64,000 nucleotides of DNA from Helicobacteraceae bacterium (lineage in GTDB: Bacteria; Campylobacterota; Campylobacteria; Campylobacterales; Sulfurimonadaceae), in NCBI GenBank assembly GCA_013138865.1, contig WTBY01000003.1, positions 1-64,000 on the forward strand, read 5' to 3'. Positions within the stretch are counted from its first letter, which is position 1. Every line of letters begins with the position of its first letter. The notes under the pieces were generated by a model. It had not been told where the DNA came from and did not search any database. It saw only the letters and a list, made by a program, of their open reading frames with translations. The position numbers and the translations under genes are program-made. Shown piece by piece: positions 1-64,000 of this stretch.

Positions 1-66
1 TTAAAAAGACAGAATGTCCCTTAAATGGTAGGCGTTAATTATGGAAATTAAGAAGAAACTACACCA

Positions 67-88
67 TTACACCTCAGGAGAGGTGTAA
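67..88. repeat. Perfect 9-bp inverted repeat
   Basis: TTACACCTC (67-75) and GAGGTGTAA (80-88) are perfect complements around a 4-base loop. No T-run follows on either strand, so a simple intrinsic terminator is unlikely. It could be a protein-binding site or a transposon-end relic. Confidence 0.5.
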
Positions 89-130
89 CGAGGAAAAATA
101 TTTATACACAAGTTCAATAACCTGTAGAAT

Positions 131-150
131 TTGTTACAGTTTTGTTACAG
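131..150 (+). repeat. Direct repeat of TTGTTACAG
   Basis: The nonamer TTGTTACAG occurs at 131-139 and 142-150, 11 bases apart (one helical turn). No gene lies next to it, so the role is unknown. Confidence 0.4.
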
Positions 151-464
151 TTGAGTGTTTTTAGTGGAATTAGTGTTTAAAAGTCCCTAATATAGGGGCA
201 AGAATGGTGGTCACGCAGAGATTTGAAATTAAATATAGTTTAAACACACATCTGAAACAACTGCTTTTAGAGGATTGGTTTCTAAAAAGTGTCATTTTTA
301 AAGTCACACTAGTTATAACAACTTAAATCACTTGAAACCACATAATATATGGAATTTTGATACCTTTAACTATGTATTAAGTGGTTACAGTCACAGTCAC
401 TTTTTTCACACTTAAAATAAATTATAGAACATAATAATTACTTATAAAATAGTCATTTGAATAT

Positions 465-483
465 GAATCTCTAGTAGAGATTC
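465..483. repeat. Perfect 8-bp inverted repeat
   Basis: GAATCTCT (465-472) and AGAGATTC (476-483) pair perfectly around a 3-base loop. It lies about 130 bases before the toxin-antitoxin pair. Function not known. Confidence 0.4.
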
Positions 484-557
484 GAACTGAACAATTATAT
501 CATTAAATTTATCTATAAACAAATTCATAAATTTAAATTTACTCCTGAATAAAAGCC

Positions 558-606
558 TATATGTAACATATATTTAGTGGCAATAACTAATTTATAGTTA
601 CATATA
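558..606. promoter_or_regulatory. Putative autoregulatory operator of the AbiE-like pair
   Basis: TATATGTAAC (558-567) is repeated in inverted orientation as GTTACATATA (597-606), with 29 bases between; the first arm is itself nearly palindromic (558-572). The pair ends 8 bases before the start of the antitoxin-like gene. AbiEi antitoxins are known to bind inverted repeats in the abiE promoter and repress it, so the same role is inferred here. Confidence 0.45.
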
Positions 607-614
607 TAAAATTT

Positions 615-1622
615 ATGTTACAATTAGATATGAAGAATAAGAATGGACTCATTTCATATCTTGAAAAAATATTACATTTAAATGTATCTATAAGTCATAT
701 GAAGATAGAGTATAAAAAATCATTACCAGTTGCGATTAAAAGTAATTATGAAATTTTCATCATTAATATAGAGAGTGTTAATGTAGTTGTTTTACATACC
801 CACGAACAAGATTTACAGAGTATTAAAAAACATTTATCACTCTTTAAAGAAGCTCTTTCTTTACCTATTGCTTTAAGCATAGAAAATATTAGTAGTTCCA
901 CTAAAAAATATTTAATTGAAAACGCCATCTCTTTTATATCAGATGAATCTATTTATTTGCCACAGTTGTTGATATACTTAAAAGAGATTAATACTAAGAA
1001 GAAAAAGAATACAAATAAAAAACTCTCTAAATTAGCCCAAACTATCTTAATTTATGCCTATTCACAAAGATATTTTGAGTTAGATATTAACGAGAGTGCT
1101 GAAATATTTAATGTTACTAAGATGAGTACAAGTAGAGCTTTAAATGAACTGGTTGAGTTTGAGCTACTATCTAAAGAGTCTATTGGGCGGAAGAATGAAT
1201 ACTCATTAAATCGAGATATTGAAATTGACAATATTTTTAACAAGTTAAAATCTCCTGTTCAAGATAGAGTTTTTATTAAAGAAGAAGATTTAGTATATTT
1301 TGAGAAAAAAGTTAAAGCCTCTTATAGTGCATTATCAGTTTATACAAACATTACAAACTATAAACCAATATATGCAGTTGATAAAAAACAGTTTGATAAA
1401 ATACTAAAACAAGATAATCCAATTTCCATATATGAAAAAGAGTATGATAATGAGTTAATAGAGCTTGAATTATGGCGATATTCACCACTTCAAATTCAAA
1501 ACAATATTGTGGATAAAATTTCTTTATATTTATCTCTTAAAGATAATGTTAGCATAGAAGATAGTAGAGTGATGGATGCTATGAGTGAACTCTATAATGA
1601 TATAAAAGGGATGATAAATTGA
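615..1622 (+). CDS. AbiEi-like antitoxin with central winged helix
   Basis: A 335-residue protein, probably the antitoxin and repressor of a type IV-like toxin-antitoxin pair. Residues about 135-200 form a MarR-like winged helix-turn-helix (helical stretch, an 'SAEIFNVTKMSTSRALNEL' recognition region and a basic wing). The N-terminal 130 and C-terminal 130 residues match nothing I can name. Its stop overlaps the start of the next gene by four bases, so the two are translationally coupled. Inverted repeats stand just upstream. There is no clear ribosome binding site; Met6 (630) is an alternative start. The family assignment rests mainly on the partner gene and the DNA-binding domain. Confidence 0.6.
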   Translation: MLQLDMKNKNGLISYLEKILHLNVSISHMKIEYKKSLPVAIKSNYEIFIINIESVNVVVLHTHEQDLQSIKKHLSLFKEALSLPIALSIENISSSTKKYLIENAISFISDESIYLPQLLIYLKEINTKKKKNTNKKLSKLAQTILIYAYSQRYFELDINESAEIFNVTKMSTSRALNELVEFELLSKESIGRKNEYSLNRDIEIDNIFNKLKSPVQDRVFIKEEDLVYFEKKVKASYSALSVYTNITNYKPIYAVDKKQFDKILKQDNPISIYEKEYDNELIELELWRYSPLQIQNNIVDKISLYLSLKDNVSIEDSRVMDAMSELYNDIKGMIN

Positions 1623-2368
1623 TTCAAGGTCTAGTAAATTTTACAGATTATTTTAAAGATTACAGCGAAGACTATGTAGTTATAGGTGGACTTGCAACTG
1701 CTATGGTTATGAATGATTTAGGATTTGTAGCTCGTGCAACGAAAGATATAGATTTGGTTGTTATCTCAAAAAATAATGAAGAGTTTATTAAAAAAGTGCT
1801 TGGGTTTATTGAAATTGCTGGATACAAGACTAAACAACGAACTGATAATGAATCTAGACATAATTTATTTAGATTTCTTGATAGTGAGGATAAAACATAT
1901 CCTGAACAAATTGAACTATTTGCAATACATACAGAAGATTCAGAAATTGTAAAAGATAGTCATATTATACCTATCACAACACCTGAATTTTACGATTATT
2001 TATCGGCAATACTTTTAGATAAAGATTATTTTGAGTTACTCATAAAACACACAACAAATATTGATGGTCTTCATGTAGCAACTCCAGAGGTTCTAATTCC
2101 ATTAAAAATACATGCTCATATAAATCTTTTAAAAGAGAATCATCCTGATGCCAAGAAACACCTTACTGATGTTATTAGACTGGCAACAATGTTAGATGAA
2201 GAAGAAAGTATTGTTTTAACAGATAACCCTAAAAAGGATTATTTAGAATTTTTACCATTATTAGAAACAGTTGAGTCAAATACAATAAGAAATATTTTAA
2301 AAAGTGCAGGGGTTGGAAAACTACAAAAAAGTATCAAAGAACTACTTGAAACCGTATATATAACTTAA
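1619..2368 (+). CDS. AbiEii-like nucleotidyltransferase toxin
   Basis: A 249-residue protein with the signature of minimal nucleotidyltransferases of the AbiEii/JHP933 type: Gly23-Gly24 in 'VVIGGLATAM', then R39-x-T41-K-D43-I-D45, where the two Asp would bind metal. AbiEii-type toxins transfer nucleotides to RNA targets; the exact target here is unknown. Translation starts at TTG 1619, inside the stop of the upstream gene (TTGA overlap), which fits antitoxin-first coupling. It could be a phage-defence or plasmid-maintenance module left in the chromosome, as a recombinase stub lies 90 bases downstream. Confidence 0.68.
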   Translation: MIQGLVNFTDYFKDYSEDYVVIGGLATAMVMNDLGFVARATKDIDLVVISKNNEEFIKKVLGFIEIAGYKTKQRTDNESRHNLFRFLDSEDKTYPEQIELFAIHTEDSEIVKDSHIIPITTPEFYDYLSAILLDKDYFELLIKHTTNIDGLHVATPEVLIPLKIHAHINLLKENHPDAKKHLTDVIRLATMLDEEESIVLTDNPKKDYLEFLPLLETVESNTIRNILKSAGVGKLQKSIKELLETVYIT

Positions 2369-2455
2369 TAATAATTTAAATCAAGAATTTAATAGTTATC
2401 GATAATGGGTTACCATATTATATGTTTTTAAAATTTTACTGAAACTTCATTTACA

Positions 2456-2518
2456 ATGAATGTAGGATATGCAAGAGTTTCAACTTCTAGTCAAAGTCTT
2501 GAGAATTTGCCATATTAA
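2456..2518 (+). pseudogene. Serine resolvase/invertase N-terminal stub
   Basis: An ATG at 2456 opens 20 codons beginning 'MNVGYARVSTSSQSLE', which is the start of the catalytic domain of small serine recombinases; the last Ser-containing motif carries the nucleophile region (Y-A-R-V-S). The frame stops at 2516-2518, exactly where the 3' end of panB begins on the other strand. The rest of the gene (about 160 codons) is absent, so this is a deletion remnant marking the boundary of a former mobile segment. Confidence 0.7.
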
Positions 2519-3309
2519 TAGGTGTGTATCTCTTGTGGAAAGCTTCTACTGCTTACCTCTTTTTTGTACTCACTAACTGCATTTTTAACAATCGTTGCAC
2601 CATCTATATATTTTTTTACAAACTTAGGAGTAAACTCTTCAAAAAGACCTAACATATCTGAAAAGACAAGAACTTGACCATCAACACAATTGCCTGCACC
2701 TATCCCTATAACTGGTACACTTATGCTTTGTGCTATTTTTGTAGCTACTTCAGCTTTTACACCCTCAACAACTATACAAAAAGCACCAGCCCTCTCAACT
2801 GCGATCGCATCACGAAGAAGTTGCTCTGCACCATCTTCATCTTTTCCTTTTACTTTATAACCACCCTCACCTCTTACAGATTGAGGAAGAAGACCTATAT
2901 GTCCACATACTGCTATTCCATTTTTTACAAGGTAATTGATAATTTCAGCCTTATCTTCACCACCTTCTATTTTGATAGAGTCAGTTGGACACTCTTGATA
3001 AACTTTTATGGCATTTTGCAGTGCAACTTCTTTAGTTATGTATGTTCCAAAAGGCATATCTGTGATCACAAAAGTGTTTGGTGCACCTTTACAAACAGCA
3101 TTAGTATGGTAGATCATTTGATCTAGTGAAATATTTAGAGTATCTTTTTGACCTGCGAAACTCATGTTAAGAGAATCACCTACTAAAATAATGTCTGCGC
3201 TGTCTTGAAATAGTGATGCAAATAGTGCGTCATAGGCTGTGATCATTGTAAGTAATTCTTGTGAATTTTTTGCTTTTTTTATAGAACTAATTGTATGTTT
3301 TTTATTCAT
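2515..3309 (-). CDS. panB: 3-methyl-2-oxobutanoate hydroxymethyltransferase
   Basis: PanB makes ketopantoate from 2-oxoisovalerate and methylene-tetrahydrofolate, the first step of pantothenate and CoA synthesis. The start at 3309 (M-N-K-K-H-T) is chosen because it places the two metal-binding aspartates at positions 45 ('VGDSLNM') and 84 ('ITDMPFGTY'), as in the E. coli enzyme, and has an AAGG upstream; the longer frame to 3375 adds an unlikely leader. Length 264 is normal. The gene is divergent from the Hpt gene at 3374 and its 3' end abuts the resolvase stub, but the C-terminus looks intact. Confidence 0.93.
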   Translation of the reverse strand: MNKKHTISSIKKAKNSQELLTMITAYDALFASLFQDSADIILVGDSLNMSFAGQKDTLNISLDQMIYHTNAVCKGAPNTFVITDMPFGTYITKEVALQNAIKVYQECPTDSIKIEGGEDKAEIINYLVKNGIAVCGHIGLLPQSVRGEGGYKVKGKDEDGAEQLLRDAIAVERAGAFCIVVEGVKAEVATKIAQSISVPVIGIGAGNCVDGQVLVFSDMLGLFEEFTPKFVKKYIDGATIVKNAVSEYKKEVSSRSFPQEIHTY

Positions 3310-3373
3310 TGATATATGCCTTAGGTAAAAAATGTTAATATATAGGAATTTAACTAGTGAAGAAGTATAGCAC

Positions 3374-3781
3374 ATGGGTATTAAATGTGAATTAGAAGAG
3401 AACTTTGATTTTGAAATTGTAGATCAATTTCTTGATCACTTTAGCATGATGCTAGAGGTTATAGAACCTTTAGTTATTGATATGTCTAAAAAAGATTATT
3501 ATAAAATGAATGTTGACGAACTATTTCGTATTTTTCATAACATTAAATCTTCTACGGGATATTTACAGCTCACACTAATGACAAGACTGGCAAAATTGGC
3601 AGAAGATGAACTAGAAGAGATGAGACTATTAGAAGGTCCCGCAAATCAAGATACTATAGATTGGCTAATAAGAGTAGGTGATATTTTCACATCTTGGCAA
3701 CATGATATTTTACATGATAAAGAAAAACTTAGAAGAATAGATATTTCTATTTTAAGATTACCTGACTTGGAGAAAAAGTGA
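3374..3781 (+). CDS. Solitary histidine phosphotransfer (Hpt) protein
   Basis: A 135-residue all-helical protein with the Hpt signature 'FHNIKSSTGYLQL'; His55 is the predicted phosphorylation site. It has no kinase or receiver domain, so it should relay phosphate between a hybrid kinase and a receiver, or act as a sink. No cognate partner lies next to it: the gene overlaps the start of trpA by four bases (GTGA), so it is co-expressed with a tryptophan gene. What signal it serves cannot be told from the sequence. Confidence 0.75.
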   Translation: MGIKCELEENFDFEIVDQFLDHFSMMLEVIEPLVIDMSKKDYYKMNVDELFRIFHNIKSSTGYLQLTLMTRLAKLAEDELEEMRLLEGPANQDTIDWLIRVGDIFTSWQHDILHDKEKLRRIDISILRLPDLEKK

Positions 3782-4518
3782 AAAATTTAGTAGCATATAT
3801 AACATCAACATATCCAGAAAAAAACTTTAGTGTAGACTTAGCTTTAGCGCTTGGTGAAAACGGTGTTGATACACTTGAGCTTGGCGTTCCATTTTCTGAC
3901 CCTGTAGCAGATGGTCCTATTATAGAAAAAGCTAACCATAAAGCACTTCAAAATGGTTTTAAATTTAAGGATCTACTTGATATTTCAGAACAGATAGCTC
4001 CAAAAGTTGACACACTATGGATGGGTTATTTTAACCCATTTTATCAGTATGGAATGGAGCCTCTTCTAAAAAAGGCCAGTGAAATTGGTGTTAAAGGTAT
4101 GATTATTCCAGATCTTCCTCACGAAGAAGCTTTGGCATATAAAGATCTATTTAAACAACACAATATGTCTAACATAGCTTTTGTAGCTCCTACAGATAGC
4201 CAAGAACGTATTAAAGAAGTTGTAAGTAACTCTTCTAAGTTTATTTATATGGTCGCTTACGCTGGTATAACTGGCTCAGGAAAGAGTGAAGACTTACAAG
4301 AGTTTTTAGTTAATATTAAAAAATATACTAAAACTCCTAGATATGTAGGTTTTGGAGTTAATGAAAAAACTGCAAGAGAGAAAGTTAAGGGTGCAGATGG
4401 AGTAATCGTAGGAAGTGCATTTGTTGATGTACTTCTAAAAGATAACCTAACACTGACTCAAAAAATAACTTCTTGTTGTGAAATCTCAAAAAATATTAAG
4501 TCACTTATTAATGAGTAG
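3778..4518 (+). CDS. trpA: Tryptophan synthase alpha subunit
   Basis: TrpA splits indole-3-glycerol phosphate into indole and glyceraldehyde 3-phosphate and passes indole to TrpB. The catalytic Glu (E34 in 'LELGVPFSDP') and Asp (D45 in 'VADGP') are present, and the C-terminal 'GFGVNEKTA' and 'GVIVGSAFV' phosphate-binding loops are intact. It starts with GTG at 3778, overlapping the Hpt stop. Length 246 is slightly short for the family. trpB is not in the window, so the trp genes are scattered in this genome. Confidence 0.93.
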   Translation: MKNLVAYITSTYPEKNFSVDLALALGENGVDTLELGVPFSDPVADGPIIEKANHKALQNGFKFKDLLDISEQIAPKVDTLWMGYFNPFYQYGMEPLLKKASEIGVKGMIIPDLPHEEALAYKDLFKQHNMSNIAFVAPTDSQERIKEVVSNSSKFIYMVAYAGITGSGKSEDLQEFLVNIKKYTKTPRYVGFGVNEKTAREKVKGADGVIVGSAFVDVLLKDNLTLTQKITSCCEISKNIKSLINE

Positions 4519-4538
4519 AGAGTAAGTTTTTACTCTCT
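4517..4538. terminator. Bidirectional terminator between trpA and the permease
   Basis: AGAGAGTAA (4517-4525) pairs with TTACTCTCT (4530-4538) around GTTT. The hairpin lies exactly between the convergent stops of trpA and the permease gene and can serve both. Confidence 0.65.
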
Positions 4539-6104
4539 TTAGTGTTTGTGAGATACAAACTCCGCAATAATATTTTCATTGTTATGTACACGTGAAAGTA
4601 CAAATAGTGAAACTGATGTATAAACTACCAAAATCCCCCCAAATACAACGTCTGAAAATATATCTTTATTGTGTGGTGATATGTAATTTATAACAGCCAT
4701 ACCAATAATAAATAACATTACAGGTATGCTCATCATAATATTATCTCTATATGTACCTATAGTTTTAGCATCAATAACTATAAACAGTACTTGAAAAATT
4801 ATTAATAAAAAAGTAATCTCTAAAACTACACTAAATGGTGCCATAGTATAAAGATAGTTAAAAAATATAAATAAGAAAAATGCTACTATTTTTCCAAATG
4901 GAACTCGAAATGTATACTGATCGATAGATATGTTTTTTCTAAACACTAGCAGTGCGATCGGAATTACAAAGTAAGATAGCAAGTGAATAACACCAACTAA
5001 TGTTGCTAGTTTTTCCCAGTCACTAAAACTAAAAACAAAGATTATAGCTATTATAATATTAGCTACTAATGAGCGTCTTGACATATTCGTTACAGGATCA
5101 ACATGGTCAAACCATGATGGCACTTGATGGTTTCTTGACATTGCTGTAAACATTCTTGTTGAGGCACCTACAAATGTGATTGCGGTTCCCATAGGAGATA
5201 CGATTGCATCAGTGTAGAGAATAAGTGCCATGAAGTTTAGTCCAACAAGTGCTGTAAGCTGAACCATAGGTGCGGAAAAATGAACTGAAGCATAACCTTG
5301 TGCTAACTGTTCAGGAGGTATAGCACCTATAAAAGCTACTTGTAAAATTAAGTAGACAAAGAGTGAGAAAGAGATTGCTATAACTATAGAAAGAGGAATA
5401 GTTCTATGTGGATTTTCTATTTCACTTGCGTAAGAAACGATAGTTTGAAAACCGTTAAAAGCTACTATAATACCAGCAGTTAAAACAGCAGTCATAACCG
5501 AGCTAATTCCATTTGGCATAAACATATCTTTTTCAATCGTAAAATTATCAACACTAAAAGCACTACTCATAAGTAAAATGGCTGTTAAAAGAGGCACTAT
5601 TAACTTAAATACTACTATATAATTATTAGCTCTTGCTAATAGCTGCATACCCCAAAAGTTTAATAAAGCGTACACAAAAATAAAGCAAACAACTATTAAA
5701 GAACCATATATAGTAAGTGTTCCATCAGTATATAACATGTGCTCAATTGAGGGAACTATATGAACTAAGTACTCTACACTTGCAGTAGCTTCAAGTGCAA
5801 TAACTGCAACTATTCCTAACCAGTTTGCGATCGCAAAAGGAAAACCAAAGAACCTATTGTGTGAAATAGTACCTACGATCGCACTTATACCACGCCTCGG
5901 AAATAGTGAAGCAACTTCTGAAAAAGCAAGACCAAGTACAGCTATAATAAATGCGCCAACAACCCAAGCGTAAATGGAAGCTCCACCGGCTATTTGTGCA
6001 GCAGCAAGAGGGGCGAACATCCAACCACTTCCGATCATAGATGAAATACCTATAAATGTAGCAGTCCAAAGACCTATTTTCTTATTTTTTAAATTTAATT
6101 CCAT
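4539..6104 (-). CDS. APC-family amino acid permease
   Basis: A 521-residue inner-membrane protein with about 12-14 hydrophobic helices. The N-terminus has the APC superfamily glycine motif in the first helix ('GISSMIGSGWMFAP'), and residues near 230 read 'FNGFQTIVSYASEIENPHRT', the conserved loop of amino acid/polyamine permeases. The substrate cannot be assigned. The gene is last in the long minus-strand run that begins with moxR and follows the PilZ-like gene by 16 bases; GGTGG lies ahead of the start. Confidence 0.85.
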   Translation of the reverse strand: MELNLKNKKIGLWTATFIGISSMIGSGWMFAPLAAAQIAGGASIYAWVVGAFIIAVLGLAFSEVASLFPRRGISAIVGTISHNRFFGFPFAIANWLGIVAVIALEATASVEYLVHIVPSIEHMLYTDGTLTIYGSLIVVCFIFVYALLNFWGMQLLARANNYIVVFKLIVPLLTAILLMSSAFSVDNFTIEKDMFMPNGISSVMTAVLTAGIIVAFNGFQTIVSYASEIENPHRTIPLSIVIAISFSLFVYLILQVAFIGAIPPEQLAQGYASVHFSAPMVQLTALVGLNFMALILYTDAIVSPMGTAITFVGASTRMFTAMSRNHQVPSWFDHVDPVTNMSRRSLVANIIIAIIFVFSFSDWEKLATLVGVIHLLSYFVIPIALLVFRKNISIDQYTFRVPFGKIVAFFLFIFFNYLYTMAPFSVVLEITFLLIIFQVLFIVIDAKTIGTYRDNIMMSIPVMLFIIGMAVINYISPHNKDIFSDVVFGGILVVYTSVSLFVLSRVHNNENIIAEFVSHKH

Positions 6105-6120
6105 TTATATTCCACCTTTT

Positions 6121-7719
6121 TTAGTCACTTAGTTTTACTCTTAATGCCTTTTTTAATTCTGCTTTTAACTCTAGAGTTCTTGATTTGATATACATTTTTA
6201 GTGCTTTTGTAGCTTTTGCATTATCACGCTGAAGTGATACAGCTACCATAAACTTCGTTTTTATTTTTTCTACTTTTACAATTGTTCCACCAACATAAAC
6301 TGTTTGAGAAGTATTTTCTATGTAATTAGCTAAGATAGTTGAGACTTTAACCGTTGTTCCATTGTCAAGTTTTGCTGCTACTTCATTTGAGACTAGAATA
6401 GATAATGAGTCATCTGAAATATCTTGCACAATTCCAGACATAGAAAAAGTACGCGCTGTAAGTGAAGCAGACATATTAGAACGTGGGACAACACGTATTC
6501 CTTTTCTTCCAATAGGTGAGTAGTCTAATAGTTTAAAATTATTAACAACAACTGTTTTTGTTTTTGGGTTTGCACTTACTACGCTACATTGAGTATCTGC
6601 TGGGAGGTAACTTGATTGTAAAATAATACTTTTTTCATATTTCATAGCAACACACTGAACTCTATCTGTCTCAAAAACTAAGCTATTATCTTCTTGCATA
6701 TATAAATTTACTCCATTTGTAGCAATAGCAAGACCCTTATAGAAGCTATGAACATTCAAGTGTGCTTTAGCCCCTCTAAGTGCTAAAAGATCACGTAAAA
6801 TCATAGCAACACGTTCACCCTCATCTTTTATATTATCATGTGAGTAGGTAACGTAAATATTTGCATTTGAATTTGTAGTTGTATCGATCATCTGTTGAAT
6901 GTAGATTAAGTTTTCATCTATACCTTGTCTTGTTTGACACTCTATTGTTGCACATAAAAGGTTTATTTGTGCATTGTATGTCATACCATTTGTGAGTTCT
7001 GAAGTAAACTCTATTGCTTTTTCAAAAGTTTCTGGTATGAGAAAAATAAAGTTTTCATCATCCCACATTGCAACTTTTTTATTTACAAACTTTTTAACTA
7101 AAAGCTCATAAAATTCTCGAGCTCTGTCTATATAAAACGATTCACCATTTTCATTAACTAAATCATACCTATTCATAATCCGTAAATTACAAAAACAGAA
7201 CTCTGAACTAGTTCCATGAAGAAACTTTTTTAAATAGCTAAAATAAGGTATTTTTGTAACTATGTCTATTTCTTCTTCTTCAAAATCGACATTAACTTCT
7301 TCAACAACATAAGTTTTACCAAGTGATAGAGCTGATTGTTGCTCGACAGCAATTTTAAACTGAGGAATAACTATAGGAAGATCAACATATACGTCAACTA
7401 GACCTTTAAAGATCTTCTCGTTATTATTATTTATAGCACGACTTGCTATATGTATAACTCTTACAAAACTATTGTATGCTTTAAGATCTTTTAAAAAGTT
7501 TCTTATGTCAACTCTACTTTTGTATTTTCGTAAAACTATAAGATGTACTTCAGTTGAGAGTTCATGATCTATTATTAGATCATCAAACTCATAAAATTCT
7601 TTTGCTTGTTTAAGTAAGAATTCTACTGCTTTTGTAGTGGCTTCTGGCTCTTTTTCATCACCAGTATCTTCAACTTCTGGGTCATTTACATATATAAGGT
7701 TTACATCTTCTACAAACAC
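6121..7719 (-). CDS. Degenerate GGDEF / PilZ-like protein
   Basis: A 532-residue soluble protein. Residues about 160-290 have the hydrophobic pattern of a GGDEF domain, but the signature is replaced by 'WDDENF' (219-224), so cyclase activity is not expected. Further on, R405-x-x-x-R409 followed by D433-I-S435 resembles the PilZ c-di-GMP-binding motif, with Ser instead of Gly at the last position (438). The N-terminal 150 residues are unassigned. It may sense c-di-GMP or be a diverged scaffold. It starts with GTG at 7719, 15 bases after batD, so it is probably co-transcribed with the bat genes. Confidence 0.5.
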   Translation of the reverse strand: MFVEDVNLIYVNDPEVEDTGDEKEPEATTKAVEFLLKQAKEFYEFDDLIIDHELSTEVHLIVLRKYKSRVDIRNFLKDLKAYNSFVRVIHIASRAINNNNEKIFKGLVDVYVDLPIVIPQFKIAVEQQSALSLGKTYVVEEVNVDFEEEEIDIVTKIPYFSYLKKFLHGTSSEFCFCNLRIMNRYDLVNENGESFYIDRAREFYELLVKKFVNKKVAMWDDENFIFLIPETFEKAIEFTSELTNGMTYNAQINLLCATIECQTRQGIDENLIYIQQMIDTTTNSNANIYVTYSHDNIKDEGERVAMILRDLLALRGAKAHLNVHSFYKGLAIATNGVNLYMQEDNSLVFETDRVQCVAMKYEKSIILQSSYLPADTQCSVVSANPKTKTVVVNNFKLLDYSPIGRKGIRVVPRSNMSASLTARTFSMSGIVQDISDDSLSILVSNEVAAKLDNGTTVKVSTILANYIENTSQTVYVGGTIVKVEKIKTKFMVAVSLQRDNAKATKALKMYIKSRTLELKAELKKALRVKLSD

Positions 7720-7733
7720 TCACTATCCCTAAT

Positions 7734-9191
7734 TTATAAATTATATTTTTTTATAATCTCTTTTAATTTTTTCTTATCAATATTTATAATACTACCATCA
7801 TACACGATACTTTCTAAATTCTCTATCATTTCTCTTACTTGGGCATCGTCTTTATACTCTATCATAGAAGTTATAAGAGCTTTCTTATCTTTAGTATTCA
7901 CACGTTTCTCTTTTTTATCTCTATAAAAAAGCTTTTTAAATGGAATAACAAAAGCTAAAATAGTTATAAATATACCAACACTTAAACCAACTAAGAAAGT
8001 AATAATAGAGTCTTCTTTTGAGAAATTTTTAACATCTTGAACTACTACTTCTTTTGATCTTTTAATTTTTAGTGGTTCTTCTTGTTTAGATTGAACAACA
8101 CCTTCGACTTTTATAGGAATAGCCTTTGACATGACAGTTTGAGTAGTTTTAGTTTGTGGGTTAAAAAAAGTTAACTTAAACGATGGGACTACAAAGTCAC
8201 TATCACTTACAAATGCCATTTTCTCACTCCAAGAGCCTTGAAAACTTTTATTTTTAAACTCTTCAGAAATTTTAATTTTATCAGCATATACAGAAACATT
8301 ATCTAAGCTCGGCTTTTGAGAAGGTATATCTTCTAAGTTTCCTAGACCATCTATTTTAAGAGTAACATTTACAGCTTCACTACCTTTTATAACTGTTTTA
8401 TCAACAACTGCACTAATACGCAAGTCACCAACAATACTTACACCTTGTGGTAGTGGAAGTACATTCATATCAATAGAGTTAGAGAAGTACGATCGCCACT
8501 TAAGTGTAGCCATCCATTGACCCCATAGATCACGTTGTTGTGCGCGAGAAGCTATTTTGATCATAGCCGGAGCAATAGTCTGTTGTCCACTCTTTTGCGC
8601 TGCCATAATGTAAATGGCTTTAGTTATTTTATAGTTACCCTCTTTTGTAGTAGTTGACTTCGACTCTTTTTTAATCCAAAAGTTTTTTAATTTTGGTGGT
8701 TTAAAGTCTGAGTCAACTGCTTCTGCATTTATATTCTGTTTAAAAGTAAGTAAAACTCCAAAAGGCTCACCTACATATACCTCTTGACTAAGTGCTTCAA
8801 GAGTCAACTCAAAATCATTAGAAGCAGTTTTTTGTTGTGCAATAACTGTCACTTTTATAGGTTTTGAACTCTGTGTTTTTCCATCGATAATCATACTTAT
8901 TGGATCAATGGTACATGAACTATGAGGTGTAAAAGTATAACCATACATATGAGTTACACTTTTAGCTCCATTTACTATGTTTATGCTTGTACTCTTCGCT
9001 GTTCCTTCTACATTAACTCCACAAAGCTTATCGATCATAGGTGCAGAAAGGTTCTCTCCACTAACTTCAACATTAAGTGTTATAGAGTCACCTGAACTAA
9101 CAATTGTGTCATCTAAACTCACTTTAAAACTTGCATGTGCAAAAGTAGTAAATAAAATTATACTTAATGCTATTTTACCAAGGTTTTTCAT
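7734..9191 (-). CDS. batD: BatD-like aerotolerance protein
   Basis: A 485-residue periplasmic-facing protein: signal peptide (residues 1-20, ending 'FAHA'), repeated beta-sandwich regions ('VSLDDTIVSSGDSITLNVEVSG', shortened here to its pattern, and 'SQEVYVGEPFGVLLTF'), and a C-terminal transmembrane helix near residues 395-417 with a basic cytoplasmic tail. This is the BatD layout. Bat proteins form a membrane complex with MoxR ATPases; their exact role, first linked to aerotolerance, is still unclear. The start lies inside the end of the batB-batC gene. Confidence 0.85.
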   Translation of the reverse strand: MKNLGKIALSIILFTTFAHASFKVSLDDTIVSSGDSITLNVEVSGENLSAPMIDKLCGVNVEGTAKSTSINIVNGAKSVTHMYGYTFTPHSSCTIDPISMIIDGKTQSSKPIKVTVIAQQKTASNDFELTLEALSQEVYVGEPFGVLLTFKQNINAEAVDSDFKPPKLKNFWIKKESKSTTTKEGNYKITKAIYIMAAQKSGQQTIAPAMIKIASRAQQRDLWGQWMATLKWRSYFSNSIDMNVLPLPQGVSIVGDLRISAVVDKTVIKGSEAVNVTLKIDGLGNLEDIPSQKPSLDNVSVYADKIKISEEFKNKSFQGSWSEKMAFVSDSDFVVPSFKLTFFNPQTKTTQTVMSKAIPIKVEGVVQSKQEEPLKIKRSKEVVVQDVKNFSKEDSIITFLVGLSVGIFITILAFVIPFKKLFYRDKKEKRVNTKDKKALITSMIEYKDDAQVREMIENLESIVYDGSIINIDKKKLKEIIKKYNL

Positions 9192-11028
9192 TACTTTGCT
9201 CCTGTTGATTTTGCATTTTTTCTAACTTGTATATGTGACTAACGGGTGCTTCATTAAGACGTTGTAGCCACTTTGTTTGTTCAAGATCACTCATCTGCTT
9301 AGGATCATTATCTTCACTTTGAGCTTGTTGTTGCATCTCTTTCATATCATCTTCTTTTTTTTCTTTATCACTCTTTTTACTTTGAGCTCTTTCATTTTTC
9401 TCTTTAGCATCATCTTTTTTCTTCTTCTCATCTTTCATATTTTCAGACTTTTGAGAATCTTTTTTATCTTGCTCTTTACTCTCTTTTGACTCGTCACTTT
9501 TTTTATCTTTTGAATCTTTTTTGGGATCGCCATCTTTTGACTTATCATCTTTCTTCTTTTGATCACCATCTTTATTTTGTTGATCTTTTTTATCATCAGA
9601 ATCTTTTTTTTCATCATCTTTTTTCTGATCTTTTTTATCTTTCTTTTTTTGCTTTTTTTGTTTTTTTATAGCTTTCTTAACAGCTTCTAAATTTTCACGA
9701 GTCTGTTCGTCCTCTTTTATAGATAGAGAGTTTTCATAAGCTTTTACAGCTTCGTCTAACTTATTAGACTTGGCATAAGTATTGCCTAGGTTATGTTGCG
9801 ATCGCAAATAAAGCTCACTACTGCCTTTAGCTATACCTGCATAAGCTTGCGAAGCTTCTTTATATAACTTTTGGTTGTAAAGTGCATTTGCTCTGTTATA
9901 TTTAGCTTGTTCGGAGTCAAACTTATCGTAAAGTTCACTACTCTTTTTAAACTCTTTTTGATTATAAGCTTCTTGAGCAGACTCTAATGTTTGAAAGTCC
10001 AAAATATCTGCATTAAGATCATATGAATTGAACACTATAACTAAGGCTAAAAGAGAAGCTATATTTTTAGTAGATCTTCTAGGTAAAGAGCTAAGAGCAA
10101 AAAGAAGTATAAAAATAGAGAGTGCTAATGGGTATTGAAATAGTTGAGTGTTCTGCACAATCTCCTCCTCTTTTAGTGATTTCTTTTGAGTTTTAGAGTT
10201 TATTTCACTTAGCATCGCTTCTATATCTTTATTTGACGTAGTTGCTTGAATATAACTACCACCACTTTTAGTTGCAAGTGTTGAGACACTTTCATTTAGT
10301 TTTGAGATAATTATTTTTCCATTATGCTTTATAAAACCGCCATTTTTCTCTTTTATAGGAGCACCCTTAGGAGTTCCCATACCTAAAACAAAAACTTTTA
10401 TATTATTCTCTTTTGCGTAAGCTATTTCATTACTTAAATTATCTTTATCTCCACCGTCACTTAAAATAAGCAGGTACTTATTTTCATTCTTTTCTAGCAT
10501 CTCATTAGATGAGAATAGAAGCTGTTGAAAGTTAGTACCCTTTTCACTTATAGAAGAGGGACGCAATTGTTTCAGTAAAAATCTAACAGCTCTATGATCA
10601 AAACTTAATGGAGCGATCAAGTAAGCAGAACTTCCAAATGCCATGACACCTATTCTCTCACGTGGTGCCAAACTAAGTAGAGTTAAAATTTTCTCTTTTG
10701 CCATCTTTAGCCTTGATGGATATACATCTTCTGCAAGCATTGAGTTTGAAATATCAAGTGCGACCATAATATCTGCACTTTTTGACTCGACTTTTATCTT
10801 TTCACCTTTTATAACAGGTTGAGAAAGAGCTATAATCATAAAAAAGAATGCTAACAAATAGAGTGCATTTCTTGCGTTTAAAGTTAATCGGTTACTATTG
10901 ACTGAAAGTTTTTCTAAAACCTCATCACTAAAAAACTCAAAACCTTTAGATTTTTGAGTCATTATAAAATAGAATAAGACAAATAAAAAAATCATCATAA
11001 AGAAAAAACTTGGATATATAAAACTCAT
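9175..11028 (-). CDS. BatB-BatC fusion: VWA domain plus TPR and charged tail
   Basis: A 617-residue protein combining two Bat functions. Residues 1-75 hold two membrane helices; 85-280 form a von Willebrand A domain with the MIDAS motif D92-I-S94-N-S96; a third helix lies near 300-315. Residues about 340-450 carry tetratricopeptide repeats, as in BatC. From about 455 to 590 the chain is almost only Lys, Asp, Glu, Ser and Gln. In many bacteria BatB and BatC are separate. It overlaps batA by four bases and batD by 17. Confidence 0.85.
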   Translation of the reverse strand: MSFIYPSFFFMMIFLFVLFYFIMTQKSKGFEFFSDEVLEKLSVNSNRLTLNARNALYLLAFFFMIIALSQPVIKGEKIKVESKSADIMVALDISNSMLAEDVYPSRLKMAKEKILTLLSLAPRERIGVMAFGSSAYLIAPLSFDHRAVRFLLKQLRPSSISEKGTNFQQLLFSSNEMLEKNENKYLLILSDGGDKDNLSNEIAYAKENNIKVFVLGMGTPKGAPIKEKNGGFIKHNGKIIISKLNESVSTLATKSGGSYIQATTSNKDIEAMLSEINSKTQKKSLKEEEIVQNTQLFQYPLALSIFILLFALSSLPRRSTKNIASLLALVIVFNSYDLNADILDFQTLESAQEAYNQKEFKKSSELYDKFDSEQAKYNRANALYNQKLYKEASQAYAGIAKGSSELYLRSQHNLGNTYAKSNKLDEAVKAYENSLSIKEDEQTRENLEAVKKAIKKQKKQKKKDKKDQKKDDEKKDSDDKKDQQNKDGDQKKKDDKSKDGDPKKDSKDKKSDESKESKEQDKKDSQKSENMKDEKKKKDDAKEKNERAQSKKSDKEKKEDDMKEMQQQAQSEDNDPKQMSDLEQTKWLQRLNEAPVSHIYKLEKMQNQQEQSNEKPW

Positions 11029-11942
11029 CTTTTATTCCTTACAAAAACATATATTAGTAGAAAAAATAGTCCAAAGAAAAGTGGTAAATGGTAAAAATAG
11101 TTTTTGAATGTAAACTCATTTCTCTGGATTTTAGACTTCTCTAGTTCATCAATTTTTTTATAAATTTGTAAGAGCTGTCTTGATGAAGTTGCGCCAAATG
11201 CAACTCCTCCACTCTCAGTTGCGATCCTATTTAGTAAAGCACCGTTATATTCATGTGCTTCACCAATTCCGATCACATAAACTTTTATGTTGTTCTTCTT
11301 TAACAATGCCATAGCCGTGTCAAGATCTATTTTAGAAGTTCCACTATCATGTCCATCTGTTAATAAAATAGCTATTTTACTCTTTGCTTTTGACTCTGAG
11401 AGAAGATTTGCTCCTTGTGCTAAGGACTCATAAAGAGCAGTATATTTTCCTGCCATACCAATGTTAAGTTGTGAGACTATACGATCGAGTATTTTTTTGT
11501 CATAAGTGAGAGGAGAAGCTATAAATGAGTACTGTCCAAATACAACTAAACCTAAGTTGTCATTGACACGCTCATTTATAAACTCTTTAACTATATTCTT
11601 AACTACCATAAAGCGATCAGCACCAGTATTAGCACGATCAAAACCTCTTGCACTCATAGACTGAGACGCATCTAAAATAAGAGCTATATCAATTCCATCT
11701 GTTGGTTTAACAGTTATATTTTCATCTTTAACAGGTGAGCTTAGAGCAAAAACTACAAGTACTAACCCTAACCACTTCAAAAGGCTTAAAAACTTCATAC
11801 TCACAAGTTCACTTTTAGGTGAATTTAGTGAATGAGGAAAATATATGGCACTATTTTTTTGTTTACAAAACTTGGCACAAATAGCAAAAAGTATAAGTAT
11901 ACTTAGGACTTCAGGGTACTCTAAATAGATACCATCAAACAT
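11025..11942 (-). CDS. batA: BatA-like von Willebrand A membrane protein
   Basis: A 305-residue protein with two N-terminal membrane helices, a VWA domain (about 83-270) with an intact MIDAS motif D91-A-S93-Q-S95, and a C-terminal helix near 285. VWA domains with MIDAS bind divalent metal and partner proteins; BatA is thought to assemble with BatB at the membrane. The gene overlaps the small membrane gene upstream by 8 bases and the fusion gene downstream by 4. Confidence 0.88.
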   Translation of the reverse strand: MFDGIYLEYPEVLSILILFAICAKFCKQKNSAIYFPHSLNSPKSELVSMKFLSLLKWLGLVLVVFALSSPVKDENITVKPTDGIDIALILDASQSMSARGFDRANTGADRFMVVKNIVKEFINERVNDNLGLVVFGQYSFIASPLTYDKKILDRIVSQLNIGMAGKYTALYESLAQGANLLSESKAKSKIAILLTDGHDSGTSKIDLDTAMALLKKNNIKVYVIGIGEAHEYNGALLNRIATESGGVAFGATSSRQLLQIYKKIDELEKSKIQRNEFTFKNYFYHLPLFFGLFFLLIYVFVRNKR

Positions 11943-12339
11943 CTATCATACCTTTGTAAATTTCAAAATATGCTTTTACTTTTTCATCTATTACTTCAAC
12001 ATCTTTTTTATACTTGTACGCTGAGAGTTGCTCACTTAAATTTTGATACTTCTGCTGTAGTTGTTCACTATCATTTGAGAAAGTTAGTCCATATTTACTT
12101 ATGTCATAAGCCGCTGCTTTAGGATCAGAAAAATCTATATTTTGTAATGCTTCAAAGTCACGTTTACGAATATTTAATTTTTTAACTCTTGTAAAATAGT
12201 TATAGATCCAAATAGCTAAGAATATTAATACAACTAAACCAACAACAACTAAAGCTATTAAAATATAAAGAGATTGGTCAGGTACTTCTACAAGTGGTTT
12301 AATATCATGTAGAGGTATATTTAAATCTTGCTGTTTCAT
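11935..12339 (-). CDS. Small DUF4381-like membrane protein
   Basis: A 134-residue protein: a short N-terminal segment with 'DIKPLVEVP', one membrane helix (about 27-48), then a helical cytoplasmic part. This is the size, order and 'D-I-...-P' pattern of the DUF4381-type protein commonly found between DUF58 and batA genes. It overlaps both neighbours by a few bases. Its biochemical role is unknown. Confidence 0.7.
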   Translation of the reverse strand: MKQQDLNIPLHDIKPLVEVPDQSLYILIALVVVGLVVLIFLAIWIYNYFTRVKKLNIRKRDFEALQNIDFSDPKAAAYDISKYGLTFSNDSEQLQQKYQNLSEQLSAYKYKKDVEVIDEKVKAYFEIYKGMIDV

Positions 12340-13166
12340 TTTGCTGCCTCAAAAAGTCTTTTTAGTTTTATAATTGGGTTTTCATCTGTATAAATTTTAC
12401 TAAAACGTATATTCTCTTTTCTAAACCTAGAATATAGCTCTATGTCGTGAGTTCTTACTTTTTGAGCATACGCAGAAGCAGTTGAATTGTTAAAATTACC
12501 CTCTAATGTTGCACCTGTTTGTGGATCTATAAGCGTAGAAAAACCAAACTCTGGTGGATTCTCTTCTAGTCTATCTCTTACTATTACACATATAACTTCA
12601 TGTTTTTTAGCTAATAATTTTAGTGAAGGAACATCAAAAAAGTCCCCTACTAAAATTATTAGTGAACGTCTTTTAACTCTTTTGTATAAAGTATCAGCCA
12701 TTAAAGAGTAGTTACTACCTTGGTTAAGCGAACTAAAATCTAAAACATCTTGTGTCACTTTAGAGACTACAAAATTTCTTTTAGATGCCTTCTCGCTCAT
12801 CTCTAACTTATCAGTAAAAATAAAAGAGCTTAAAAGATCTCCATTTTTAACAACATTAAAACCCACAATCGCAACTATTTCTGCTATTAAATCTTGTTTT
12901 AAACGAGTTGAACCAAAGTGAACTGAACCATTTAACATTGTGCTAACTACAACATTAAGCTCACGCTCTTCACGGAAGACTTTTATAAATGGAGTACGCA
13001 TTTTAGCCGTTACATTCCAATCTATATGACGAATATCATCACCTATATTGTACTCACGTAGCTCTATAAAGTCGTAGCCCTCCCCTTGAAAGACAGAAGG
13101 GTTGTTACCAATCATTTCACTAAAGACGGATCTCTTCGCCTTTATAAGTAGTTTTTTTAAGCTCAT
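12336..13166 (-). CDS. DUF58 protein
   Basis: A 276-residue protein with the conserved DUF58 block 'GEGYDFIELREYNIGDD' followed by 'RHIDWNVTA' near residues 28-55, and a VWA-like fold after it. DUF58 proteins are constant partners of MoxR ATPases and Bat proteins. It has no obvious membrane helix. Its first base is shared with the last base of moxR, so the two are tightly coupled. Confidence 0.9.
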   Translation of the reverse strand: MSLKKLLIKAKRSVFSEMIGNNPSVFQGEGYDFIELREYNIGDDIRHIDWNVTAKMRTPFIKVFREERELNVVVSTMLNGSVHFGSTRLKQDLIAEIVAIVGFNVVKNGDLLSSFIFTDKLEMSEKASKRNFVVSKVTQDVLDFSSLNQGSNYSLMADTLYKRVKRRSLIILVGDFFDVPSLKLLAKKHEVICVIVRDRLEENPPEFGFSTLIDPQTGATLEGNFNNSTASAYAQKVRTHDIELYSRFRKENIRFSKIYTDENPIIKLKRLFEAAK

Positions 13167-14113
13167 TAGGGAATAGCTATACTACTTAGAACTTTGTCAA
13201 TAATCTCATCCGTAGTAATATTTTCAGCTTCTGCTTCGTATGTTAAAACTATACGGTGACGCATAATATCTTTAGCTATATAAGCAACATCAACAGGAGA
13301 TACAAAATCTTTCTCACGTAAAAAAGCCATAGCTTTTACAGCTTTAAACATATCGATACTAACACGAGGAGATGCACCAAACTGAATATACTCACTAAGT
13401 TCACTTAAGCCATAGTTTTCAGGATTCCTAGTTGCATCTACTAAAGTGATTATATACTGCTCAACTTCTTTATCTATATGGATCTCTCTAATAGTTTTTT
13501 TAATTTCTAAAAGTTCATCTTTGTCAATAGCTGAGTTTATAGTCTCAGAAGTCTGCATAGAGATACGACGTGCGATCTCTAGCTCCTCTTCTTTTGTGTT
13601 ATAACCAACTTGTAGTTTTAACATAAAACGATCTAGTTGAGCTTCTGGTAGTTGGTAAACGCCCTCTTGTTCTACTGGATTTTGTGTAGCCATAACAAAG
13701 AAAGGTGGTTCAAGTTTAAAACTTGTGTCACCCAAAGTCACCTGTTTCTCTTGCATTACTTCAAGTAGAGCAGACTGAACTTTTGCAGGAGCACGGTTGA
13801 TCTCATCTGCTAAAAGAAGGTTTGTAAATATAGGACCTTGCTTAATTTTAAATTCGTTATTTTGAGGATCATAGATCTCTGCACCTAAAATGTCAGCAGG
13901 AAGTAAGTCAGGAGTAAACTGAACACGTTTAAAATTCAGACCTAACGCTTGAGAAAGAGCATTAACCGTTGTAGTTTTTGCAAGTCCTGGAACACCCTCG
14001 ATCAAAATATGTCCATCACAAAGAAGAGCAATCAAAAGAGAGTCAATCATTTTTTGTTGTCCAACAACGACCTTGGCAACTTCGGTTTTAATATTTTTTA
14101 TTTTGTTTATCAT
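13166..14113 (-). CDS. moxR: MoxR-family AAA+ ATPase
   Basis: A 315-residue AAA+ protein of the MoxR/RavA clade. Walker A is 'GVPGLAKT' (40-47), Walker B 'LLLADE' (99-104), and sensor 1 follows in 'MATQNPVEQEG'. MoxR ATPases act as chaperones for VWA-domain proteins; here it is the first gene of the moxR-DUF58-DUF4381-batA-batBC-batD run, so the Bat proteins are the likely clients. The promoter should lie in the 14114-14259 gap. Confidence 0.93.
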   Translation of the reverse strand: MINKIKNIKTEVAKVVVGQQKMIDSLLIALLCDGHILIEGVPGLAKTTTVNALSQALGLNFKRVQFTPDLLPADILGAEIYDPQNNEFKIKQGPIFTNLLLADEINRAPAKVQSALLEVMQEKQVTLGDTSFKLEPPFFVMATQNPVEQEGVYQLPEAQLDRFMLKLQVGYNTKEEELEIARRISMQTSETINSAIDKDELLEIKKTIREIHIDKEVEQYIITLVDATRNPENYGLSELSEYIQFGASPRVSIDMFKAVKAMAFLREKDFVSPVDVAYIAKDIMRHRIVLTYEAEAENITTDEIIDKVLSSIAIP

Positions 14114-14224
14114 TAGTAGTACCTTATATAATATTTTAGTAGTTTATTATATCTGAACTAATGAATAACTAATAGAGAGTTAATGGTTGGTTAATAGTAA
14201 AAGTAAATAGTGTAAAAATAGAAG

Positions 14225-14237
14225 GGTGCCTGACACC
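14225..14237. repeat. Small hairpin GGTG-CCTGA-CACC followed by T7
   Basis: GGTG (14225-14228) and CACC (14234-14237) pair around CCTGA, with seven T on the + strand after it. A related hairpin with the same TGA core stands at 14929-14941, on the other side of the gene at 14260-14889. The T-run points the wrong way to terminate that minus-strand gene. The pair resembles REP-like elements. Confidence 0.4.
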
Positions 14238-14259
14238 TTTTTTTAGGAAGTTTTTTTAA

Positions 14260-14889
14260 TCATGGAGATGTATTTAATTTATAATCAGCATATTTTTGAT
14301 TAAATATTTTTTCTGTTTTTGTATCTGCTCTTAATATAAATGTAGAGTTTGGGGTTAAGTACAATTTATATATTTTTTTACCATTCAATCTAACTGATAC
14401 ATTATTATCATCACTGAAAACAGGGTCTTTTAACTCTTCCATAAACCTTTCATTCCACTCATAATCAAAATAACGAACATAATCAAATCTTGGAAATTGT
14501 GATTTTGTTATTTTATATTCTGGTAAAGTAGTATTTTTAGAAGAGTCCCAACCATCGTAAATCAATTTTTGTTTTAATTTTTCAAATAGTTTAAATCTTA
14601 TCTCTTTGCTTGGAATAAAATTAGTACCTGGTAAAATAGCAAATGAAAAAGGGTAATTACCAACTTTTATCTCTATGTCATTTAATATAATAGTATCAAT
14701 ATTATACTTAACTGTTTTAATCTGTTGTAACTCTTTTGATATTGCCAAACTCCAATCATCTGATATAATATACTTTTTATCAATATCCATACTATCTACA
14801 TGATTTGCTATATGATCCCATTTATTTCTTCTTATTTTAAATAATTTAATAAAATTAAATAATATATCTAAAATTTTTAATTTTTCCAT
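14260..14889 (-). CDS. Unrecognised 209-residue protein
   Basis: I do not recognise this protein. The start at 14889 is preferred over 14925 because GGAG stands 7 bases before it. It begins with an amphipathic, hydrophobic stretch ('LDILFNFIKLFKIRR'), and the rest is mixed alpha/beta with many Tyr, Lys and Asp and no Cys. There is no signal peptide or clear membrane helix. Codon use is very AT-rich, more so than the bat genes. It stands alone between two related small hairpins and next to the first small-membrane-protein pair, which suggests accessory DNA. Confidence 0.6.
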   Translation of the reverse strand: MEKLKILDILFNFIKLFKIRRNKWDHIANHVDSMDIDKKYIISDDWSLAISKELQQIKTVKYNIDTIILNDIEIKVGNYPFSFAILPGTNFIPSKEIRFKLFEKLKQKLIYDGWDSSKNTTLPEYKITKSQFPRFDYVRYFDYEWNERFMEELKDPVFSDDNNVSVRLNGKKIYKLYLTPNSTFILRADTKTEKIFNQKYADYKLNTSP

Positions 14890-14928
14890 TATTGAACTCC
14901 TATTGGTTTGAGATTTGATATTCAATAA

Positions 14929-14941
14929 AGGGTCTGACCCT
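14929..14941. repeat. Small hairpin AGGG-TCTGA-CCCT
   Basis: AGGG (14929-14932) pairs with CCCT (14938-14941) around TCTGA. It mirrors the hairpin at 14225-14237 in size and in the TGA loop core, so the pair brackets the unknown gene between them. Confidence 0.4.
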
Positions 14942-14955
14942 AAAGTTATAACATT

Positions 14956-15042
14956 TTAATTAGTAGAAATTTTAGTTTCTTTATATAAAAATATACCAAA
15001 TATAATAACAAATGCTACTAATACTATCATACTACTATTCAT
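14956..15042 (-). CDS. 28-residue membrane peptide, pair A second gene
   Basis: A short frame of 28 codons: a few polar residues, one hydrophobic helix (residues 5-20), then a basic tail 'YKETKISTN'. An AAAGGA stands 7-8 bases before the ATG at 15042, a good ribosome binding site. Its start overlaps the end of the upstream two-helix gene. The same layout recurs at 21762-21860 and 23193-23288; the tail 'KIST' is shared with the copy at 23193. Function unknown. Confidence 0.55.
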   Translation of the reverse strand: MNSSMIVLVAFVIIFGIFLYKETKISTN

Positions 15043-15225
15043 GAGAAATTCCTTTAATCAAATAATAACCTACAATATAAAATAAAATGCCAATAAAGCC
15101 TATACCAATAACAATAAAATCACTAATCTTATCATTCAAATATAAGCTTACAAAAGATAAAACAAGTAATAAGTTTGCTAACGATTGTAAGTTTTTACCT
15201 GTTTCTTTAAGCGCTTCTTTTTCAT
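15035..15225 (-). pseudogene. Two-helix membrane protein, pair A first gene, frame-shifted
   Basis: The frame that ends at 15035 encodes a charged helix ('EALKETGKNLQSLAN') followed by two membrane segments separated by a short 'YLNDKISD' loop, the same plan as the proteins at 21860-22111 and 23288-23506. It has no start codon of its own. The expected leaderless ATG at 15225 reads out of frame and stops after 15 codons. One more A in the five-A run after that ATG would join start and body. So this copy is a pseudogene, a switchable copy, or carries a sequencing error. Confidence 0.5.
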
Positions 15226-15231
15226 TTAAAC

Positions 15232-15260
15232 ATTATACAACAAAAGCAAATAAATGTAAA
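15232..15260 (-). promoter_or_regulatory. Sigma70-type leaderless promoter of pair A
   Basis: On the minus strand TTTACA (15260-15255), 17 bases, then TATAAT (15237-15232). The ATG at 15225 begins 7 bases after the -10 box, so transcription would start at or next to the start codon. The same arrangement precedes the two related pairs. Confidence 0.65.
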
Positions 15261-15275
15261 ACTATCTAAAAATCA

Positions 15276-16139
15276 TTATTTTATTAAAAAAACTGTACTG
15301 TTATCACTAAGTCCTACTAGTGAAAATTTCTTTTTATCCCACTCTTCAAAAAATAGTCCTCTGTATAGAAAGTTATTAAAGTAAAAAATGTTGCCTCCTA
15401 TAAGGTATTTATTTTTATAATTTACTAAAAAATATAGGTTATTAGTCTCATAAACTCTGTTCATAGACTTATTTCCTGTGCTGATCACTCTGTACGATTT
15501 AACATGAACTTTCTCTTTTCCATACGTTAAAACACCTTTTTCAGCATTAAAACTTACACCACCAGCAGGTAAGTGTTGTGGTTTTTTTAGATCTAGTACA
15601 AAGCCACCTTGCATACTTAACTGATCTTGTTGCGATACTTTTCCTGTGTTTATATTGTAAAGTGAAAATTCTCTTATAACATTCGCTATTTTCAGTATAT
15701 TGTCAGGTATGTAAAGAAGTGTATATTTCTCTCCCTTACACATTTTTTTCATAGGTTCACTTGATGCCGATAGATCTGAAAATAGTATTTTAGAGACTTC
15801 TCGCAAATCACTATTTGCATGACTTCCATTGTCCACAACAGGTCTCCACGATGTGTAGTATTTTAAAATATGTCCATAGTCCCACCAACTTAGCACACAA
15901 GCATTAGGAAATCTTTTGTCAAGTACTTCTAAAACCCCTACATCATTTGATCGTAGGTATTTAGGTTCAAGGTTTTTGTTTACTTCATTTATAAGTAACA
16001 TATTTACATAGAGTTGTATAGCTGTTAATAGTGCTACAATAGAAACGATTATAACTCTTTTTATAGGCAATTTTTCTAATAGAAGAAATAGTAAATATAT
16101 CGCTCCTGCATTAATAACTATACCCCCCAAAAAGTGCAA
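15276..16139 (-). CDS. pglB: PglB-like oligosaccharyltransferase, C-terminal part (out of frame)
   Basis: The C-terminal 280 residues of a PglB/STT3-type enzyme. It begins in the last membrane helices and then carries the acceptor-binding signature W85-W86-D87-Y88-G89 (numbering of this fragment), followed by 'WRPVVDNG'. In PglB the WWDYG motif contacts the Ser/Thr of the sequon. The frame opens only because of a shift at the six-C run 16123-16128; its nominal TTG start at 16139 is unlikely to be used. With one G less in the coding strand the two halves form one enzyme of about 675 residues, close to the usual 700 or so. Confidence 0.85.
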   Translation of the reverse strand: MHFLGGIVINAGAIYLLFLLLEKLPIKRVIIVSIVALLTAIQLYVNMLLINEVNKNLEPKYLRSNDVGVLEVLDKRFPNACVLSWWDYGHILKYYTSWRPVVDNGSHANSDLREVSKILFSDLSASSEPMKKMCKGEKYTLLYIPDNILKIANVIREFSLYNINTGKVSQQDQLSMQGGFVLDLKKPQHLPAGGVSFNAEKGVLTYGKEKVHVKSYRVISTGNKSMNRVYETNNLYFLVNYKNKYLIGGNIFYFNNFLYRGLFFEEWDKKKFSLVGLSDNSTVFLIK

Positions 16140-17298
16140 ACCTTAGACCTCCTAAAAATGTGCCAGCTATCGAGAGGTAGATCCAAATAAGTAAAAAGTT
16201 TAAATGTTTATACCTAATAGAGAGTAAAAGAGATCCTATAAATGATATGTAGAAAATATACTCATAGTTATTTAAAAATTTCAAAGTAGCTTTATAGTCT
16301 AATATTTTAGACTCTTGTACTGTAGCTTGTGCGTTCATAAGATAGATCTCTTTTCCATCTTTCATAGTTGCTGTTACTTTCTTGTCTAAGGTCGCATCTG
16401 TATATGATCGTATTTTAGTCTCTATATTAGTATAATTTAAGCTAGCAAATAGTAGCCCTGTAACAAGAGTAACAATTTTTAAAACTTTCAGATCTATTTT
16501 AGTCAATAACTTAGAGTTTAAAATGTAGAGTATAAAGCCAAGCCAAGCACTAATATTTATGAATACATTATAGTTTATGAGCTTGTATAGTAACATACCA
16601 AAAGCTACGAGTATGAGTGAGTCAAAATATTCATACTTTTTTTCAAACAGAGCAAACAGGACTAAAAGTCCAACTATCGGTACTATTAAGTATATACCCG
16701 CATGGTATGTTAGTAGAAGTAAAAATATACTTAGAGTTATGATCGCATCATTTAAAATGTTTTTAGTACGAAGTTTTATAATTATTGAGCTGCTAAGTGT
16801 TGCAAGAAAAAGGATAATTAACATATCTGTATCAGCGTATCCAAGGTGTGTTCTTATGTAAAACCCAAGCACACTACTTAGTAAAAGAGCGTTAAAAAAG
16901 CCTAACCAAAAGAGTCGTAGAGAATTAAAAGCCAACACAATAGGAATAACTACAAGTGAAGAGACAACAGCAGGTAAAAAGAGCATTACTTGCTCTACAC
17001 TAAAGGGGCTATACATAGTAGTGTAAGCTACTAGGTAGGCTGTTAAGTTATGGTTGATCTGTATAGACTCACCAACTATGATTTTTTTAGCTATGTCTCC
17101 GTAGTGAGCAGCGTCATCACTCCATATAGAGAGTAGTTCCCCTGCATAATATAAACTTTGATCATCTTTAACCATGTAGTACAAACTTAGCTTTATAGCT
17201 AGTGCGACTAAAAATGCCACTAAAACAAATAGGTATAGTGTCCGACCAGTTAGGTGTTGTTTGTTAAGTGTTAAAAATGATAAAAATTTAGAGTTCAT
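16111..17298 (-). CDS. pglB: PglB-like oligosaccharyltransferase, N-terminal part (frame-shifted)
   Basis: The membrane half of an STT3/PglB enzyme, which transfers a lipid-linked glycan to Asn in the periplasm. After a first helix it has the external-loop acid pair 'WSDDAAHYGD' and the 'RTHLGYADTDML' motif (conserved metal/lipid-binding acids), then about ten more helices. It runs out of frame after 'GGLRFALFGG' at the six-base homopolymer 16123-16128 and ends 'YSY'. No glycan-building pgl genes are nearby. The gene directly upstream encodes a lipoprotein with many glycosylation sequons, which is the likely acceptor. Confidence 0.85.
   Translation of the reverse strand: MNSKFLSFLTLNKQHLTGRTLYLFVLVAFLVALAIKLSLYYMVKDDQSLYYAGELLSIWSDDAAHYGDIAKKIIVGESIQINHNLTAYLVAYTTMYSPFSVEQVMLFLPAVVSSLVVIPIVLAFNSLRLFWLGFFNALLLSSVLGFYIRTHLGYADTDMLIILFLATLSSSIIIKLRTKNILNDAIITLSIFLLLLTYHAGIYLIVPIVGLLVLFALFEKKYEYFDSLILVAFGMLLYKLINYNVFINISAWLGFILYILNSKLLTKIDLKVLKIVTLVTGLLFASLNYTNIETKIRSYTDATLDKKVTATMKDGKEIYLMNAQATVQESKILDYKATLKFLNNYEYIFYISFIGSLLLSIRYKHLNFLLIWIYLSIAGTFLGGLRFALFGGYSY
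16123..16128 (-). other. Homopolymer tract at the pglB frameshift
   Basis: Six C on the + strand (six G in the coding strand), preceded in the gene by five T. Five G would restore an uninterrupted pglB frame through 'LFGGIVINAG'. The tract is short for classical phase variation (usually eight or more), so a fixed mutation or a sequencing error is equally possible. Confidence 0.6.
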
Positions 17299-17310
17299 AA
17301 AGAGAGTGCT

Positions 17311-17330
17311 GAAAGAGGAAAACCTCTTTC
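17311..17330 (-). terminator. Hairpin between lipoprotein gene and pglB
   Basis: GAAAGAGG (17311-17318) and CCTCTTTC (17323-17330) are perfect 8-bp arms around four A. On the minus strand it is followed by CTCTCTTT rather than a T-run, so it would be a weak terminator or an mRNA processing/stability element. It would lower pglB expression relative to the lipoprotein. Confidence 0.5.
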
Positions 17331-17342
17331 AAGCTAAGAAAC

Positions 17343-20015
17343 TTACTTAGTGAAGTTCATGTAAAGTGTTTTAACAGAGTTGTTTGAGTCACCAAAACCA
17401 TCTGTAGCACCAAATATAACTTTTACTTTAGTATTTGCACTTGCATTTGTGATACCAGTAGCAAAAGTTGCAGCTGTAGAATTTGCAATTGATAATTTAT
17501 AACTATCAGTTCCATTATTAGCCCATGCCATATTTAGTAAAGCAGAACCATTCCAAGATCTAAACTGTAAACTAGTTGCATTAGCAGCAACTGCTATGTA
17601 GCCTTGTGCAGCAGCCAATGTAGCATTAGCTGTAGTTGCACTTAATGCACCTGTAGAAATTGCTGAATCAGTCCAGTTTGAACTAGCAGCATAATCAGTA
17701 GCTTGTGTACCATTTTGTACAGCAACAGAAGCTATCCACATAGTTGCATTAGAAGCACCTGTAGTGTTGTCATAGTAAAACTTATCACCATCAGGATCAG
17801 TAATGTTGAAATCTTGTTCCATAACTAATGCACCATTAGTTGCCGTTCTCATCCCAGCTACAACACTTTCATCAGTAGCAGTAACATTAGCTAAACCTGT
17901 TTGTGCAGCATTTGTATTAAAACTTAATAGTGTTCCAGCAATACTAGTAAATGTAGTCGCATTTGGAACACGGTTGATCATAACAGTTACGTTTTGTTCA
18001 GTACCTGATTTTGTAAACTCATCTTTTGGAGTAATTCTAAGAACTGAGTAAGGGTGTCTTCCAGAAACAGAAGCGAAACCTGAGTTGTTACTATCAACAG
18101 TTACATAAAGTTCTCCACTAAATGAACCATTAATATCTGCAGTTCCTGTAGCATTATAACCATTACCAAGTGCTAGTAATACAGCATCTCCAGCAGTTTG
18201 ACTGATAGTAAATGTATTTAACATCTCGTTAACATCAACGTCTGTCTTAGCTAATGTAAATGTTAAGTTTGCATCTTTATTTGCAGTATCTGTACTTACA
18301 ACAACTGAACCATTATTCATATTAGTTGCAGCACTAACAGTTGCATTAGTATCAGCATTATATGCAGCACCTGCAGTAATTTTAGAGTTATAAGCTGGAG
18401 CAGTATTTACTCTAGCATTAGTTGCAGTAACACCATTTCCTCTGAAGTCAACATAGTTTTGTTTAAATAGTGAAATACCTGTTGTGCTTCCTACTGTTGA
18501 AGGTGTCATTGCGTATGCTTGACTATTAGCTACATCATATTTAAGAACTGACATATTGTTACCACTAGCATCTGTTGCTTTGAAACCTATTGTAGCATCT
18601 GCTAAATTAACAAGATCTCCTAAGTTAGAGAAGTTACCAGTACTACCGTCTTGTGATGTATGGTTTCCATCTAGTGCTACGTAAACTGCATCATATAATG
18701 AAGCAACATCAAATGTTGTTTTTGCTGTAGCACCACTTGCATCAGTTACAAGACCTGCTGCTGTTAAAGAAGCACCGGCTGCTGTTTCTAAATCAGCTAA
18801 TGTCCAAGTGTCAGTATATGAAACACCTTCATTTGATGTACTTGTTACTTTTACGCTAGTTAATGAAGTATTTGTATCTGCAGTAAACTTAACTTTAGAG
18901 TCTTGGTATCTTGTCATGTTGTAATCATTTAACTCAATAGCAATTTTAGTAGCTTTCGAGAATGGAGCTTCAACTGCTGTACCTTTTGCAACAAATTCTG
19001 CAAAGAATGTAGCTTTTGTGTTATTTAAATCAGCAGTAGCTGTTCCTGTCTCAATATAAAATGTTGCAGCTAAACCATTAGTCTGAGCATCATTATTTAA
19101 TTTGAAACCATTTTCATTGTCTGGTGCTAAGCTATTAATAGCCATGTAATTACCAGCAGCAGATTTAACTAATCTTAACGCACTAGTTGTGTCAATTGGT
19201 TGAAAGTCATTCGTGCTTGTTGTACCATTGGCAACATTGTTTACAAGAGCGTTTTCCATATCAACTGATTTTAAACTACCATCAACAATAAATGTTCTTG
19301 AAACAGCTGTAAACTGTTGTAGTTGAGTGTCAATAGCAGCAATAGCTGCTGCTTCAATATTTGCTAAATTAGCATCAAGATCTGCACCAGCTTTTTTTGT
19401 AATTAAGCTTGCTACAAAGTCTGCTGCTTTTGCACTTGAAAGTGTTCCTAAAATTGCATTCATTGCACCAAAGTCAGTACCTGCTTTAGGCTCAGTTGAT
19501 GTAAGATCAGCTTGAGTTAAACCTAGAGCTTCGGCAACTTGTTTTGTTAGAGCAGTTACATTTGCTTCATCAGAAATATTGTAGTCATTTTGATTTGACA
19601 ACATTGTGTCAGCAATTGCAGTTGAAAATGAAGTTAAGTATTTGAAACCTTTTGCTGGCATTTTATACTCTGTTGTTGTTAAATTAGCTTCATTACCAGC
19701 ATCATTAAGAATAGTAATGTACGTTTTAACACCACTTGGTTTAAGTGAAAGATAAGTAGTACCAGCTAGGTCTGTTCCAGTAGCATTTGATTCTACTACA
19801 CCACTTGCACCTAATGTGTACTGTGAATAGAGTGTACCATCAAGATTTCTACCTGTTACGTTACCATCAACAAGTTGACCCTTAACAGCTGTTGCTGTTG
19901 AAGAAACTCCTGATGTTGTTGTAGGCGTAGTTGAAGAAGAACTTCCACACCCTGCGAAACCAGCCGCAAGAATTGTTGCCGCAGCAACCGAAATTAAAGA
20001 TTTGTTTATAGTCAT
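17343..20015 (-). CDS. Large sequon-rich outer-surface lipoprotein
   Basis: An 890-residue protein with a lipoprotein signal ending F20-A-G-C23, then Ser/Thr linker and a long body rich in Ala, Thr, Asn, Asp and Ser. It is probably a surface-exposed beta-rich protein; repeated 'VKVT', 'DPDGDKFYYDNTTG' pieces recall cadherin-like or S-layer-type domains. By eye it has 16 D/E-x-N-x-S/T sequons, for example DGNVT, EANLT, DYNIS, DTNTS, DFNIT and two DSNNS. Chance would give about two. pglB follows 44 bases downstream on the same strand. AGGAG stands 5 bases before the ATG. No enzymatic motif was seen. Confidence 0.7.
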   Translation of the reverse strand: MTINKSLISVAAATILAAGFAGCGSSSSTTPTTTSGVSSTATAVKGQLVDGNVTGRNLDGTLYSQYTLGASGVVESNATGTDLAGTTYLSLKPSGVKTYITILNDAGNEANLTTTEYKMPAKGFKYLTSFSTAIADTMLSNQNDYNISDEANVTALTKQVAEALGLTQADLTSTEPKAGTDFGAMNAILGTLSSAKAADFVASLITKKAGADLDANLANIEAAAIAAIDTQLQQFTAVSRTFIVDGSLKSVDMENALVNNVANGTTSTNDFQPIDTTSALRLVKSAAGNYMAINSLAPDNENGFKLNNDAQTNGLAATFYIETGTATADLNNTKATFFAEFVAKGTAVEAPFSKATKIAIELNDYNMTRYQDSKVKFTADTNTSLTSVKVTSTSNEGVSYTDTWTLADLETAAGASLTAAGLVTDASGATAKTTFDVASLYDAVYVALDGNHTSQDGSTGNFSNLGDLVNLADATIGFKATDASGNNMSVLKYDVANSQAYAMTPSTVGSTTGISLFKQNYVDFRGNGVTATNARVNTAPAYNSKITAGAAYNADTNATVSAATNMNNGSVVVSTDTANKDANLTFTLAKTDVDVNEMLNTFTISQTAGDAVLLALGNGYNATGTADINGSFSGELYVTVDSNNSGFASVSGRHPYSVLRITPKDEFTKSGTEQNVTVMINRVPNATTFTSIAGTLLSFNTNAAQTGLANVTATDESVVAGMRTATNGALVMEQDFNITDPDGDKFYYDNTTGASNATMWIASVAVQNGTQATDYAASSNWTDSAISTGALSATTANATLAAAQGYIAVAANATSLQFRSWNGSALLNMAWANNGTDSYKLSIANSTAATFATGITNASANTKVKVIFGATDGFGDSNNSVKTLYMNFTK

Positions 20016-20192
20016 AAAGACTCCTTTTTATGTAAGATTTTGCAAATTCAAATTCGCCAAAGTCTTGTTTATAGTATTGTCATAGGTTTTGCTATGTTAC
20101 TAGTAAGAACAAAACAATGCTCAATACTCACTTTGCGAACCCATTTTAAAAGGTAAAATATAGTTTATATATAAAACCCGCGAGGACATTAT

Positions 20193-20222
20193 ACTTTACG
20201 TATAGTTATTTATACCTTAAGT
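20193..20222. promoter_or_regulatory. Operator-like inverted repeat on the lipoprotein side
   Basis: ACTTTACGTATA (20193-20204) and TATACCTTAAGT (20211-20222) form an inverted repeat around six bases. The same 12-base element occurs twice more at 20447-20479, before the regulator gene. Confidence 0.5.
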
Positions 20223-20302
20223 GAAGTTTTTGAATTAGTTATTTTTATTTATTATCTATTTAAATAGTTGTGTTAGAGTGTAAAAGGAAGAGAGAATGCA
20301 AT

Positions 20303-20346
20303 GGTGCTAAAAGTAAACTCTTAGCACCTTTACAGGTAAAAACCTG
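20303..20346 (+). other. Two tandem hairpins, possible terminator or small RNA end
   Basis: GGTGCTAA (20303-20310) pairs perfectly with TTAGCACC (20321-20328); directly after it CAGGT (20333-20337) pairs with ACCTG (20342-20346) around four A. No open frame precedes them on the + strand, so they may end an untranslated transcript or fold in the mRNA leader of a neighbour. Confidence 0.35.
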
Positions 20347-20446
20347 CAAATTCAAAACGTGGAATCATGCTTTAATATTTTACGTGTCAACTTGTGCACA
20401 AGTTTGAACATGACACTATAAGTAAAGATAACTTCAACAACAGAAG

Positions 20447-20479
20447 TATACGTTAAGTATAATTAGCTATACCTTAAGT
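20447..20479. promoter_or_regulatory. Operator-like direct repeat before the XRE regulator
   Basis: TATACGTTAAGT (20447-20458) and TATACCTTAAGT (20468-20479) are direct repeats 21 bases apart, two helical turns. They share the element found as an inverted repeat at 20193-20222. The regulator encoded 44 bases downstream is the likely ligand. Confidence 0.5.
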
Positions 20480-20522
20480 CTATAGGTTTTTATTAAACTA
20501 TCTCTTTTAAAGGAGGTAAGTT

Positions 20523-20879
20523 ATGGAACTTTATGAGAGAATTAACACTATACTAAAACTAAAAAAGTTAAATAAAAAAGAGTTTGCTTTAAAACTTATA
20601 GACTTATCTCCTAAGTTAAAAAGAACTGGTGAGACTCCTACACTTACCACTATTTACTCATACCTTAATGGGAATAGAGAAGTTCAAGTTGAGCTTATAA
20701 GCTATATAGCCGAAGTTTTAGACATAAGTGAACAAGAGTTATTTGAGCATAGTTCTGAACCTTATGAAGTTGAGACAGCCTCTATGCTTAAATATGCACC
20801 TAAAAGTATAGTTATGAAAATACAAGAGAAATTAGAGCCTTATAAACGAATACACGATGAGTTGGATAAAGAGATATAA
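20523..20879 (+). CDS. XRE-type DNA-binding regulator
   Basis: A 118-residue protein with an N-terminal helix-turn-helix of the Cro/C1 type (residues about 5-75; 'NKKEFALKL' and 'TIYSYLNGNREV' are the likely HTH helices) and a short helical C-terminal tail. A strong AGGAGGT stands 5-6 bases before the ATG. Upstream direct repeats suggest autoregulation, and matching repeats ahead of the sequon-rich lipoprotein suggest it also controls that gene. It is not a phage repressor with a LexA-type peptidase domain. Confidence 0.75.
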   Translation: MELYERINTILKLKKLNKKEFALKLIDLSPKLKRTGETPTLTTIYSYLNGNREVQVELISYIAEVLDISEQELFEHSSEPYEVETASMLKYAPKSIVMKIQEKLEPYKRIHDELDKEI

Positions 20880-20886
20880 TACGCTA

Positions 20887-21030
20887 TAATTTTGTCAAAG
20901 GGCTAGAGGGTTTAACCCTCTTAACTCTAAAGCTAACTTTAAATCGGAAAATTATAATAGTTAGCCTAAGTTTAAACCTTTTCATGGTTTATTCCTTTGA
21001 CAAATTTGTCCTAGCTCGTAAGAGTTAGGA
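20887..21030 (+). ncRNA. Candidate multi-branched structured RNA
   Basis: A closing stem TTTGTCAAAGG (20891-20901) / CCTTTGACAAA (20994-21004), 11 perfect pairs, encloses three hairpins: AGAGGGT/ACCCTCT (20905-20921), GCTAACT/AGTTAGC (20932-20938 / 20959-20965) and TAAACC/GGTTTA (20973-20978 / 20986-20991). A further hairpin CCTAGCTC/GAGTTAGG with a GTAA tetraloop follows (21010-21029). TATAAT boxes at 20875-20880 and 20885-20890 could start transcription at its 5' edge. No protein is encoded. It fits no RNA family I can name (not tRNA, 6S, SRP RNA or a known riboswitch). It may be independent or a leader of radC. Confidence 0.5.
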
Positions 21031-21125
21031 ACTTCTTACTTTAACTAACAACTACTCATTAAACTTAAAATATGTCAAAATGCAATATTTTTTAATATTT
21101 TATTACTTTTTAACTAAACTAACTT

Positions 21126-21791
21126 ATGAAAAAAATAGAAGATCTTTTTAATTTAGACAAACCTAGAGAAAAGTTATTTTTAAAAGGTGCTTCTTCTTTA
21201 AAAGAGTATGAGCTTATGGCTATTTTACTTGGAAGTGTTGGTGGCGATCTTTTAAGTGTCTCTAAAAAAGTGATGCGTGTTATAGAAAATAAAAATCATT
21301 CTGAATTAAGCATAAAAGATTTTACTTACATAAAAGGGATCGGTAGAGTAAAGGCTATGAACATTTTAGCTATGTTAGAGTTTCATAAACGCTTTAGCAA
21401 GAGTGAAAAACTTTTTATAAAAGATTCGCGTGTAGTGTATGAAAATTTAAAAGAGTACTATAACAAAAAGCAGGAGTACTTAATACTTTTTACTTTAGAT
21501 GGTGCAAGAGGGTTAATAGAAAAAAGAGTTATCACTATTGGTATTTTAAATGAGTCCTTGATCCACCCTAGAGAGGTTTTTGCTCCAGCCATAGAAGATC
21601 GAGCAGCTTCAATCATTTTAGCCCACAACCACCCTAGTGGTTGTTTAAAGGCTAGTGAAATGGATCTGCATATGACCAACATTATAAAGCAGAGTGCAGA
21701 ACTATTGGGTATAGAGTTTTTAGACCATATTATTTTTACTAAAGATGGTTTTAGTTCTATTTTAAATAGTGAAATTATGGGGTTTACTTAA
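21126..21791 (+). CDS. radC: RadC-family JAMM domain protein
   Basis: A 221-residue RadC homologue: helix-hairpin-helix-like region at about 65-90 ('TYIKGIGRVKAMNILAM') and a C-terminal JAMM metalloprotease fold with H167-N-H169-P-S-G and D180, the expected zinc ligands. RadC was named for DNA repair, but this role has been disproved for E. coli; related genes are frequent in mobile and defence regions. Here it lies downstream of the candidate RNA and convergent with small membrane pair B, whose last codons overlap its 3' end by 30 bases. Confidence 0.9.
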   Translation: MKKIEDLFNLDKPREKLFLKGASSLKEYELMAILLGSVGGDLLSVSKKVMRVIENKNHSELSIKDFTYIKGIGRVKAMNILAMLEFHKRFSKSEKLFIKDSRVVYENLKEYYNKKQEYLILFTLDGARGLIEKRVITIGILNESLIHPREVFAPAIEDRAASIILAHNHPSGCLKASEMDLHMTNIIKQSAELLGIEFLDHIIFTKDGFSSILNSEIMGFT

Positions 21792-21860
21792 AGAAAAAAC
21801 ACCATAAACTAATACAGCTAATACAGCTAAAATTCCAAAAGCACCTACTAATTCATTCAT
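21762..21860 (-). CDS. 32-residue membrane peptide, pair B second gene
   Basis: A 32-codon frame with one strongly hydrophobic helix (residues about 5-24, Ala/Leu/Val rich) and a short polar tail. It starts at 21860 in a TAATG overlap with the stop of the preceding two-helix gene, with GAGGAT as ribosome binding site, so it is translationally coupled. Its last 30 bases overlap the 3' end of radC on the other strand. Parallel peptides exist in pairs A and C. Function unknown. Confidence 0.6.
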   Translation of the reverse strand: MNELVGAFGILAVLAVLVYGVFSLSKPHNFTI

Positions 21861-22111
21861 TATAAATCCTCTAGTTCATTGATTAAAATATCAATATTTT
21901 TTCTTAATCTATTCATTTTGTAAATAATCATAAAAGCAACAATAACACCACTCAAACCAATCAAAGAGTAAAAAAGTACTAACTTACCTATTATTACTTG
22001 ATAAAAAACAGTAAAACTACCAGTTAAAATAGTCATAAAGAATATAAACATATTTTTATGATCATCTCTTAATATGTTTATTTTCTCTTTAATATTATCT
22101 AACTTGCTCAT
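21860..22111 (-). CDS. Two-helix membrane protein, pair B first gene
   Basis: An 83-residue protein: charged N-terminal helix ('MSKLDNIKEKINILRDD'), two membrane segments (about 20-44 and 48-66) and a charged, probably coiled C-terminal helix. It is clearly related to the protein at 23288-23506 (both begin M-x-K-L-D-x-x-K-E and end E/R-D-L). The start at 22111 is chosen because a TATAAT box ends 7 bases before it, implying a leaderless message; the ATG at 22129 lies upstream of that box. No function is known. Confidence 0.65.
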   Translation of the reverse strand: MSKLDNIKEKINILRDDHKNMFIFFMTILTGSFTVFYQVIIGKLVLFYSLIGLSGVIVAFMIIYKMNRLRKNIDILINELEDL

Positions 22112-22117
22112 GTTATC

Positions 22118-22146
22118 ATTATACAACAAATAAAAGTAAATGCGAA
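22118..22146 (-). promoter_or_regulatory. Leaderless promoter of pair B
   Basis: Minus strand TATAAT (22123-22118), 17-base spacer, then TTCGCA (22146-22141) as a weaker -35 box. The distance from -10 to the ATG (six bases) matches pair A and is one base longer than pair C. Confidence 0.6.
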
Positions 22147-22247
22147 ATAGTTGTAAATTGTAATGATCGCAATACTAATTTAATCTCTTTCTTACAACTT
22201 AAGTGTTAGTATCACATACTAATTTTTTAATATTTTTTGGAGACTTA

Positions 22248-23168
22248 ATGGACGCTGCTAAACTAATCTGGATGAACGGAAAATTTATACCTTGGGCTGA
22301 TGCTACAACGCATGTACTTTCACATACACTACACTATGGAAATGGTGTAATTGAAGGTACAAAAGCTTATAAAACTGAAAAAGGCTATGCAATTTTTCGT
22401 CTTAATGATCATACAACTCGCCTTAAAGAGTCAGCTAAAATGACTTTAATTGATATACCTTACACTGTAGAAGAGATGAATGAAGCACAAATAGAGCTTA
22501 TTAAACTAAATGAGTTCAAAGCTGACAATATCTATATTCGTCCATTCTCATTTTTAGGTTATGGCGTTATGGGTCTTCAACATTCTGAGGCTCCAGTTGA
22601 GACAATTTTAGCTGCTTGGGAGTGGGGAGCTTACTTAGGCGAAGAGGGACTTAAAAGTGGAATAAAACTTAAAGTTGCTTCTATGACTCGTCCTGCAAAC
22701 ACATCTAATATGGGTAAAGCAAAAGCAACTGCAAACTATTTAAACTCTCAAATGGCTAAACATGAAGCTCTTGATTGTGGTTATGATGAAGCTCTTTTAC
22801 TTGATGATCAAGGTTATGTGGCAGAAGCTAGTGCTGCATCTTTTTTCATGGTTCGCCATGGCAAACTTATAACTCCACCAAATGATAATTCTTTAGAGTC
22901 TATTACTCAAAAGATGGTTATTGAGTTAGCTAATGATATGGGTATAGAAGTAGAGCGTCGCCGTATATCTCGTGAAGAAATTTATGTAGCTGAAGAGTGT
23001 TTTTTAACAGGAACAGCAGCTGAGATCACACCTGTTAAGAATATAGATGGTCGCATAATTGGTTGTGGTTCTCGTGGTGATATAACGGAGAAACTCCAAT
23101 CTACTTATTTTGATGTTGTATTTGGTCGTAACGCTAAATATGAACACTATTTAACGTATGTAAACTAA
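22248..23168 (+). CDS. ilvE: Branched-chain amino acid aminotransferase
   Basis: IlvE transfers the amino group between glutamate and the 2-oxo acids of Val, Leu and Ile, using PLP. The 306-residue protein has the class IV aminotransferase signature; Lys159 in 'KAKATANYLNS' is the predicted PLP lysine, and 'AEASAASFFMVRHGK' and 'TGTAAEITPV' are conserved phosphate-binding parts. The start at 22248 (M-D-A-A-K) has GGAG 5-6 bases upstream; the longer frame to 22203 lacks this. It lies between small membrane pairs B and C. Confidence 0.94.
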   Translation: MDAAKLIWMNGKFIPWADATTHVLSHTLHYGNGVIEGTKAYKTEKGYAIFRLNDHTTRLKESAKMTLIDIPYTVEEMNEAQIELIKLNEFKADNIYIRPFSFLGYGVMGLQHSEAPVETILAAWEWGAYLGEEGLKSGIKLKVASMTRPANTSNMGKAKATANYLNSQMAKHEALDCGYDEALLLDDQGYVAEASAASFFMVRHGKLITPPNDNSLESITQKMVIELANDMGIEVERRRISREEIYVAEECFLTGTAAEITPVKNIDGRIIGCGSRGDITEKLQSTYFDVVFGRNAKYEHYLTYVN

Positions 23169-23192
23169 TAACTTTTAAAGGGCATTTGCCTT

Positions 23193-23288
23193 TTACTGTA
23201 ATTCTGTTGTACTTATTTTTACTACTGCGAACATTGTTGCTAAAAATACACCTAATGAAATTATAAAATATATATTTTCTTCTAACAT
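23193..23288 (-). CDS. 31-residue membrane peptide, pair C second gene
   Basis: A 31-codon frame with one hydrophobic helix (residues 6-23) and tail 'KISTTELQ'. It starts in a TAATG overlap with the stop of the upstream gene, with AAGGGATC as ribosome binding site, just as in pair B. The 'KIST' tail is also present in the pair A peptide. It lies directly downstream of the ilvE 3' end, convergent. Function unknown. Confidence 0.6.
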   Translation of the reverse strand: MLEENIYFIISLGVFLATMFAVVKISTTELQ

Positions 23289-23506
23289 TATAGATCCCTT
23301 AATAATTTAATTTTTTTAACTGTTATTTTAAGTAACCATAGGATGACAATACATAAAAAAATAACAGCTATTAGTGCATATATAAGCTTACTAGATGTTT
23401 CGTGCTGTGCAATCCAACCAATTAGCGAGACTACTATAATAATCATTGTAATTAATAAACTTCTAAATAAAATAATTTCTTCTTTTAATTCATCTAATTT
23501 AGCCAT
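23288..23506 (-). CDS. Two-helix membrane protein, pair C first gene
   Basis: A 72-residue protein with a charged N-terminal helix ('MAKLDELKEEIILFRS'), two membrane segments (about 17-34 and 41-61) and a basic end 'KKIKLLRDL'. It aligns along its whole length with the protein at 21860-22111. The ATG follows a TATAAT box by five bases, so the transcript is probably leaderless. The hairpin-like two-helix shape with a charged end recalls small regulatory or holin-like membrane proteins, but no family is recognised. Confidence 0.65.
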   Translation of the reverse strand: MAKLDELKEEIILFRSLLITMIIIVVSLIGWIAQHETSSKLIYALIAVIFLCIVILWLLKITVKKIKLLRDL

Positions 23507-23511
23507 TAAAA

Positions 23512-23540
23512 ATTATACAATAAAAGTAAAAAAATGTAAA
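23512..23540 (-). promoter_or_regulatory. Leaderless promoter of pair C
   Basis: Minus strand TTTACA (23540-23535), 17 bases, TATAAT (23517-23512), then the ATG after five more bases. The sequence around the -10 box (TTGTATAAT) is shared with pairs A and B. Confidence 0.65.
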
Positions 23541-23565
23541 TGAAGCAGTGAGTTAGTTCATCCTA

Positions 23566-24204
23566 TTAAATAATGTAAAAGGCTATAGCAAAAAACTGAA
23601 AAGTTGATCCTGCTAAAACAAAAAGATGCCAGATCGCGTGAAAGTAGTTGATCTTGTCTTTTATATAAAAAACTATTCCACTAGTATATGCAACACCTCC
23701 TGCAATCATTAAGTAAAAGCCTATCTCATCTATATTATTTTTAAAACTATCGAATACTAAAATAATCATCCAACCCATAACTACATAAGCTACTAAAGAT
23801 AACGCTTCAAAACGTCTAGGGTATTTAAATTTTAGAAATATTCCTACAAAAGCGATCAACCATTCAGTGATGAAGATAGATACTCCTTCAACTCCACCAA
23901 CACAAAGTAACATAACAGGTGTGTAAGTTCCTGCAATTAAAAAGTATATAGCACTATGATCAAATTTTTGTAGAAGGTGTTTTAGTTCATTGTGTGCTGA
24001 AGCATGATAGAGAGTTGAGCTACCATACATTATGACAAGTGAAACTCCATATATGGTTGCAGAAAATATGTTTATTAAAGAGTTATCTAAAGATATAGTA
24101 AATAAAAAAAGCAGTGCCACTACGCTTAATAATAGCCCTACTCCATGTGTTATAGCGTGCCAAATCTCTTCACTTACTGAAAAATCATTTGCTTTTTTTT
24201 TCAT
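23566..24204 (-). CDS. trhA: Hemolysin III / TrhA-type membrane protein
   Basis: A 212-residue inner-membrane protein of the hemolysin III (PAQR-like) family with seven helices. Conserved features are 'EEIWHAITHGVGLLL' near the N-terminus, 'YGSSTLYHAS', 'KFDHSAIYFLIAGTYTP' and 'YFHAIWHLFVLAGS'; the His and Asp are the usual metal-binding residues. The family is linked to membrane homeostasis rather than to haemolysis. The start at 24204 (M-K-K-K-A-N-D) is preceded by AAGGAAA; the longer frame starts inside the preceding gene. Confidence 0.88.
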   Translation of the reverse strand: MKKKANDFSVSEEIWHAITHGVGLLLSVVALLFLFTISLDNSLINIFSATIYGVSLVIMYGSSTLYHASAHNELKHLLQKFDHSAIYFLIAGTYTPVMLLCVGGVEGVSIFITEWLIAFVGIFLKFKYPRRFEALSLVAYVVMGWMIILVFDSFKNNIDEIGFYLMIAGGVAYTSGIVFYIKDKINYFHAIWHLFVLAGSTFQFFAIAFYII

Positions 24205-24230
24205 ATATAATATTTCCTTATTCTGAATTA

Positions 24231-25178
24231 TTATATCGTACAAATTCTATTTCTACCACTACCTTTAGCTTTATAAAGTGCTTTGTCTGCTCGTTTTAAA
24301 GCTAGTTCAATATTATTTTCTTTTTTAACATCTATTTGAGAAATACCCAAGCTTGCACTAATTTTTAGTTCTTTATTCACTTCAAGTTTTATAACTAGTG
24401 CTTCTATATCTTGTCTAATTTTTTCTGCTACAATTGCAGCACCTTCAACCGAAGTATTTGGTAATAATATTACAAACTCTTCTCCACCATATCTACAAAT
24501 AATATCACTTTTTCTTTGTTGCTCAATAAGTTTATTTGATAATGTAACAATTACATCATCACCAACTTGATGACCATAAGTATCATTTACATTTTTAAAT
24601 TTATCAATGTCCAATATAATTATAGATAGATCTTGTTTCTCTCTTTTTGACAAGTCCAACATATTTTCTGAAATTTTTGTCAAATATCTTCTATTGTATA
24701 ATTTTGTAAGTGGGTCTAACAAAGCTAAAAGTTTTAGCTTTTCTTGAGCTTTTTCTAGCTCTTTAGCTTGTTGTACTAGTTTAACTTGAGTAGTTATAAA
24801 CTGACCTTGAGCCTCTTTTTGAGTACTAATATCCAAAGCTATTGACACTAAAATAGCTCTTCCATCTTCTAGCTTAGTAACTTTATTTTGTATTTGGTAC
24901 CATTTATTTGTTTTTTCATTAAAATGTTCAGTTTCATATTCATAAATTTCTTCAGTATTAGAATCAAGTTTATTCTTGATACCACACCAAGAGCATCTTG
25001 AACTTTGACCATAAATAGATTCCCAACACTTATTTGCACTCTCATCTATCATAAAAAATTTCATTGCATTATTTTTATAAACTACTTCTGAAGATTCTAT
25101 ATCAACAACGCTTATAGCAAAACTAGATGTTTCGTTACAAATTAAATTTTTTAATTCTAACTCATTTATTTTAATCAT
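24231..25178 (-). CDS. PAS-GGDEF diguanylate cyclase
   Basis: A 315-residue soluble enzyme that should make c-di-GMP from GTP. Residues about 15-120 form a PAS domain with Cys14, Cys51, Cys62 and Cys65 (a C-x10-C-x2-C cluster, possibly binding metal or sensing redox); 128-155 is a coiled linker; the GGDEF domain has intact GGEEF (231-235) and an RxxD inhibitory site R222-K-S-D225. As the last gene of the Sia-like operon it takes the place of the SiaD cyclase, though SiaD has a different sensor part. It overlaps the upstream receiver gene by 8 bases. Confidence 0.9.
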   Translation of the reverse strand: MIKINELELKNLICNETSSFAISVVDIESSEVVYKNNAMKFFMIDESANKCWESIYGQSSRCSWCGIKNKLDSNTEEIYEYETEHFNEKTNKWYQIQNKVTKLEDGRAILVSIALDISTQKEAQGQFITTQVKLVQQAKELEKAQEKLKLLALLDPLTKLYNRRYLTKISENMLDLSKREKQDLSIIILDIDKFKNVNDTYGHQVGDDVIVTLSNKLIEQQRKSDIICRYGGEEFVILLPNTSVEGAAIVAEKIRQDIEALVIKLEVNKELKISASLGISQIDVKKENNIELALKRADKALYKAKGSGRNRICTI

Positions 25179-25569
25179 CTAGTAGATACTCTTCTTCATT
25201 CGTAGTATCTTTTTTATATATATTACTAATAGCTTCATTTAAATTAGTTTCATTCATGGGCTTGAGAATATACCCTTTAGCTCCTGATTGTAGTGCTTTC
25301 ATAATAATCTCTTCTTGTCCATGAGATGTAGCTACTATAATATTTACCTTATCGTTAAATTCTCGTATTTTTAAGATTGCTGTTATACCATCCATATCTG
25401 GCATAGTAATATCCATAGTGATAATATCAGGCTTTAACTCTGCACACATTTTTACAGCAATAGCACCATTTTCAGCTTCGCCTACAACGTTATGACCTAA
25501 ATTTTCAACATAAGATTTAATATTATTTCTCATCAGTATAGAATCATCTACAATTAAAATATTTAACAT
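25171..25569 (-). CDS. CheY-like single-domain response regulator (second)
   Basis: A 132-residue receiver domain with Asp7-Asp8 acidic pocket, phospho-acceptor Asp53 in 'TMDITMPDMDG', Thr/Ser in 'VATSHG' and Lys in 'YILKPM', plus a short acidic tail. It has no output domain. It is very similar to the receiver encoded just upstream, which indicates a local duplication. Both should be phosphorylated by the CheA-like kinase of this operon; the overlap with the cyclase gene suggests that one target is the PAS-GGDEF protein. Confidence 0.88.
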   Translation of the reverse strand: MLNILIVDDSILMRNNIKSYVENLGHNVVGEAENGAIAVKMCAELKPDIITMDITMPDMDGITAILKIREFNDKVNIIVATSHGQEEIIMKALQSGAKGYILKPMNETNLNEAISNIYKKDTTNEEEYLLDD

Positions 25570-25572
25570 AAT

Positions 25573-25989
25573 TTAATCTTCCTCATCTAAAAATTCATCC
25601 ATAGCTCTGTTTTCTAACTCATTGAAAATCTTGCCGATGGCTTCTCTTAATTTTTCAAGTGATACAGGTTTTAAAATATATCCTTTTGCTCCAGACTTTA
25701 GAGCATTCATAACCATTGCTTCTTGACCATGCGATGTAACCATAATGACATTCGCATTAGCATCAAACTCTTTAATTTTTTGAACTGCTGTAATTCCATC
25801 CATATCAGGCATAGTAATATCCATAGTTACTAAATCTGGTTTATACTTTTTGTAAGCCTCAATACTTGAGTGTCCATCAACAGCTTCAAATACTATATTA
25901 TGACCAAGTCCTTCTAAACTTCTTACTAAATTAACTCTCATAATAAGGGAGTCATCTACAATTAATACGTTTAATTTTCTACTCATCAT
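25573..25989 (-). CDS. CheY-like single-domain response regulator (first)
   Basis: A 138-residue receiver with acidic pocket 'IVDDS' (10-14), phospho-acceptor Asp57 in 'TMDITMPDMDG' and 'YILKPVSLEKL', followed by an acidic tail 'MDEFLDEED'. It shares most of its core with the next receiver, but the tails differ. It sits 6 bases downstream of the CheA-like kinase gene and 3 bases before the second receiver, so all three are co-expressed. Confidence 0.88.
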   Translation of the reverse strand: MMSRKLNVLIVDDSLIMRVNLVRSLEGLGHNIVFEAVDGHSSIEAYKKYKPDLVTMDITMPDMDGITAVQKIKEFDANANVIMVTSHGQEAMVMNALKSGAKGYILKPVSLEKLREAIGKIFNELENRAMDEFLDEED

Positions 25990-25995
25990 ATTTCC

Positions 25996-28149
25996 TTAAA
26001 ATTTTCCTACTAAAATTTGCATTTCACCATACTCTGTATCAACTAACACATGAGCTATATTTTGATGCAAGTCGTGAGTTATGAGTTCATCATGCTCTAC
26101 AATACATGGTGTTGTAATCTCTAAAACAGTTTTGTCATAAGGGTTAAAAAGTGCATTTCCTACTATAATATTTATAACCTCTTTAGAGATACTTTCTCTA
26201 TATTCTACTACTTCACTATCCTTAATCGGATGCCCTTGATTAAATTCATTTAGTAGTTTATCTAATAAAAACTTATCATAACTAATACATACTGATACAT
26301 CGACAAGTCCACTTATATGTATGTATGCGCAATACTCTTTTATTTGTATCTCACCTATCAAAGAGTAAGAAAATTCAGCTTTATTTTGTATATTTATTTT
26401 CATATCACTTTGAAGATAGGTTGTTGCCCTATTTACAACAGGTGAGAGTATATACTCTATAGTAATATTATCTCGATTATTTGAAGCAATATTAATTAAA
26501 TTACCATAAATAGAAGTTGGTATTTTTAAAATAAATTTACTTCCCTCACCAACTACACTTTCTATCTCTATCTCACCGGAAAGTTTTTCAACCTCCGCTT
26601 TGAGTGCACCCATACCAATTCCACGACCTGATAGTTCTGTAACACTATCATTTGTAGATAAGCTATCTATAAAGATTAGGTCTAATAGCGATGCATTACT
26701 CATATTTGATAGTTCAAACTCTGTAAATAAATTTGCTTTTAATGCTTTGAGTTTCAATTTATCTGTGTCTATACCAGCACCATCATCTGTTATAATTATT
26801 TTAAAATTATCTTTATTATTTTCAATGTGACAAGTAATTGAAGCATATTCACTTTTCTTCAAAGTTAACCTTGTTTCTAAGTCTTCGACTCCATGATCGA
26901 TTGCATTTCTAAAAAGATGTATTAAGGATTTTATAAAAGTTTTAAAATGGATAGGCGTAAGAATATCTTCTCCACCAACAATTTTAAATTCTACTAATTT
27001 TTTCTCTTGTGTAGATGCTATCTCTTGACATAATTTAGGATATATTGAAAGAGCATGATTAAGTGTTGTTCCCCTAGCTTTATTTATCTCATTAAGTATA
27101 TCTTCATAAGTATTTATATGTTGATTATCAGCTTGAAGAAGATAAGTTATTTTGTCTTCTATATTAAAAATAAATTTATCATCAACCTCTAGTTTATGTT
27201 GCTTACCAAAGAATTCTAGTCCTAAGATCTCTTTTATTACATATAGATCTTTGTTTAACCATTCATTCATATCTGATTTATCTAAGATATTTAATAAATC
27301 TTGATTTGTTATATTTTCATGTGTACTAATTGTTGATAGCTCTGTTTCTAAATTATGTAGTTCTTTAACACAGTTTTGCATTCGTAGTTGTGCAAAACTA
27401 CCTTTATAAGTATGTATATCACGGTATAGTTCACTAAGATTTTCCTTAGCAGTTAAATTTGGGTTTATAAATACTCTTTTATTTTTAGAAAATTTCTCAA
27501 AATCATCTTTAAGTTCATAAAATTGAATAGGCTCACTAACAATGATTACAATCATTTTTAAGATCTCTTGCTCTTTTTCTATTTTCTTTTCTAATATTTT
27601 TTCTTTAGTTACATTAGTAAGTACAATCATATACGTTTTATTATTTAAAATTTTATAATCTATTTTTATTGCTCTTCTGTTTACGATCACTTCATTTGGT
27701 AAGAGAGATAACATCGCATCTTTAATTAGTTCATCTTTTTCATTTACGACATTTAAAAGAGCCTCTTTTAAAAACTGTTTTTTTATTTCATCATTTGTAT
27801 ATAAAATATCTGAAATATCTTTACCTTCTAGACCTGAACCAAGTAGTCTTTCACACTCCTGTGAATACTCGCCATCTATAATAAAATTATCTCCAAAAGA
27901 TAAAAAACCTTGCTCTGCATTATCTAAAAGAGACCTTACTTTATGTGTTTTAGCATTTAAGTTTTCACTTATCTCTTTTAGTTCATCTTGTTGTTTATCA
28001 CTAATTTTAATGATTTTATTTAGCTGTTTATGACTTCTTTTATATGCTTTAAGTAATTTTGACAACTCTTTACTTGTAAATGACACTTCATCTTTTGAGT
28101 TTAAAATATCTTCATACTCTTGTATGAGGATCTCTTCTTTACTTAACAT
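25996..28149 (-). CDS. CheA-like kinase fused to a CheX-like domain
   Basis: A 717-residue cytoplasmic protein. Residues 1-70: coiled coil; 70-185: PAS-like; about 210-320: Hpt domain with His246 in 'DIHTYKGSFAQL'; 380-560: CheA-type ATPase with N-box 'HLFRNAIDHGVED', 'TDDGAGID' and 'GRGIGMGAL'. The C-terminal part (about 590-717) looks like a CheX phosphatase, with E657-x-x-N660 in 'SKEVINIIVGNA' matching the CheC/CheX catalytic pair. It would phosphorylate and perhaps also dephosphorylate the two receivers. There is no CheW-like domain. Confidence 0.78.
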   Translation of the reverse strand: MLSKEEILIQEYEDILNSKDEVSFTSKELSKLLKAYKRSHKQLNKIIKISDKQQDELKEISENLNAKTHKVRSLLDNAEQGFLSFGDNFIIDGEYSQECERLLGSGLEGKDISDILYTNDEIKKQFLKEALLNVVNEKDELIKDAMLSLLPNEVIVNRRAIKIDYKILNNKTYMIVLTNVTKEKILEKKIEKEQEILKMIVIIVSEPIQFYELKDDFEKFSKNKRVFINPNLTAKENLSELYRDIHTYKGSFAQLRMQNCVKELHNLETELSTISTHENITNQDLLNILDKSDMNEWLNKDLYVIKEILGLEFFGKQHKLEVDDKFIFNIEDKITYLLQADNQHINTYEDILNEINKARGTTLNHALSIYPKLCQEIASTQEKKLVEFKIVGGEDILTPIHFKTFIKSLIHLFRNAIDHGVEDLETRLTLKKSEYASITCHIENNKDNFKIIITDDGAGIDTDKLKLKALKANLFTEFELSNMSNASLLDLIFIDSLSTNDSVTELSGRGIGMGALKAEVEKLSGEIEIESVVGEGSKFILKIPTSIYGNLINIASNNRDNITIEYILSPVVNRATTYLQSDMKINIQNKAEFSYSLIGEIQIKEYCAYIHISGLVDVSVCISYDKFLLDKLLNEFNQGHPIKDSEVVEYRESISKEVINIIVGNALFNPYDKTVLEITTPCIVEHDELITHDLHQNIAHVLVDTEYGEMQILVGKF

Positions 28150-28156
28150 TTAAAAT

Positions 28157-28537
28157 CTACTTTTCAACTAAATTAAAAGTAAGTGATTCAATATCTTCAG
28201 CGAACTCTTCGCCATATTCTAATGATGCTTCATTCTCTTCGTCATATATCCAGTTTATTACAATGTTTTTATCATCTTCACAAGCTTCTTCTAATGTGTC
28301 AAAAAGATCCATTAAAACTTTTGAACTACTTGAATTAAAGTATATAAGCTCGATGTTAAATACTACTTCTTCTGTTTCAAGGTTATCTATAAATTCATTG
28401 AGCCATTTAAAAACAGACTCGTAAAACTGAGTTGTATTTTCAGGGTATGATTCACCAGTAATTGAAAGTACATTTGTTTGTGCATCAAAGTTGATCTCTG
28501 GTGATGATTTAGTAGCTGGTATATTTAAATTTTCCAT
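28157..28537 (-). CDS. siaC: SiaC-like (DUF1987) switch protein
   Basis: A 126-residue protein of the DUF1987 family. SiaC of Pseudomonas is phosphorylated by SiaB, dephosphorylated by SiaA, and in the unphosphorylated form activates the cyclase SiaD. The conserved block 'ELIYFNSSSSK' is present; the phospho-acceptor, Thr in SiaC, would be one of Ser69-72 here. It follows the SiaB-like gene by 12 bases and precedes the CheA-like kinase by 7. Confidence 0.85.
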   Translation of the reverse strand: MENLNIPATKSSPEINFDAQTNVLSITGESYPENTTQFYESVFKWLNEFIDNLETEEVVFNIELIYFNSSSSKVLMDLFDTLEEACEDDKNIVINWIYDEENEASLEYGEEFAEDIESLTFNLVEK

Positions 28538-28549
28538 TATTTTGTCCTT

Positions 28550-29086
28550 TTATATGCTTATTTTTATTGTGAAAAATGAGTACTCTGAATCTATAGCTTC
28601 AAAAGAGTACTCTATCGGTTTAGTTGATTTTCTTGCCATCTCTATAAAGCCAATTCCTGCACCTTTAGAGTCATCTTCTTTCGCTGCTTTTCTTTTTTCT
28701 TTATAATAAACTTTTAACTCATCTTTGTCCATCGCAACTAATTTACTAAGGTTAGACTTTAACTTATCTATTTTTGTTGTATGTATTTTATTCCCACCGC
28801 TAATAAAGAAGTGATCATCTTTTTTACCTATAACAACAATTCCAAAACTGAGCTGTGAATCTTCATGATCTTTTTCAACAGAGTAGTTAATAACATTTTC
28901 TACTTGTTCCACAAAAATTGAAAAAACCTTTAGTGCAGCTTGCTTATCTCCACTTTCACCTTCACCAATTTTAACTCTTATGGCACTTCCTATTCCCTCA
29001 ATAATCTCATGACTCATAGGACCACTAAAGCTAAAAATAATACCGTCATCTTGTAATTTTTGTTTATAATCAAATAGATTAATCAT
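28550..29086 (-). CDS. siaB: SiaB-like kinase
   Basis: A 178-residue protein matching the SiaB family (DUF6272), which has a GHKL-like fold and phosphorylates SiaC. Seen here are the N-terminal 'FDYKQKLQDDGIIFSFSGPMSHEIIEGIG', cited only in part, an 'ENVINYS' helix comparable to the N-box, and a glycine-rich 'KGAGIGFIEMARKS' lid. Its start overlaps the end of the SiaA-like gene by four bases, so the two opposing activities are made together. Confidence 0.82.
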   Translation of the reverse strand: MINLFDYKQKLQDDGIIFSFSGPMSHEIIEGIGSAIRVKIGEGESGDKQAALKVFSIFVEQVENVINYSVEKDHEDSQLSFGIVVIGKKDDHFFISGGNKIHTTKIDKLKSNLSKLVAMDKDELKVYYKEKRKAAKEDDSKGAGIGFIEMARKSTKPIEYSFEAIDSEYSFFTIKISI

Positions 29087-30771
29087 ACTTCTTCATCCTT
29101 TTTTACTTTAAATCCAATAACTGTAATATCATCTCTTCTTGTATTCTCTTTTTGATAACTAGCTAAATTATCTAAAATTAGTGTTTGTTGTTCAGACATA
29201 GGTTTTTGCTGAATATCGTTAAGAAAAGTTTTGAATTTTTTATTTCCATAAGGGAAATGTTTATCTCCACCTGTTTGATCAGTTATACCATCAGAGTAGA
29301 GATAAAATGACTCAGATGAATCTATATGTATCTCATGGTTAGTATATTCGTAGTCTGATTTAGATCTACTATAGCCAATACTTTGCTTGTTTGATTTAAC
29401 TATGTGTTGCTCATTATCTTTAAAATAAAGTAGATCCATTTTAGCTCCAGCAAATTTCAAGACAGTTCCATTTTTATTTATATAGCACAGACCCATATCT
29501 AACCCATCATCTGATAAAGAGTTCTCTACATCTTGGTTAAGTTGTTCTTTTATAGCTATATTTAACTCGCTCAATAATTTTGCAGGATCCACAAAGTAAT
29601 CGTTTGAAAGTTTTTTGATCATACTTCCAGCAAGCATTGTCATAAATCCACCAGGAACACTATGTCCAGTACAGTCAACTACAGCAAATATAATACCTTT
29701 ATCACTCTCTTCGTAGATATACAGATCTCCTCCAACTTTATCACGAGGTTGCCATATTACAAATGAGTCACTAAATTTTTTCTCTATTAAAGAGGTGTCT
29801 TTTAAAAATGATCTTTGAATTGTAGAAGCATACTCTATAGAGTCTTGTACCTCTCTATTGACTTCAGCTAACTCTTGTGTTCTTATCTCTACTTTTTCTT
29901 CTAACTCGTTATAAAGAGAATTTAGCTCTTCGTGCAGTCTTGCACTTACTGCTATATTTTCATTAAGTGAAGTTGCCATTTGACCAAATTCATCATCAGA
30001 ATTTATCTCTATCCGTTTTGTAAAATCTTGTTTTCCTTGCAAAAAGAGGAAAAAACTATCAAGTCCGTGTTGAAGACTTTTAAGAGGTCTATTAACAAAA
30101 CTCATAAGCAGTATTGACATTACAATTAAAATGGTGATTAAAGCACCTATCGCCGTAAAAAGTTTCATACTGTTTGACTCTTCTAATTGTTTATCAACAG
30201 TTGCATTGAATTTAGCTATATTCAGTGTAGTATTTTCTTTTAGCTTTTGTATTTTTTGAATAATAGAAGACTGATCATAGTAAAATGTAATTAAACCAAG
30301 TTCTTCAGTAGCCCCATAAGCGTTAGTATTATTTATAGTTTGCTTGAATTTTGTAAATTTTTCATACTCTTTTGGTAAGCTATTGCTAAATACTATTTTA
30401 TTGTTATCTTTAATAGCTAATAGAAAAATTTCTCCAACTTCATTATCCCATATTTGTATAGCTTTTACACCATCTTTTTTCATATCAAATTCTAAGCTTT
30501 TTTTCAAACCATTGGAATCATAATCCATCAAATAAGAAGATGAATTTTTAGCTATCGTTGTAACTATCTCTTGCATTTGTAGTTGATTTATGGCTAGTCT
30601 TGCAGCTTGTCTACTATCAAGAGCTTTCATAGCTGAGTCTAAATTATATTTTCGTATATCACTTATAAGTTTATTATCATTTTGAGAGAAAAGATAACCA
30701 AAACCTAAAAATATAGCGATAATTAAACTCCCTAAAATTAGTAAAGTTTTTAAAATAATACTTTTATTCAT
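29083..30771 (-). CDS. siaA: SiaA-like membrane PP2C phosphatase
   Basis: A 562-residue sensor phosphatase. Helix 7-28, periplasmic sensor region to about 200, second helix near 203-225, HAMP about 226-285, coiled coil, then a SpoIIE/PP2C domain (about 325-560). Metal-binding acids are in 'RDKVGGDLYIYEE', 'AVVDCTGHSVPGGFM', 'YSDGITDQTGG' and 'RRDDITVIGFK'. In the Sia system it dephosphorylates SiaC in response to an outside signal. Its gene follows a solute-binding-protein gene by 13 bases, so that protein may deliver the signal. Confidence 0.88.
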   Translation of the reverse strand: MNKSIILKTLLILGSLIIAIFLGFGYLFSQNDNKLISDIRKYNLDSAMKALDSRQAARLAINQLQMQEIVTTIAKNSSSYLMDYDSNGLKKSLEFDMKKDGVKAIQIWDNEVGEIFLLAIKDNNKIVFSNSLPKEYEKFTKFKQTINNTNAYGATEELGLITFYYDQSSIIQKIQKLKENTTLNIAKFNATVDKQLEESNSMKLFTAIGALITILIVMSILLMSFVNRPLKSLQHGLDSFFLFLQGKQDFTKRIEINSDDEFGQMATSLNENIAVSARLHEELNSLYNELEEKVEIRTQELAEVNREVQDSIEYASTIQRSFLKDTSLIEKKFSDSFVIWQPRDKVGGDLYIYEESDKGIIFAVVDCTGHSVPGGFMTMLAGSMIKKLSNDYFVDPAKLLSELNIAIKEQLNQDVENSLSDDGLDMGLCYINKNGTVLKFAGAKMDLLYFKDNEQHIVKSNKQSIGYSRSKSDYEYTNHEIHIDSSESFYLYSDGITDQTGGDKHFPYGNKKFKTFLNDIQQKPMSEQQTLILDNLASYQKENTRRDDITVIGFKVKKDEEV

Positions 30772-30784
30772 TTTTCCTCTCTAC

Positions 30785-31519
30785 TTAATATTTACTATGA
30801 ATTTTATCATAAGTACCATCTTTTTTTATAGCATCTAAAGCACTTTGCCATTTTTTAATTATTTTATCGTCTGTATTTTTCTTAAATGCAAAGTATTGAT
30901 AACCTACTTTTAGTGTATAAACTATCTCATATTTATTAACATCAAAACCTTCCATTTTAGCATTTGCAAGAGCTACATTTATGTTATATACAAACATATC
31001 AATTCTATTTTTTTTCATTTTATTGAAAGATATATTTATAGCATCTTCACCTTTTACATACTGAATACTATTTTTACTAACTCCTGCTTCTAGTAAAAGA
31101 GTTTCACCAATATCTTTTAATACAGCGCCAATTTTATATTTATTAAAATCTGATACTTTTTTTATATTTATCTTTTTACTTTTTAAAGCGATAACCCCTA
31201 CTGTTGCAGTCGCAATAGGTCCAACCCATTTAAACAAAGGTTCTCTTGTGCTTGTTTTAGTTGTTGAGAAAACCATAGCGTTATCTATTTTTTGTGCTAT
31301 TGCGTAAGATTTTGCCCAACTTCTTAATTTGACATCTTTGACACTTTGAGAAGAGTTCATTTTTTTAAGAACAGCGTCTAATACTTCTATGGATGAGCCT
31401 ACAAGCTTACCATCTTTATTTTTCATATTGTAAGGTGGGTAATGCTCTGTATATATTTTTATAACATCATTGGCAAATAAACTTGTATATAAAAGTACTA
31501 TTAATAAAATTCTTTTCAT
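30785..31519 (-). CDS. Family 3 periplasmic solute-binding protein
   Basis: A 244-residue exported protein with a signal peptide (residues 1-16, 'LLIVLLYTSLFA') and a type II periplasmic-binding fold: 'IKIYTEHYPPYNMKNKDGKLVGSSIEV', shown by its start, is typical of amino-acid-binding proteins. The start at 31519 has GGAG six bases upstream. There is no ABC permease gene nearby; instead it leads a signalling operon, so it probably works as a sensor that presents its ligand to the SiaA-like phosphatase. Ligand unknown. Confidence 0.82.
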   Translation of the reverse strand: MKRILLIVLLYTSLFANDVIKIYTEHYPPYNMKNKDGKLVGSSIEVLDAVLKKMNSSQSVKDVKLRSWAKSYAIAQKIDNAMVFSTTKTSTREPLFKWVGPIATATVGVIALKSKKINIKKVSDFNKYKIGAVLKDIGETLLLEAGVSKNSIQYVKGEDAINISFNKMKKNRIDMFVYNINVALANAKMEGFDVNKYEIVYTLKVGYQYFAFKKNTDDKIIKKWQSALDAIKKDGTYDKIHSKY

Positions 31520-31545
31520 TTTTAACTCCATAATTACAATTATAG

Positions 31546-31573
31546 TATAATGACATAATAAAGTATCATTATA
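31546..31573. promoter_or_regulatory. Inverted repeat holding two divergent -10 boxes
   Basis: TATAATGA (31546-31553) and TCATTATA (31566-31573) are perfect arms around 12 bases. Each arm contains a TATAAT on its own strand, so the element may hold both divergent -10 boxes, for the Sia-like operon (minus) and the regulator/kinase pair (plus). A factor binding here would control both. Confidence 0.4.
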
Positions 31574-31657
31574 ATATCAAATATAAAATACTTTTGCTAC
31601 CAGTTTGCTACTTTATTAATGTATAACTATCTATATAAAATCACTTAACGGGAAATT

Positions 31658-32350
31658 ATGCAAGAAGAGAAATTAAACTATTTAAAAAATTTAAATCTGC
31701 TACTTGTTGAAGATGATGATGAACTTTTAAATAAAATGAAAACTATTTTAAGTATTTTTTTTAAAGATGTTTTTTGTGCAAAAGATGGTCATGATGGATA
31801 TGAAATATTTTTAATATCTAACATAGATATGGTTATAACAGACTATGTCATGCCAAATATTAATGGTTATGAGTTATGTAAAACAATTAGAAAAAAAGAT
31901 AAGAATATACCACTTGTAATTATGAGTAACTACTCAGATAAAGAAAAACTTCTTAATGTTATACCGCTTTCACTCGCTCAGTACCTTATTAAACCTGTAA
32001 GCTATATGACACTTACTCAAACACTTGTAAGTATGGTAGAAAAACTAGAAGAGAGTTCATATAAATTATATTCACTTACGCCAACACTTACATATGATAA
32101 AATAAATAAAGAGTTAAAAGAAGATAATGAGCTCGTACCTCTTTCTAAAAGTGAAATCATTATACTTGAACTTTTCATTGAAAATAAAAATAAAATTATT
32201 GCAACTTTTGATATAGAGTACTCCTTGGATCCAAAAGATAACAAATCCACTCAGGCTATAAAAAGTCTTATTTATAGACTTCGTAAAAAGGTAGGAAAAA
32301 ATATTATTATAAATATCCCTGGCTTTGGTTATATGTACAAAACAGATTAA
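31658..32350 (+). CDS. OmpR-type response regulator
   Basis: A 230-residue regulator: receiver (residues 10-125, phospho-acceptor Asp62 in 'VITDYVMPNING', Lys in 'YLIKPVS') and a C-terminal winged helix (about 145-228, ending 'IPGFGYMYKTD'). It is partnered with the kinase gene 5 bases downstream. The Sia-like operon is divergent from it across a 138-bp gap with an inverted repeat, so that operon is a plausible target. Confidence 0.88.
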   Translation: MQEEKLNYLKNLNLLLVEDDDELLNKMKTILSIFFKDVFCAKDGHDGYEIFLISNIDMVITDYVMPNINGYELCKTIRKKDKNIPLVIMSNYSDKEKLLNVIPLSLAQYLIKPVSYMTLTQTLVSMVEKLEESSYKLYSLTPTLTYDKINKELKEDNELVPLSKSEIIILELFIENKNKIIATFDIEYSLDPKDNKSTQAIKSLIYRLRKKVGKNIIINIPGFGYMYKTD

Positions 32351-32355
32351 AAGGT

Positions 32356-34230
32356 ATGTTTATTAGACTTCTATTTATCTTAGCATTAGCTAGCTACTTG
32401 CATGCTACACAAGTGCTAGAACTTAAAAAAGGTTTTCAAGGCTGTGATGCATCAACTAATATATACTATATTAATGATCGAAATAACACTTTCACATCTT
32501 TAGATATTTTAAAAAAAGAAAATTTAAAGCAAGCACCAGAGGGAGGACAATTAGAACCTTCTATTGGTCCTTTTTGGAGTAAGCTATCTCTTAAAAATAT
32601 CTCAAAAGATATTCAAAATATAGTTCTATATAATAAACTACCTGGAATGAATTATATTGATGTATTTGTGTATAAAGATGAAAAATTAATTAACTCATAT
32701 CTTTTAGGAGACTTGAGAAAACAAAATCAAAGAGAGTACCTAAATAGATACTCAATGTTTGAATTAAATTTATTACCAAACGAAGAAGTCACAATAGTAT
32801 CAAAAGCTGATAATTATAATATGAATAATATCTCATGGTTAATACAAACTCCTCAAAAATTCTTAGAAGTAGAATCAACTGTATTAATTTTATTAGGCTC
32901 AGCTGCAGGATTTTTTTTACTTTTTAGCTTTATAAATCTTATTTTCTTTGCAATTTATAAGACTGTAACATATTTAATAATTGCTATGCATACTTTTGTA
33001 TGGTTTTTATATACACTATCTATAAATGGTATTTTGTATCAGCTCGACATTAACTTAAATCTCGATTTTATAACACTCATTTCATGGTTAGTTCCAATGA
33101 TTGGTATCTCTTTACTTCTACTTTTTACTTACTACTTTTTTAATATGAGAGAAAAATACTTAAAAATAGCGTTTATTGTAAAAGTTTTAATTTTCATAAA
33201 TCTTCTTTTAGCTCTAATGAATATTTTGGGATTCTATCTTGATCAAGCGTATCTAAAAGCTACTATATTTGTAGGTTTTTCTGTTGCTATAAGTACTATA
33301 TTTCTTTTTCTTATTGGCTTATACATGAAAGAAGTTGGTTCAAAATACTTTCTTTTGGGTCAACTAGTATTTTTAGTAGCCGTTTTTTTAACCGCTTCAG
33401 GAGTTCTAGGTATCATAACTTACCATGAGTATTATCGATACTTGCTAACAATAGGTATTTCTATTGACATGGTCTTTTTACTTATAGCTCAATATGTTAA
33501 AACAAAATATACTATAGATAAGATAAAAAAAAGTAAAGATATGTTGATTGATCAGTCTCACTTTAGCTCTATTGGTCAGGCTATAGGAAATATAGCACAT
33601 CAATGGAAAGTTCCACTTACTGAAGTTGGCACATCGTTTTTATTAATTGAAACTACAATGCATCATGATAAAGAAAATTTAATCAAAAATCTTACAAATG
33701 AAATACCAAAAATATCTCTTTCACTAGAACATATGAAAAAAACTATTGATGAATTTTTACATTTCTACACTACTAATTCCATTAAAAAACTCTTTTACCT
33801 AAAAGAGGTACTTGATGAAGTAATTCTGATGTTAAAATCAAAAATCATGCTAAACAATACCCATATAGATGTGCAAATAGAAGATAACTTTACCATGAAT
33901 GGACATGAACATATTTTTTCAAATATTATGATGATATTAATCAATAATTCATTGGATGAATTTAAGTATGAAAATAAAAATATTATTACAATAGCTATAG
34001 CTCATTCATCCAACTTTGTTAAAGTAAATTACATAGATAACGCTGGTGGCATAAAAATAGAACCTATTGAAAAAGTGTTTGAATATTTTGTGAGCACTAA
34101 AGGTGAAAATGGCAATGGGATCGGACTTGCAATGGTTAAACTACTTGTTGAAGATAAATTAAATGGTAAAGTAGATGTTAAAAATATAAATGATGGTGTA
34201 GAATTTAACATTTTTATAAAAAAGTTATAG
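32356..34230 (+). CDS. 7TMR-DISM sensor histidine kinase
   Basis: A 624-residue kinase: signal peptide; periplasmic 7TMR-DISMED2-type carbohydrate-binding-like domain (about 25-165); seven membrane helices (about 175-390); dimerisation helix with His415 in 'GNIAHQWKVPL'; ATPase with 'ILINNSLDEF' (N-box), 'YIDNAGGI' (G1) and 'GNGIGLAMVK' (G2). The 'AHQW' H-box is characteristic of Campylobacterota kinases. Its stop is only two bases from the convergent glutaminase stop. Confidence 0.88.
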   Translation: MFIRLLFILALASYLHATQVLELKKGFQGCDASTNIYYINDRNNTFTSLDILKKENLKQAPEGGQLEPSIGPFWSKLSLKNISKDIQNIVLYNKLPGMNYIDVFVYKDEKLINSYLLGDLRKQNQREYLNRYSMFELNLLPNEEVTIVSKADNYNMNNISWLIQTPQKFLEVESTVLILLGSAAGFFLLFSFINLIFFAIYKTVTYLIIAMHTFVWFLYTLSINGILYQLDINLNLDFITLISWLVPMIGISLLLLFTYYFFNMREKYLKIAFIVKVLIFINLLLALMNILGFYLDQAYLKATIFVGFSVAISTIFLFLIGLYMKEVGSKYFLLGQLVFLVAVFLTASGVLGIITYHEYYRYLLTIGISIDMVFLLIAQYVKTKYTIDKIKKSKDMLIDQSHFSSIGQAIGNIAHQWKVPLTEVGTSFLLIETTMHHDKENLIKNLTNEIPKISLSLEHMKKTIDEFLHFYTTNSIKKLFYLKEVLDEVILMLKSKIMLNNTHIDVQIEDNFTMNGHEHIFSNIMMILINNSLDEFKYENKNIITIAIAHSSNFVKVNYIDNAGGIKIEPIEKVFEYFVSTKGENGNGIGLAMVKLLVEDKLNGKVDVKNINDGVEFNIFIKKL

Positions 34231-34232
34231 AC

Positions 34233-35156
34233 TTAAAAAATAGATAAACCACTTTTATTAGTAAACAGTTCTAGTGCTTTAGTTCCAGCTAAAGAGTTTC
34301 CCCAACTATTAAGTCTAGGTGAAAATACACTAATACTTAAAAGCCTTGGAACAATTGCGACTATACCGCCACCAACACCACTTTTTCCTGGTAGTCCTAC
34401 ATGAAAAGCAAAATCACCAGAAGCATCGTAATGACCACAAGTCAACATAACAGCATTAACCCTTTTAGCTTGATGAGGCGAAACATACTTCATATTTGTA
34501 ATAGGATCAACTCCATGATTTGCTAAAAATAGCATAGCACGTGAAAGCTCCTTAGTACTCATCGTGATCGAGCAGTGTTTAAAATAAGTCTCTACAACTT
34601 CTTGAACATCACACTCTAGGTTGTCAAAACTTTTCATCATATTTGCTAGTGCTAAATTTCTAAAACCATGTTCAAGTTCTGAGTGCCAAACTTCTTTGTC
34701 GTAAGTTATACCTTCAGAGCCAGAAATATCTCTAATAAAACTCAAAATTCTATCAAATGTTTCAGCTTTTTCTTTATAGTGTGCAAGCAGAGTGTCAGTT
34801 GTTACGATCGCACCTGCATTTATAAAAGGATTTCTAGGTATTCCATTTTCATATTCTAGTTGAACAAGTGAGTTAAAAGGGTTACCAGAAGGCTCTTTTC
34901 CAACTCTTGTGTAGAGTTTTGAACTAAAAATTTTAAGTGCTTTAGTAAATGTAAAAACTTTTGAGATACTTTGAATAGAGAACTTTTGATCACTTTCGCC
35001 TATACTAAAAGTTCTACCATCAAAAAGAGTTATGCTCATAGCAAACTGATCAGCATCAACCTTAGCTAAAGCAGGAATATAATCAGCAACTTTGCCCTCA
35101 CATAAGAATGGTTCTATCTCTTCTTCAATCTCTTCTAATATTTTCTGGTAGTTCAA
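34233..35156 (-). CDS. glsA: Glutaminase
   Basis: Glutaminase hydrolyses glutamine to glutamate and ammonia in the cytoplasm. The 307-residue protein has the serine-dependent beta-lactamase-like fold, with Ser63 and Lys66 in 'QSISKVF', plus 'EPSGNPFNSLVQLEY', 'RNPFINAGAI' and 'GLPGKSGVGGGI', all hallmark segments. Length is normal. It stands alone, convergent with the 7TM kinase gene and divergent from the His-rich gene. Confidence 0.94.
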   Translation of the reverse strand: MNYQKILEEIEEEIEPFLCEGKVADYIPALAKVDADQFAMSITLFDGRTFSIGESDQKFSIQSISKVFTFTKALKIFSSKLYTRVGKEPSGNPFNSLVQLEYENGIPRNPFINAGAIVTTDTLLAHYKEKAETFDRILSFIRDISGSEGITYDKEVWHSELEHGFRNLALANMMKSFDNLECDVQEVVETYFKHCSITMSTKELSRAMLFLANHGVDPITNMKYVSPHQAKRVNAVMLTCGHYDASGDFAFHVGLPGKSGVGGGIVAIVPRLLSISVFSPRLNSWGNSLAGTKALELFTNKSGLSIF

Positions 35157-35252
35157 AATAACACTCCTCTTTAGTTTATTGAATTATATCACTAATTTAA
35201 GGTTTAATAATGATATAATCTAACTATAAAATATTACGAAGGGTTCAACGAA

Positions 35253-35606
35253 ATGAAAAATTATCTATTACTTTTATTTACTGTTGTACACCTTTTTAAT
35301 GCTAATGTTAGTGCTGCTATAACTATATTTAATTCTAATGAAAACAACCAACAACAGGTACATATTCACTATCATGTGCATGATGGAGTTTTACATCTGC
35401 ATAGACACTCACACTTAGCTAAATCAACTTCGCATAACCATCAACATGTACAACTTCAAACTGTAGCTGTAGATTTTCTACTTGATCTGTATCAAGAAGA
35501 TTGCTCATCTACAGCAGAAACTACACAAAGGTACACAGAAAAATTTTCTTTTATCTGTTCAAGTTCATTAAAAAGCATCTATCGTCCTCCTATAACTCTT
35601 ATTTAG
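35253..35606 (+). CDS. Exported histidine-rich protein
   Basis: A 117-residue protein with a signal peptide (1-20) and an exceptional run of histidines: 11 His between residues 37 and 65, many as alternate residues ('HIHYHVHDG', 'LHLHRHSH'). Two Cys follow near 84 and 102. It should bind transition metals in the periplasm. The gene is 39 bases ahead of an RND metal-efflux set on the same strand, so it may be a metal chaperone or sensor for that pump. No named family is recognised. Confidence 0.65.
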   Translation: MKNYLLLLFTVVHLFNANVSAAITIFNSNENNQQQVHIHYHVHDGVLHLHRHSHLAKSTSHNHQHVQLQTVAVDFLLDLYQEDCSSTAETTQRYTEKFSFICSSSLKSIYRPPITLI

Positions 35607-35645
35607 TATAATTTAAACAATAAATTACCTAAACTAGGAGATCAA

Positions 35646-36842
35646 ATGCGAATAATTATTTTTATATACTTAAGTGCCTTACTTGTAAATGCAACAACAT
35701 TTATGCTTGATGATGCAATCAAAGAGTTAAAAGTTTCACACCCTTTAGCAAAGTCTATCAACTCTTTTGAGAAAGCCTTTAAGGCTCAAAATAGAGCACT
35801 TAGTGCAAGTGACGCCGTTGTGCTTAATGCCGAGGGTGCTCACGCTAGACCTAAATATGATAAAGATGGCTACGAGTACACAGTAGGTTTAGAGAAAAAC
35901 TTTTTAAACCCAACTTATCAAAATGAACTGTTAAAATCGAGTAACTACGAGAGTGACGCACAAATATTGCAGTTAAAACACTCTTTTTTAGCTCTACAAA
36001 ATAGTGTTAAACTGCTTTATCATATAAACTGTCTTGATCGCAAGAGTGAAAAACAGTACAAAAAATCTTTTAAATCTTTCAAGAAGCTATATGTAAAAAA
36101 GCAAAAAGCATATGAGTATGGTGAAGTCTCAAGAAAAGAGCTTCTTCAACTTCAAATAGAGCTACTAAGACTAAAAAGTAAGTACAAATACTACAAAAAA
36201 GAAGAGCAGATCTCAAGAGATGCACTACAAGCAAAATTACTTCTTAACTCGTTTAAAAATGAAACTTCTCAGTGTAATGACCTCTACCCTATTACAAAAG
36301 AGTTAAGTGAAAATAACTCACAAACTAGCCTTCAAGAGCTCTCGTTTCAAAAGAAGATCTTAAGTGCTGATAGTAGCTATAAGCAACATGATACATTTTT
36401 AAATAGTGTGGCTCTCTCAGCCGCATATCAGAGCGAAATAGATACGAAAAGGGTTATTGTGGCACTATCAATACCACTTAACTTTAGTGGGGCACTAAAC
36501 ACTCAAAGCAGATTAGCAGCACTTAACAAAAAAAGTGCCTATGAAGAAGAAGCAAGAGAGTTCAAGCTACAAAGATCAGCTAAAATAGAGCTTCTAAACA
36601 AAAAGTTAGTTCAAGGTTTTGAAGCTACCCAAGCTTTTAGCTCCATGTTAGATAAATATGAAAATGAGCTAATACCACTAATTGAGAAGGGGTATAACTT
36701 AGCGGAGTTTTCTGCTATAGAGTACTTACTCTCCAAACGAGAGTTTATGGAGCTTAAAAAAGAGCAGATACAAAACTACAAAAACTACTACAAAACACTA
36801 TTTGAACTCTACACTACGCTAGAGATAAAGGATCAAAAATGA
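35646..36842 (+). CDS. TolC-like outer-membrane efflux protein
   Basis: A 398-residue exported protein with a short signal peptide and long amphipathic helices. Its layout, N-terminal 'LDDAIKELKVSHP', coiled segments with 'RKELLQLQIELLRLKS' and a repeated second half, is that of outer-membrane factors that form the exit duct of tripartite pumps. It overlaps the membrane-fusion gene by four bases. Sequence identity to CusC/CzcC cannot be judged without alignment. Confidence 0.8.
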   Translation: MRIIIFIYLSALLVNATTFMLDDAIKELKVSHPLAKSINSFEKAFKAQNRALSASDAVVLNAEGAHARPKYDKDGYEYTVGLEKNFLNPTYQNELLKSSNYESDAQILQLKHSFLALQNSVKLLYHINCLDRKSEKQYKKSFKSFKKLYVKKQKAYEYGEVSRKELLQLQIELLRLKSKYKYYKKEEQISRDALQAKLLLNSFKNETSQCNDLYPITKELSENNSQTSLQELSFQKKILSADSSYKQHDTFLNSVALSAAYQSEIDTKRVIVALSIPLNFSGALNTQSRLAALNKKSAYEEEAREFKLQRSAKIELLNKKLVQGFEATQAFSSMLDKYENELIPLIEKGYNLAEFSAIEYLLSKREFMELKKEQIQNYKNYYKTLFELYTTLEIKDQK

Positions 36843-37906
36843 GAAATATATTACTTTTAAAACTACTTTTAACTAGCCTTCTATTTGCAGATATAACACT
36901 AAGTGAACAAGAGCAAAAGAATTGGCAAATAGAGACTCAAAAAGCAGCTATAGTTAAACATGTACCACTTGGTGAGTATATGTTAAGTGTTACAACTCCA
37001 CTAAAACTACTTCACACTCTCTCAGTTCCATATGAAGCTCAAGTAACAGAGCTAAAAAAGGTTAATTTCCAGAGAGTTAAAAAAGGTGAATCACTTGCGC
37101 TTTTAAGTGCTACAGAATGGATCGAAGCACAAAAGCAGGCTATCGCTGATGCTATTAAACTAATGCACAATGAGCGTATAGCTGAGCGAAAAGCAAAGCT
37201 TTGTGAAGATGGCATAATTGCTCTAAAGGAGTGTTTTGCAGCAGACGCAGAAGTTAGAACTGACAAGATCAAGTTATCAGCATCTAAGACACTTCTAAAA
37301 GCTTATGGAGCGAGTGACAACATGATTAATAAACTCTATAAAGATCTAAGTATATTTGCAAATATGAACCTACGCTCACCAGTAGATGGAACAATTATAC
37401 AAGTTAATATTCAACCTGGAAAAAGTATCTCATCTTCAAGTGCACTTTTTGTGATCAAAAAAGATGGCGAAGATTGGCTTCAAAGTGAACTTCCTAACAA
37501 AGTTGCAAGTAGATTAAAAGTTGGTGAAAATATAGTTATAACTATAGATAAGCAAAAAATAGAGTCTAAGATTCTTCACATATCACCAGTTTTAAACCCT
37601 TACAACCAAACAAGAGAGGTAAGCTTTTCTTTGGCACAAAAGTACAAACTAAGATCTGGTCTAAGACAAAGAGCATCAATAAGTGTAAAACATAAGGCTT
37701 TTATGATCGATAAAGATGCAGTTGTTCAAAATGGAAATAGTTCAATAATTTTTTCTAAAAATGGTGATAGCTATAAGGTAGTAAACGTAAACATTATTGC
37801 AGAGAGTAAAAAAGAGTTTTATATAGAGTACAACAGCTCTATTAATGGGCAGATCGCCACTACTTCTACAAGTGTTCTACAAAACCTTTTACAACAAGGA
37901 GAGTAG
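36839..37906 (+). CDS. Membrane-fusion protein of metal RND pump
   Basis: A 355-residue periplasmic adaptor with an N-terminal signal, a lipoyl/barrel-sandwich half ('LSVPYEAQVTELKKVNFQRVKKGE', cut here), a helical hairpin with three Cys, and a second half 'MNLRSPVDGTIIQVNIQPGKSISSS', cut here, typical of HlyD/CusB adaptors. It links the inner-membrane pump to the outer-membrane factor. Its stop is directly followed by the pump gene (one-base spacing). Confidence 0.85.
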   Translation: MRNILLLKLLLTSLLFADITLSEQEQKNWQIETQKAAIVKHVPLGEYMLSVTTPLKLLHTLSVPYEAQVTELKKVNFQRVKKGESLALLSATEWIEAQKQAIADAIKLMHNERIAERKAKLCEDGIIALKECFAADAEVRTDKIKLSASKTLLKAYGASDNMINKLYKDLSIFANMNLRSPVDGTIIQVNIQPGKSISSSSALFVIKKDGEDWLQSELPNKVASRLKVGENIVITIDKQKIESKILHISPVLNPYNQTREVSFSLAQKYKLRSGLRQRASISVKHKAFMIDKDAVVQNGNSSIIFSKNGDSYKVVNVNIIAESKKEFYIEYNSSINGQIATTSTSVLQNLLQQGE

Positions 37907-40900
37907 ATGAATAAGTTAATCTCTTTTGCTCTTTCACAGAGACTTTTTGTCTCTTTGTTAGCTATTGTTATTTTAGGTTTTGGTGTTAGATCGTATAACA
38001 ACCTGCCAGTAGATGCTTTTCCGGACATTGCACCTACTCAAGTAAAAATTATTATGAAATCAAGCGGTATGACACCTGATGAAGTTGAGTCTCGTATAGT
38101 TATACCTGTTGAGATGGGAATGCTCGGTATTGCAAAGCAGACTATGATGCGATCAACTGCAAAGTACGGCATATGTGACATAACTCTTGACTTTGAAGAG
38201 GGGACTGACATATATTGGGCTCGTCAGCAAGTGAGCGAGAGACTAAACAGTATTGTGGGAGACCTTCCTACTAACTTAGAGGGTGGCTTAGCTCCTATTA
38301 GTACACCTCTTAGTGAAATACTTATGTTTACAATAGAGTCAAAAACATTGAACTTAAGCGAAAAGAGAACTCTACTTGATTGGGTTATATCACCTAAAAT
38401 ACGATCTGTAAGTGGTGTAGCAGAGCTAAATGCTTTAGGTGGAAAAGTTAAAACTTACCAAATAACACCAAAGTTTGAAGCTATGAGTGCTTATGGCATT
38501 ACACTAGGTCAGATCATTAACGCACTTGAGAGCAATAACCTAAATGACGGTGCAGGTCGAGTTACTCAAGGTGTCGAAAGTATTCTTGTAAGAAGTGTTG
38601 GAAGAATAGATGATATTTTTGATATTAAGAGTGTAAATGTAGCAAAAATTGATAACAAAGTAATAAGCATAGCAGATATTGCTGATGTATATTTAGGTCA
38701 TTTAACAAGAGCTGGTTTCTCTACAAAAGATGGAAAAGGTGAAGTAGTTCAAGGTATTGTTCTTGGTCTTAAAGGTAGTAACACACAAAGTGTTTTAAAG
38801 AGCGTAAAAGAAGAGCTTAAACAGATAGAGAAGATGTTACCAGAGGGTACAAGTATAAATATATTTTACGATCGCTCAACTCTAGTTACTCTAGCTACAG
38901 ACACAGTTAAAAATGCACTTTTAGAAGCAGGAATTTTAATTATGATAGTTCTGCTCTTAATGCTAGGTAACTTTGCTTCAGCATTTAGTGTTGCACTTAT
39001 TTTACCTTTTGCACTACTTATGAGCTTTATAGCAATGGATTATTTTGGTCTAAGTGCAAACCTTATGAGTTTAGGTGGGCTTGCAATCGCAGTCGGTATT
39101 TTGGTCGATTCTGCTGTTGTAATGGTTGAGCACATAACCTCCAAACTTGGCGATCCTAAGTGTAAAAATGAAAATAAGCTAAATATTATATATAAAGCAT
39201 CAGTTGAGATGGCTCCGTCAATAGTTACTGGAGTTCTGATTATTATAATCGTTTTTATGCCACTTCTTACACTTGAGGGACTTGAAGGTAAACTATTTAA
39301 GCCTGTTGCTTTGAGTATTGTTTTTGCACTATTTAGCTCTCTTATATTAGCACTTACACTTATACCAACTCTTAGCTCATTTATTTTAAGTGTTCGTCCA
39401 GACAAAGAGTCTTGGCTTATAAGTAAACTTTTAGCACTTTATAAACCCTCTTTAGAGTATGCAATAAAACATACTAAAGAGGTTTTTATTGTCGTTATTT
39501 TACTCTTTTTTGGCTCACTTTTTCTAGCTTCAAAAACAGGAAAAGCATTTATGCCGACTATGGATGAGGGGACACTAGTAGCTATGATCGAATCACTCCC
39601 ATCTATAAGTCTTGAAGAGAGCGTAAAACTTAACAATAAAATTCAGACAAAACTTATGAGTGATGTTCCAGAGATCAGCTCAATAGTCGCTCGAACAGGA
39701 ACAGATGAGCTAGGTCTTGATCCTATGAGTCTTAATGATACCGACACATTTTTTATACTCAAACCTATGGATGAGTGGAGAGTGAAGTCAAAAGATTGGG
39801 TAAAGGCTCAAATAAGAGCTTCACTTGACTCTCTTGTAGGTATTGAGTATGTGTTTACACAACCTATAGAGATGCGTGTTTCAGAGATGTTAACAGGTGT
39901 TAGAGGCGATCTCGCCATTGATATATTTGGAAGCGATCAGAGTGAGCTTGAAAGAATCGCCACTCAGATCAAAACTATCTTAGATGGTGTCAAAGGTAGT
40001 AGTGATGTTTACAAAAAGAGTAATGAAGGAGTTGAGTATTTTGAGCTTAGTTTTAACCAAGAAGCACTAGGCTACTACAACTTAAGCGAGAGAGATATCG
40101 CCTCATTTATGAAAGTAATGATCACAGGCATACAAGTAGGAATAGTACAAGAGGGAATGCGTCGTATTAACCTTATGATCAAAGGTAATAGCACCATGCA
40201 AAACTCTCTAGGCTCTTTAGAGAATTTATATTATGTGGTAAAAAATGGTAAAAGTATTCCACTAAGCAACTTTGTTACATTTACTAAAACGAGTGGACCT
40301 GTACAGATAGAGCATGAAAATGGTTATAGAAAAACAGTTGTACAAAGTAATGTAGCAGGTCGTGATTTAGTTGGTTTCGTAGAAGAAGTAAAAGAGCAGA
40401 TTGAGCAAAAAGTAAAAATGCCTGCAGGCTATTATGTTAGCTATGGTGGAGAGTTTGAAAACCAACAAAGAGCTGCAGCAAAACTTATGATCATTATACC
40501 TATTTCACTATTTTTGATCTTTATTTTACTATTTGTCTCATTTAACTCTATAACTCAAGCACTACTAGTACTTATAAATGTTCCGCTAGCACTTATAGGT
40601 GGTTTTGCAGGTCTCTACTTTAGTGGTGAGTACATCTCAGTTCCTGCTTCTGTTGGGTTTATCGCCCTACTAGGGATCGCTGTACTTAATGGAGTTGTAT
40701 TAGTAAACTACTTTAACTACCTTTTAGCAATGGGACATAGCGTTTTAGATGCTGTAAAAAAGGGATCACTCAAAAGGTTTCGTCCAGTTCTTATGACTGC
40801 AACTATCGCCGCTCTTGGACTGTTACCACTTCTTTTTTCAAGTGGACCAGGTTCAGAGATTCAAAAGCCCTTAGCGATCGTAGTTATTAATGGACTTATA

Positions 40901-40969
40901 AGTTCAACACTACTAACTTTAATAGTTTTACCTCTTCTGTACTTGAAGTTTGTAAAGCCAAAAGACTAA
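37907..40969 (+). CDS. Heavy-metal efflux RND transporter (CusA/CzcA family)
   Basis: A 1020-residue inner-membrane proton-driven pump with 12 helices and two large periplasmic loops. The N-terminus ('VDAFPDIAPTQVKI') and 'FMPTMDEGTL' identify the heavy-metal (HME) branch rather than the drug-efflux branch. In helix 4 'AIAVGILVDSAVVMVEH' keeps the last Asp and Glu of the proton relay but has Ala instead of the first Asp of CzcA, as in Cu+/Ag+ pumps; so monovalent metal is more likely, but this is not settled. Third gene of a co-oriented set. Confidence 0.9.
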   Translation: MNKLISFALSQRLFVSLLAIVILGFGVRSYNNLPVDAFPDIAPTQVKIIMKSSGMTPDEVESRIVIPVEMGMLGIAKQTMMRSTAKYGICDITLDFEEGTDIYWARQQVSERLNSIVGDLPTNLEGGLAPISTPLSEILMFTIESKTLNLSEKRTLLDWVISPKIRSVSGVAELNALGGKVKTYQITPKFEAMSAYGITLGQIINALESNNLNDGAGRVTQGVESILVRSVGRIDDIFDIKSVNVAKIDNKVISIADIADVYLGHLTRAGFSTKDGKGEVVQGIVLGLKGSNTQSVLKSVKEELKQIEKMLPEGTSINIFYDRSTLVTLATDTVKNALLEAGILIMIVLLLMLGNFASAFSVALILPFALLMSFIAMDYFGLSANLMSLGGLAIAVGILVDSAVVMVEHITSKLGDPKCKNENKLNIIYKASVEMAPSIVTGVLIIIIVFMPLLTLEGLEGKLFKPVALSIVFALFSSLILALTLIPTLSSFILSVRPDKESWLISKLLALYKPSLEYAIKHTKEVFIVVILLFFGSLFLASKTGKAFMPTMDEGTLVAMIESLPSISLEESVKLNNKIQTKLMSDVPEISSIVARTGTDELGLDPMSLNDTDTFFILKPMDEWRVKSKDWVKAQIRASLDSLVGIEYVFTQPIEMRVSEMLTGVRGDLAIDIFGSDQSELERIATQIKTILDGVKGSSDVYKKSNEGVEYFELSFNQEALGYYNLSERDIASFMKVMITGIQVGIVQEGMRRINLMIKGNSTMQNSLGSLENLYYVVKNGKSIPLSNFVTFTKTSGPVQIEHENGYRKTVVQSNVAGRDLVGFVEEVKEQIEQKVKMPAGYYVSYGGEFENQQRAAAKLMIIIPISLFLIFILLFVSFNSITQALLVLINVPLALIGGFAGLYFSGEYISVPASVGFIALLGIAVLNGVVLVNYFNYLLAMGHSVLDAVKKGSLKRFRPVLMTATIAALGLLPLLFSSGPGSEIQKPLAIVVINGLISSTLLTLIVLPLLYLKFVKPKD

Positions 40970-40986
40970 CTCTTTTTTAGAGTTAG
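40966..40986. terminator. Bidirectional terminator after the RND pump
   Basis: CTAACTCT (40966-40973) pairs perfectly with AGAGTTAG (40979-40986) around five T; A-rich before and T-rich after. It includes the pump stop codon and lies between convergent genes, so it can end both transcripts. Confidence 0.7.
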
Positions 40987-40996
40987 TTTAGAGTCT

Positions 40997-42286
40997 CTAA
41001 GTATTCACTCTTATACAATCTCGTCCATCTTCTTTAGCTTTATATAGTGCAATATCTGCAAGTTCTATTATCTCTTCAATAGTTTCACTATCTGGGACAA
41101 GGGAAGTTACACCAAAACTCATGGTGATCTTACCTATTACATTCTCTTCATATACAAATTCACCATAATCAAGAAGTTTTTTTTGTATATTTTTACATAT
41201 TTTTACACTATCTTCTAGTGTTGTATCATGAAATAACAACACGAACTCTTCTCCACCATATCTAGCTATAAAGTCAATATCTCTTTTTACTACACTCTTT
41301 AAAATTTTTGCAAGTTCTTGTAAAACGAAGTCGCCACTTATATGTCCGTGGTTATCATTAACCAGTTTAAAATGGTCTATATCACACATAACTAAAGAAA
41401 ATAGACTCTTTTGACGTTTTGCAAAGCTTAGACTTTTGTGAGTGTAAGACTCCAAGTGTCTTCTGTTTGGAAGTTGTGTAAGAGGATCGTTTAAAGCTAA
41501 ATGTTCTAACTTCTTATTCGCCTCTTCTAACTCCTGTGTTCTCTCTTTTACTTTCTCTTCAAGCGAAATATTGACCTCTTTTAGCAGTTGCGTATAGTTT
41601 CCTATTTTGATCGACATAGAGAGTATGGCGTTGTGTATTATTCCAACTTCATCTTTACGAGTAGTTGGTGCTAAGTTAAGTCTATTCTCACTTGGATCGT
41701 AGTTTAAAACGCTATCACTTAAAGTTGCTAAATATTTAAACTCTTTTTTTAATATATAGATAAATATTGAGAGTAAAGTAACAATAAGCATTATCATAAA
41801 TATAGTACTAAATATATTTTTTCGTATCATTTTGGAATACTCTTGTGAGTCAAAGTGAATATCGATCTGACCTAGTCTCTCCTGAGTAACAGTGTCAAAA
41901 AGCTCTTTTTTTGCATAGTTAGTCATATAATGTATGTGTTCACCCATCTCTTTACTAGAACTGCTGTAAATAATTTTGTCTTGAGCAGAGGTAACTACTA
42001 GAAGTTTTACATTGCTATTTTGTTCTGCTATATGATCTAAATAATCTCTATTCGATTTATCTAAACCTAATGAAATATTTAGAGATATGATAGGAGCTAT
42101 AGTATTTATTAGAAGTTCATGTTGTGCTTTTTTTGCCTTTTGAAACTCTGTTATAATATTTGTGTATAGTTGGTATCTATCTAAAGATATGACCAAAATA
42201 GTAAAAATTACAATACCTATAATAACTTTGGACTCTATAGTAATTGTTTCATTTATTTTTCTTATAAGAGCTAGTACTTGTCTCAT
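40997..42286 (-). CDS. Membrane GGDEF diguanylate cyclase (YfiN-like role)
   Basis: A 429-residue c-di-GMP synthase: helix 20-40, periplasmic sensor about 42-155, second helix 158-180, linker/HAMP-like region and coiled coil to 262, GGDEF domain with active GGEEF (344-348) and inhibitory-site R335-D-I-D338. The neighbouring upstream gene encodes a YfiR-like periplasmic protein, and YfiR is the known periplasmic repressor of the cyclase YfiN. Part of the sensor region ('NTIAPIISLNISLGLD') is shared with the histidine kinase at 45112. Confidence 0.9.
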   Translation of the reverse strand: MRQVLALIRKINETITIESKVIIGIVIFTILVISLDRYQLYTNIITEFQKAKKAQHELLINTIAPIISLNISLGLDKSNRDYLDHIAEQNSNVKLLVVTSAQDKIIYSSSSKEMGEHIHYMTNYAKKELFDTVTQERLGQIDIHFDSQEYSKMIRKNIFSTIFMIMLIVTLLSIFIYILKKEFKYLATLSDSVLNYDPSENRLNLAPTTRKDEVGIIHNAILSMSIKIGNYTQLLKEVNISLEEKVKERTQELEEANKKLEHLALNDPLTQLPNRRHLESYTHKSLSFAKRQKSLFSLVMCDIDHFKLVNDNHGHISGDFVLQELAKILKSVVKRDIDFIARYGGEEFVLLFHDTTLEDSVKICKNIQKKLLDYGEFVYEENVIGKITMSFGVTSLVPDSETIEEIIELADIALYKAKEDGRDCIRVNT

Positions 42287-42840
42287 TGTACACCTTCTTG
42301 ATATATTTTTGAAACTCTTAAAAGTATATTGTCAAACTCTATACCATTCTTCTGTAATGCTTTCATATTCAAATATGGCATAACTCTTCTACCTATAAAT
42401 AGTGAAGTTTCAACTCCATATTCAAGCCATTTAGGGTCATAGGACATTGTTATAACCTTATAATTATTTAGACTTTTTATAGCATCGCTAAAACTTTTGT
42501 GATCGCTCGTAAACATAAAAGCTAGTTGAGTCTGTTTACATAATGTTACATTAGTATAGTTGCTTTGTACAAACTCAATATTATACTTTTTTATACCCTT
42601 AGGATAGTGGGAGGTAACTTTTTCTATTAAAGTAAGAGCACTATTTTCATCTATATCATCTCTTAAAATACATATTTGCAAGCTCTTATCTATCTTCTCT
42701 TTTTGAGAACTCATAAATATCAAACGAGGCAGTATCTTTGAGTATATTTCTAAAGTATCATCATCAATAGAGGATGCATGAAGTGAATTAACTTCAAATA
42801 TTAACAGTAGTGCTAACAGAACTCTATTTAGATATTTCAT
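42283..42840 (-). CDS. YfiR-like (DUF4154) periplasmic protein
   Basis: A 185-residue exported protein: signal peptide about 1-22, then a YfiR-like fold with 'LQICILRDD' (usual 'ICVLGD'), a Cys-containing 'LCKQTQLAFMFTSD' (usual 'CHILFIS') and the end 'LNMKALQKNGIEFDNILLRVSKI' (usual 'INL...AGL.ISSKLL'). YfiR represses YfiN in the periplasm, so this protein likely controls the cyclase that it overlaps by four bases. It also follows the TonB receptor by 14 bases. Confidence 0.72.
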   Translation of the reverse strand: MKYLNRVLLALLLIFEVNSLHASSIDDDTLEIYSKILPRLIFMSSQKEKIDKSLQICILRDDIDENSALTLIEKVTSHYPKGIKKYNIEFVQSNYTNVTLCKQTQLAFMFTSDHKSFSDAIKSLNNYKVITMSYDPKWLEYGVETSLFIGRRVMPYLNMKALQKNGIEFDNILLRVSKIYQEGVQ

Positions 42841-42854
42841 AAATATTTAACCTT

Positions 42855-44981
42855 TCAAAACTTTTGCGTATAACTAAGCTGAAAATTTCTTCCTTCTCTT
42901 TGGTTTCCATTATCAGATGACCAGTAGTAGTAAGATGGGTTTCTAACATCAGCACCAAAAAGATTTTTAACGCTTAGTCTCAACTCTGCTAAAGATGAAG
43001 TACGATAAGTGATCGTCTCATCAAAAATATGAACTGCTGGTGTTGTTGGACTATAACTATCATCATTTTTAACCCACTGAAGCTCAGTTGAAGTAGTTTC
43101 ACTAAAGTAGCGCCAAGTTGTACCAAAAGATAGTTTTTTACTAGGAGAGTAGATATATATACCTTTTAGCATTACAGGTGATATATCTGGCATACTTTGA
43201 TCTTTTGTAACTTCTCCATCTTCAGGCGGTATGGTATAAGTTGCATCTATATAAGTTGCATTAAGGTATAGGTTATGATGAAGTTGTGTACGGTAGTTAT
43301 ACTCCAACTCAACACCTTTTGTAAACCTATCTTTATAGTTCCTATAACCTGGATCGGTATTTGGATACTCTTCAAGGTCTATAATATTTTTTAGTTTTGT
43401 ATAGTAAGCATTAAGTGAATATTTATGATTTTTAAGTGGTGCATAAATTGCAACTGCTTCTATTGTCTCTGACTCTTCAGGCTTAAGGTTTCTATCACCT
43501 GCTCTAAAGTTAATGTGTCCATTAGCATAAGCTTCTGTAAAAGTGGGAACTCTAAAAGCAGTTCCATAAAGTAGTTTAAATATGTTTTTTTGAGTTGCTC
43601 TATAAACAACACCTAAACTCTTACTCGGAACAAAGCCAAAGTCGGAATAGTGATCACCTCTTAATCCAATGTGCAGGTCGGCTTTATCATTTAACTCTAC
43701 AAGATCTTTAAAATTAATGTGAGAAATTGTACGGCTTGTGTCATTTGGCAAAAGCTTAGTAGTTGGGTTAGCCCAAAATGCTGACTCTTTTTCAGCTCTA
43801 TATCTAAATTCATCATAATTAGATGAGCTTAAAATTGCACTTCTATTTGCTGTGATCGCATTTTCAACACTACTATAAAAATTATCACTAGTCACTACTG
43901 CTTGACGTATTCCTGCTCCAAATACTATAGTGTTAGAATAAACTTTTGGTAGAGCTAAAAGTGCTTCAACTTCGTAATTTTGCTCATCATTTTTCTCTTT
44001 ATAATAGAAACCATCTTGCATATCTACACCAACTACTGCAAAACGATTAGCAATATCTGTAACTGAGTAAATATTTGCATGAACATCATTTTGTTTATAT
44101 GAAAATTTTGCTTTTGTCTCTAGTCTCATATTATTAATTTTACTCGTATAAGATAGTTGTGAAAATATATAGTTAGTAGCATGTGAACCATCTGTATCCC
44201 CAATAGGGTTTAATGTGTTCTCAAAACCATAGAAGTTACCTACATTACTCTTTTTAATTCTTGTTAAAAACTCTAAGTTCTCTTTTTTTGCTTTGAAGCC
44301 AACGGAGAAGTCTTCCATAGCTTCGTCAGTATTGCCATTACGTGATTCAAAATAGAGAGACTTAGTGCTTTTTTGGTAGTAACCATCGCTAAATAGTTGC
44401 CAACCTCCTGCTTTAGCGTGAACATTTGCACCTACAGTCTGATAACCATATGAGCCTACACCTAAATAGAGTTTATCCTCTTTTGAGTTATTACCTAGCT
44501 TTGTTATGATATTTATTGTTGCATAAATTGCACCATCACCATAAGTTGTTGATCCTGGTCCTCGCAGAACTTCTATTTTCTCAACAAGTTGTATAGGAAA
44601 GTCAAGGTAGAAGCTACTACTACCTGTAATTTCATTATTTATCGATACTCCATCTATTAAGATTTTCATCTTATCTGATAAGTAAGCATTAGGGTTTTTA
44701 AGACCCCTAACTGTTGTCATTGTGTAACCCATAGGACTAAGTTGAGTTTGAAAACCAGGTAACATATCTAAAGCTTGAGTAATATTTTGTATACCAGCAT
44801 CTTGAAGCATTTTACTATCTATAACGCTAACAACTGATGGCATATAGTCTACATTTATAGACTTTTTTGTTGCAATATCACTTACATTGTCAAGTAGCGA
44901 TTCAAACTCACTACTCTGTTCGGCATATAAAAGTAAAGTAAGTGTAGTTGATAAAAATAGTGCGAAATTCACTCTTTTCAT
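42855..44981 (-). CDS. TonB-dependent outer-membrane receptor
   Basis: A 708-residue protein: signal peptide (1-20), plug domain (about 45-155, with 'ALDMLPGFQTQ', 'DGVSINNEI' and 'IEVLRGPGSTTYGDGAI') and a 22-strand barrel ending in aromatic 'QLSYTQKF'. It imports an unknown ligand using TonB energy. The closest style is of the siderophore/cobalamin-type receptors. In this operon it is followed by a YfiR-like protein and a cyclase, so the receptor may signal as well as transport. Confidence 0.88.
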   Translation of the reverse strand: MKRVNFALFLSTTLTLLLYAEQSSEFESLLDNVSDIATKKSINVDYMPSVVSVIDSKMLQDAGIQNITQALDMLPGFQTQLSPMGYTMTTVRGLKNPNAYLSDKMKILIDGVSINNEITGSSSFYLDFPIQLVEKIEVLRGPGSTTYGDGAIYATINIITKLGNNSKEDKLYLGVGSYGYQTVGANVHAKAGGWQLFSDGYYQKSTKSLYFESRNGNTDEAMEDFSVGFKAKKENLEFLTRIKKSNVGNFYGFENTLNPIGDTDGSHATNYIFSQLSYTSKINNMRLETKAKFSYKQNDVHANIYSVTDIANRFAVVGVDMQDGFYYKEKNDEQNYEVEALLALPKVYSNTIVFGAGIRQAVVTSDNFYSSVENAITANRSAILSSSNYDEFRYRAEKESAFWANPTTKLLPNDTSRTISHINFKDLVELNDKADLHIGLRGDHYSDFGFVPSKSLGVVYRATQKNIFKLLYGTAFRVPTFTEAYANGHINFRAGDRNLKPEESETIEAVAIYAPLKNHKYSLNAYYTKLKNIIDLEEYPNTDPGYRNYKDRFTKGVELEYNYRTQLHHNLYLNATYIDATYTIPPEDGEVTKDQSMPDISPVMLKGIYIYSPSKKLSFGTTWRYFSETTSTELQWVKNDDSYSPTTPAVHIFDETITYRTSSLAELRLSVKNLFGADVRNPSYYYWSSDNGNQREGRNFQLSYTQKF

Positions 44982-45111
44982 ATTTTTCTCCTAGCTATAT
45001 TATAAAGGTTAAATGTATTGAAATGTAAAACATAATTACATAGGTTCAAGTATTTTACCTTTTATTACATTTATAAAGTATAATTACTCTAAATTAACCA
45101 ATTGGAAATAT

Positions 45112-46485
45112 ATGGGTAGAAGAACACTTTTTAGTCGTATAATAGTTAGTAACTTTATTATTATGGCTATTTTTATACTCTCTTTTCTTTTACAAAACTA
45201 CTTTACAGTTAAAGAACAAGTGCAAGCACTAGAGCAAAATACAATCGAATCAATTGCCAAAACAATAGAGCCTGTAATAACACTAAACCTTTCTATTGGG
45301 TTAGATAACTATACTGAACTTATTGCTCATACACTAAAAGCTCATGATATTATTGAAAGAATTGAGTTAAGAGATGCTCAAAATAGAGTTATTTTTGAGT
45401 TAAATAAAGATAATAAAAAAGTCTTAAGTCCAGAACTTAAAAAACATAAACTTCAAATAAAAGATACTTTAGTCCAAAAAGTATTAGGTGAGCTTATATT
45501 TTTTCATAAAGATAGTTTAATAAATGAAGTTGTTATGAATAAGTACGTTCAATACCTTTTCGTAGTTTTTTTACTTTTTTTCATTGCTGTACTTTCACTA
45601 ACTGTTGCAACTTACTTAAACTTATTACCACTAAAAAAGCTCACTAAAAAACTTGACTCCTACCACCCAAATGATAAGTTAGAACTTGAGCTAAAAGATG
45701 ACAAAAGTGAAGTTTCAATAATTAACAATGTTATTAAAGGGATGTTAAATAAAATTGATGAGCACACTAATAAAAAGCAAGCTTATGAGAAAAACTTAGC
45801 TCAACAAAATCGCCTTGCTTCCATGGGTGAAATGATAGCAAATATAGCACATCAATGGCGCCAACCACTTATGAATATAAATGCTATTTTGATGAATATG
45901 GATAGATCAGTAGAGTTAGATAAAGCATCTAAAAAGTACCTAATAGAAAAAATAGACAACATAGTAGATATTACCTCGCATATGTCACAAACAATAGAGG
46001 ACTTTAGCACATTTTTTAAACCAGATAAAAATAAAAATACTTTTAGTGTAGTAGAATCAATAGAAGACGCACTAATAATAGTAAATAGTAGATTAAAATA
46101 TATAGATGTAAAATTAAAAAATGAGTGCTCCCCTTTAGTGTATGGCTTTAGAGGAGAGTTTATGCAAGTTATGATCTCCTTAATAAACAATGCAATCGAT
46201 ACACTTGAGGAGAAACAAATAGAGTCTAAAAAACTAAAAATAGAAGTTACTCTTACAAGTAATGCAGTTGTGCTAAGTATCGAAGACAATGCAAAGGGTA
46301 TAAAAAAAGAGGATATAGAGCATATTTTTGATCCTTACTATACAACTAAGCATAAATCCGGAGGAACCGGCTTAGGCTTATACATATCTAAGCTACTAAT
46401 AGAAGAGAGCATGCATGGGCAACTATTAGTTGAAAATAGTAAAGAGGGTGCAAAATTTTCGATAATTTTAAAAGAAGGAGTATAA
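45112..46485 (+). CDS. Sensor histidine kinase
   Basis: A 457-residue kinase: helix 8-28, periplasmic sensor to about 145, helix 148-170, linker, dimerisation helix with His247 in 'ANIAHQWRQPL', ATPase with 'SLINNAIDTL', 'IEDNAKGI' and 'GGTGLGLYI'. Residues 43-65 ('NTIESIAKTIEPVITLNLS' onward) resemble the sensor of the cyclase at 40997, so both may detect the same signal. It is divergent from the TonB receptor and 2 bases ahead of its regulator. Confidence 0.88.
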   Translation: MGRRTLFSRIIVSNFIIMAIFILSFLLQNYFTVKEQVQALEQNTIESIAKTIEPVITLNLSIGLDNYTELIAHTLKAHDIIERIELRDAQNRVIFELNKDNKKVLSPELKKHKLQIKDTLVQKVLGELIFFHKDSLINEVVMNKYVQYLFVVFLLFFIAVLSLTVATYLNLLPLKKLTKKLDSYHPNDKLELELKDDKSEVSIINNVIKGMLNKIDEHTNKKQAYEKNLAQQNRLASMGEMIANIAHQWRQPLMNINAILMNMDRSVELDKASKKYLIEKIDNIVDITSHMSQTIEDFSTFFKPDKNKNTFSVVESIEDALIIVNSRLKYIDVKLKNECSPLVYGFRGEFMQVMISLINNAIDTLEEKQIESKKLKIEVTLTSNAVVLSIEDNAKGIKKEDIEHIFDPYYTTKHKSGGTGLGLYISKLLIEESMHGQLLVENSKEGAKFSIILKEGV

Positions 46486-46487
46486 AT

Positions 46488-47174
46488 ATGAGAACTATAC
46501 TAAAAGAGTATAACATTCTTTACGCTGAGGATGAGCCAGAAGTACAAAAAAATATAGCTGAGTACCTCGAGACATATTTTAAAAATGTCTATTTAGCAGA
46601 TGATGGACAAGAGGCTCAGTTACTCTATAATAAGCATAAACCAGAGGTAATTCTTTTAGACATTAGTCTGCCATTTTTAGATGGGCTAACCTTAGCTAAA
46701 AGAATTCGAGCAGAAGATGAAAATGTAAAAATATTAATGTTGAGTGCACATACTGAACAAGATAAACTTTTAAAAGCTATAGAGTTAAAGTTAGTAAAAT
46801 ATTTAGTTAAACCTGTTAAACCATCAGAATTTAAAGATGCTCTTGATAAGTTAGCAAATGAAATAGTATCTTTTTCACCAACAAGTTTAAAGCTTGATAG
46901 TAACACTTACTGGATGAAAAAGGAGAGAGTCTTAAAATATAAAGACGAAGAGATAAGCTTAACACAAAAGGAGAAAAAGCTTTTAGAACTTTTAGTTGAA
47001 CATAGAGGTAAATGTGTAACTCATGAAGACATTATGGCTATCGTATGGGAAGAGAACTTTGAAGAAGAGATCTCTAAAGCGTCAGTTAAAAGCCAAATGA
47101 ACTATTTAAGAAAGAAACTACCTGAAAATGTTATAGAGAGTATATACTCAAAAGGTTATTCGCTAAGAGTTTAG
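46488..47174 (+). CDS. OmpR-type response regulator
   Basis: A 228-residue regulator with a receiver (Asp58 in 'ILLDISLPFLDG', Lys in 'YLVKPVK') and a C-terminal winged helix (about 145-227). It is the partner of the kinase 2 bases upstream. Likely targets are the divergent TonB/YfiR/cyclase genes or the hydrogenase operon, whose last gene its 3' end overlaps by 12 bases on the opposite strand; neither is proved. Confidence 0.88.
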   Translation: MRTILKEYNILYAEDEPEVQKNIAEYLETYFKNVYLADDGQEAQLLYNKHKPEVILLDISLPFLDGLTLAKRIRAEDENVKILMLSAHTEQDKLLKAIELKLVKYLVKPVKPSEFKDALDKLANEIVSFSPTSLKLDSNTYWMKKERVLKYKDEEISLTQKEKKLLELLVEHRGKCVTHEDIMAIVWEENFEEEISKASVKSQMNYLRKKLPENVIESIYSKGYSLRV

Positions 47175-47684
47175 AGTTTTTATAACTTGTTGAAGTGAGT
47201 AGTTACCTGTTTTTCTCACTTCAATATTTAGCTTCTTTATATAGTCTATAATTGTAGCTATATACAACTCAAAATATTGTTCTAACTTACTACTCAGACC
47301 TATCTGCATAGTTACTATGTCAGATGGAACTACTCCATAAACACTCACCTCAGCACATTTGTCTAACAGTATTGAACTTTGTAGCATATCAACAACTTCA
47401 ACTTCATGTGCAGTATTTTTATAGTTTGGTAGATCTAAGAGTTCACTTGAGGGGAGAGTATATATAGAGCCAACATCACTAGCAAGTGAGATAGTATCAA
47501 GGAGTAATACACTGTCATACTCTTCAAAATAGCGCATTAGCCCTATGCCTATTGTACCACCATCTAAAATATCAATAGCAGGCTCAAACGAATAATTTTT
47601 TTCTAAATAATGTGCAGCAAAAACACCAATACCATCATCACAAAATAGGATATTACCTATTCCAATAATTATATTTTTAGACAC
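47163..47684 (-). CDS. Hydrogenase maturation protease
   Basis: A 173-residue HyaD/HycI-type endopeptidase that trims the C-terminus of the NiFe large subunit after nickel insertion. The conserved 'GIGNILFCDDGIGVFAA' (first nickel-binding acid), 'LLLDTIS' and 'TAHEVEV' (His ligand region) are present. It is the last gene of the Ech operon and overlaps the ferredoxin gene by 8 bases. The large subunit's cleavage site follows its final Cys motif only by a short tail. Confidence 0.85.
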   Translation of the reverse strand: MSKNIIIGIGNILFCDDGIGVFAAHYLEKNYSFEPAIDILDGGTIGIGLMRYFEEYDSVLLLDTISLASDVGSIYTLPSSELLDLPNYKNTAHEVEVVDMLQSSILLDKCAEVSVYGVVPSDIVTMQIGLSSKLEQYFELYIATIIDYIKKLNIEVRKTGNYSLQQVIKTLNS

Positions 47685-48075
47685 CCTTTTTCAACTGCTC
47701 TAATATAGTCCATTCACTATTTACCCTATCGCCCTTAACCCCAATTTGTGGTTTTTTATCACTTTGAGTAAGTGCTAGTTCAGCTTTTGGACAAGCGCGA
47801 ATACATTCTGTACAGTAGATACATAGCCAAGGGTTATACTCATACTTTAGTGACTTTTTATTTTTATCATTAGGAACTGGATCTTCACAAGGAACAAAAA
47901 GAATTGCCCCAGGAGGACAAGCTTTTTCACATTTTAAACAGTATATACACTCATTTTCAGTGTACTCTATTAGACCTCTATAATTTTCAGTTCTCTCGAT
48001 CGCATCTTGCGGGTATGTAGTAGTTTGAGGCTTTTTAAAAAGGTTAGTGAAGGCTTTTATGAACTGTGAACTCAT
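47677..48075 (-). CDS. echF: EchF-like 2[4Fe-4S] ferredoxin subunit
   Basis: A 132-residue polyferredoxin with two complete C-x2-C-x2-C-x3-C motifs ('CIYCLKCEKACP' and 'CIYCTECIRACP'), related to NuoI and HycF. It carries electrons between ferredoxin and the hydrogenase module at the cytoplasmic side of the membrane. It follows the large subunit by 6 bases. Confidence 0.85.
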   Translation of the reverse strand: MSSQFIKAFTNLFKKPQTTTYPQDAIERTENYRGLIEYTENECIYCLKCEKACPPGAILFVPCEDPVPNDKNKKSLKYEYNPWLCIYCTECIRACPKAELALTQSDKKPQIGVKGDRVNSEWTILEQLKKGV

Positions 48076-48081
48076 GCGACC

Positions 48082-49170
48082 CTACTTCGCCGTACAAGAC
48101 ATACAAGGATCAAAAGATGCCAAAATAGCTGGTGCATTTGCATACTCCTGCCCTTTAAAGATCTCTACAAAAGCTGGTATAGAAGCAAAAGTTGGTGTCT
48201 TAATACGAAGACGATCTAACATAGGTTTTGAGCTACCTTTAACATAGTACATAAGCTCACCACGAGGAGCTTCTAGTCTAAAGAGTGCTTCACCATTTGG
48301 TTTACCTTTGAACTTTGTTTTGATCTCACCCTCAGGTATGCCACTAACAATATTTTCACACATAGTTATAGAGTTTAAAATTTCATGTAGACGGACCATA
48401 TTTCTAGCATATATATCGCCTCCACTACTTGTAACGATCTTAAAGCCAATTTCACTATATGGCAGATCATTACTTTCCGATCGTACATCTGTAACAAGTC
48501 CAGCCGCGCGTGCGATCGGACCTAGTGCATTAAACTCTTGAGCTTCTTTAAGACTTAATGCACCTATACCTTTAAAGCGAAGAGAGAGAGTGTAGTTATT
48601 TTCAAACTCATTTATAAGATCTTCTATTTTTCCTCTTAACTCTTTGAGTGATACTTTTATGTCATCTTCAACACTCAAACTTATGTCTCTATTTACACCA
48701 CCAATGTCAATATAGTCAAACTGAACACGATTACCACTTATCTTCTCTTGCAGGTTCATAATAGGTTCGCGATCACCCATGATCTGCATAAAGAGAGCTT
48801 CATAACCTGCATTTTCACTTACATGAGAAAGACATAACATATGTGAGTGTATACGATCAAGTTCAACCATAAGAACTCTCAAATACTTAGCTTTCATACT
48901 TACTTCACCCTCTAGAAGTGACTCTGCTGACATAGTGTAAGTGAGAGAGTGTGTGATCGCACATAGTCCACAAACACGAGCAACAACATAAGCTATTTTG
49001 TCATACTTGAACTTTGTAGTACAAGCGCGCTCTATTCCTCTGTGAACAAAGCCGACGTCACTATCAACATCTATAATTTTCTCATTTTCACAACTAAACT
49101 TAAACTTTACAGGCTCTAAAAGTGAAATATGTTGCGATCCTAGTGGTATCTGAACTATTTTTTTACTCAT
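48082..49170 (-). CDS. echE: EchE-like NiFe hydrogenase large subunit
   Basis: The catalytic subunit, 362 residues, of a group 4 membrane NiFe hydrogenase. Both nickel-binding Cys pairs are present: C67-G-L-C70 in 'ARVCGLCAITH' and D-P-C356-M-S-C359 at the end, with a three-residue tail 'TAK'. That separates it from the related NuoD. The ATG at 49170 is chosen because it overlaps the EchD stop (ATGA) with GGAGG nine bases upstream; a TTG nine bases earlier is less likely. The tail is unusually short for a substrate of the maturation protease. Confidence 0.9.
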   Translation of the reverse strand: MSKKIVQIPLGSQHISLLEPVKFKFSCENEKIIDVDSDVGFVHRGIERACTTKFKYDKIAYVVARVCGLCAITHSLTYTMSAESLLEGEVSMKAKYLRVLMVELDRIHSHMLCLSHVSENAGYEALFMQIMGDREPIMNLQEKISGNRVQFDYIDIGGVNRDISLSVEDDIKVSLKELRGKIEDLINEFENNYTLSLRFKGIGALSLKEAQEFNALGPIARAAGLVTDVRSESNDLPYSEIGFKIVTSSGGDIYARNMVRLHEILNSITMCENIVSGIPEGEIKTKFKGKPNGEALFRLEAPRGELMYYVKGSSKPMLDRLRIKTPTFASIPAFVEIFKGQEYANAPAILASFDPCMSCTAK

Positions 49171-49523
49171 AATGTACAACCTCCACTAAGTGGTTTTTGT
49201 AGTGAGTCTTCATCTAAATATAGCCCTTTTGCACTATTTTGAACCTCTATTCCAAACATATCAACAACCTCTCGTTGAGACATAATAGCCGATGGTATTA
49301 CTTCTACGATCGAGGGTACAACATCTTCTTGATCAACTACTACATAAAAGACAGTGTTGTCATTTAGTTTCATATAGTCCGCAAAGATCCACTGAATTTC
49401 AGTTTTAGTTTCATCTATTGCAACGCCGTTGAGCGTTAAAAAGTGCGTTGTAGTTGGATCATAAAACTTTGTTATTTTTTCTACTACATTTTGCAAGGTT
49501 ACTTCAATTTTGTTAATTTTCAT
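49167..49523 (-). CDS. echD: EchD-like (NuoC-related) subunit
   Basis: A 118-residue protein of the NuoC/HycE N-terminal type, which connects small and large subunits. Seen are 'VEVIPSAIMSQREVVDMFGIE' (shown by its pattern), the E-x-x-D-M-F-G stretch typical of NuoC. The ATG at 49523 lies within the end of the small-subunit gene; a start at 49544 is also possible, and neither has a clear ribosome binding site. Confidence 0.82.
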   Translation of the reverse strand: MKINKIEVTLQNVVEKITKFYDPTTTHFLTLNGVAIDETKTEIQWIFADYMKLNDNTVFYVVVDQEDVVPSIVEVIPSAIMSQREVVDMFGIEVQNSAKGLYLDEDSLQKPLSGGCTL

Positions 49524-50076
49524 TTTGTTCACTTTTTTGAGCATTTATTTGTTCACTTTTTTGAGCTACACTAAGAGCCATTTCTCTTAAATTTAAAACA
49601 CCCTCTTCCTCTTTGATCGTACCAAATAGTTTTTTAGGAAGCTCGATCTCTTTACTTTTTTGCTCTAATATTTCTAAAGCTTTTACAACACCATCAATAA
49701 TAAGCTCAGGAGAAGAGGCGCAACCAGGTACATATACATCAACTGGTATGTAGTTGTCGATCCCATCTTCTACATTATACATATCACGAAATACTCCACC
49801 ACTACATGTACAACTTCCAACAGCTATAACAACTTTAGGTGATGGCATTTGAGTATATAGTTCTACTAGACGCTCACGAGATCTAAAGGTTACGGGTCCC
49901 GTTACTAAAAAAACATCTGACTGTTTTGGGTTACCTGTATTTAAAACGCCAAAACGTTCAAGATCATACTTAGGTGCTAAAGAGGCTAAGATCTCTATGT
50001 CGCAACCATTGCAACTACCTGCATTGTAGTGAAGTATCCAAGGTGATTTTTTACGGTATTTTTTTAAATCAAACAA
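49513..50076 (-). CDS. echC: EchC-like hydrogenase small subunit (NuoB family)
   Basis: A 187-residue iron-sulfur protein that should bind the proximal 4Fe-4S cluster through Cys22, Cys25, Cys89 and Cys119 ('SCNGCDIE', 'VGSCTC', 'VPGCASSP'). After residue 145 the tail is charged and has a repeated 'AQKSEQ'. It passes electrons between EchF and EchE. It overlaps the EchB gene by 8 bases. Confidence 0.88.
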   Translation of the reverse strand: MFDLKKYRKKSPWILHYNAGSCNGCDIEILASLAPKYDLERFGVLNTGNPKQSDVFLVTGPVTFRSRERLVELYTQMPSPKVVIAVGSCTCSGGVFRDMYNVEDGIDNYIPVDVYVPGCASSPELIIDGVVKALEILEQKSKEIELPKKLFGTIKEEEGVLNLREMALSVAQKSEQINAQKSEQNEN

Positions 50077-50893
50077 AACTAAGTCCTATAATATTTAAAA
50101 TTGAGAGTCCAAAACCCCAGATAAGTAAAAATTTTACTGTCTCTTGTATGTTTACACGAGCTGTTGAGTTGTCAACTATATTTGCAACTAAAAAAACTAC
50201 TGCAACTAATGCGATCGCAAATAAAATACTGTCTCCTGCAAATAGAGTAAGTAAAGAGAAAACAAATATATACTCTAACCATTTAGCCATATATAAAAAT
50301 TCAAAATATACTCCACTGTACTCAACTTCAACACCACCTACGATCTCTTGATGTGCTTCACAAGCATCAAATGGAGATAGTTTTAACTTGAGTGGTATAG
50401 TTAGTAAAAAAGCTATAAACAACAGAGGTAACGTCATAATTGCTGTTGAGTTTTCACGAATAACAGATATGTCATAAGTTCCAAAGAACAGATAAAACCC
50501 TGTTGCTAGAAATATAAAAATAGGTTCATAAGCTAGAAGTGATAGAAGCTCTCTGTTTGCACCTAAATGAGAAAACACAGACTTAACACTAAAACCAGCT
50601 AGAACAATAAATACAGTTGCTAGTAGGTGTAAAAATATAACATAAAGTAGGTTTGTACCTAAAATAATCAGTGCAACAACTAACCACAGTGTAAGAAAGT
50701 GCAAAATTCCTAATATAGTGTGGTAAGGATGGACTATAAATGCGCGTTTATCCATTAACTTATACATATCGTAAAAAGGTTGTAGTAGTGGTGGACCTTG
50801 ACGATTTTGCATTCTTGCACGAATAACTCGCTGAGATCCATGCATAAGACCACCAACTAAGGGTGCTATTAAAATTAGAACTATTTCAAACAT
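50069..50893 (-). CDS. echB: EchB-like membrane subunit (NuoH family)
   Basis: A 274-residue, eight-helix inner-membrane protein related to NuoH/HycD. The early 'RVIRARMQNRQGPPLLQPFYD' (cut to its centre) and 'LSPFDACEAHQEIVGGVEVEYSG' (cut) loops form the contact with the hydrophilic arm and part of the proton path. It shares one base with the EchA stop. Confidence 0.88.
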   Translation of the reverse strand: MFEIVLILIAPLVGGLMHGSQRVIRARMQNRQGPPLLQPFYDMYKLMDKRAFIVHPYHTILGILHFLTLWLVVALIILGTNLLYVIFLHLLATVFIVLAGFSVKSVFSHLGANRELLSLLAYEPIFIFLATGFYLFFGTYDISVIRENSTAIMTLPLLFIAFLLTIPLKLKLSPFDACEAHQEIVGGVEVEYSGVYFEFLYMAKWLEYIFVFSLLTLFAGDSILFAIALVAVVFLVANIVDNSTARVNIQETVKFLLIWGFGLSILNIIGLSFV

Positions 50894-52647
50894 TAAAAAA
50901 GACCTCCTACTTGAAGTACTACTATAAATGCGATCGCAATATATGAAAAAAGTTTCAAATATTTTGGTGCAATTTCATAGTAGTGAGTTGAGACTATAAA
51001 CTCATCTTTTTCACCACAGTTGTACTCTTTTGATCTTGGTGTATTTTTGAAAGTTGCATATTTAAAAAGTAGTGGAGTTGCTACAAGTAGAAGTGTTGGG
51101 ACTACTAGTTCATAAACCTTAATAGTTTTAAGATCGATCATAAACAGAACTCCTGCTACTAAAAGTAGAAAAAGTGCAAATGATGGAATAAAATATTTCC
51201 ATGCCAACTTTTCTTTAGAGAAATTTTGAAAAACCTCTTTAGTAAATAGTTTTGAAGTGACTTTAAAATATAAAATAGCTAATACAACACTACCTAAGAC
51301 TAATAGAGCTAAGACGATCGCATTTAGTGGGTTGTTCAGTATCTGATCGCTGATCGCAGTTATAGCTAAAAACTTAGCTACAAATGCACCAAATGGAGGA
51401 AGTGTAAGTGAAGCAAAACCTACCATAATAAAAAACAGTGTCTTAGGTGCTATATTTATAAGTGAGTCAATATCACTAATATATTTAAGATGATAGTTCT
51501 TCTCTAAAATTCCCGCTTGTAAAAATAGTAGAGCTTTTGAGACTGCATGAAAACATAAAAGGATCATAGCCGCCGTTGTAGCTTCTGGAGTTCCATAAGC
51601 AGCAAGCGAGATCATTAACGCTAAAAGTGCGATCGTTGAGAGTCCTAAGACCTCTTTAAAAAAGTCTTTATTTAGTGCCATAACTGAAGCTACTAAAAAT
51701 ACAAATGCACCAAAAAGTGAGAGTGTAATAGAGACAAATGGTGTAAAAGCAGGTGAAAGTTTTAAAATTAAAAATGGAGCAATTTTAACCATTGTAGCAC
51801 TATGTAAAATAGCACTTACTGGAGTTGGCGCAACCATAGCACCAAGTAACCAACTCTGAAATGGTAAAGAAGCTCCTTTAACTAACGCTGCTACTATTAG
51901 AAGAGTAATAGGAATTAAAAAAGTGTTGTCTACTTTGCTTATAAGCTCTGAAAAGTAGATCGTTTCATAAGAAGTTATAGAAAAAATAAGTGCTAACAAT
52001 ATAGCCACGCCGCCTATTTGGTTCATCCAAAGTGCTTTGATCGAGTTTTGAGTTGCTACCTCATCTGCGCGGAAGCCTATAAGAATATAAGAACAAAGGG
52101 TAGTCAACTCAAAAAGTAAAAAGAACAATTCAATACTGTTAGCTGAAACAAGTGCATTCATAACACCTATGAAAAAGAGTAACATAGCAATAAAAATATT
52201 TTTCTTTTTAGCAGAAATATCTTCATGTTCTATGTATTCTAATGCGTAAATAATGATTAGACCACCAACTATGTTAATAATTAAGTACATCATTATACTT
52301 AGTCCATCTACAACTATATCTAAGCCATCTTGAGCGGATGAGAGGTTTAAAACAATGGCATATAAAACTAGTTGCACAATAGCAAGAATAGAGACAAGGG
52401 TACTATTTTGAACACGTCCTCTATGTAAGAAATAGAGCAGAAGAAAAATATCTAGTGCAACTAACACTTCATGTATATAATGAGGAATATTAAAAGATAC
52501 AGCACTACTAAATGTAGTGTTAACAGCTACCGTAGCAAGTGAAATAACAGATGTTATAACAACAAAGTTTCTTATTTTTAAACTCATTAATGGAATAAAA
52601 ATAGATAGAATAAATGGTGCAAAAATTAAAAAAACTATACTACTCAT
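50893..52647 (-). CDS. echA: EchA-like membrane subunit (NuoL/Mrp antiporter family)
   Basis: A 584-residue, about 16-helix membrane protein related to NuoL, HyfB and MrpA. The conserved 'LLFELTTLCSYILIG' and 'GASLPFQSWLLGAMVAPTPVSAILHSATMVK' (cut in quotation by its parts) hold the Glu, Lys and His of the proton channel. It couples ferredoxin-dependent H2 turnover to ion translocation. It is the first gene of the echABCDEF-protease operon, in the same order as in methanogen Ech. Confidence 0.88.
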   Translation of the reverse strand: MSSIVFLIFAPFILSIFIPLMSLKIRNFVVITSVISLATVAVNTTFSSAVSFNIPHYIHEVLVALDIFLLLYFLHRGRVQNSTLVSILAIVQLVLYAIVLNLSSAQDGLDIVVDGLSIMMYLIINIVGGLIIIYALEYIEHEDISAKKKNIFIAMLLFFIGVMNALVSANSIELFFLLFELTTLCSYILIGFRADEVATQNSIKALWMNQIGGVAILLALIFSITSYETIYFSELISKVDNTFLIPITLLIVAALVKGASLPFQSWLLGAMVAPTPVSAILHSATMVKIAPFLILKLSPAFTPFVSITLSLFGAFVFLVASVMALNKDFFKEVLGLSTIALLALMISLAAYGTPEATTAAMILLCFHAVSKALLFLQAGILEKNYHLKYISDIDSLINIAPKTLFFIMVGFASLTLPPFGAFVAKFLAITAISDQILNNPLNAIVLALLVLGSVVLAILYFKVTSKLFTKEVFQNFSKEKLAWKYFIPSFALFLLLVAGVLFMIDLKTIKVYELVVPTLLLVATPLLFKYATFKNTPRSKEYNCGEKDEFIVSTHYYEIAPKYLKLFSYIAIAFIVVLQVGGLF

Positions 52648-52705
52648 TTGCTAACCTTTTATTCATTTAACAGTATGATAACATAAAAGGTTAGATAATA
52701 TTTAA

Positions 52706-53047
52706 TTAAAGTTTAAGTACGCTGTTTACCCTAGCAATAGTATCTTTTTTAGCAAGTGAGAGAATAACAACACTCTTCTCTTTAGCTTGAAGTGAGTGCA
52801 TAACTGAAGGTTCTACTGCGATCATATCACCTACATTTAAAATGATATTTTCGCCATTAATGCCAAAGTCTATTGCACCTTTTAAAACCATAACAGTAAT
52901 AGCACCCGGTGCATTATGCTCTTTCATAATTTGATCTTTTTCAAAAGCTATACGGATCTCTTTTGAATGAGCTGTATTTATTAACGGTTTAATTACTACT
53001 TTTTCATTGTCGTATGTTACATCTTTTAAAAATGAGGCTACTACCAT
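52706..53047 (-). CDS. Small cupin protein
   Basis: A 113-residue single-domain cupin. The second cupin motif is clear ('GDMIAVEPSVMHSLQAKEKS', cut), and 'KEHNAPGAITVMVLKGAIDFG', cut, is the first, with His at the expected metal site. Such proteins often bind a metal ion or a small ligand; no reaction can be assigned. It sits one base after the unknown gene 53049-53699. Confidence 0.72.
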   Translation of the reverse strand: MVVASFLKDVTYDNEKVVIKPLINTAHSKEIRIAFEKDQIMKEHNAPGAITVMVLKGAIDFGINGENIILNVGDMIAVEPSVMHSLQAKEKSVVILSLAKKDTIARVNSVLKL

Positions 53048-53048
53048 G

Positions 53049-53699
53049 TTACTCTCCTAAATTTATTTTGAAAAATTGAGCTGCTTCAATCTGGTCATTT
53101 GTCAGCTCTTCTTTTTCATAATCTTCGTCATTTTTCACTAAAGACTCTACTTTATCTTTTACAAACTTAAAAGCGACTTCTCTTATATGAACAAGATCGC
53201 TACTAAAACCTAAACCACTAAACATGTATGGCTCTTCATTTTCAAGGCAAAGAATAGTAATATCACACTTAAGTTCGAGCTCTTCTACGATCGTTCTATA
53301 GTTTATATTAAACTCACAAGCATGCCAACCTATCTCTTCAAGCTCTTTGTCCTCAAACTCTGAGATCCCATCAGGTGAAGTGTCGTCATATAGTGCACTC
53401 TTTTTATTTAACTCTATTATTTCAGTCCACGCGCTATTTGCTTTAAAAAGTAGTTTTTCGCCATCTTCAACAAGCTTATAGTTAGCACCTAAAACATTGT
53501 TCAGTGAAGGAGTAGCAGAAAGTTTAGAGTTACCATCTACTTTAGCAGTTCCTTTAAAGAGTAAAATATCTTCACTTTTAGGTTCTAAAGTCACTTTACC
53601 ATCAGTAGTAATAAAAAACTCTCTGTTTGAATTAAGAGCATTTAAAAATGAGCTCTTTTCAATGTAGATAATTTCTTTGTTAAGATTGAACTTTTTCAT
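53049..53699 (-). CDS. Unrecognised 216-residue protein
   Basis: No family is recognised. The protein is acidic, soluble (no signal peptide or membrane helix) and appears to be beta-rich in its first half ('ITTDGKVTLEPKSEDILLFKG', cut) and helical at the C-terminus. Cys occurs at about 128, 145 and 151. It stands between a cupin and the Mn-dependent pyrophosphatase, with gaps of one and three bases, so the three are co-transcribed. Confidence 0.6.
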   Translation of the reverse strand: MKKFNLNKEIIYIEKSSFLNALNSNREFFITTDGKVTLEPKSEDILLFKGTAKVDGNSKLSATPSLNNVLGANYKLVEDGEKLLFKANSAWTEIIELNKKSALYDDTSPDGISEFEDKELEEIGWHACEFNINYRTIVEELELKCDITILCLENEEPYMFSGLGFSSDLVHIREVAFKFVKDKVESLVKNDEDYEKEELTNDQIEAAQFFKINLGE

Positions 53700-53702
53700 A
53701 AC

Positions 53703-54620
53703 TTAAAACTGCTTCTCTAAAAAAGGAATGATCTGTTTTTTACGACTCATCACATCTTGTAACCAAACTTGAGCATCTTCTAGTTTCATATTAAAAGCCG
53801 ACTCTATTTTAGACTCATCATCACTTACAACTAGAAGTTGTGAACCTTCTTTCATAATGTCTGTTAAAAGAAGAAGAACACTGTGACGCTCACCTTCACT
53901 TTTAAGAGTTTTCATATCAGCTAAAAGCTCAGCCTTCATATCATCAAAAACACTCAAATCAACAACTTCTAGTTGCCCAACACCGATCTTTACACTACCC
54001 ATGTTGAAGTCTTTAAAGTCACGTAAGATCAGCTCACGCATAGTTGCACCAACTACGGCAGACTTAACTATAAACATCTCCATACCAAGTCCTTTAAAGT
54101 CTTCAACACCTGCTATCACAGCTAACTCTTTAACAGCTTTAGTGTCCTCTTTAGTACAAGTTGGTGACTTGAAAATAACAGTATCACTAAGAATTGCACA
54201 TAACATAACTGATGCTAACTCTTTTGGGATCTCTATATTGTGATAGTCAAACATCTGCTTAATAATTGTGTTCGTACATCCTACTGGTCTGATCCAACAC
54301 TCAAGTGGTGCTGAAGTAGTAATATCACCTAACTTGTGATGGTCTACTATACCTAAAATATTTGCTTCTTTAATATCTTGAGGTGCTTGTGCTAAGTCAG
54401 AAAAGTCAACTAAATAAACATCTTCACCTGCATAAGAAGTTTTAAGTTCAGGTGAGGGAGTATTAAATTTATTTAGGATCCAAGATGTTTCAGGATTTAG
54501 TTCACCTTGACGTGTAGGAGTACACTTCTCACCAAGTCTGTTTTTTAAATAGCTAAGTGAAATAGCTCCTACGATCGAGTCCGAGTCTGGTGTTGTGTGT
54601 CCGAATATGTATGTTGACAT
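53703..54620 (-). CDS. ppaC: Manganese-dependent inorganic pyrophosphatase
   Basis: A 305-residue DHH-family (class II) pyrophosphatase that hydrolyses PPi to phosphate. Motifs: 'GHTTPDSDSI' (His8, Asp12, Asp14), 'GIVDHHKLGD' (the DHH signature) and a C-terminal DHHA2 domain ending 'SRKKQIIPFLEKQF'. These are the manganese ligands and the catalytic basic residues. Length is normal. Confidence 0.93.
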   Translation of the reverse strand: MSTYIFGHTTPDSDSIVGAISLSYLKNRLGEKCTPTRQGELNPETSWILNKFNTPSPELKTSYAGEDVYLVDFSDLAQAPQDIKEANILGIVDHHKLGDITTSAPLECWIRPVGCTNTIIKQMFDYHNIEIPKELASVMLCAILSDTVIFKSPTCTKEDTKAVKELAVIAGVEDFKGLGMEMFIVKSAVVGATMRELILRDFKDFNMGSVKIGVGQLEVVDLSVFDDMKAELLADMKTLKSEGERHSVLLLLTDIMKEGSQLLVVSDDESKIESAFNMKLEDAQVWLQDVMSRKKQIIPFLEKQF

Positions 54621-54632
54621 TTTTAATTTCCT

Positions 54633-55058
54633 CTATTTGTTTTGTTGAAAAAATGGGCTGTTAATACTATCTACTATCTCTCTGCCTTGATCTGACAGCT
54701 CTTTATAATGAAAAATTAGTTTAGCTGACTCTTGCACATATTCAGCTATCTGTTTATCTATAGTTGCTAAATTATATTTGCATTTAAGCCCAAGCGTAAT
54801 CTCATCCATTTTAAATATCTCATCAAGTTCTCTGTATATTTCAACAATTCTTTCCATATATTGAAGTGTTCTATTTCTAATATCTAAGAATTTAGGAGAC
54901 TTCTCCACTATCTCTTTTATATCATCGATCGCTATATTAGCCATTTGATCAAAGAGTTTTTCATACTCTTCTTGTTGAGCTACAAAGTTTGTAGAGACTA
55001 TAAAGTTATGAATTTTAGCTTTAAATTTAGGGTACTCTTCACTGAATTTTTCTTGCAT
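54633..55058 (-). CDS. Unrecognised helical protein
   Basis: A 141-residue protein predicted to be almost wholly alpha-helical, with heptad-like spacing and no Cys-rich, signal or membrane features. No known domain is recognised. It is the first gene before ppaC (12-base gap) and next to the decayed mobile region. Role unknown. Confidence 0.6.
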   Translation of the reverse strand: MQEKFSEEYPKFKAKIHNFIVSTNFVAQQEEYEKLFDQMANIAIDDIKEIVEKSPKFLDIRNRTLQYMERIVEIYRELDEIFKMDEITLGLKCKYNLATIDKQIAEYVQESAKLIFHYKELSDQGREIVDSINSPFFQQNK

Positions 55059-55110
55059 ATTAAGTCCAAATTATAAAAAAATTTTTGAATTATAACCTAT
55101 TGTTTAAAAT

Positions 55111-55314
55111 TCAACTTGAAACGTTAATTTTAGATGAAAAAGTAGACTTGATTTTAGAATTGGTGAAAGAAAAAATTAATAGAAGTATTAAAGAGGTGCT
55201 AGCATTTTTGAATTGGTGCTTATATATCCTATTCAGATATAACTTATAAATACCAAATATAAAAATAATAGCAGTTAATACTGCTCCAACTACAAAAACA
55301 ATACTTGCATCCAT
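55111..55314 (-). CDS. Small membrane protein behind the integrase remnant
   Basis: A 67-codon frame with one strong N-terminal membrane helix ('IVFVVGAVLTAIIFIFGI', residues 5-22), a basic segment 'NRIYKHQFKN' and a Ser/Thr-rich tail with a weaker hydrophobic stretch. It starts in a TAATG overlap with the integrase stop, and the preceding AAAGGATCT is the same signal as in pairs B and C (GGAT then TAATG). It may be a fourth member of the short-peptide series with an extended tail. It could also be chance coding in decayed DNA. Confidence 0.4.
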   Translation of the reverse strand: MDASIVFVVGAVLTAIIFIFGIYKLYLNRIYKHQFKNASTSLILLLIFSFTNSKIKSTFSSKINVSS

Positions 55315-55652
55315 TAAAGATCCTTTATCTCTTTTGTTTTATTCATTTTCGAAACTACATAAGTATATATCATAGTAGTTTCAACACTTTTATGTCCCAA
55401 TAGTTCTTGAATACTTCTTAAATCTATTCCAGCTTGAAGTAAATGAGTTGCATATGAGTGTCTAAATATGTGTGAAGTTACTCTTTTATTTAAGTTAGCT
55501 TTTTGAGAAGCATTTTTAATATTTCTACCTAAAGTTTTAGGATGAATATGATGTTGTCTAATTATATTACTTTTAGGGTCTTTTGAAACTTTTGCCATAG
55601 GAAAAATAAATTGCCATATAGACTCAAACTTAGCATTTGGATATTTTTTCAC
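55314..55652 (-). pseudogene. Integron-type tyrosine integrase, C-terminal remnant
   Basis: 112 codons that correspond to the last third of an IntI-like tyrosine recombinase. '[18 protein letters not shown]' matches the extra segment found in integron integrases, and 'HHIHPKTL' follows. The catalytic H61-x-x-R64, H87 and nucleophile Tyr96 ('TTMIYTYV') are intact. The N-terminal core-binding domain and first catalytic Arg are missing; an in-frame stop lies some 12 codons upstream of the GTG at 55652. The last residues '[12 protein letters not shown]' resemble the tail of the two-helix proteins of pairs B and C, so a fusion is possible. Confidence 0.7.
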
Positions 55653-55680
55653 TCTTGTGCTCTTAGTGCTTGGACATTCT

Positions 55681-55785
55681 CATTACTTAAGTCAACTGTC
55701 ACGCGATCAGTTAAAATAAGCAGGTAGAAAGCTAGAAAAATATAAAGAAAATCATTTTACACCGCGAGACATGAAAGACATCTAA
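55681..55785 (+). pseudogene. Relic coding tail ending in an attC-like core
   Basis: An open frame of 34 codons broken by one TAA (55717-55719); the last part reads 'AGRKLEKYKENHFTPRDMKDI'-like residues (cut here to 'YKENHFTPRDMKDI'). Its stop lies inside ATCTAAC (55780-55786), which fits the RYYYAAC core in which integron cassette genes often end. The protein family is not recognised. Confidence 0.35.
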
Positions 55786-55834
55786 CAAAATCTCGTAGCC
55801 AATAAATGCCCTAGCTGTCATTTATTGGCTAGAG
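55780..55834 (+). repeat. attC-like element with 13-bp hairpin
   Basis: ATCTAAC (RYYYAAC core, 55780-55786) is followed by a long hairpin: TAGCCAATAAATG (55796-55808) pairs perfectly with CATTTATTGGCTA (55819-55831), and three more pairs CTC/GAG (55792-55794 / 55832-55834) continue past one unpaired G (55795), like the extrahelical base of attC sites. A matching GTTRRRY core is not seen on the right, so the site is degenerate or the resemblance is partial. Confidence 0.4.
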
Positions 55835-55985
55835 TCAATGCCTCTTATTATCCCACCCGTTAAAAATAAAAAATATACTTTATTTGCAAATCTCTTTACA
55901 GACTTATGGAATACCAAAATCAAATATCATTGTATATAAAGAATATTTTGATGAAAATTTCGAACTAGACAAACTAAATGTCTAA
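55833..55985 (+). pseudogene. Second relic coding tail
   Basis: A 50-codon frame without an ATG that ends 'YKEYFDENFELDKLNV' and stops inside GTCTAAC (55980-55986). The last 28 residues have normal protein composition; the part upstream does not. It looks like the 3' end of a cassette gene whose start is lost. Family unknown. Confidence 0.35.
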
Positions 55986-56003
55986 CAAAACACAGAGACT
56001 GTG
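55980..56003 (+). repeat. Second attC-like core with short hairpin
   Basis: GTCTAAC (55980-55986) fits RYYYAAC and is followed by CACAG (55991-55995) / CTGTG (55999-56003), a 5-bp hairpin. It is 200 bases from the first such core and in the same orientation. The hairpin is too short for a normal attC, so this is weaker than the first. Confidence 0.3.
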
Positions 56004-56324
56004 AAATAACTAAACCCAAAACTGGAGTGGTAACATAAATTCATACTTAGAATTAACGACTTAATAGCCTTTTATTTTATATAGATTCTATAATTATAAT
56101 ATTAAACTGTTTAACTAGGTGTTGCACTTACTATTTGAATTGGCGTATGTAAGAAAATATGCATCTTTTAAGAGAAAACTGTTTATTTTACTAAATTTAT
56201 TAAATTAGTCTTAAAAAATTTAGTTTTTGTAAGTTTTAGTGCTTGTAGTTAAAAATAATTTTTGGTGTTTGCTTAAAGTAGCTCTTTAAAGCTTTAAGAA
56301 GTCCTATAGATAGGAGTTTCTAAG

Positions 56325-56400
56325 TGGTGGCCTGTCTCGGAATCGAACCAAGGACACAGTGATTTTCAGTCACTTGCTCTACCGACTGAGCTAACAGGCC
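56325..56400 (-). tRNA. tRNA-Phe (GAA)
   Basis: A 76-base cloverleaf on the minus strand. Acceptor GGCCTGT pairs with ACAGGCC, the discriminator is A and CCA is encoded. The anticodon loop CTGAAAA gives GAA (Phe); the D-loop 'AGCTCAGTCGGTAGAGC' and T-arm 'TTGGTTCGATTCCGA' are standard. Its 3' end faces the decayed integrase region. Confidence 0.97.
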
Positions 56401-56431
56401 TTATTTGGTAGGGTGGAATTATACCATTATT

Positions 56432-57649
56432 TTATAAATTCTTTCTTAAATCTTTAACAGCTTCTTTAAATTGATCTCCACGATCGCTATATGAGTTAAA
56501 TTGATCTAAGCTTGCGGCAGCTGGAGAGAGCATGGCAACGGTGTGCGTACCGTGAATTTTGTCTATCTCTTCTATAGCATTATGAAGTGTATGACACTCT
56601 AAAAAAGGTATCATATATTTTTTTGCCAATTCTATAAGTCGTATTTCATTTTTGCCTATAGTGAAAATTTTAACATTTAGCTTTACTAATTCATGAAATA
56701 GTGTCTCTAGTTCTACTCCCTTATCATCTCCACCCAAAATAATATATATATTTTGGTAAGTATCGTATGACTTAAGAGCAGCTAGTGTTGCGTCAATATT
56801 TGTAGCTTTTGAGTCATTTACCCAAACTCTTCCATGCTCATCATTTAACTTCTCTTGTCGGTGAGGATCAAGTTTAAAGTTATTTATTTTTTCATACTGA
56901 GTTCGATCATATAAAATTTTGTCTACAGCTAATGCGATCACCGCGTCAAGTAAAAAAGCACCTTTATAATTAAGTTTAGTTGTATCTATATCAAAATACT
57001 TAGCTAAGTCTTCTGCATCGTTGTAACCTATTTTAAAGGCATTTGTTGGTGTATCTAGCAGAGCGTTAGGCAGAATAACTATCTCTTTATCTTTCATAGT
57101 TGACAGAGGCTTTAACTTTGCTTGCTTATACTCTTCTAGTCCACCATGCCATGAGATATGATCAGGTGTGATTGGAAGTAGCACATATATGTTAGGTGAA
57201 GCTTTATTTATATAGTGAAGAGAAAAAGAACTTGTCTCTAGTATCCAAATAGGTGCTTTTTCATCTAGTTCAGCTAATGGAGTTCCAATATTTCCTCCAC
57301 TAAGTGCTCCTTTATCTGAAAGCAAATCTGTCATCATTTGTGTAGTTGTTGTTTTTCCATTAGTTCCACTGATCCAAATAGTGTAAGGCATCTGATCGAC
57401 ATAAAAATCATATTCACTTATTAAATTTTTAGCTCTAAGTATGAGCGGGTTATTTGGAGCTATTCCAGGTGATGGAATTTCACACGTAGAATTTTCTGAT
57501 ATAAACTCAGAAGCTGGATATATATGGTTGCCATCTTTATCTTGAAAATACGAAGTTATACTATCGTCATAAAAGTTAGATGCACCATATTTTTTTGCCA
57601 TAGCTTTTGTTGTTTTTCCATAACCAAAAAAAGTAAGAGCTCTTTTCAT
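56432..57649 (-). CDS. murD: UDP-N-acetylmuramoyl-alanine--D-glutamate ligase
   Basis: MurD adds D-Glu to UDP-MurNAc-L-Ala in peptidoglycan synthesis, using ATP. The 405-residue protein has the Mur ligase P-loop 'ISGTNGKTTTTQM', the 'ILETSSFSLHY' substrate loop, 'DSKATNIDATLAAL' and 'ILGGDDKG' segments. It is short for MurD (often about 440), which is usual in this phylum. It is one base downstream of mraY, so they are transcribed together. Confidence 0.93.
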   Translation of the reverse strand: MKRALTFFGYGKTTKAMAKKYGASNFYDDSITSYFQDKDGNHIYPASEFISENSTCEIPSPGIAPNNPLILRAKNLISEYDFYVDQMPYTIWISGTNGKTTTTQMMTDLLSDKGALSGGNIGTPLAELDEKAPIWILETSSFSLHYINKASPNIYVLLPITPDHISWHGGLEEYKQAKLKPLSTMKDKEIVILPNALLDTPTNAFKIGYNDAEDLAKYFDIDTTKLNYKGAFLLDAVIALAVDKILYDRTQYEKINNFKLDPHRQEKLNDEHGRVWVNDSKATNIDATLAALKSYDTYQNIYIILGGDDKGVELETLFHELVKLNVKIFTIGKNEIRLIELAKKYMIPFLECHTLHNAIEEIDKIHGTHTVAMLSPAAASLDQFNSYSDRGDQFKEAVKDLRKNL

Positions 57650-58711
57650 TTAACGGAATTTCAATGATACTAATGCTAAAAGGTTTGAGAGCATTGCTAT
57701 GATCCAAAACCTTACTATAATTTTATTCTCTGCCCAATTTTTCATCTCAAAATGGTGGTGAATTGGTGCCATAAGAAAAATACGTTTTTTACGAAATTTG
57801 TAACTTCCAACTTGTAAAATAACTGAAACTGTCTCTATTACAAATATAAGACCTATTACAAGTAGCAGTATCTCACTTTTAGAAATTATTGCCATGTAGG
57901 CTATAAATGCACCAAGCGCAAGAGAACCACTATCCCCCATAAAAACTTCTGCTGGGTGGCAGTTAAACCATAAAAAACCAACTAAGCTACCTATAAGTGC
58001 TGCAGCTATGATCGCAACTTCTCCTACTGGAAAGTTAGGTAAAAGAAGATATGAACTTATTACAGCGTTACCTGTTATGTATGTGATTACTGCTAGTGAT
58101 CCAAGTGAAAAGATGGATGGAACTGTAGCTAAACCATCTAACCCATCAGTTAAATTTACTGCATTAGATGTAGCAACTATAACTAACATCCAAAAAGGTA
58201 TGCTATATATATTCATATTTACAACAGCATTTTTTAGAAATGGTACATATAATTCACTATTAAAATCTGCAAATGCAAAAAGGTAGGTAGCTATAATTAA
58301 TGCACTTAAAACTTGCAAAGTTAGTTTTGCTCGTGCTGAGAGACCTGCTAGGTTCTCATTCTTTTTTACTTTTGAAAAATCATCTTGAAAGCCTATTAAT
58401 GAGAAAAGAAGCAGTGTTGTAATACCTGCAATAGCGAAGCAATTACTTAAATCAACACTTAACAAAGATGCCATTATGGTAGACACTATAAACACTATTC
58501 CACCCATGGTCGGTGTTAAAGCCTTCTCTTTATGAGACTCTGGTGCATACTCATTTATAGGCTGTGTGTTAGAAGATTTTTGTGCCCATTTTATAAATTT
58601 AGGCATTAAAAACATAGTAAATAACAGAGCTAAGAAAAAAGCAAATCCTGCACGAACGGTTATGTATTGAAAAAGATTTAGTTGAAATGTTTCATAGTAC
58701 CAATATAGCAT
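57650..58711 (-). CDS. mraY: Phospho-MurNAc-pentapeptide transferase
   Basis: MraY makes lipid I on the inner face of the membrane by moving phospho-MurNAc-pentapeptide to undecaprenyl phosphate. The 353-residue, ten-helix protein has '[10 protein letters not shown]', 'QDDFSKV' (the Asp pair), '[13 protein letters not shown]', '[11 protein letters not shown]' and 'PIHHHFE', all family hallmarks. It is followed directly by murD; the other dcw-cluster genes are outside the window. Confidence 0.95.
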
Positions 58712-58817
58712 TAATATATAACTTTCATTTGAAATTTAAAACGATATTTTAGCATAAATATACGATATTTTAAACTTTTTTATACTAGAGTACTACAATT
58801 ACAGTAAGTGGAGTACC

Positions 58818-59930
58818 ATGAAAAAGATTTTAGAAGAGAAAGCACTAGCAATTAGTATATTTACCGCTATTTTATATATGCTTTTTGGAAATAGTTGGCT
58901 TAGTAACTTAGAAAATACACCAGTTATACTTGGGCAATTTATTATAGTATTTGGTATTATGTTAGTGTCATCTTTTGGTGTCGTTAAACATGCAGATATG
59001 TTAGCTATTAAACTTGGTGAACCGTATGGCACTCTTATTTTAACACTAGCTGTTATATCTATAGAAGTTGTTGCCATTGTAGCCGTTATGTTAACAGGAA
59101 AGTACAACCCTACTCTTGGGCGTGATATGATGTTCTCTGTTATTATGATAGTACTTAATGGACTTATAGGAATTTCACTTTTAGTTGGTGGGATTAAGCA
59201 TATTCAGCAACAGTATAATTTACAAGGAACAAATACATATCTTTCAATGATAGCAATTTTAGTAATTGTAAGTATGGTGTTGCCAAATTATACTCAAGCA
59301 ACTGAAGCAGGAACATTCTCCCATTCTCAAACAATATTTATTATTATTATAACACTTGGACTATATTTACTATTTTTATTTATGCAATCACTTCGTCATC
59401 GAGATTTTTTTATGGCTCCCACCTCTTCTAATGATAAAGTTTTACATGATGCTAGTAATTTTGTATCTATTGGCTATCACTCAGTATTGTTAGTTCTTTA
59501 TATGTTGCCTATAGTTATTTTGTCTAAAAAGTTAGCCATTATGATCAACCATGGTATTACATCAGCTGATTTACCAGTTGCACTAGGTGGCCTTTTAGTT
59601 GCTATTTTAGTATTAGCTCCTGAGGGTGTTGCATCTGTAAAAGCAGCTCTTGCTAATCAAATTCAAAGATCTATAAACATCTGTTTGGGATCAGCCTTAG
59701 CGACAATTTCTTTGACTGTTCCAGCAATTTTAATTATAGGTCTCATAACATCAAAGACTATTGTATTAGGTCTGAATGGGGTAGATATTGTAATGCTTTT
59801 AACCACTCTATTTGTAAGTGTTATAAACTTAAGTAGTGGAAAAAGTAATGTTATACAAGGTAGCATACATTTTATTCTATTTGCTCTTTATTTACTACTT
59901 CTTTTTGATAAATGTACGACTGGTTGCTAA
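58818..59930 (+). CDS. Calcium/proton antiporter (ChaA-like, CaCA family)
   Basis: A 370-residue, 11-helix cation exchanger. The two inverted alpha repeats of the family are visible: 'GEPYGTLILTLAVISIEV' and 'APEGVASVKAALANQIQRS', with the acidic residues that bind Ca2+. The first repeat is very close in style to E. coli ChaA. It exports Ca2+ (perhaps also Na+ or K+) against protons. The gene is divergent from mraY, and its stop overlaps the end of the kinase gene by four bases. Confidence 0.85.
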   Translation: MKKILEEKALAISIFTAILYMLFGNSWLSNLENTPVILGQFIIVFGIMLVSSFGVVKHADMLAIKLGEPYGTLILTLAVISIEVVAIVAVMLTGKYNPTLGRDMMFSVIMIVLNGLIGISLLVGGIKHIQQQYNLQGTNTYLSMIAILVIVSMVLPNYTQATEAGTFSHSQTIFIIIITLGLYLLFLFMQSLRHRDFFMAPTSSNDKVLHDASNFVSIGYHSVLLVLYMLPIVILSKKLAIMINHGITSADLPVALGGLLVAILVLAPEGVASVKAALANQIQRSINICLGSALATISLTVPAILIIGLITSKTIVLGLNGVDIVMLLTTLFVSVINLSSGKSNVIQGSIHFILFALYLLLLFDKCTTGC

Positions 59931-61222
59931 GATGGTAAAATACAACATAATTTAGAGTTTATTTTTAAAGAAGCAACTGTTCCATCAGCTCCATCAACTC
60001 TATTTTTAATAGCTATTTTAGCTCCGATCGCATCAGCAGCTGAAGCGGCTAAGAATAGACCTAGACCAACTCCACTCTTATTTCCTTGACGTTTAAACGG
60101 TGCGAAAAGATCCATGCTTTCATCTACTCCACAACCCTCATCTATAACCTCTATTAAAAGACCCTCTTTACATAAGTTGCTCTGTAGTAGTACTTTTTTA
60201 TCTGCAGGTGTAAATTTAAGTGCATTTTGCAAAAAGTTTTGAACTATCTGGTTTAATAACTTCACTTGCATAGTAGCCATGAAACTATTTGGTAATAAAT
60301 TAGTCTCAAGTACTTTAGAGTCACTCTCAGCTAAAAGTTTAAAATCATTACCTTTTTGTTCTAAAACTTTTATAATATCAATTTCAATAGGCTTCTCTAA
60401 GTGAGCACTCTCTTGACGACCTATATTTAAAATATCCGCTACTATTTTATTCATGTCATCTACACTATTGTTAGTTACCTGAAGTGCTTCTATATACTCA
60501 TGAGCTTGACGCTCTTTTATAAGTGTAACTTGATTTTTAAGTTTTATAACTGCTAGTGGTGTTTTAAGCTCATGCGCAGCTCCTATGAAAAGTTCTTTTT
60601 GATACTTTACAAAGTTATGAATTCTACTTATTAAATGGTTAAGTGTTTCGCCTAATGGCACAAACTCTTCTGGTAACTCTTTAACTTTGATAGGATGAAT
60701 TAAATGCTCATTCATATTTGAGAGACGGCGACTTAAAAGAGCTATGGGGCGTGAGAGAAGACCTGAAACTGCGTAAGCATAAAGAACTAAAATACCTAGT
60801 GTTATAATATTTAAAAGTATAATAGTACGCATTATCTTTTTTAACAGTTTTTCTGTACTACTTACATCTTTACTAACTTTTAAATAGCTCATCTTTTTTA
60901 AATTATATGGATATATCAACGTCAAGTAAGATTTTCTATTTTTGTTAAAGATATACCACTCAATATGGTCAGCACTGTCTTCTAGTATAATTAGCTCAAC
61001 GTTGAGATCAAGTAAAGAGTCTGTATCAGATTGAAGCTCTTTGTATAATGATTCATAAGCACAAATATTTTGCGCAAATTTTAGAAGTTCAGCCTCTTTA
61101 TCATCATAAATAGATTTAGATATAAAAAAGTATAAGGCAGTTGAAAAAATGAAAATAAGTGCCACCGAAGCGACAAGAAGTTGTACAAGAAATTGACTTC
61201 TTATACTTCTTTTTGAAAACAT
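59927..61222 (-). CDS. Sensor histidine kinase
   Basis: A 431-residue classical kinase: helix 12-33, short periplasmic domain to about 130, helix about 135-155, HAMP 155-205, dimerisation helix with His in 'GAAHELKTPLAV' (about 220), ATPase with 'NFLQNALKFTP', 'VIDEGCGVD' and 'GVGLGLFLA'. The regulator gene lies 17 bases upstream. The signal is unknown; its convergence with the Ca2+/H+ antiporter gene does not prove a link. Confidence 0.9.
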   Translation of the reverse strand: MFSKRSIRSQFLVQLLVASVALIFIFSTALYFFISKSIYDDKEAELLKFAQNICAYESLYKELQSDTDSLLDLNVELIILEDSADHIEWYIFNKNRKSYLTLIYPYNLKKMSYLKVSKDVSSTEKLLKKIMRTIILLNIITLGILVLYAYAVSGLLSRPIALLSRRLSNMNEHLIHPIKVKELPEEFVPLGETLNHLISRIHNFVKYQKELFIGAAHELKTPLAVIKLKNQVTLIKERQAHEYIEALQVTNNSVDDMNKIVADILNIGRQESAHLEKPIEIDIIKVLEQKGNDFKLLAESDSKVLETNLLPNSFMATMQVKLLNQIVQNFLQNALKFTPADKKVLLQSNLCKEGLLIEVIDEGCGVDESMDLFAPFKRQGNKSGVGLGLFLAASAADAIGAKIAIKNRVDGADGTVASLKINSKLCCILPS

Positions 61223-61239
61223 TTAAAAAGCTTTAAATG

Positions 61240-61914
61240 TTACGAAATTTCTTTTGGAAAACAAAATCTATAACCACGACGACGAACAGTTTCAATTGTA
61301 GTAATAAGTAATGGTTTATCCATTTTTTGTCTAATTTGATTAATTGCAACTTCAATAACATTTGGAGTTACAAGTTCTGGCTCTTCCCAAATAGCGTCAA
61401 GAAGTTGTTCTTTAGAAACAATCTGATCACGGTGACGAGCAAGGTGAGTTAAAACTTCAAAAGGTTTACCCTTAAGCTCAATCTCTTTCTCTTTGTAAAT
61501 AATTTTTTCCTCTTCTGGGTTAATAACTAGATCTTCAATCTCAATTATATTACTTCCACCAAAACGAAGACGAGCTTCTATACGTGCAAGTAAAACATCA
61601 AAGTCAAAAGGTTTGCGAACATAATCATCTGCACCAGCTTTAAGTGCTTCAATTTCACTTGCATTATCATCACGTGCAGAAAGTACTATAACATTTGTTT
61701 TAGGAGTGTTTGTTTTAATATTACCGATAATATCAACACCATTTCCATCTGGAAGCATCCAATCCATTAACACTAAATCGTAGTTACGGATATCTAGGTA
61801 GTACTCACCATCTTTAAGTGTCTCAACAACATCACTTTGGTAACCATACTCTTTTAGCCCTTCAGCTAGCATTTTGTTTAAAGTAACTTCGTCTTCAATA
61901 ATTAAAATACGCAT
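61240..61914 (-). CDS. OmpR-type response regulator
   Basis: A 224-residue regulator: receiver with Asp8-Glu9 pocket, phospho-acceptor Asp51 in 'LVLMDWMLPDGNG' and Lys in 'YVRKPFD'; winged helix about 125-222, ending 'ETVRRRGYRFCF', the DNA-binding wing. It forms a pair with the kinase just downstream. Its relatives in Campylobacterota include essential regulators, but which one this corresponds to is not certain. Confidence 0.9.
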   Translation of the reverse strand: MRILIIEDEVTLNKMLAEGLKEYGYQSDVVETLKDGEYYLDIRNYDLVLMDWMLPDGNGVDIIGNIKTNTPKTNVIVLSARDDNASEIEALKAGADDYVRKPFDFDVLLARIEARLRFGGSNIIEIEDLVINPEEEKIIYKEKEIELKGKPFEVLTHLARHRDQIVSKEQLLDAIWEEPELVTPNVIEVAINQIRQKMDKPLLITTIETVRRRGYRFCFPKEIS

Positions 61915-62008
61915 TCGTACTCCTCTTCTTCTTTATTTATATTAAACTTAAAATTTTGCGGGATTATAGCACAGTTTTAGGAAAATTTAAAGTTTTTTTC
62001 AATTTTCT

Positions 62009-62335
62009 TTAAAATTTGTATTTATCTTTTACACTAACGATGCAGTTTCGTAAGATGTCAGGTTTACTTATCTCTAAAGTCAATAGATCTATTCTAGAAA
62101 AATTTTGTTTTAACTCACCACTTAAAGATTTTAAAGCATCTTCTAAAAGTAAAAACTTTCTTTTTTTCATCACTTTTTTTATAAGAGCAGAAACATCAGC
62201 ATAATTTATGTAATTTTCTTTTAGATAGCTATACTCAATTTTAACATCTACTATAACTCTTTGCTTAGATACTCTCTCAAAATCTAGAATTCCTATAATA
62301 CATTTGAATTCTAAATCTCTTATACGTATAATCAA
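62009..62335 (-). CDS. folB: Dihydroneopterin aldolase
   Basis: FolB converts dihydroneopterin to 6-hydroxymethyl-dihydropterin in folate synthesis. The 108-residue protein has the family start 'IRIRDLEFKCIIGILDFER', cut, and 'LLLEDALKSL' and 'LEISKPDILRNC' segments that build the pterin pocket. It is slightly short (usual about 120). It overlaps plsY by four bases. Confidence 0.85.
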   Translation of the reverse strand: MIIRIRDLEFKCIIGILDFERVSKQRVIVDVKIEYSYLKENYINYADVSALIKKVMKKRKFLLLEDALKSLSGELKQNFSRIDLLTLEISKPDILRNCIVSVKDKYKF

Positions 62336-62949
62336 GCAGTTACTTTTGACTCTTCACCTTTTATAAGGCGAACTATATTTGGAATATGTTTGTAAAAAAT
62401 AACAAAAGCTATGATCACTACTGGTGCATGAGGTATTGCAGGATTTAAGTAAAAACTAGAAGTAACTAGAGCTACTAAACCTATAAGTGAGGATAGAGAA
62501 GAAATTTTAATAGTTTTAGCACTTATAGCCCATACAACTAATGCGATCAGAGTCTCAATAGGTAACATTACCATTAATACACCCATTCCAGTTGCAACAC
62601 CTTTACCACCTTCAAACCACAAATATGGTGAAAAGCAGTGAGCAAGAACGGCAAGAACAGAAATAGTCCAAAGTAGTGAATCATCCATACCCATAGCCAT
62701 TGCAACGAGTAAAACCACAACACCTTTAAGTACGTCAAGAGCTAGAGTAGCAATACCTAGCTTCTTTGCCAATACTGGGTCACTCTCTTTTACAACACGA
62801 AGAACATTTGTAGCACCTATACTTTTAGAACCACTCTCTTTTATATCAACTTTAGCAAAAAACTTTGCCAGTAGTAGACCAAAAGGTATACCCGCTATTA
62901 AGTAGGTTGCTATGTAAAACTGTACATTTATATTAGATAAAAAATCCAT
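62332..62949 (-). CDS. plsY: Glycerol-3-phosphate acyltransferase
   Basis: PlsY moves acyl groups from acyl phosphate to glycerol 3-phosphate, the first step of phospholipid synthesis. The 205-residue protein has five helices and the three conserved loops: 'GIPFGLLLAKFF', 'DIKESGSKSIGATNVLRV' (glycine-rich motif) and 'WFEGGKGVATGMG' (catalytic). Transcription towards folB is certain from the overlap. Confidence 0.95.
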   Translation of the reverse strand: MDFLSNINVQFYIATYLIAGIPFGLLLAKFFAKVDIKESGSKSIGATNVLRVVKESDPVLAKKLGIATLALDVLKGVVVLLVAMAMGMDDSLLWTISVLAVLAHCFSPYLWFEGGKGVATGMGVLMVMLPIETLIALVVWAISAKTIKISSLSSLIGLVALVTSSFYLNPAIPHAPVVIIAFVIFYKHIPNIVRLIKGEESKVTA

Positions 62950-63034
62950 CTGTTTCTCTTTATATTAATATTGTAAGTGAGATTTTAGTTAAATATTTGT
63001 TATAATCGCATTAATTGAAATTAAGGATTAGTGT

Positions 63035-64000
63035 TTGAACTACTCTCATGAAGAACTAAAAGAGAAAATAACAGAGCTAAAAAACAACTTAAATGTTACA
63101 GTTGTAGGACATTTTTATCAAAGAGATGAAGTTTATGAAATGGCTGATATCACAGGAGACTCACTTGAGTTAGCACGCAGGTGTCAAGCTGATAAAAGTG
63201 AATTTGTAGTCTTTTGTGGTGTTGGCTTCATGGGTGAATCTGTAAAAGTGTTAAGTCCTAGTAAACGTGTTCTTATGCCACGTATTGCTTGTTGTGCTAT
63301 GGCTAAAATGATTGATGGTGAATATTATGACAACTCAATAGCCATACTAGAAAAATCAGGAATTAAAAAAGAGAATATTTTACCTATTACTTACATTAAT
63401 TCATCTGCTGAAGTTAAAGCAAAAGTTGGAGAGATGGGTGGTATGGTCTGTACTAGTTCGAATGCTAAAATAATTATTACTAAAGCATTAGGTGAGGGTA
63501 AAAAAATTCTTTTTGTTCCTGATCGCTGTTTAGGACAAAATATAGCAAATCAGATGGGCAAAAGTTCATGTGTGATCGGAGATGGTATTGATCCAAATAG
63601 TGTAGATATTATCTGTTATGATGGTTTTTGTTCTGTTCATCAACTATTTTCACTAGACGATATAGCTTTTTATAGAAAGAAATTTCCAGGTATTTTAGTA
63701 GCAGTTCACCCAGAGTGTGATCCAACTATTTGTGATGCTTCTGACTTTGTAGGTTCAACTTCTCAACTTATAAAATATATAAAAGAGTTACCACTTGAAC
63801 AGAAAGTAGTTGTAGGAACAGAGTTCAACATGGTTAATAGACTACGCGAAAAAAATACTTATGTCCTAAGTTCTACAAAACCAGAGTGCCCAACTATGAA
63901 TGAGACAACTTTAAATGATCTCTACTTAACTCTTAAGTCTATTGAAGACAAAGCACCCATAAATGAAATACAAGTTAATGAAAATACTGCGAAATGGGCA
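63035..64000 (+). CDS. nadA: Quinolinate synthase A, 5' part (runs off the window)
   Basis: NadA condenses iminoaspartate and dihydroxyacetone phosphate to quinolinate for NAD synthesis, with a 4Fe-4S cluster. The 322 visible codons begin at TTG 63035, with AAGGA about 8 bases upstream; no in-frame ATG is better. Motifs are 'VVGHFYQRDEVYEMAD', 'GDSLELAR', 'FCGVGFMGESVKVL' and 'HPECDPTICDASD'; the Cys in 'GGMVCTSS' and the first Cys region 'IACCAMAK' are cluster ligands. Only the C-terminus is outside. Confidence 0.95.
   Translation, partial: MNYSHEELKEKITELKNNLNVTVVGHFYQRDEVYEMADITGDSLELARRCQADKSEFVVFCGVGFMGESVKVLSPSKRVLMPRIACCAMAKMIDGEYYDNSIAILEKSGIKKENILPITYINSSAEVKAKVGEMGGMVCTSSNAKIIITKALGEGKKILFVPDRCLGQNIANQMGKSSCVIGDGIDPNSVDIICYDGFCSVHQLFSLDDIAFYRKKFPGILVAVHPECDPTICDASDFVGSTSQLIKYIKELPLEQKVVVGTEFNMVNRLREKNTYVLSSTKPECPTMNETTLNDLYLTLKSIEDKAPINEIQVNENTAKWA

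Follow-up and report, generated by a model that had tools for sequence, protein, structure and literature searches.

The window, which is the whole stretch of DNA analysed here (64,000 nucleotides), comes from the 3.03-Mb genome of a marine, Sulfurimonadaceae-type member of the Campylobacterota. A gene on the minus strand (17343..20015) codes for a presumed N-glycan acceptor, an exported lipoprotein of 890 amino acids recognized by its signal peptide and its number of glycosylation sequons. The N-terminus, MTINKSLISVAAATILAAGFAGC, is a signal peptide with the lipobox-like end GFAGC23, and the Cys of this end is the only one in the protein. Pfam and NCBIfam searches with the lipoprotein gave no domain above the cut-offs, no tandem repeats were found when the gene was searched for them, and an AlphaFold prediction for the protein by itself (pLDDT 33) was uninformative. 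The next gene on the same strand codes for a PglB-like oligosaccharyltransferase, as a sequence-only reading of this DNA had claimed and as domain matches bear out: the N-terminal, membrane part (16111..17298) matches STT3 (PF02516, 2.7e-14), and the C-terminal part with the WWDYG motif, which lies in another frame (15276..16139), matches STT3-PglB_core (PF21436, 2e-10). A terminator-like hairpin (17309..17332, minus strand, z -2.8) is located between the two genes. A divergent gene (20523..20879, plus strand) codes for an HTH regulator of 118 amino acids. A repeat search found two copies of a 33-bp direct repeat, at 20190..20222 and, 85% identical and near the start of the HTH gene, at 20447..20479; these are candidate operators.

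The lipoprotein contains 16 D/E-x-N-x-S/T sequons without Pro at x, spread from residue 50 to residue 876, and 35 N-x-S/T motifs in total. The sequence-only reading had counted the 16 by hand and estimated that composition would give about two. The hand count was exact on recounting, and shuffling, which had been proposed as a check, gave about 1.6 on average: the mean was 1.56 (sd 1.20, maximum 7) in 5000 shuffles and 1.58 (maximum 9) in a further 10,000, so none of 15,000 shuffled sequences exceeded 9 sequons. Judged from its sequence, the protein thus combines export with sequons beyond chance, as a bacterial N-glycoprotein acceptor should.

It could be argued that the sequons merely reflect a beta-structured surface protein rich in Asn, Asp, Thr and Ser, with turn or calcium-binding motifs, and A, T, N, S and D are indeed very abundant in the lipoprotein. 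We find this explanation very hard to believe, since the enrichment is confined to the sequon. When [DE]xXx[ST] is scored in the window lipoprotein, the numbers seen and expected are 16/1.6 for Asn, 0/1.1 for Asp, 0/1.6 for Ser, 2/2.5 for Thr and 4/2.7 for Ala; in this and two further lipoproteins of the genome (see below) the motif is about 10-fold up with Asn at X, none of the other residues tested being enriched, and in a fourth exported protein of the genome [DE]xNx[ST] is about 6-fold enriched. DxNxG, DxNxD/E, DxDxS/T, DxNxDG and calcium-loop patterns showed no enrichment in the window lipoprotein, and the calcium-loop explanation was rejected on this ground. Among the Asn residues of the window lipoprotein an acid at -2 is associated with Ser/Thr at +2 (Fisher p 4e-5), and the same association is found in the lipoprotein on contig C54 (3e-9), while N-x-S/T without the acid occurs at or below chance (19 seen against 17.1 in the window lipoprotein). 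Three E. coli K-12 adhesins that are likewise rich in N, S and T served as negative control and had no excess of sequons (seen/expected 2/3.4, 0/1.3 and 0/2.4). In a 467-kb sample of the genome, partly picked by place, the open reading frames other than the four outliers had 117 sequons against 112 expected. The specificity tests, the adhesin control and the lack of tandem repeats taken together disfavour explanations by composition or structural turns; the excess is real, specific for the sequon and far above chance.

The source genome has three STT3 genes, coding for a canonical PglB, the window PglB and a PglB on contig C16. On C16 a second sequon-rich lipoprotein gene is directly followed by an intact pglB, with a terminator-like hairpin at the equivalent place. 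The C16 lipoprotein is 914 amino acids long from the ATG and has 17 sequons (18 in the longer open reading frame) against 1.8 expected. Among 62 PglBs placed in a maximum-likelihood tree, those of the window and of C16 are sisters (100/100), even though they are only 31% identical, and they lie within an 11-member clade (100/100) apart from the canonical PglBs, which we call the second type. A third sequon-rich lipoprotein (18 sequons) is encoded on contig C54, where we looked for a pglB nearby and found none, and an exported protein of 727 amino acids with 10 sequons (C16:33420; L066:3420-5603) is not encoded beside a pglB either. The three lipoproteins are 22-28% identical and have 16-18 sequons each, of which only 3-5 are at common positions in any pair. 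That the number is kept while few positions are shared fits selection on sequon number, not place, and we infer that surface sugar density rather than particular sites would be under selection.

The window PglB is damaged in two ways. The overlap of the two frames falls on a G6 tract (16123..16128 in plus-strand coordinates, the gene being on the minus strand), where alignment places the frame break, and an in-frame loss of about 35-40 residues of the core domain relative to other PglBs is found at 15738..15776. The tblastn segments break off at 15737 and 15777, leaving the part between them uncovered, the stretch that follows the conserved SKILFS has 24 residues where the median over the 62 PglBs is 66, and the PF21436 match spans only positions 4-54 of 131 and is truncated compared to the C16 copy. 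Both the STT3 and the PglB core domain are above cut-off in the window copy, in two pieces, and in the C16 copy, in one protein; the window PglB alone lacks an intact frame and a complete core domain. In the alignments it keeps the equivalents of C. lari D56, R147, D154, D156 and E319 as well as WWDYG, and the C16 PglB likewise has these catalytic residues and WWD. The broken frame reported by the sequence-only reading is thus confirmed, but it is not the sole lesion.

The same reading suggested that glycosylation might be switchable or lost. A phase-variable pair, in which slippage at G6 turns the window PglB on and off, would explain why the break sits at this tract, and poly-G variation is plausible in the species, because the HTH gene of the sister cassette contains a G9 tract and an MBOAT acyltransferase gene is split by a G10 tract. 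G6 is nevertheless short for such a switch, and the core deletion, unique to the window copy, would not be cured by a change of frame; a switch is therefore quite improbable, and it is likelier that the window PglB has decayed. The frame break could also be an assembly error. Nor need glycosylation have been lost, since the genome has two other, intact PglBs and a glycan locus. Tracts of eight or more G are rare, only six in the 3.03-Mb genome; one of these is the G9 (L038:14992-15000) in the HTH gene close to the intact pair of lipoprotein and pglB, and the acyltransferase with the G10 (L182:1099-2593) is a candidate phase-variable glycan-modification gene.

The window HTH gene has a single paralogue in the genome, 1.1 kb beyond the C16 lipoprotein-pglB pair. 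HTH homologues are present in 34 of 228 genomes of the family, and of 20 stretches around homologues (about 251 kb) one had a sequon-rich open reading frame, so the gene was rejected as a general mark of the cassette. A search upstream of the C16 cassette did not find the operator-like repeat of the window, and sites resembling -35 and -10 were found no more often than by chance. In the sister cassette, the intact pglB and the HTH gene are separated by two near-identical copies of a small coiled-coil-like gene (L038:13715-14728) carrying in-frame 33- and 21-bp repeats.

When related genomes and GTDB contigs were scanned, second-type PglBs turned up in Sulfurovum, Nitratiruptor, Sulfurimonas, Sulfuricurvum and others. 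The window lipoprotein had no match among the GTDB contigs, which we ascribe to fast evolution of the family outside the N-terminus. In Sulfurovum sp. FS08-3, another Sulfurovum MAG and a Campylobacteraceae MAG, pglB is followed by a small exported protein and then by a lipoprotein with 6-7 sequons (0.75-1.24 expected) which resembles the window family in the N-terminal stretch only. The small exported protein carries NDNST units, four of them in tandem in the Campylobacteraceae MAG, and in Sulfurimonas NORP87 the gene directly before pglB codes for a lipoprotein with a C-terminal (SDNTT)3SDNITG. With a fixed rule that the neighbour must lie within 1.5 kb of pglB, a sequon-rich neighbour was found at 5 of 17 testable second-type loci, leaving 12 without one, and at none of 31 canonical loci. 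The pairing looked for in relatives thus has a counterpart there. It should be noted that the Fisher p of 0.004 is indicative only, because the loci are not independent (the five, among them loci of Sulfurovum, the Campylobacteraceae MAG and a Sulfurimonas, represent about three independent lineages) and because a D-N-x-S/T rule was added after the tags had been seen. Tandem sequon tags beside second-type pglB genes are found at L215:12234-12902 (the four NDNST units), L161:9561-10211, L198:7824-8477 and L210:9184-9918, and have the acid at -1, not -2. PglB-like genes akin to the second type, without the equivalent of C. lari R331, also occur outside the Campylobacterota, in Thiomicrospira microaerophila (L207) and a Spirochaetota MAG (L211).

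The sequence-only reading had noted no glycan-building genes near the window pair, and a check limited to a list of the open reading frames and to Pfam scans at selected spots showed none either. Such genes do occur on another contig, where they surround the canonical pglB (glycosyltransferases, epimerase, sugar transferase) and also lie upstream of the second pair. The claim that the adjacent PglB is the enzyme recognizing D/E-x-N-x-S/T did not find support. C. lari R331 has been proposed to bind the acidic -2 residue, even if it is not the sole determinant of -2 reading (PMC4894442). Its equivalent in the alignments is Phe in both paired PglBs, which fall in the separate clade (100/100), and is not Arg in most second-type PglBs; the canonical PglBs examined, that of the source genome among them, have Arg there. 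Yet only acidic sequons are enriched in the neighbouring lipoproteins. Either the paired PglBs would read -2 by other means or the canonical PglB would modify the lipoproteins, and the latter may well be so because it is the canonical enzyme that keeps the arginine.

A route to the outer surface is suggested by type II secretion genes. Among 60 relatives and 399 genomes of the order, homologues of the lipoprotein were weak or partial only; two of these, in G254 and G004, are sequon-rich lipoproteins encoded directly after type II secretion genes. In the source genome the canonical pglB is followed by genes resembling gspL/M/N/C, of which only the PDZ protein has a Pfam match, just under the cut-off. 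This linkage suggests delivery of the lipoprotein to the outer surface. Lipoproteins with at least 15 sequons in 587 amino acids (L165:1-1761) and with 14 in 378 (L174:9943-11079) are encoded directly after secretin, GspE and pseudopilins, and more sequon-rich small exported proteins are found close by in L174. An exported protein of another family (L176:9593-13384; 1263 amino acids, 17 sequons) is not encoded beside pglB.

With moderate confidence we propose that the lipoprotein is a heavily N-glycosylated surface acceptor belonging to a cassette of acceptor and second-type PglB, that the window PglB has decayed and that another PglB acts in its place. The lipoprotein would be an outer-surface protein selected to carry many N-glycans. 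The proposed cassette, with the acceptor gene first and the second-type pglB after it, is present twice in the source genome; read-through into pglB would probably be reduced past the terminator-like hairpin, and the divergent HTH protein perhaps exerts control. Having retained its sequons, the window acceptor most likely continues to receive glycans in the periplasm from another PglB, for which the candidates are the canonical enzyme, whose Arg fits a strictly acidic -2, and the intact sister PglB on C16. The dedicated acceptor and enzyme of the sequence-only reading survive in part: the sequon excess is real and the gene order is found again, both on C16, there with an intact enzyme, and in other genera, but that the adjacent PglB reads the motif is not supported. 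The duplicated cassette and its recurrence support a paired system, as far as gene order can tell.

Alternatively, the general pathway with the canonical PglB might simply have a rich substrate in the lipoprotein; the second-type PglB next to it would then serve another purpose or other acceptors and be there by duplication history. The canonical PglB has both the R331 equivalent and the glycan locus, the C54 lipoprotein and the C16:33420 protein are sequon-rich with no linked pglB, which also counts against the cassette reading, as do the 12 of 17 second-type loci without a sequon-rich neighbour, and elsewhere sequon-rich lipoproteins are linked to type II secretion genes instead. We consider this alternative unlikely, though worth keeping in mind, as both non-canonical PglBs of the genome directly follow a sequon-rich lipoprotein and as the linkage recurs in other genera and never at the 31 canonical loci.

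The PglBs of Campylobacter jejuni and C. lari are likewise STT3-type enzymes with all tested catalytic residues and use the D/E-x-N-x-S/T motif on exported proteins, but their known acceptors have few sites compared to the 16-18 found here, where the linked enzyme has no R331 equivalent. To our knowledge Campylobacter N-glycan acceptors are not encoded beside pglB. The example acceptors of C. hepaticus have three sites each (PMC9816155), and Desulfovibrio DvPglB has no Arg in its modelled acceptor cavity (PMC4894442). The Desulfovibrio PglBs with relaxed -2 specificity thus miss the -2-reading Arg like the paired PglBs, whereas the sequons enriched here are acidic at -2. We know of no Desulfovibrio PglB linked to an acceptor. 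HMW1 is a multi-sequon surface protein encoded beside its own cytoplasmic N-glucosylating enzyme, HMW1C. Our pair is alike in this one respect, a multi-sequon surface protein with an adjacent N-glycosylating enzyme, and no homology is claimed; HMW1C is a soluble cytoplasmic NGT, while the enzyme here is of the membrane STT3 type, which transfers preassembled glycans. N-glucosylation of the NGT type is covered elsewhere (PMC5303269, PMC6318927). PglB2 of Helicobacter pullorum and its relatives is also comparable: there, too, a canonical PglB is accompanied by a second, diverged one whose catalytic residues are intact. The passages on PglB2 in two papers (PMC6025236, PMC11164674) report all catalytic residues, no activity detected in the assays and a function that is an open question, and, in difference from our pairs, they mention no linked acceptor. 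The assays may have lacked the proper acceptor or donor.

The duplicated and recurring pair hints at a role for these poorly understood second PglBs, and a linked, sequon-packed acceptor is a concrete candidate substrate for the second-type enzymes described here. Rather tentatively, and below even odds, we suggest that the second-type PglBs of vent and sulfur-oxidizing Campylobacterota are dedicated oligosaccharyltransferases coating their own linked acceptor, separate from general N-glycosylation and following acceptor rules of their own, since most of them have no -2-reading arginine. The acceptor would be either a lipoprotein with many dispersed sequons (source genome, Sulfurovum) or an exported protein with a tandem tag, (NDNST)n or (SDNTT)n (Campylobacteraceae MAG, Sulfurimonas NORP87). 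If true, this would be bacterial N-glycosylation aimed at one protein, with a site density far above that of the Campylobacter glycoproteins compared. The natural tandem sequon tags would be of interest to glycoengineers.

What the first reader, a model, noticed from the sequence alone, without database searches (positions are those of the whole stretch)
20887..21030. Cloverleaf-like RNA candidate between a regulator and radC
An 11-bp perfect closing stem encloses three perfect hairpins of 6-7 bp, and a fourth 8-bp hairpin with a GNRA-type loop follows. Such a set of nested complements in 140 AT-rich bases is very unlikely by chance. TATAAT boxes lie at its 5' edge. I recognise no known RNA family. 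It may be a free RNA, a leader of radC, or the RNA part of a system with the XRE protein.
Basis: seen in the sequence. Interest (0 to 1): 0.65.

Follow-up and report, generated by a model that had tools for sequence, protein, structure and literature searches.

The report
Self-locking mRNA of tiny toxin
The folded RNA is most likely the self-locking messenger of a tiny bacterial toxin, read on the opposite strand from the one first noticed and faced by a promoter for an antisense RNA, and it belongs to a family of such elements in related bacteria that sometimes carry a quite different small peptide in the same RNA frame.

Summary
The fold is real (z -5.4 on +, -6.8 on -), but the meaningful strand is minus: 20985-20884 encodes a small cationic peptide whose Shine-Dalgarno site lies inside the 11-bp closing stem. 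A second copy lies elsewhere in the genome. Covariance models found 49 such elements in 39 of 228 family genomes and one in another family. Of these 50, 38 keep a 24-codon ORF, five encode an unrelated 25-aa hydrophobic peptide, six have broken ORFs, one is the window copy. 43 of 46 base pairs show two-sided changes over 38 elements. Opposed TATAAT-like boxes stand at fixed places. Best explanation: type I toxin-antitoxin loci whose mRNA is locked by a 5'-3' helix, working like Helicobacter aapA/IsoA. Membership in aapA/IsoA was not shown. The window copy looks partly decayed: weak toxin -10, no stop after codon 24. XRE and radC are only neighbours. Transcription, antisense action and toxicity are inferred, not shown.

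The parts
21038..21043 (-). Candidate -10 box of the toxin mRNA (TAAAGT, 4 of 6); one of the three poorest among 50 elements
   Evidence: consensus match only, no mapped start
21010..21029 (-). 5' stem-loop of the toxin mRNA
   Evidence: folds; 11 of 11 pairs of the corresponding helices have two-sided changes in A11 (helices 1 and 2)
20994..21004 (-). 5' strand of the long-distance (5'-3') helix; holds most of the Shine-Dalgarno sequence
20993..20998 (-). Shine-Dalgarno sequence AAAGGA
20884..20985 (-). Toxin ORF, 33 codons plus stop; the first 24 codons align with the 24-aa type A family; the stop that follows codon 24 in the 38 intact relatives is absent here
20974..20990 (-). Hairpin around the start codon
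   Evidence: A11 helix 5
20932..20965 (-). Central hairpin inside the ORF
   Evidence: A11 helix 6
20905..20921 (-). 3' hairpin
   Evidence: A11 helix 7, 11 of 11 pairs with two-sided changes
20891..20901 (-). 3' strand of the long-distance helix (anti-Shine-Dalgarno side)
   Evidence: in silico removal of the last 30 nt lowers the cost of opening the SD from 14.4 to 3.8 kcal/mol
20885..20890 (+). -10 box TATAAT of the inferred antisense (antitoxin) RNA
   Evidence: 6/6 in 45 and 5/6 in 5 of 50 elements at this place; consensus match only
20897..21036 (+). Inferred antisense RNA; start taken about 7 nt past the -10 box, end unknown
   Evidence: inference; complementary to the whole mRNA

Best explanation
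A type I toxin-antitoxin locus. The toxin mRNA is read on the minus strand. It starts at a stable 5' stem-loop and encodes a small cationic peptide of 24 aa (33 codons in this copy). Once complete, its 3' end pairs with its 5' region and buries the Shine-Dalgarno sequence, so the full-length mRNA is silent; trimming of about 20-30 nt from the 3' end would free it. An antisense RNA started at the TATAAT just past that 3' end and complementary to the whole mRNA would trap any unlocked mRNA and expose it to RNase III. The peptide probably acts on the cell's own membrane. Shown here: ORF conservation, fold, covariation, the lock in silico, and both -10 boxes at fixed places. Inferred: transcription, trimming, antisense action, toxicity and its target. 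The window copy seems partly decayed, so it may now make mostly the antisense RNA.
For: Second own copy with the same ORF frame and synonymous changes; homologues by covariance model with the peptide in place; 38 of 50 elements with an intact 24-codon ORF; covariation in 43 of 46 pairs, 0 of 500 shuffles as high; z -5.6 or lower in 50 of 50; SD freed by 3' trimming in silico, drop of 3 kcal/mol or more in 38 of 44; opposed -10 boxes at fixed places; synonymous excess 48% against 22% expected; six broken ORFs in kept RNA frames, as expected for a costly gene; type B peptides and the RNA model find each other independently.
Against: No transcript, antisense RNA or toxicity was tested. No clear terminator seen on either strand by eye. 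The window copy has a poor toxin -10 and no stop after codon 24. The A11 alignment is fitted to the model. The ORF is part of the models used to find most members, so the count of intact ORFs is not fully independent (type B is).
Confidence: 0.85

Rival explanations
1. In the window copy the toxin is dead and what is kept is the + strand RNA, a ghost antitoxin that acts in trans on the sister locus or on other mRNAs, as suggested in print for H. pylori NikS.
For: Perfect antisense -10, poor toxin -10, stop after codon 24 absent. The window's + strand RNA can pair with the sister mRNA at -97 kcal/mol against -37 for shuffled controls. PMC8687705 passage on a degenerate type I system as origin of NikS.
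Against: The pairing follows from 70% sequence identity and needs no function. The ORF is still open through codon 24, and its 11-bp lock is intact. The cognate duplex is far stronger (-241 kcal/mol).
Confidence: 0.35
2. A structured non-coding RNA (sRNA, leader of radC, or RNA partner of XRE) read on the + strand, the minus-strand ORF being incidental.
For: The + strand folds nearly as well and has the better -10 box in this copy.
Against: A 24-codon ORF kept in 38 of 50 elements with an excess of synonymous changes, SD before it, G-U bias for the minus strand, mRNA strand the more stable one in 38 of 50, different neighbours elsewhere.
Confidence: 0.08
3. A small mobile repeat (MITE-like): the closing stem is a pair of terminal inverted repeats.
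For: Two copies at unrelated places in the genome; inverted repeats near the ends; three copies within 2.3 kb in G238 (L067).
Against: No convincing target-site duplication: the window's 6-base repeat is part of the stems, copy 2 gives only TATA. The long helix changes by compensation between copies instead of being a conserved terminal sequence. Many elements stay at the same place across species.
Confidence: 0.03

Closest known systems
aapA/IsoA type I toxin-antitoxin family of Helicobacter
   Same: Order of parts: -10, 5' stem-loop, SD in a 5'-3' long-distance helix, small ORF of 24-30 codons, 3' hairpin, cis antisense promoter; multiple chromosomal copies; silent full-length mRNA (the last as published, PMC6733600; loci read).
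   Different: Peptide similarity to AapA1 near chance; the RNA model does not match aapA loci significantly; the antisense-facing -10 lies past the 3' end of the mRNA here, but inside the ORF in the nine aapA loci printed; type A peptides end one residue after the Arg23 position and not in Lys-Arg; a second, hydrophobic peptide type uses the same RNA frame.
hok/Sok (E. coli plasmid R1), as described in PMC6733600
   Same: mRNA silenced by pairing of its 5' and 3' ends and activated by 3' processing (PMC6733600, section 14).
   Different: Different peptide and phylum; no sequence comparison was made here.
Small hydrophobic type I toxins in general (reviewed in PMC8309996)
   Same: Type B peptides are short, hydrophobic and helix-periodic.
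   Different: No Pfam or NCBIfam match for the two type B peptides tested; they sit in the same RNA frame as the cationic type A.

Membership tests
Type I toxin-antitoxin (general kind) | Conserved small ORF with ribosome binding site | tested here: met
   38 of 50 elements with an intact 24-codon ORF, 5 with a 25-codon ORF of another type; synonymous excess
Type I toxin-antitoxin (general kind) | Antisense promoter opposite the toxin gene | tested here: met
   TATAAT-like box at a fixed place in 50 of 50 (6/6 in 45, 5/6 in 5); a consensus match, not a mapped start
Type I toxin-antitoxin (general kind) | Antisense RNA is made and represses the toxin | not testable with these tools
   needs RNA-seq and genetics
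Type I toxin-antitoxin (general kind) | Peptide is toxic to the cell that makes it | not testable with these tools
   indirect only: six broken ORFs in otherwise kept elements
aapA/IsoA | 5'-3' long-distance helix that hides the Shine-Dalgarno sequence | tested here: met
   (in silico)
aapA/IsoA | Sequence similarity of the peptide to AapA | tested here: inconclusive
   profile: 1394 of 20000 shuffled AapA1 score as well; ungapped: 100 of 5000; AapA1 search hits 11 of 396 genomes of the order, one genus, none in this family
aapA/IsoA | Peptide ends in Lys-Arg | tested here: not met
   basic pair near the end at positions 22-23 in many members, but one residue follows (24 aa) and positions 22/23 vary; in the window copy ten residues follow
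aapA/IsoA | Antisense promoter inside the toxin ORF | tested here: not met
   inside the ORF in 9 of 9 aapA loci printed, past the 3' end of the mRNA here
aapA/IsoA | Common RNA model | tested here: not met
   R3 on 17 aapA loci: best E 0.02 (not at the ORF) and 0.041 (L104, at the ORF)
Any Rfam family | Gathering score | tested here: not met
MITE or other inverted-repeat element | Target-site duplication | tested here: not met
   two copies only

The most novel reading that the evidence does not exclude
A toxin-antitoxin RNA frame with interchangeable cargo: one conserved self-locking mRNA with an opposed promoter, kept at fixed chromosomal places in Sulfurimonas-like bacteria, carries either a cationic peptide with strand-like periodicity or an unrelated hydrophobic, helix-periodic peptide, even at the same place (beside recG) in different species, so that the regulatory RNA and not the toxin is the unit that lasts.
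Probability: 0.5. Interest if true: 0.75.

Novelty: new variant of a known kind. Interest (0 to 1): 0.6.

Why it matters
It would extend 5'-3' locked type I toxin-antitoxin systems from Helicobacter to what appear to be free-living Sulfurimonas-like relatives, with the antisense promoter in a different place and two unrelated peptide types in one RNA frame. Peptides of 24-25 aa are missed by the usual gene callers (general knowledge), and neither peptide type matched Pfam or NCBIfam. The strong covariation makes the family useful for testing how mRNA locks evolve, and the different cargo at one place makes it testable whether the RNA or the toxin is what is kept.

Tried and rejected
Rfam at gathering score and with E up to 10: nothing. 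tRNA-like or tmRNA: only a tRNA-Phe far away. blastn against 60 relatives: apart from the own copies only short chance-level matches, several of them start sites of ordinary genes. A match in G000:C16 lay inside a coding gene. RadC search in genome contigs found nothing. Plasmid and phage collections: no match for one type A peptide. PDB by sequence with the copy 2 peptide: nothing. Weak model hits outside the family (L075-L084, L086, L135, L136) and L122-L125 inside it: of those whose sequence I printed none holds the family's peptide ORF in the RNA frame, and several look like ordinary terminators or gene starts; L079, L081, L082, L083 and L136 were not printed; I treat all of them as chance. 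L085 (same place as L138) keeps a peptide ORF without the RNA frame and was left out of the counts. MITE reading: no target duplications. First two-sequence MAFFT alignments put hairpins about one column off, so a model was built from copy 2 alone (two identical rows) and used to align the rest.

Literature: no paper in the held library has AapA with Sulfurimonas, Sulfurimonas with type I toxin, or Sulfurimonas with toxin-antitoxin and antisense RNA; other listings. The key paper, Arnion et al. 2017, is not held, so whether it names such loci outside Helicobacter could not be checked; PMC6733600 says the folding is conserved at loci of related species. Seen: PMC6733600 (abstract, introduction, section 14, passages); PMC8309996, PMC10537873, PMC8322730, PMC8687705 (passages); all others only as search listings.

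Full report
Observation. The reverse strand folds as well or better (z -6.0; z -6.8 for 20886-21032). No Rfam family matches.

A second copy. One other place in the 3.03-Mb genome matches well: G000:C77:19521-19633, 70% identity, E 6.6e-6, between a ThiF-like gene and greA (gene names recalled from the look of the sequences). It too folds strongly (z -6.8 read like the window's + strand; z -8.35 on the other strand). On the minus strand of the window and the matching strand of the copy there is a short ORF in the same frame: MKRFKLRLTIIIFRFKVSFRVKRV... (window 20985-20884, 33 codons) and MKRFKLKLKFNLLGFIFSFKVKRY (24 codons). Four of the first 24 codons differ only synonymously. A Shine-Dalgarno sequence stands before each start, and in both folds it lies in the helix joining the two ends of the RNA, although the sequence of that helix differs between the copies.

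A family. A covariance model from copy 2 (R1) found both own copies and two more genomes among 60 (E 1.8e-10 and 1.0e-4); both encode related 24-aa peptides in place. A model from these four (R2) matched 41 of 228 genomes of the family at E 0.1 or better and 16 of 398 in the order. From the 56 rows I dropped two reverse-strand duplicates, four weak hits without the ORF (L122-L125) and L085, which has the ORF but not the RNA frame: 49 elements remain in 39 of 228 family genomes, plus L074 in another family (G058), 50 in all. A DNA pattern for one common peptide subtype hit eight records of genome contigs, six titled Sulfurimonas, one Campylobacterales and one Helicobacteraceae; that the window's family is the Sulfurimonas family is an inference from this. 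A last model (R3) found convincing elements in the phylum sample only in this family and G058 (5 of 225 genomes; the sixth hit, G317, looks like a terminator). In the order sample 10 of 398 genomes passed E 0.01: six carry elements, G158 shows what looks like a decayed remnant, three are unsupported.

What the RNA encodes. Of the 50 elements, 38 have an intact 24-codon ORF of one type (type A: M-K-[KR]-F, L6, alternating hydrophobic and basic residues), starting with ATG or TTG behind a Shine-Dalgarno sequence; one is the window copy (33 codons); five encode an unrelated 25-aa hydrophobic peptide (type B); six have broken ORFs: L047 lacks a start codon, L068 and L109 have early stops, L111 and L120 lack the start region, L121 is cut short. 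One-base codon differences among type A members are synonymous in 48% against 22% expected (pairs of related sequences, so not independent). Type A carries a mean net charge of +6.9 and strand-like periodicity in two halves (moment at 180 degrees 0.95 and 0.81); type B is hydrophobic with helix-like periodicity (best at 110 degrees). Against a simple strand reading, AlphaFold2 makes residues 2-24 of the window peptide a helix (mean pLDDT 77, about 86-91 over the first 20 residues, pTM 0.37).

Two peptide types, one RNA. A profile of five type B peptides hit 25 of 228 family genomes, not the window genome. Of the 20 loci fetched there, five were the known ones; the RNA model built from type A elements matched all 15 others (E 6.2e-10 to 1.6e-4). 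A simple pattern script printed the type B ORF in 10 of the 17 loci given to it and missed 7; one of the missed ones, L152, has a stop inside. At the place beside recG, some species carry type A (L061, L073, L113, L114) and others type B (L115-L119). So the RNA frame appears to outlast its cargo.

Structure. In 38 elements aligned with R2 (A11), 92.5% of pair cells are standard pairs against 64.9% after shuffling, 43 of 46 pairs have changes on both sides, and the covariation score is 0.728 against 0.233 shuffled and at most 0.146 slid. The alignment is fitted to the model, which favours the structure. Folding each of the 50 alone gives z -5.6 or lower for all (median -9.0) and at least five pairs between the 5' and 3' regions in 49; the mRNA strand is the more stable one in 38. 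Opening the SD region costs a median of 12.5 kcal/mol in the full RNA, 6.1 without the last 30 nt and 6.8 with those 30 nt shuffled; the drop is 3 or more in 38 of 44 elements with a usable ORF. In the window copy it falls from 14.4 to 3.8.

Promoters. A TATAAT-like box stands just before the 5' stem-loop (6/6 in 34, 5/6 in 13, 4/6 in 3 of 50) and another, reversed, just past the 3' strand of the long helix (6/6 in 45, 5/6 in 5). These are matches to a consensus, not mapped starts. The window's toxin box is one of the three poor ones (TAAAGT), its antisense box is perfect. Together with the absent stop after codon 24, this suggests that the window copy is losing its toxin.

How it most likely works. 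The mRNA folds so that its 3' end hides the ribosome site; trimming would unlock it; an antisense RNA would then pair with it and block translation. Helicobacter aapA/IsoA works this way: a silent full-length mRNA with a 5'-3' interaction, activation by 3' processing and a cis antisense RNA (PMC6733600, introduction; section 14), with RNase III destroying the duplex (PMC8322730 passage). Nine aapA loci printed here show a similar order of parts. Yet membership is not shown: AapA1 is matched little better than chance by the type A profile (1394 of 20000 shuffles as good; ungapped 100 of 5000), AapA1 finds nothing in this family (11 of 396 genomes of the order, all in one genus), R3 has no significant match at 17 aapA loci (best E 0.02), the opposing promoter lies elsewhere, and the peptides do not end in Lys-Arg. 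I therefore call it a new variant of 5'-3' locked type I toxin-antitoxin systems, not an aapA/IsoA member.

Neighbours. XRE (20523-20879) and radC (21126-21791) do not recur beside the element. Common places are between an EamA-type transporter and kdsA, beside recG (upstream a glyQ-like gene), and before a DinB-like gene (these gene names are recalled from the look of the sequences; RadC is).

Noticed in passing
L115-L119, L139-L158: A second, hydrophobic 25-aa peptide type (e.g. MKYLDTILKVLTIVYMMIKIYQAVN) sits in the same RNA frame; found in 25 of 228 family genomes by peptide profile.
   Followed up: partly
L067 571-728, 1501-1659, 2675-2834 (G238:C8): Three elements on the same strand within 2.3 kb, all type A with TTG starts.
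   Followed up: no
L138/L085 around 1501 (G226:C1:1904940-1905049): A type A peptide ORF with a Shine-Dalgarno site but without the 5' stem-loop, lock or promoter boxes.
   Followed up: no
L137 around 1501-1632 (G158, upstream of a kdsA-like start): What looks like a decayed remnant of the element with traces of the type A peptide.
   Followed up: no
window 20523-20879 (+) and L039 1778-2224 (-): The small XRE-type protein has a longer paralogue in the same genome at G000:C16; weak PADLOC match to PDC-M69A (E 2.5e-5). Function unknown, apparently unrelated to the RNA.
   Followed up: no
window 15276-17298 (-): Two overlapping ORFs (15276-16139 and 16111-17298) look like one STT3/PglB-type protein split by a frameshift (recalled impression, not tested).
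   Followed up: no
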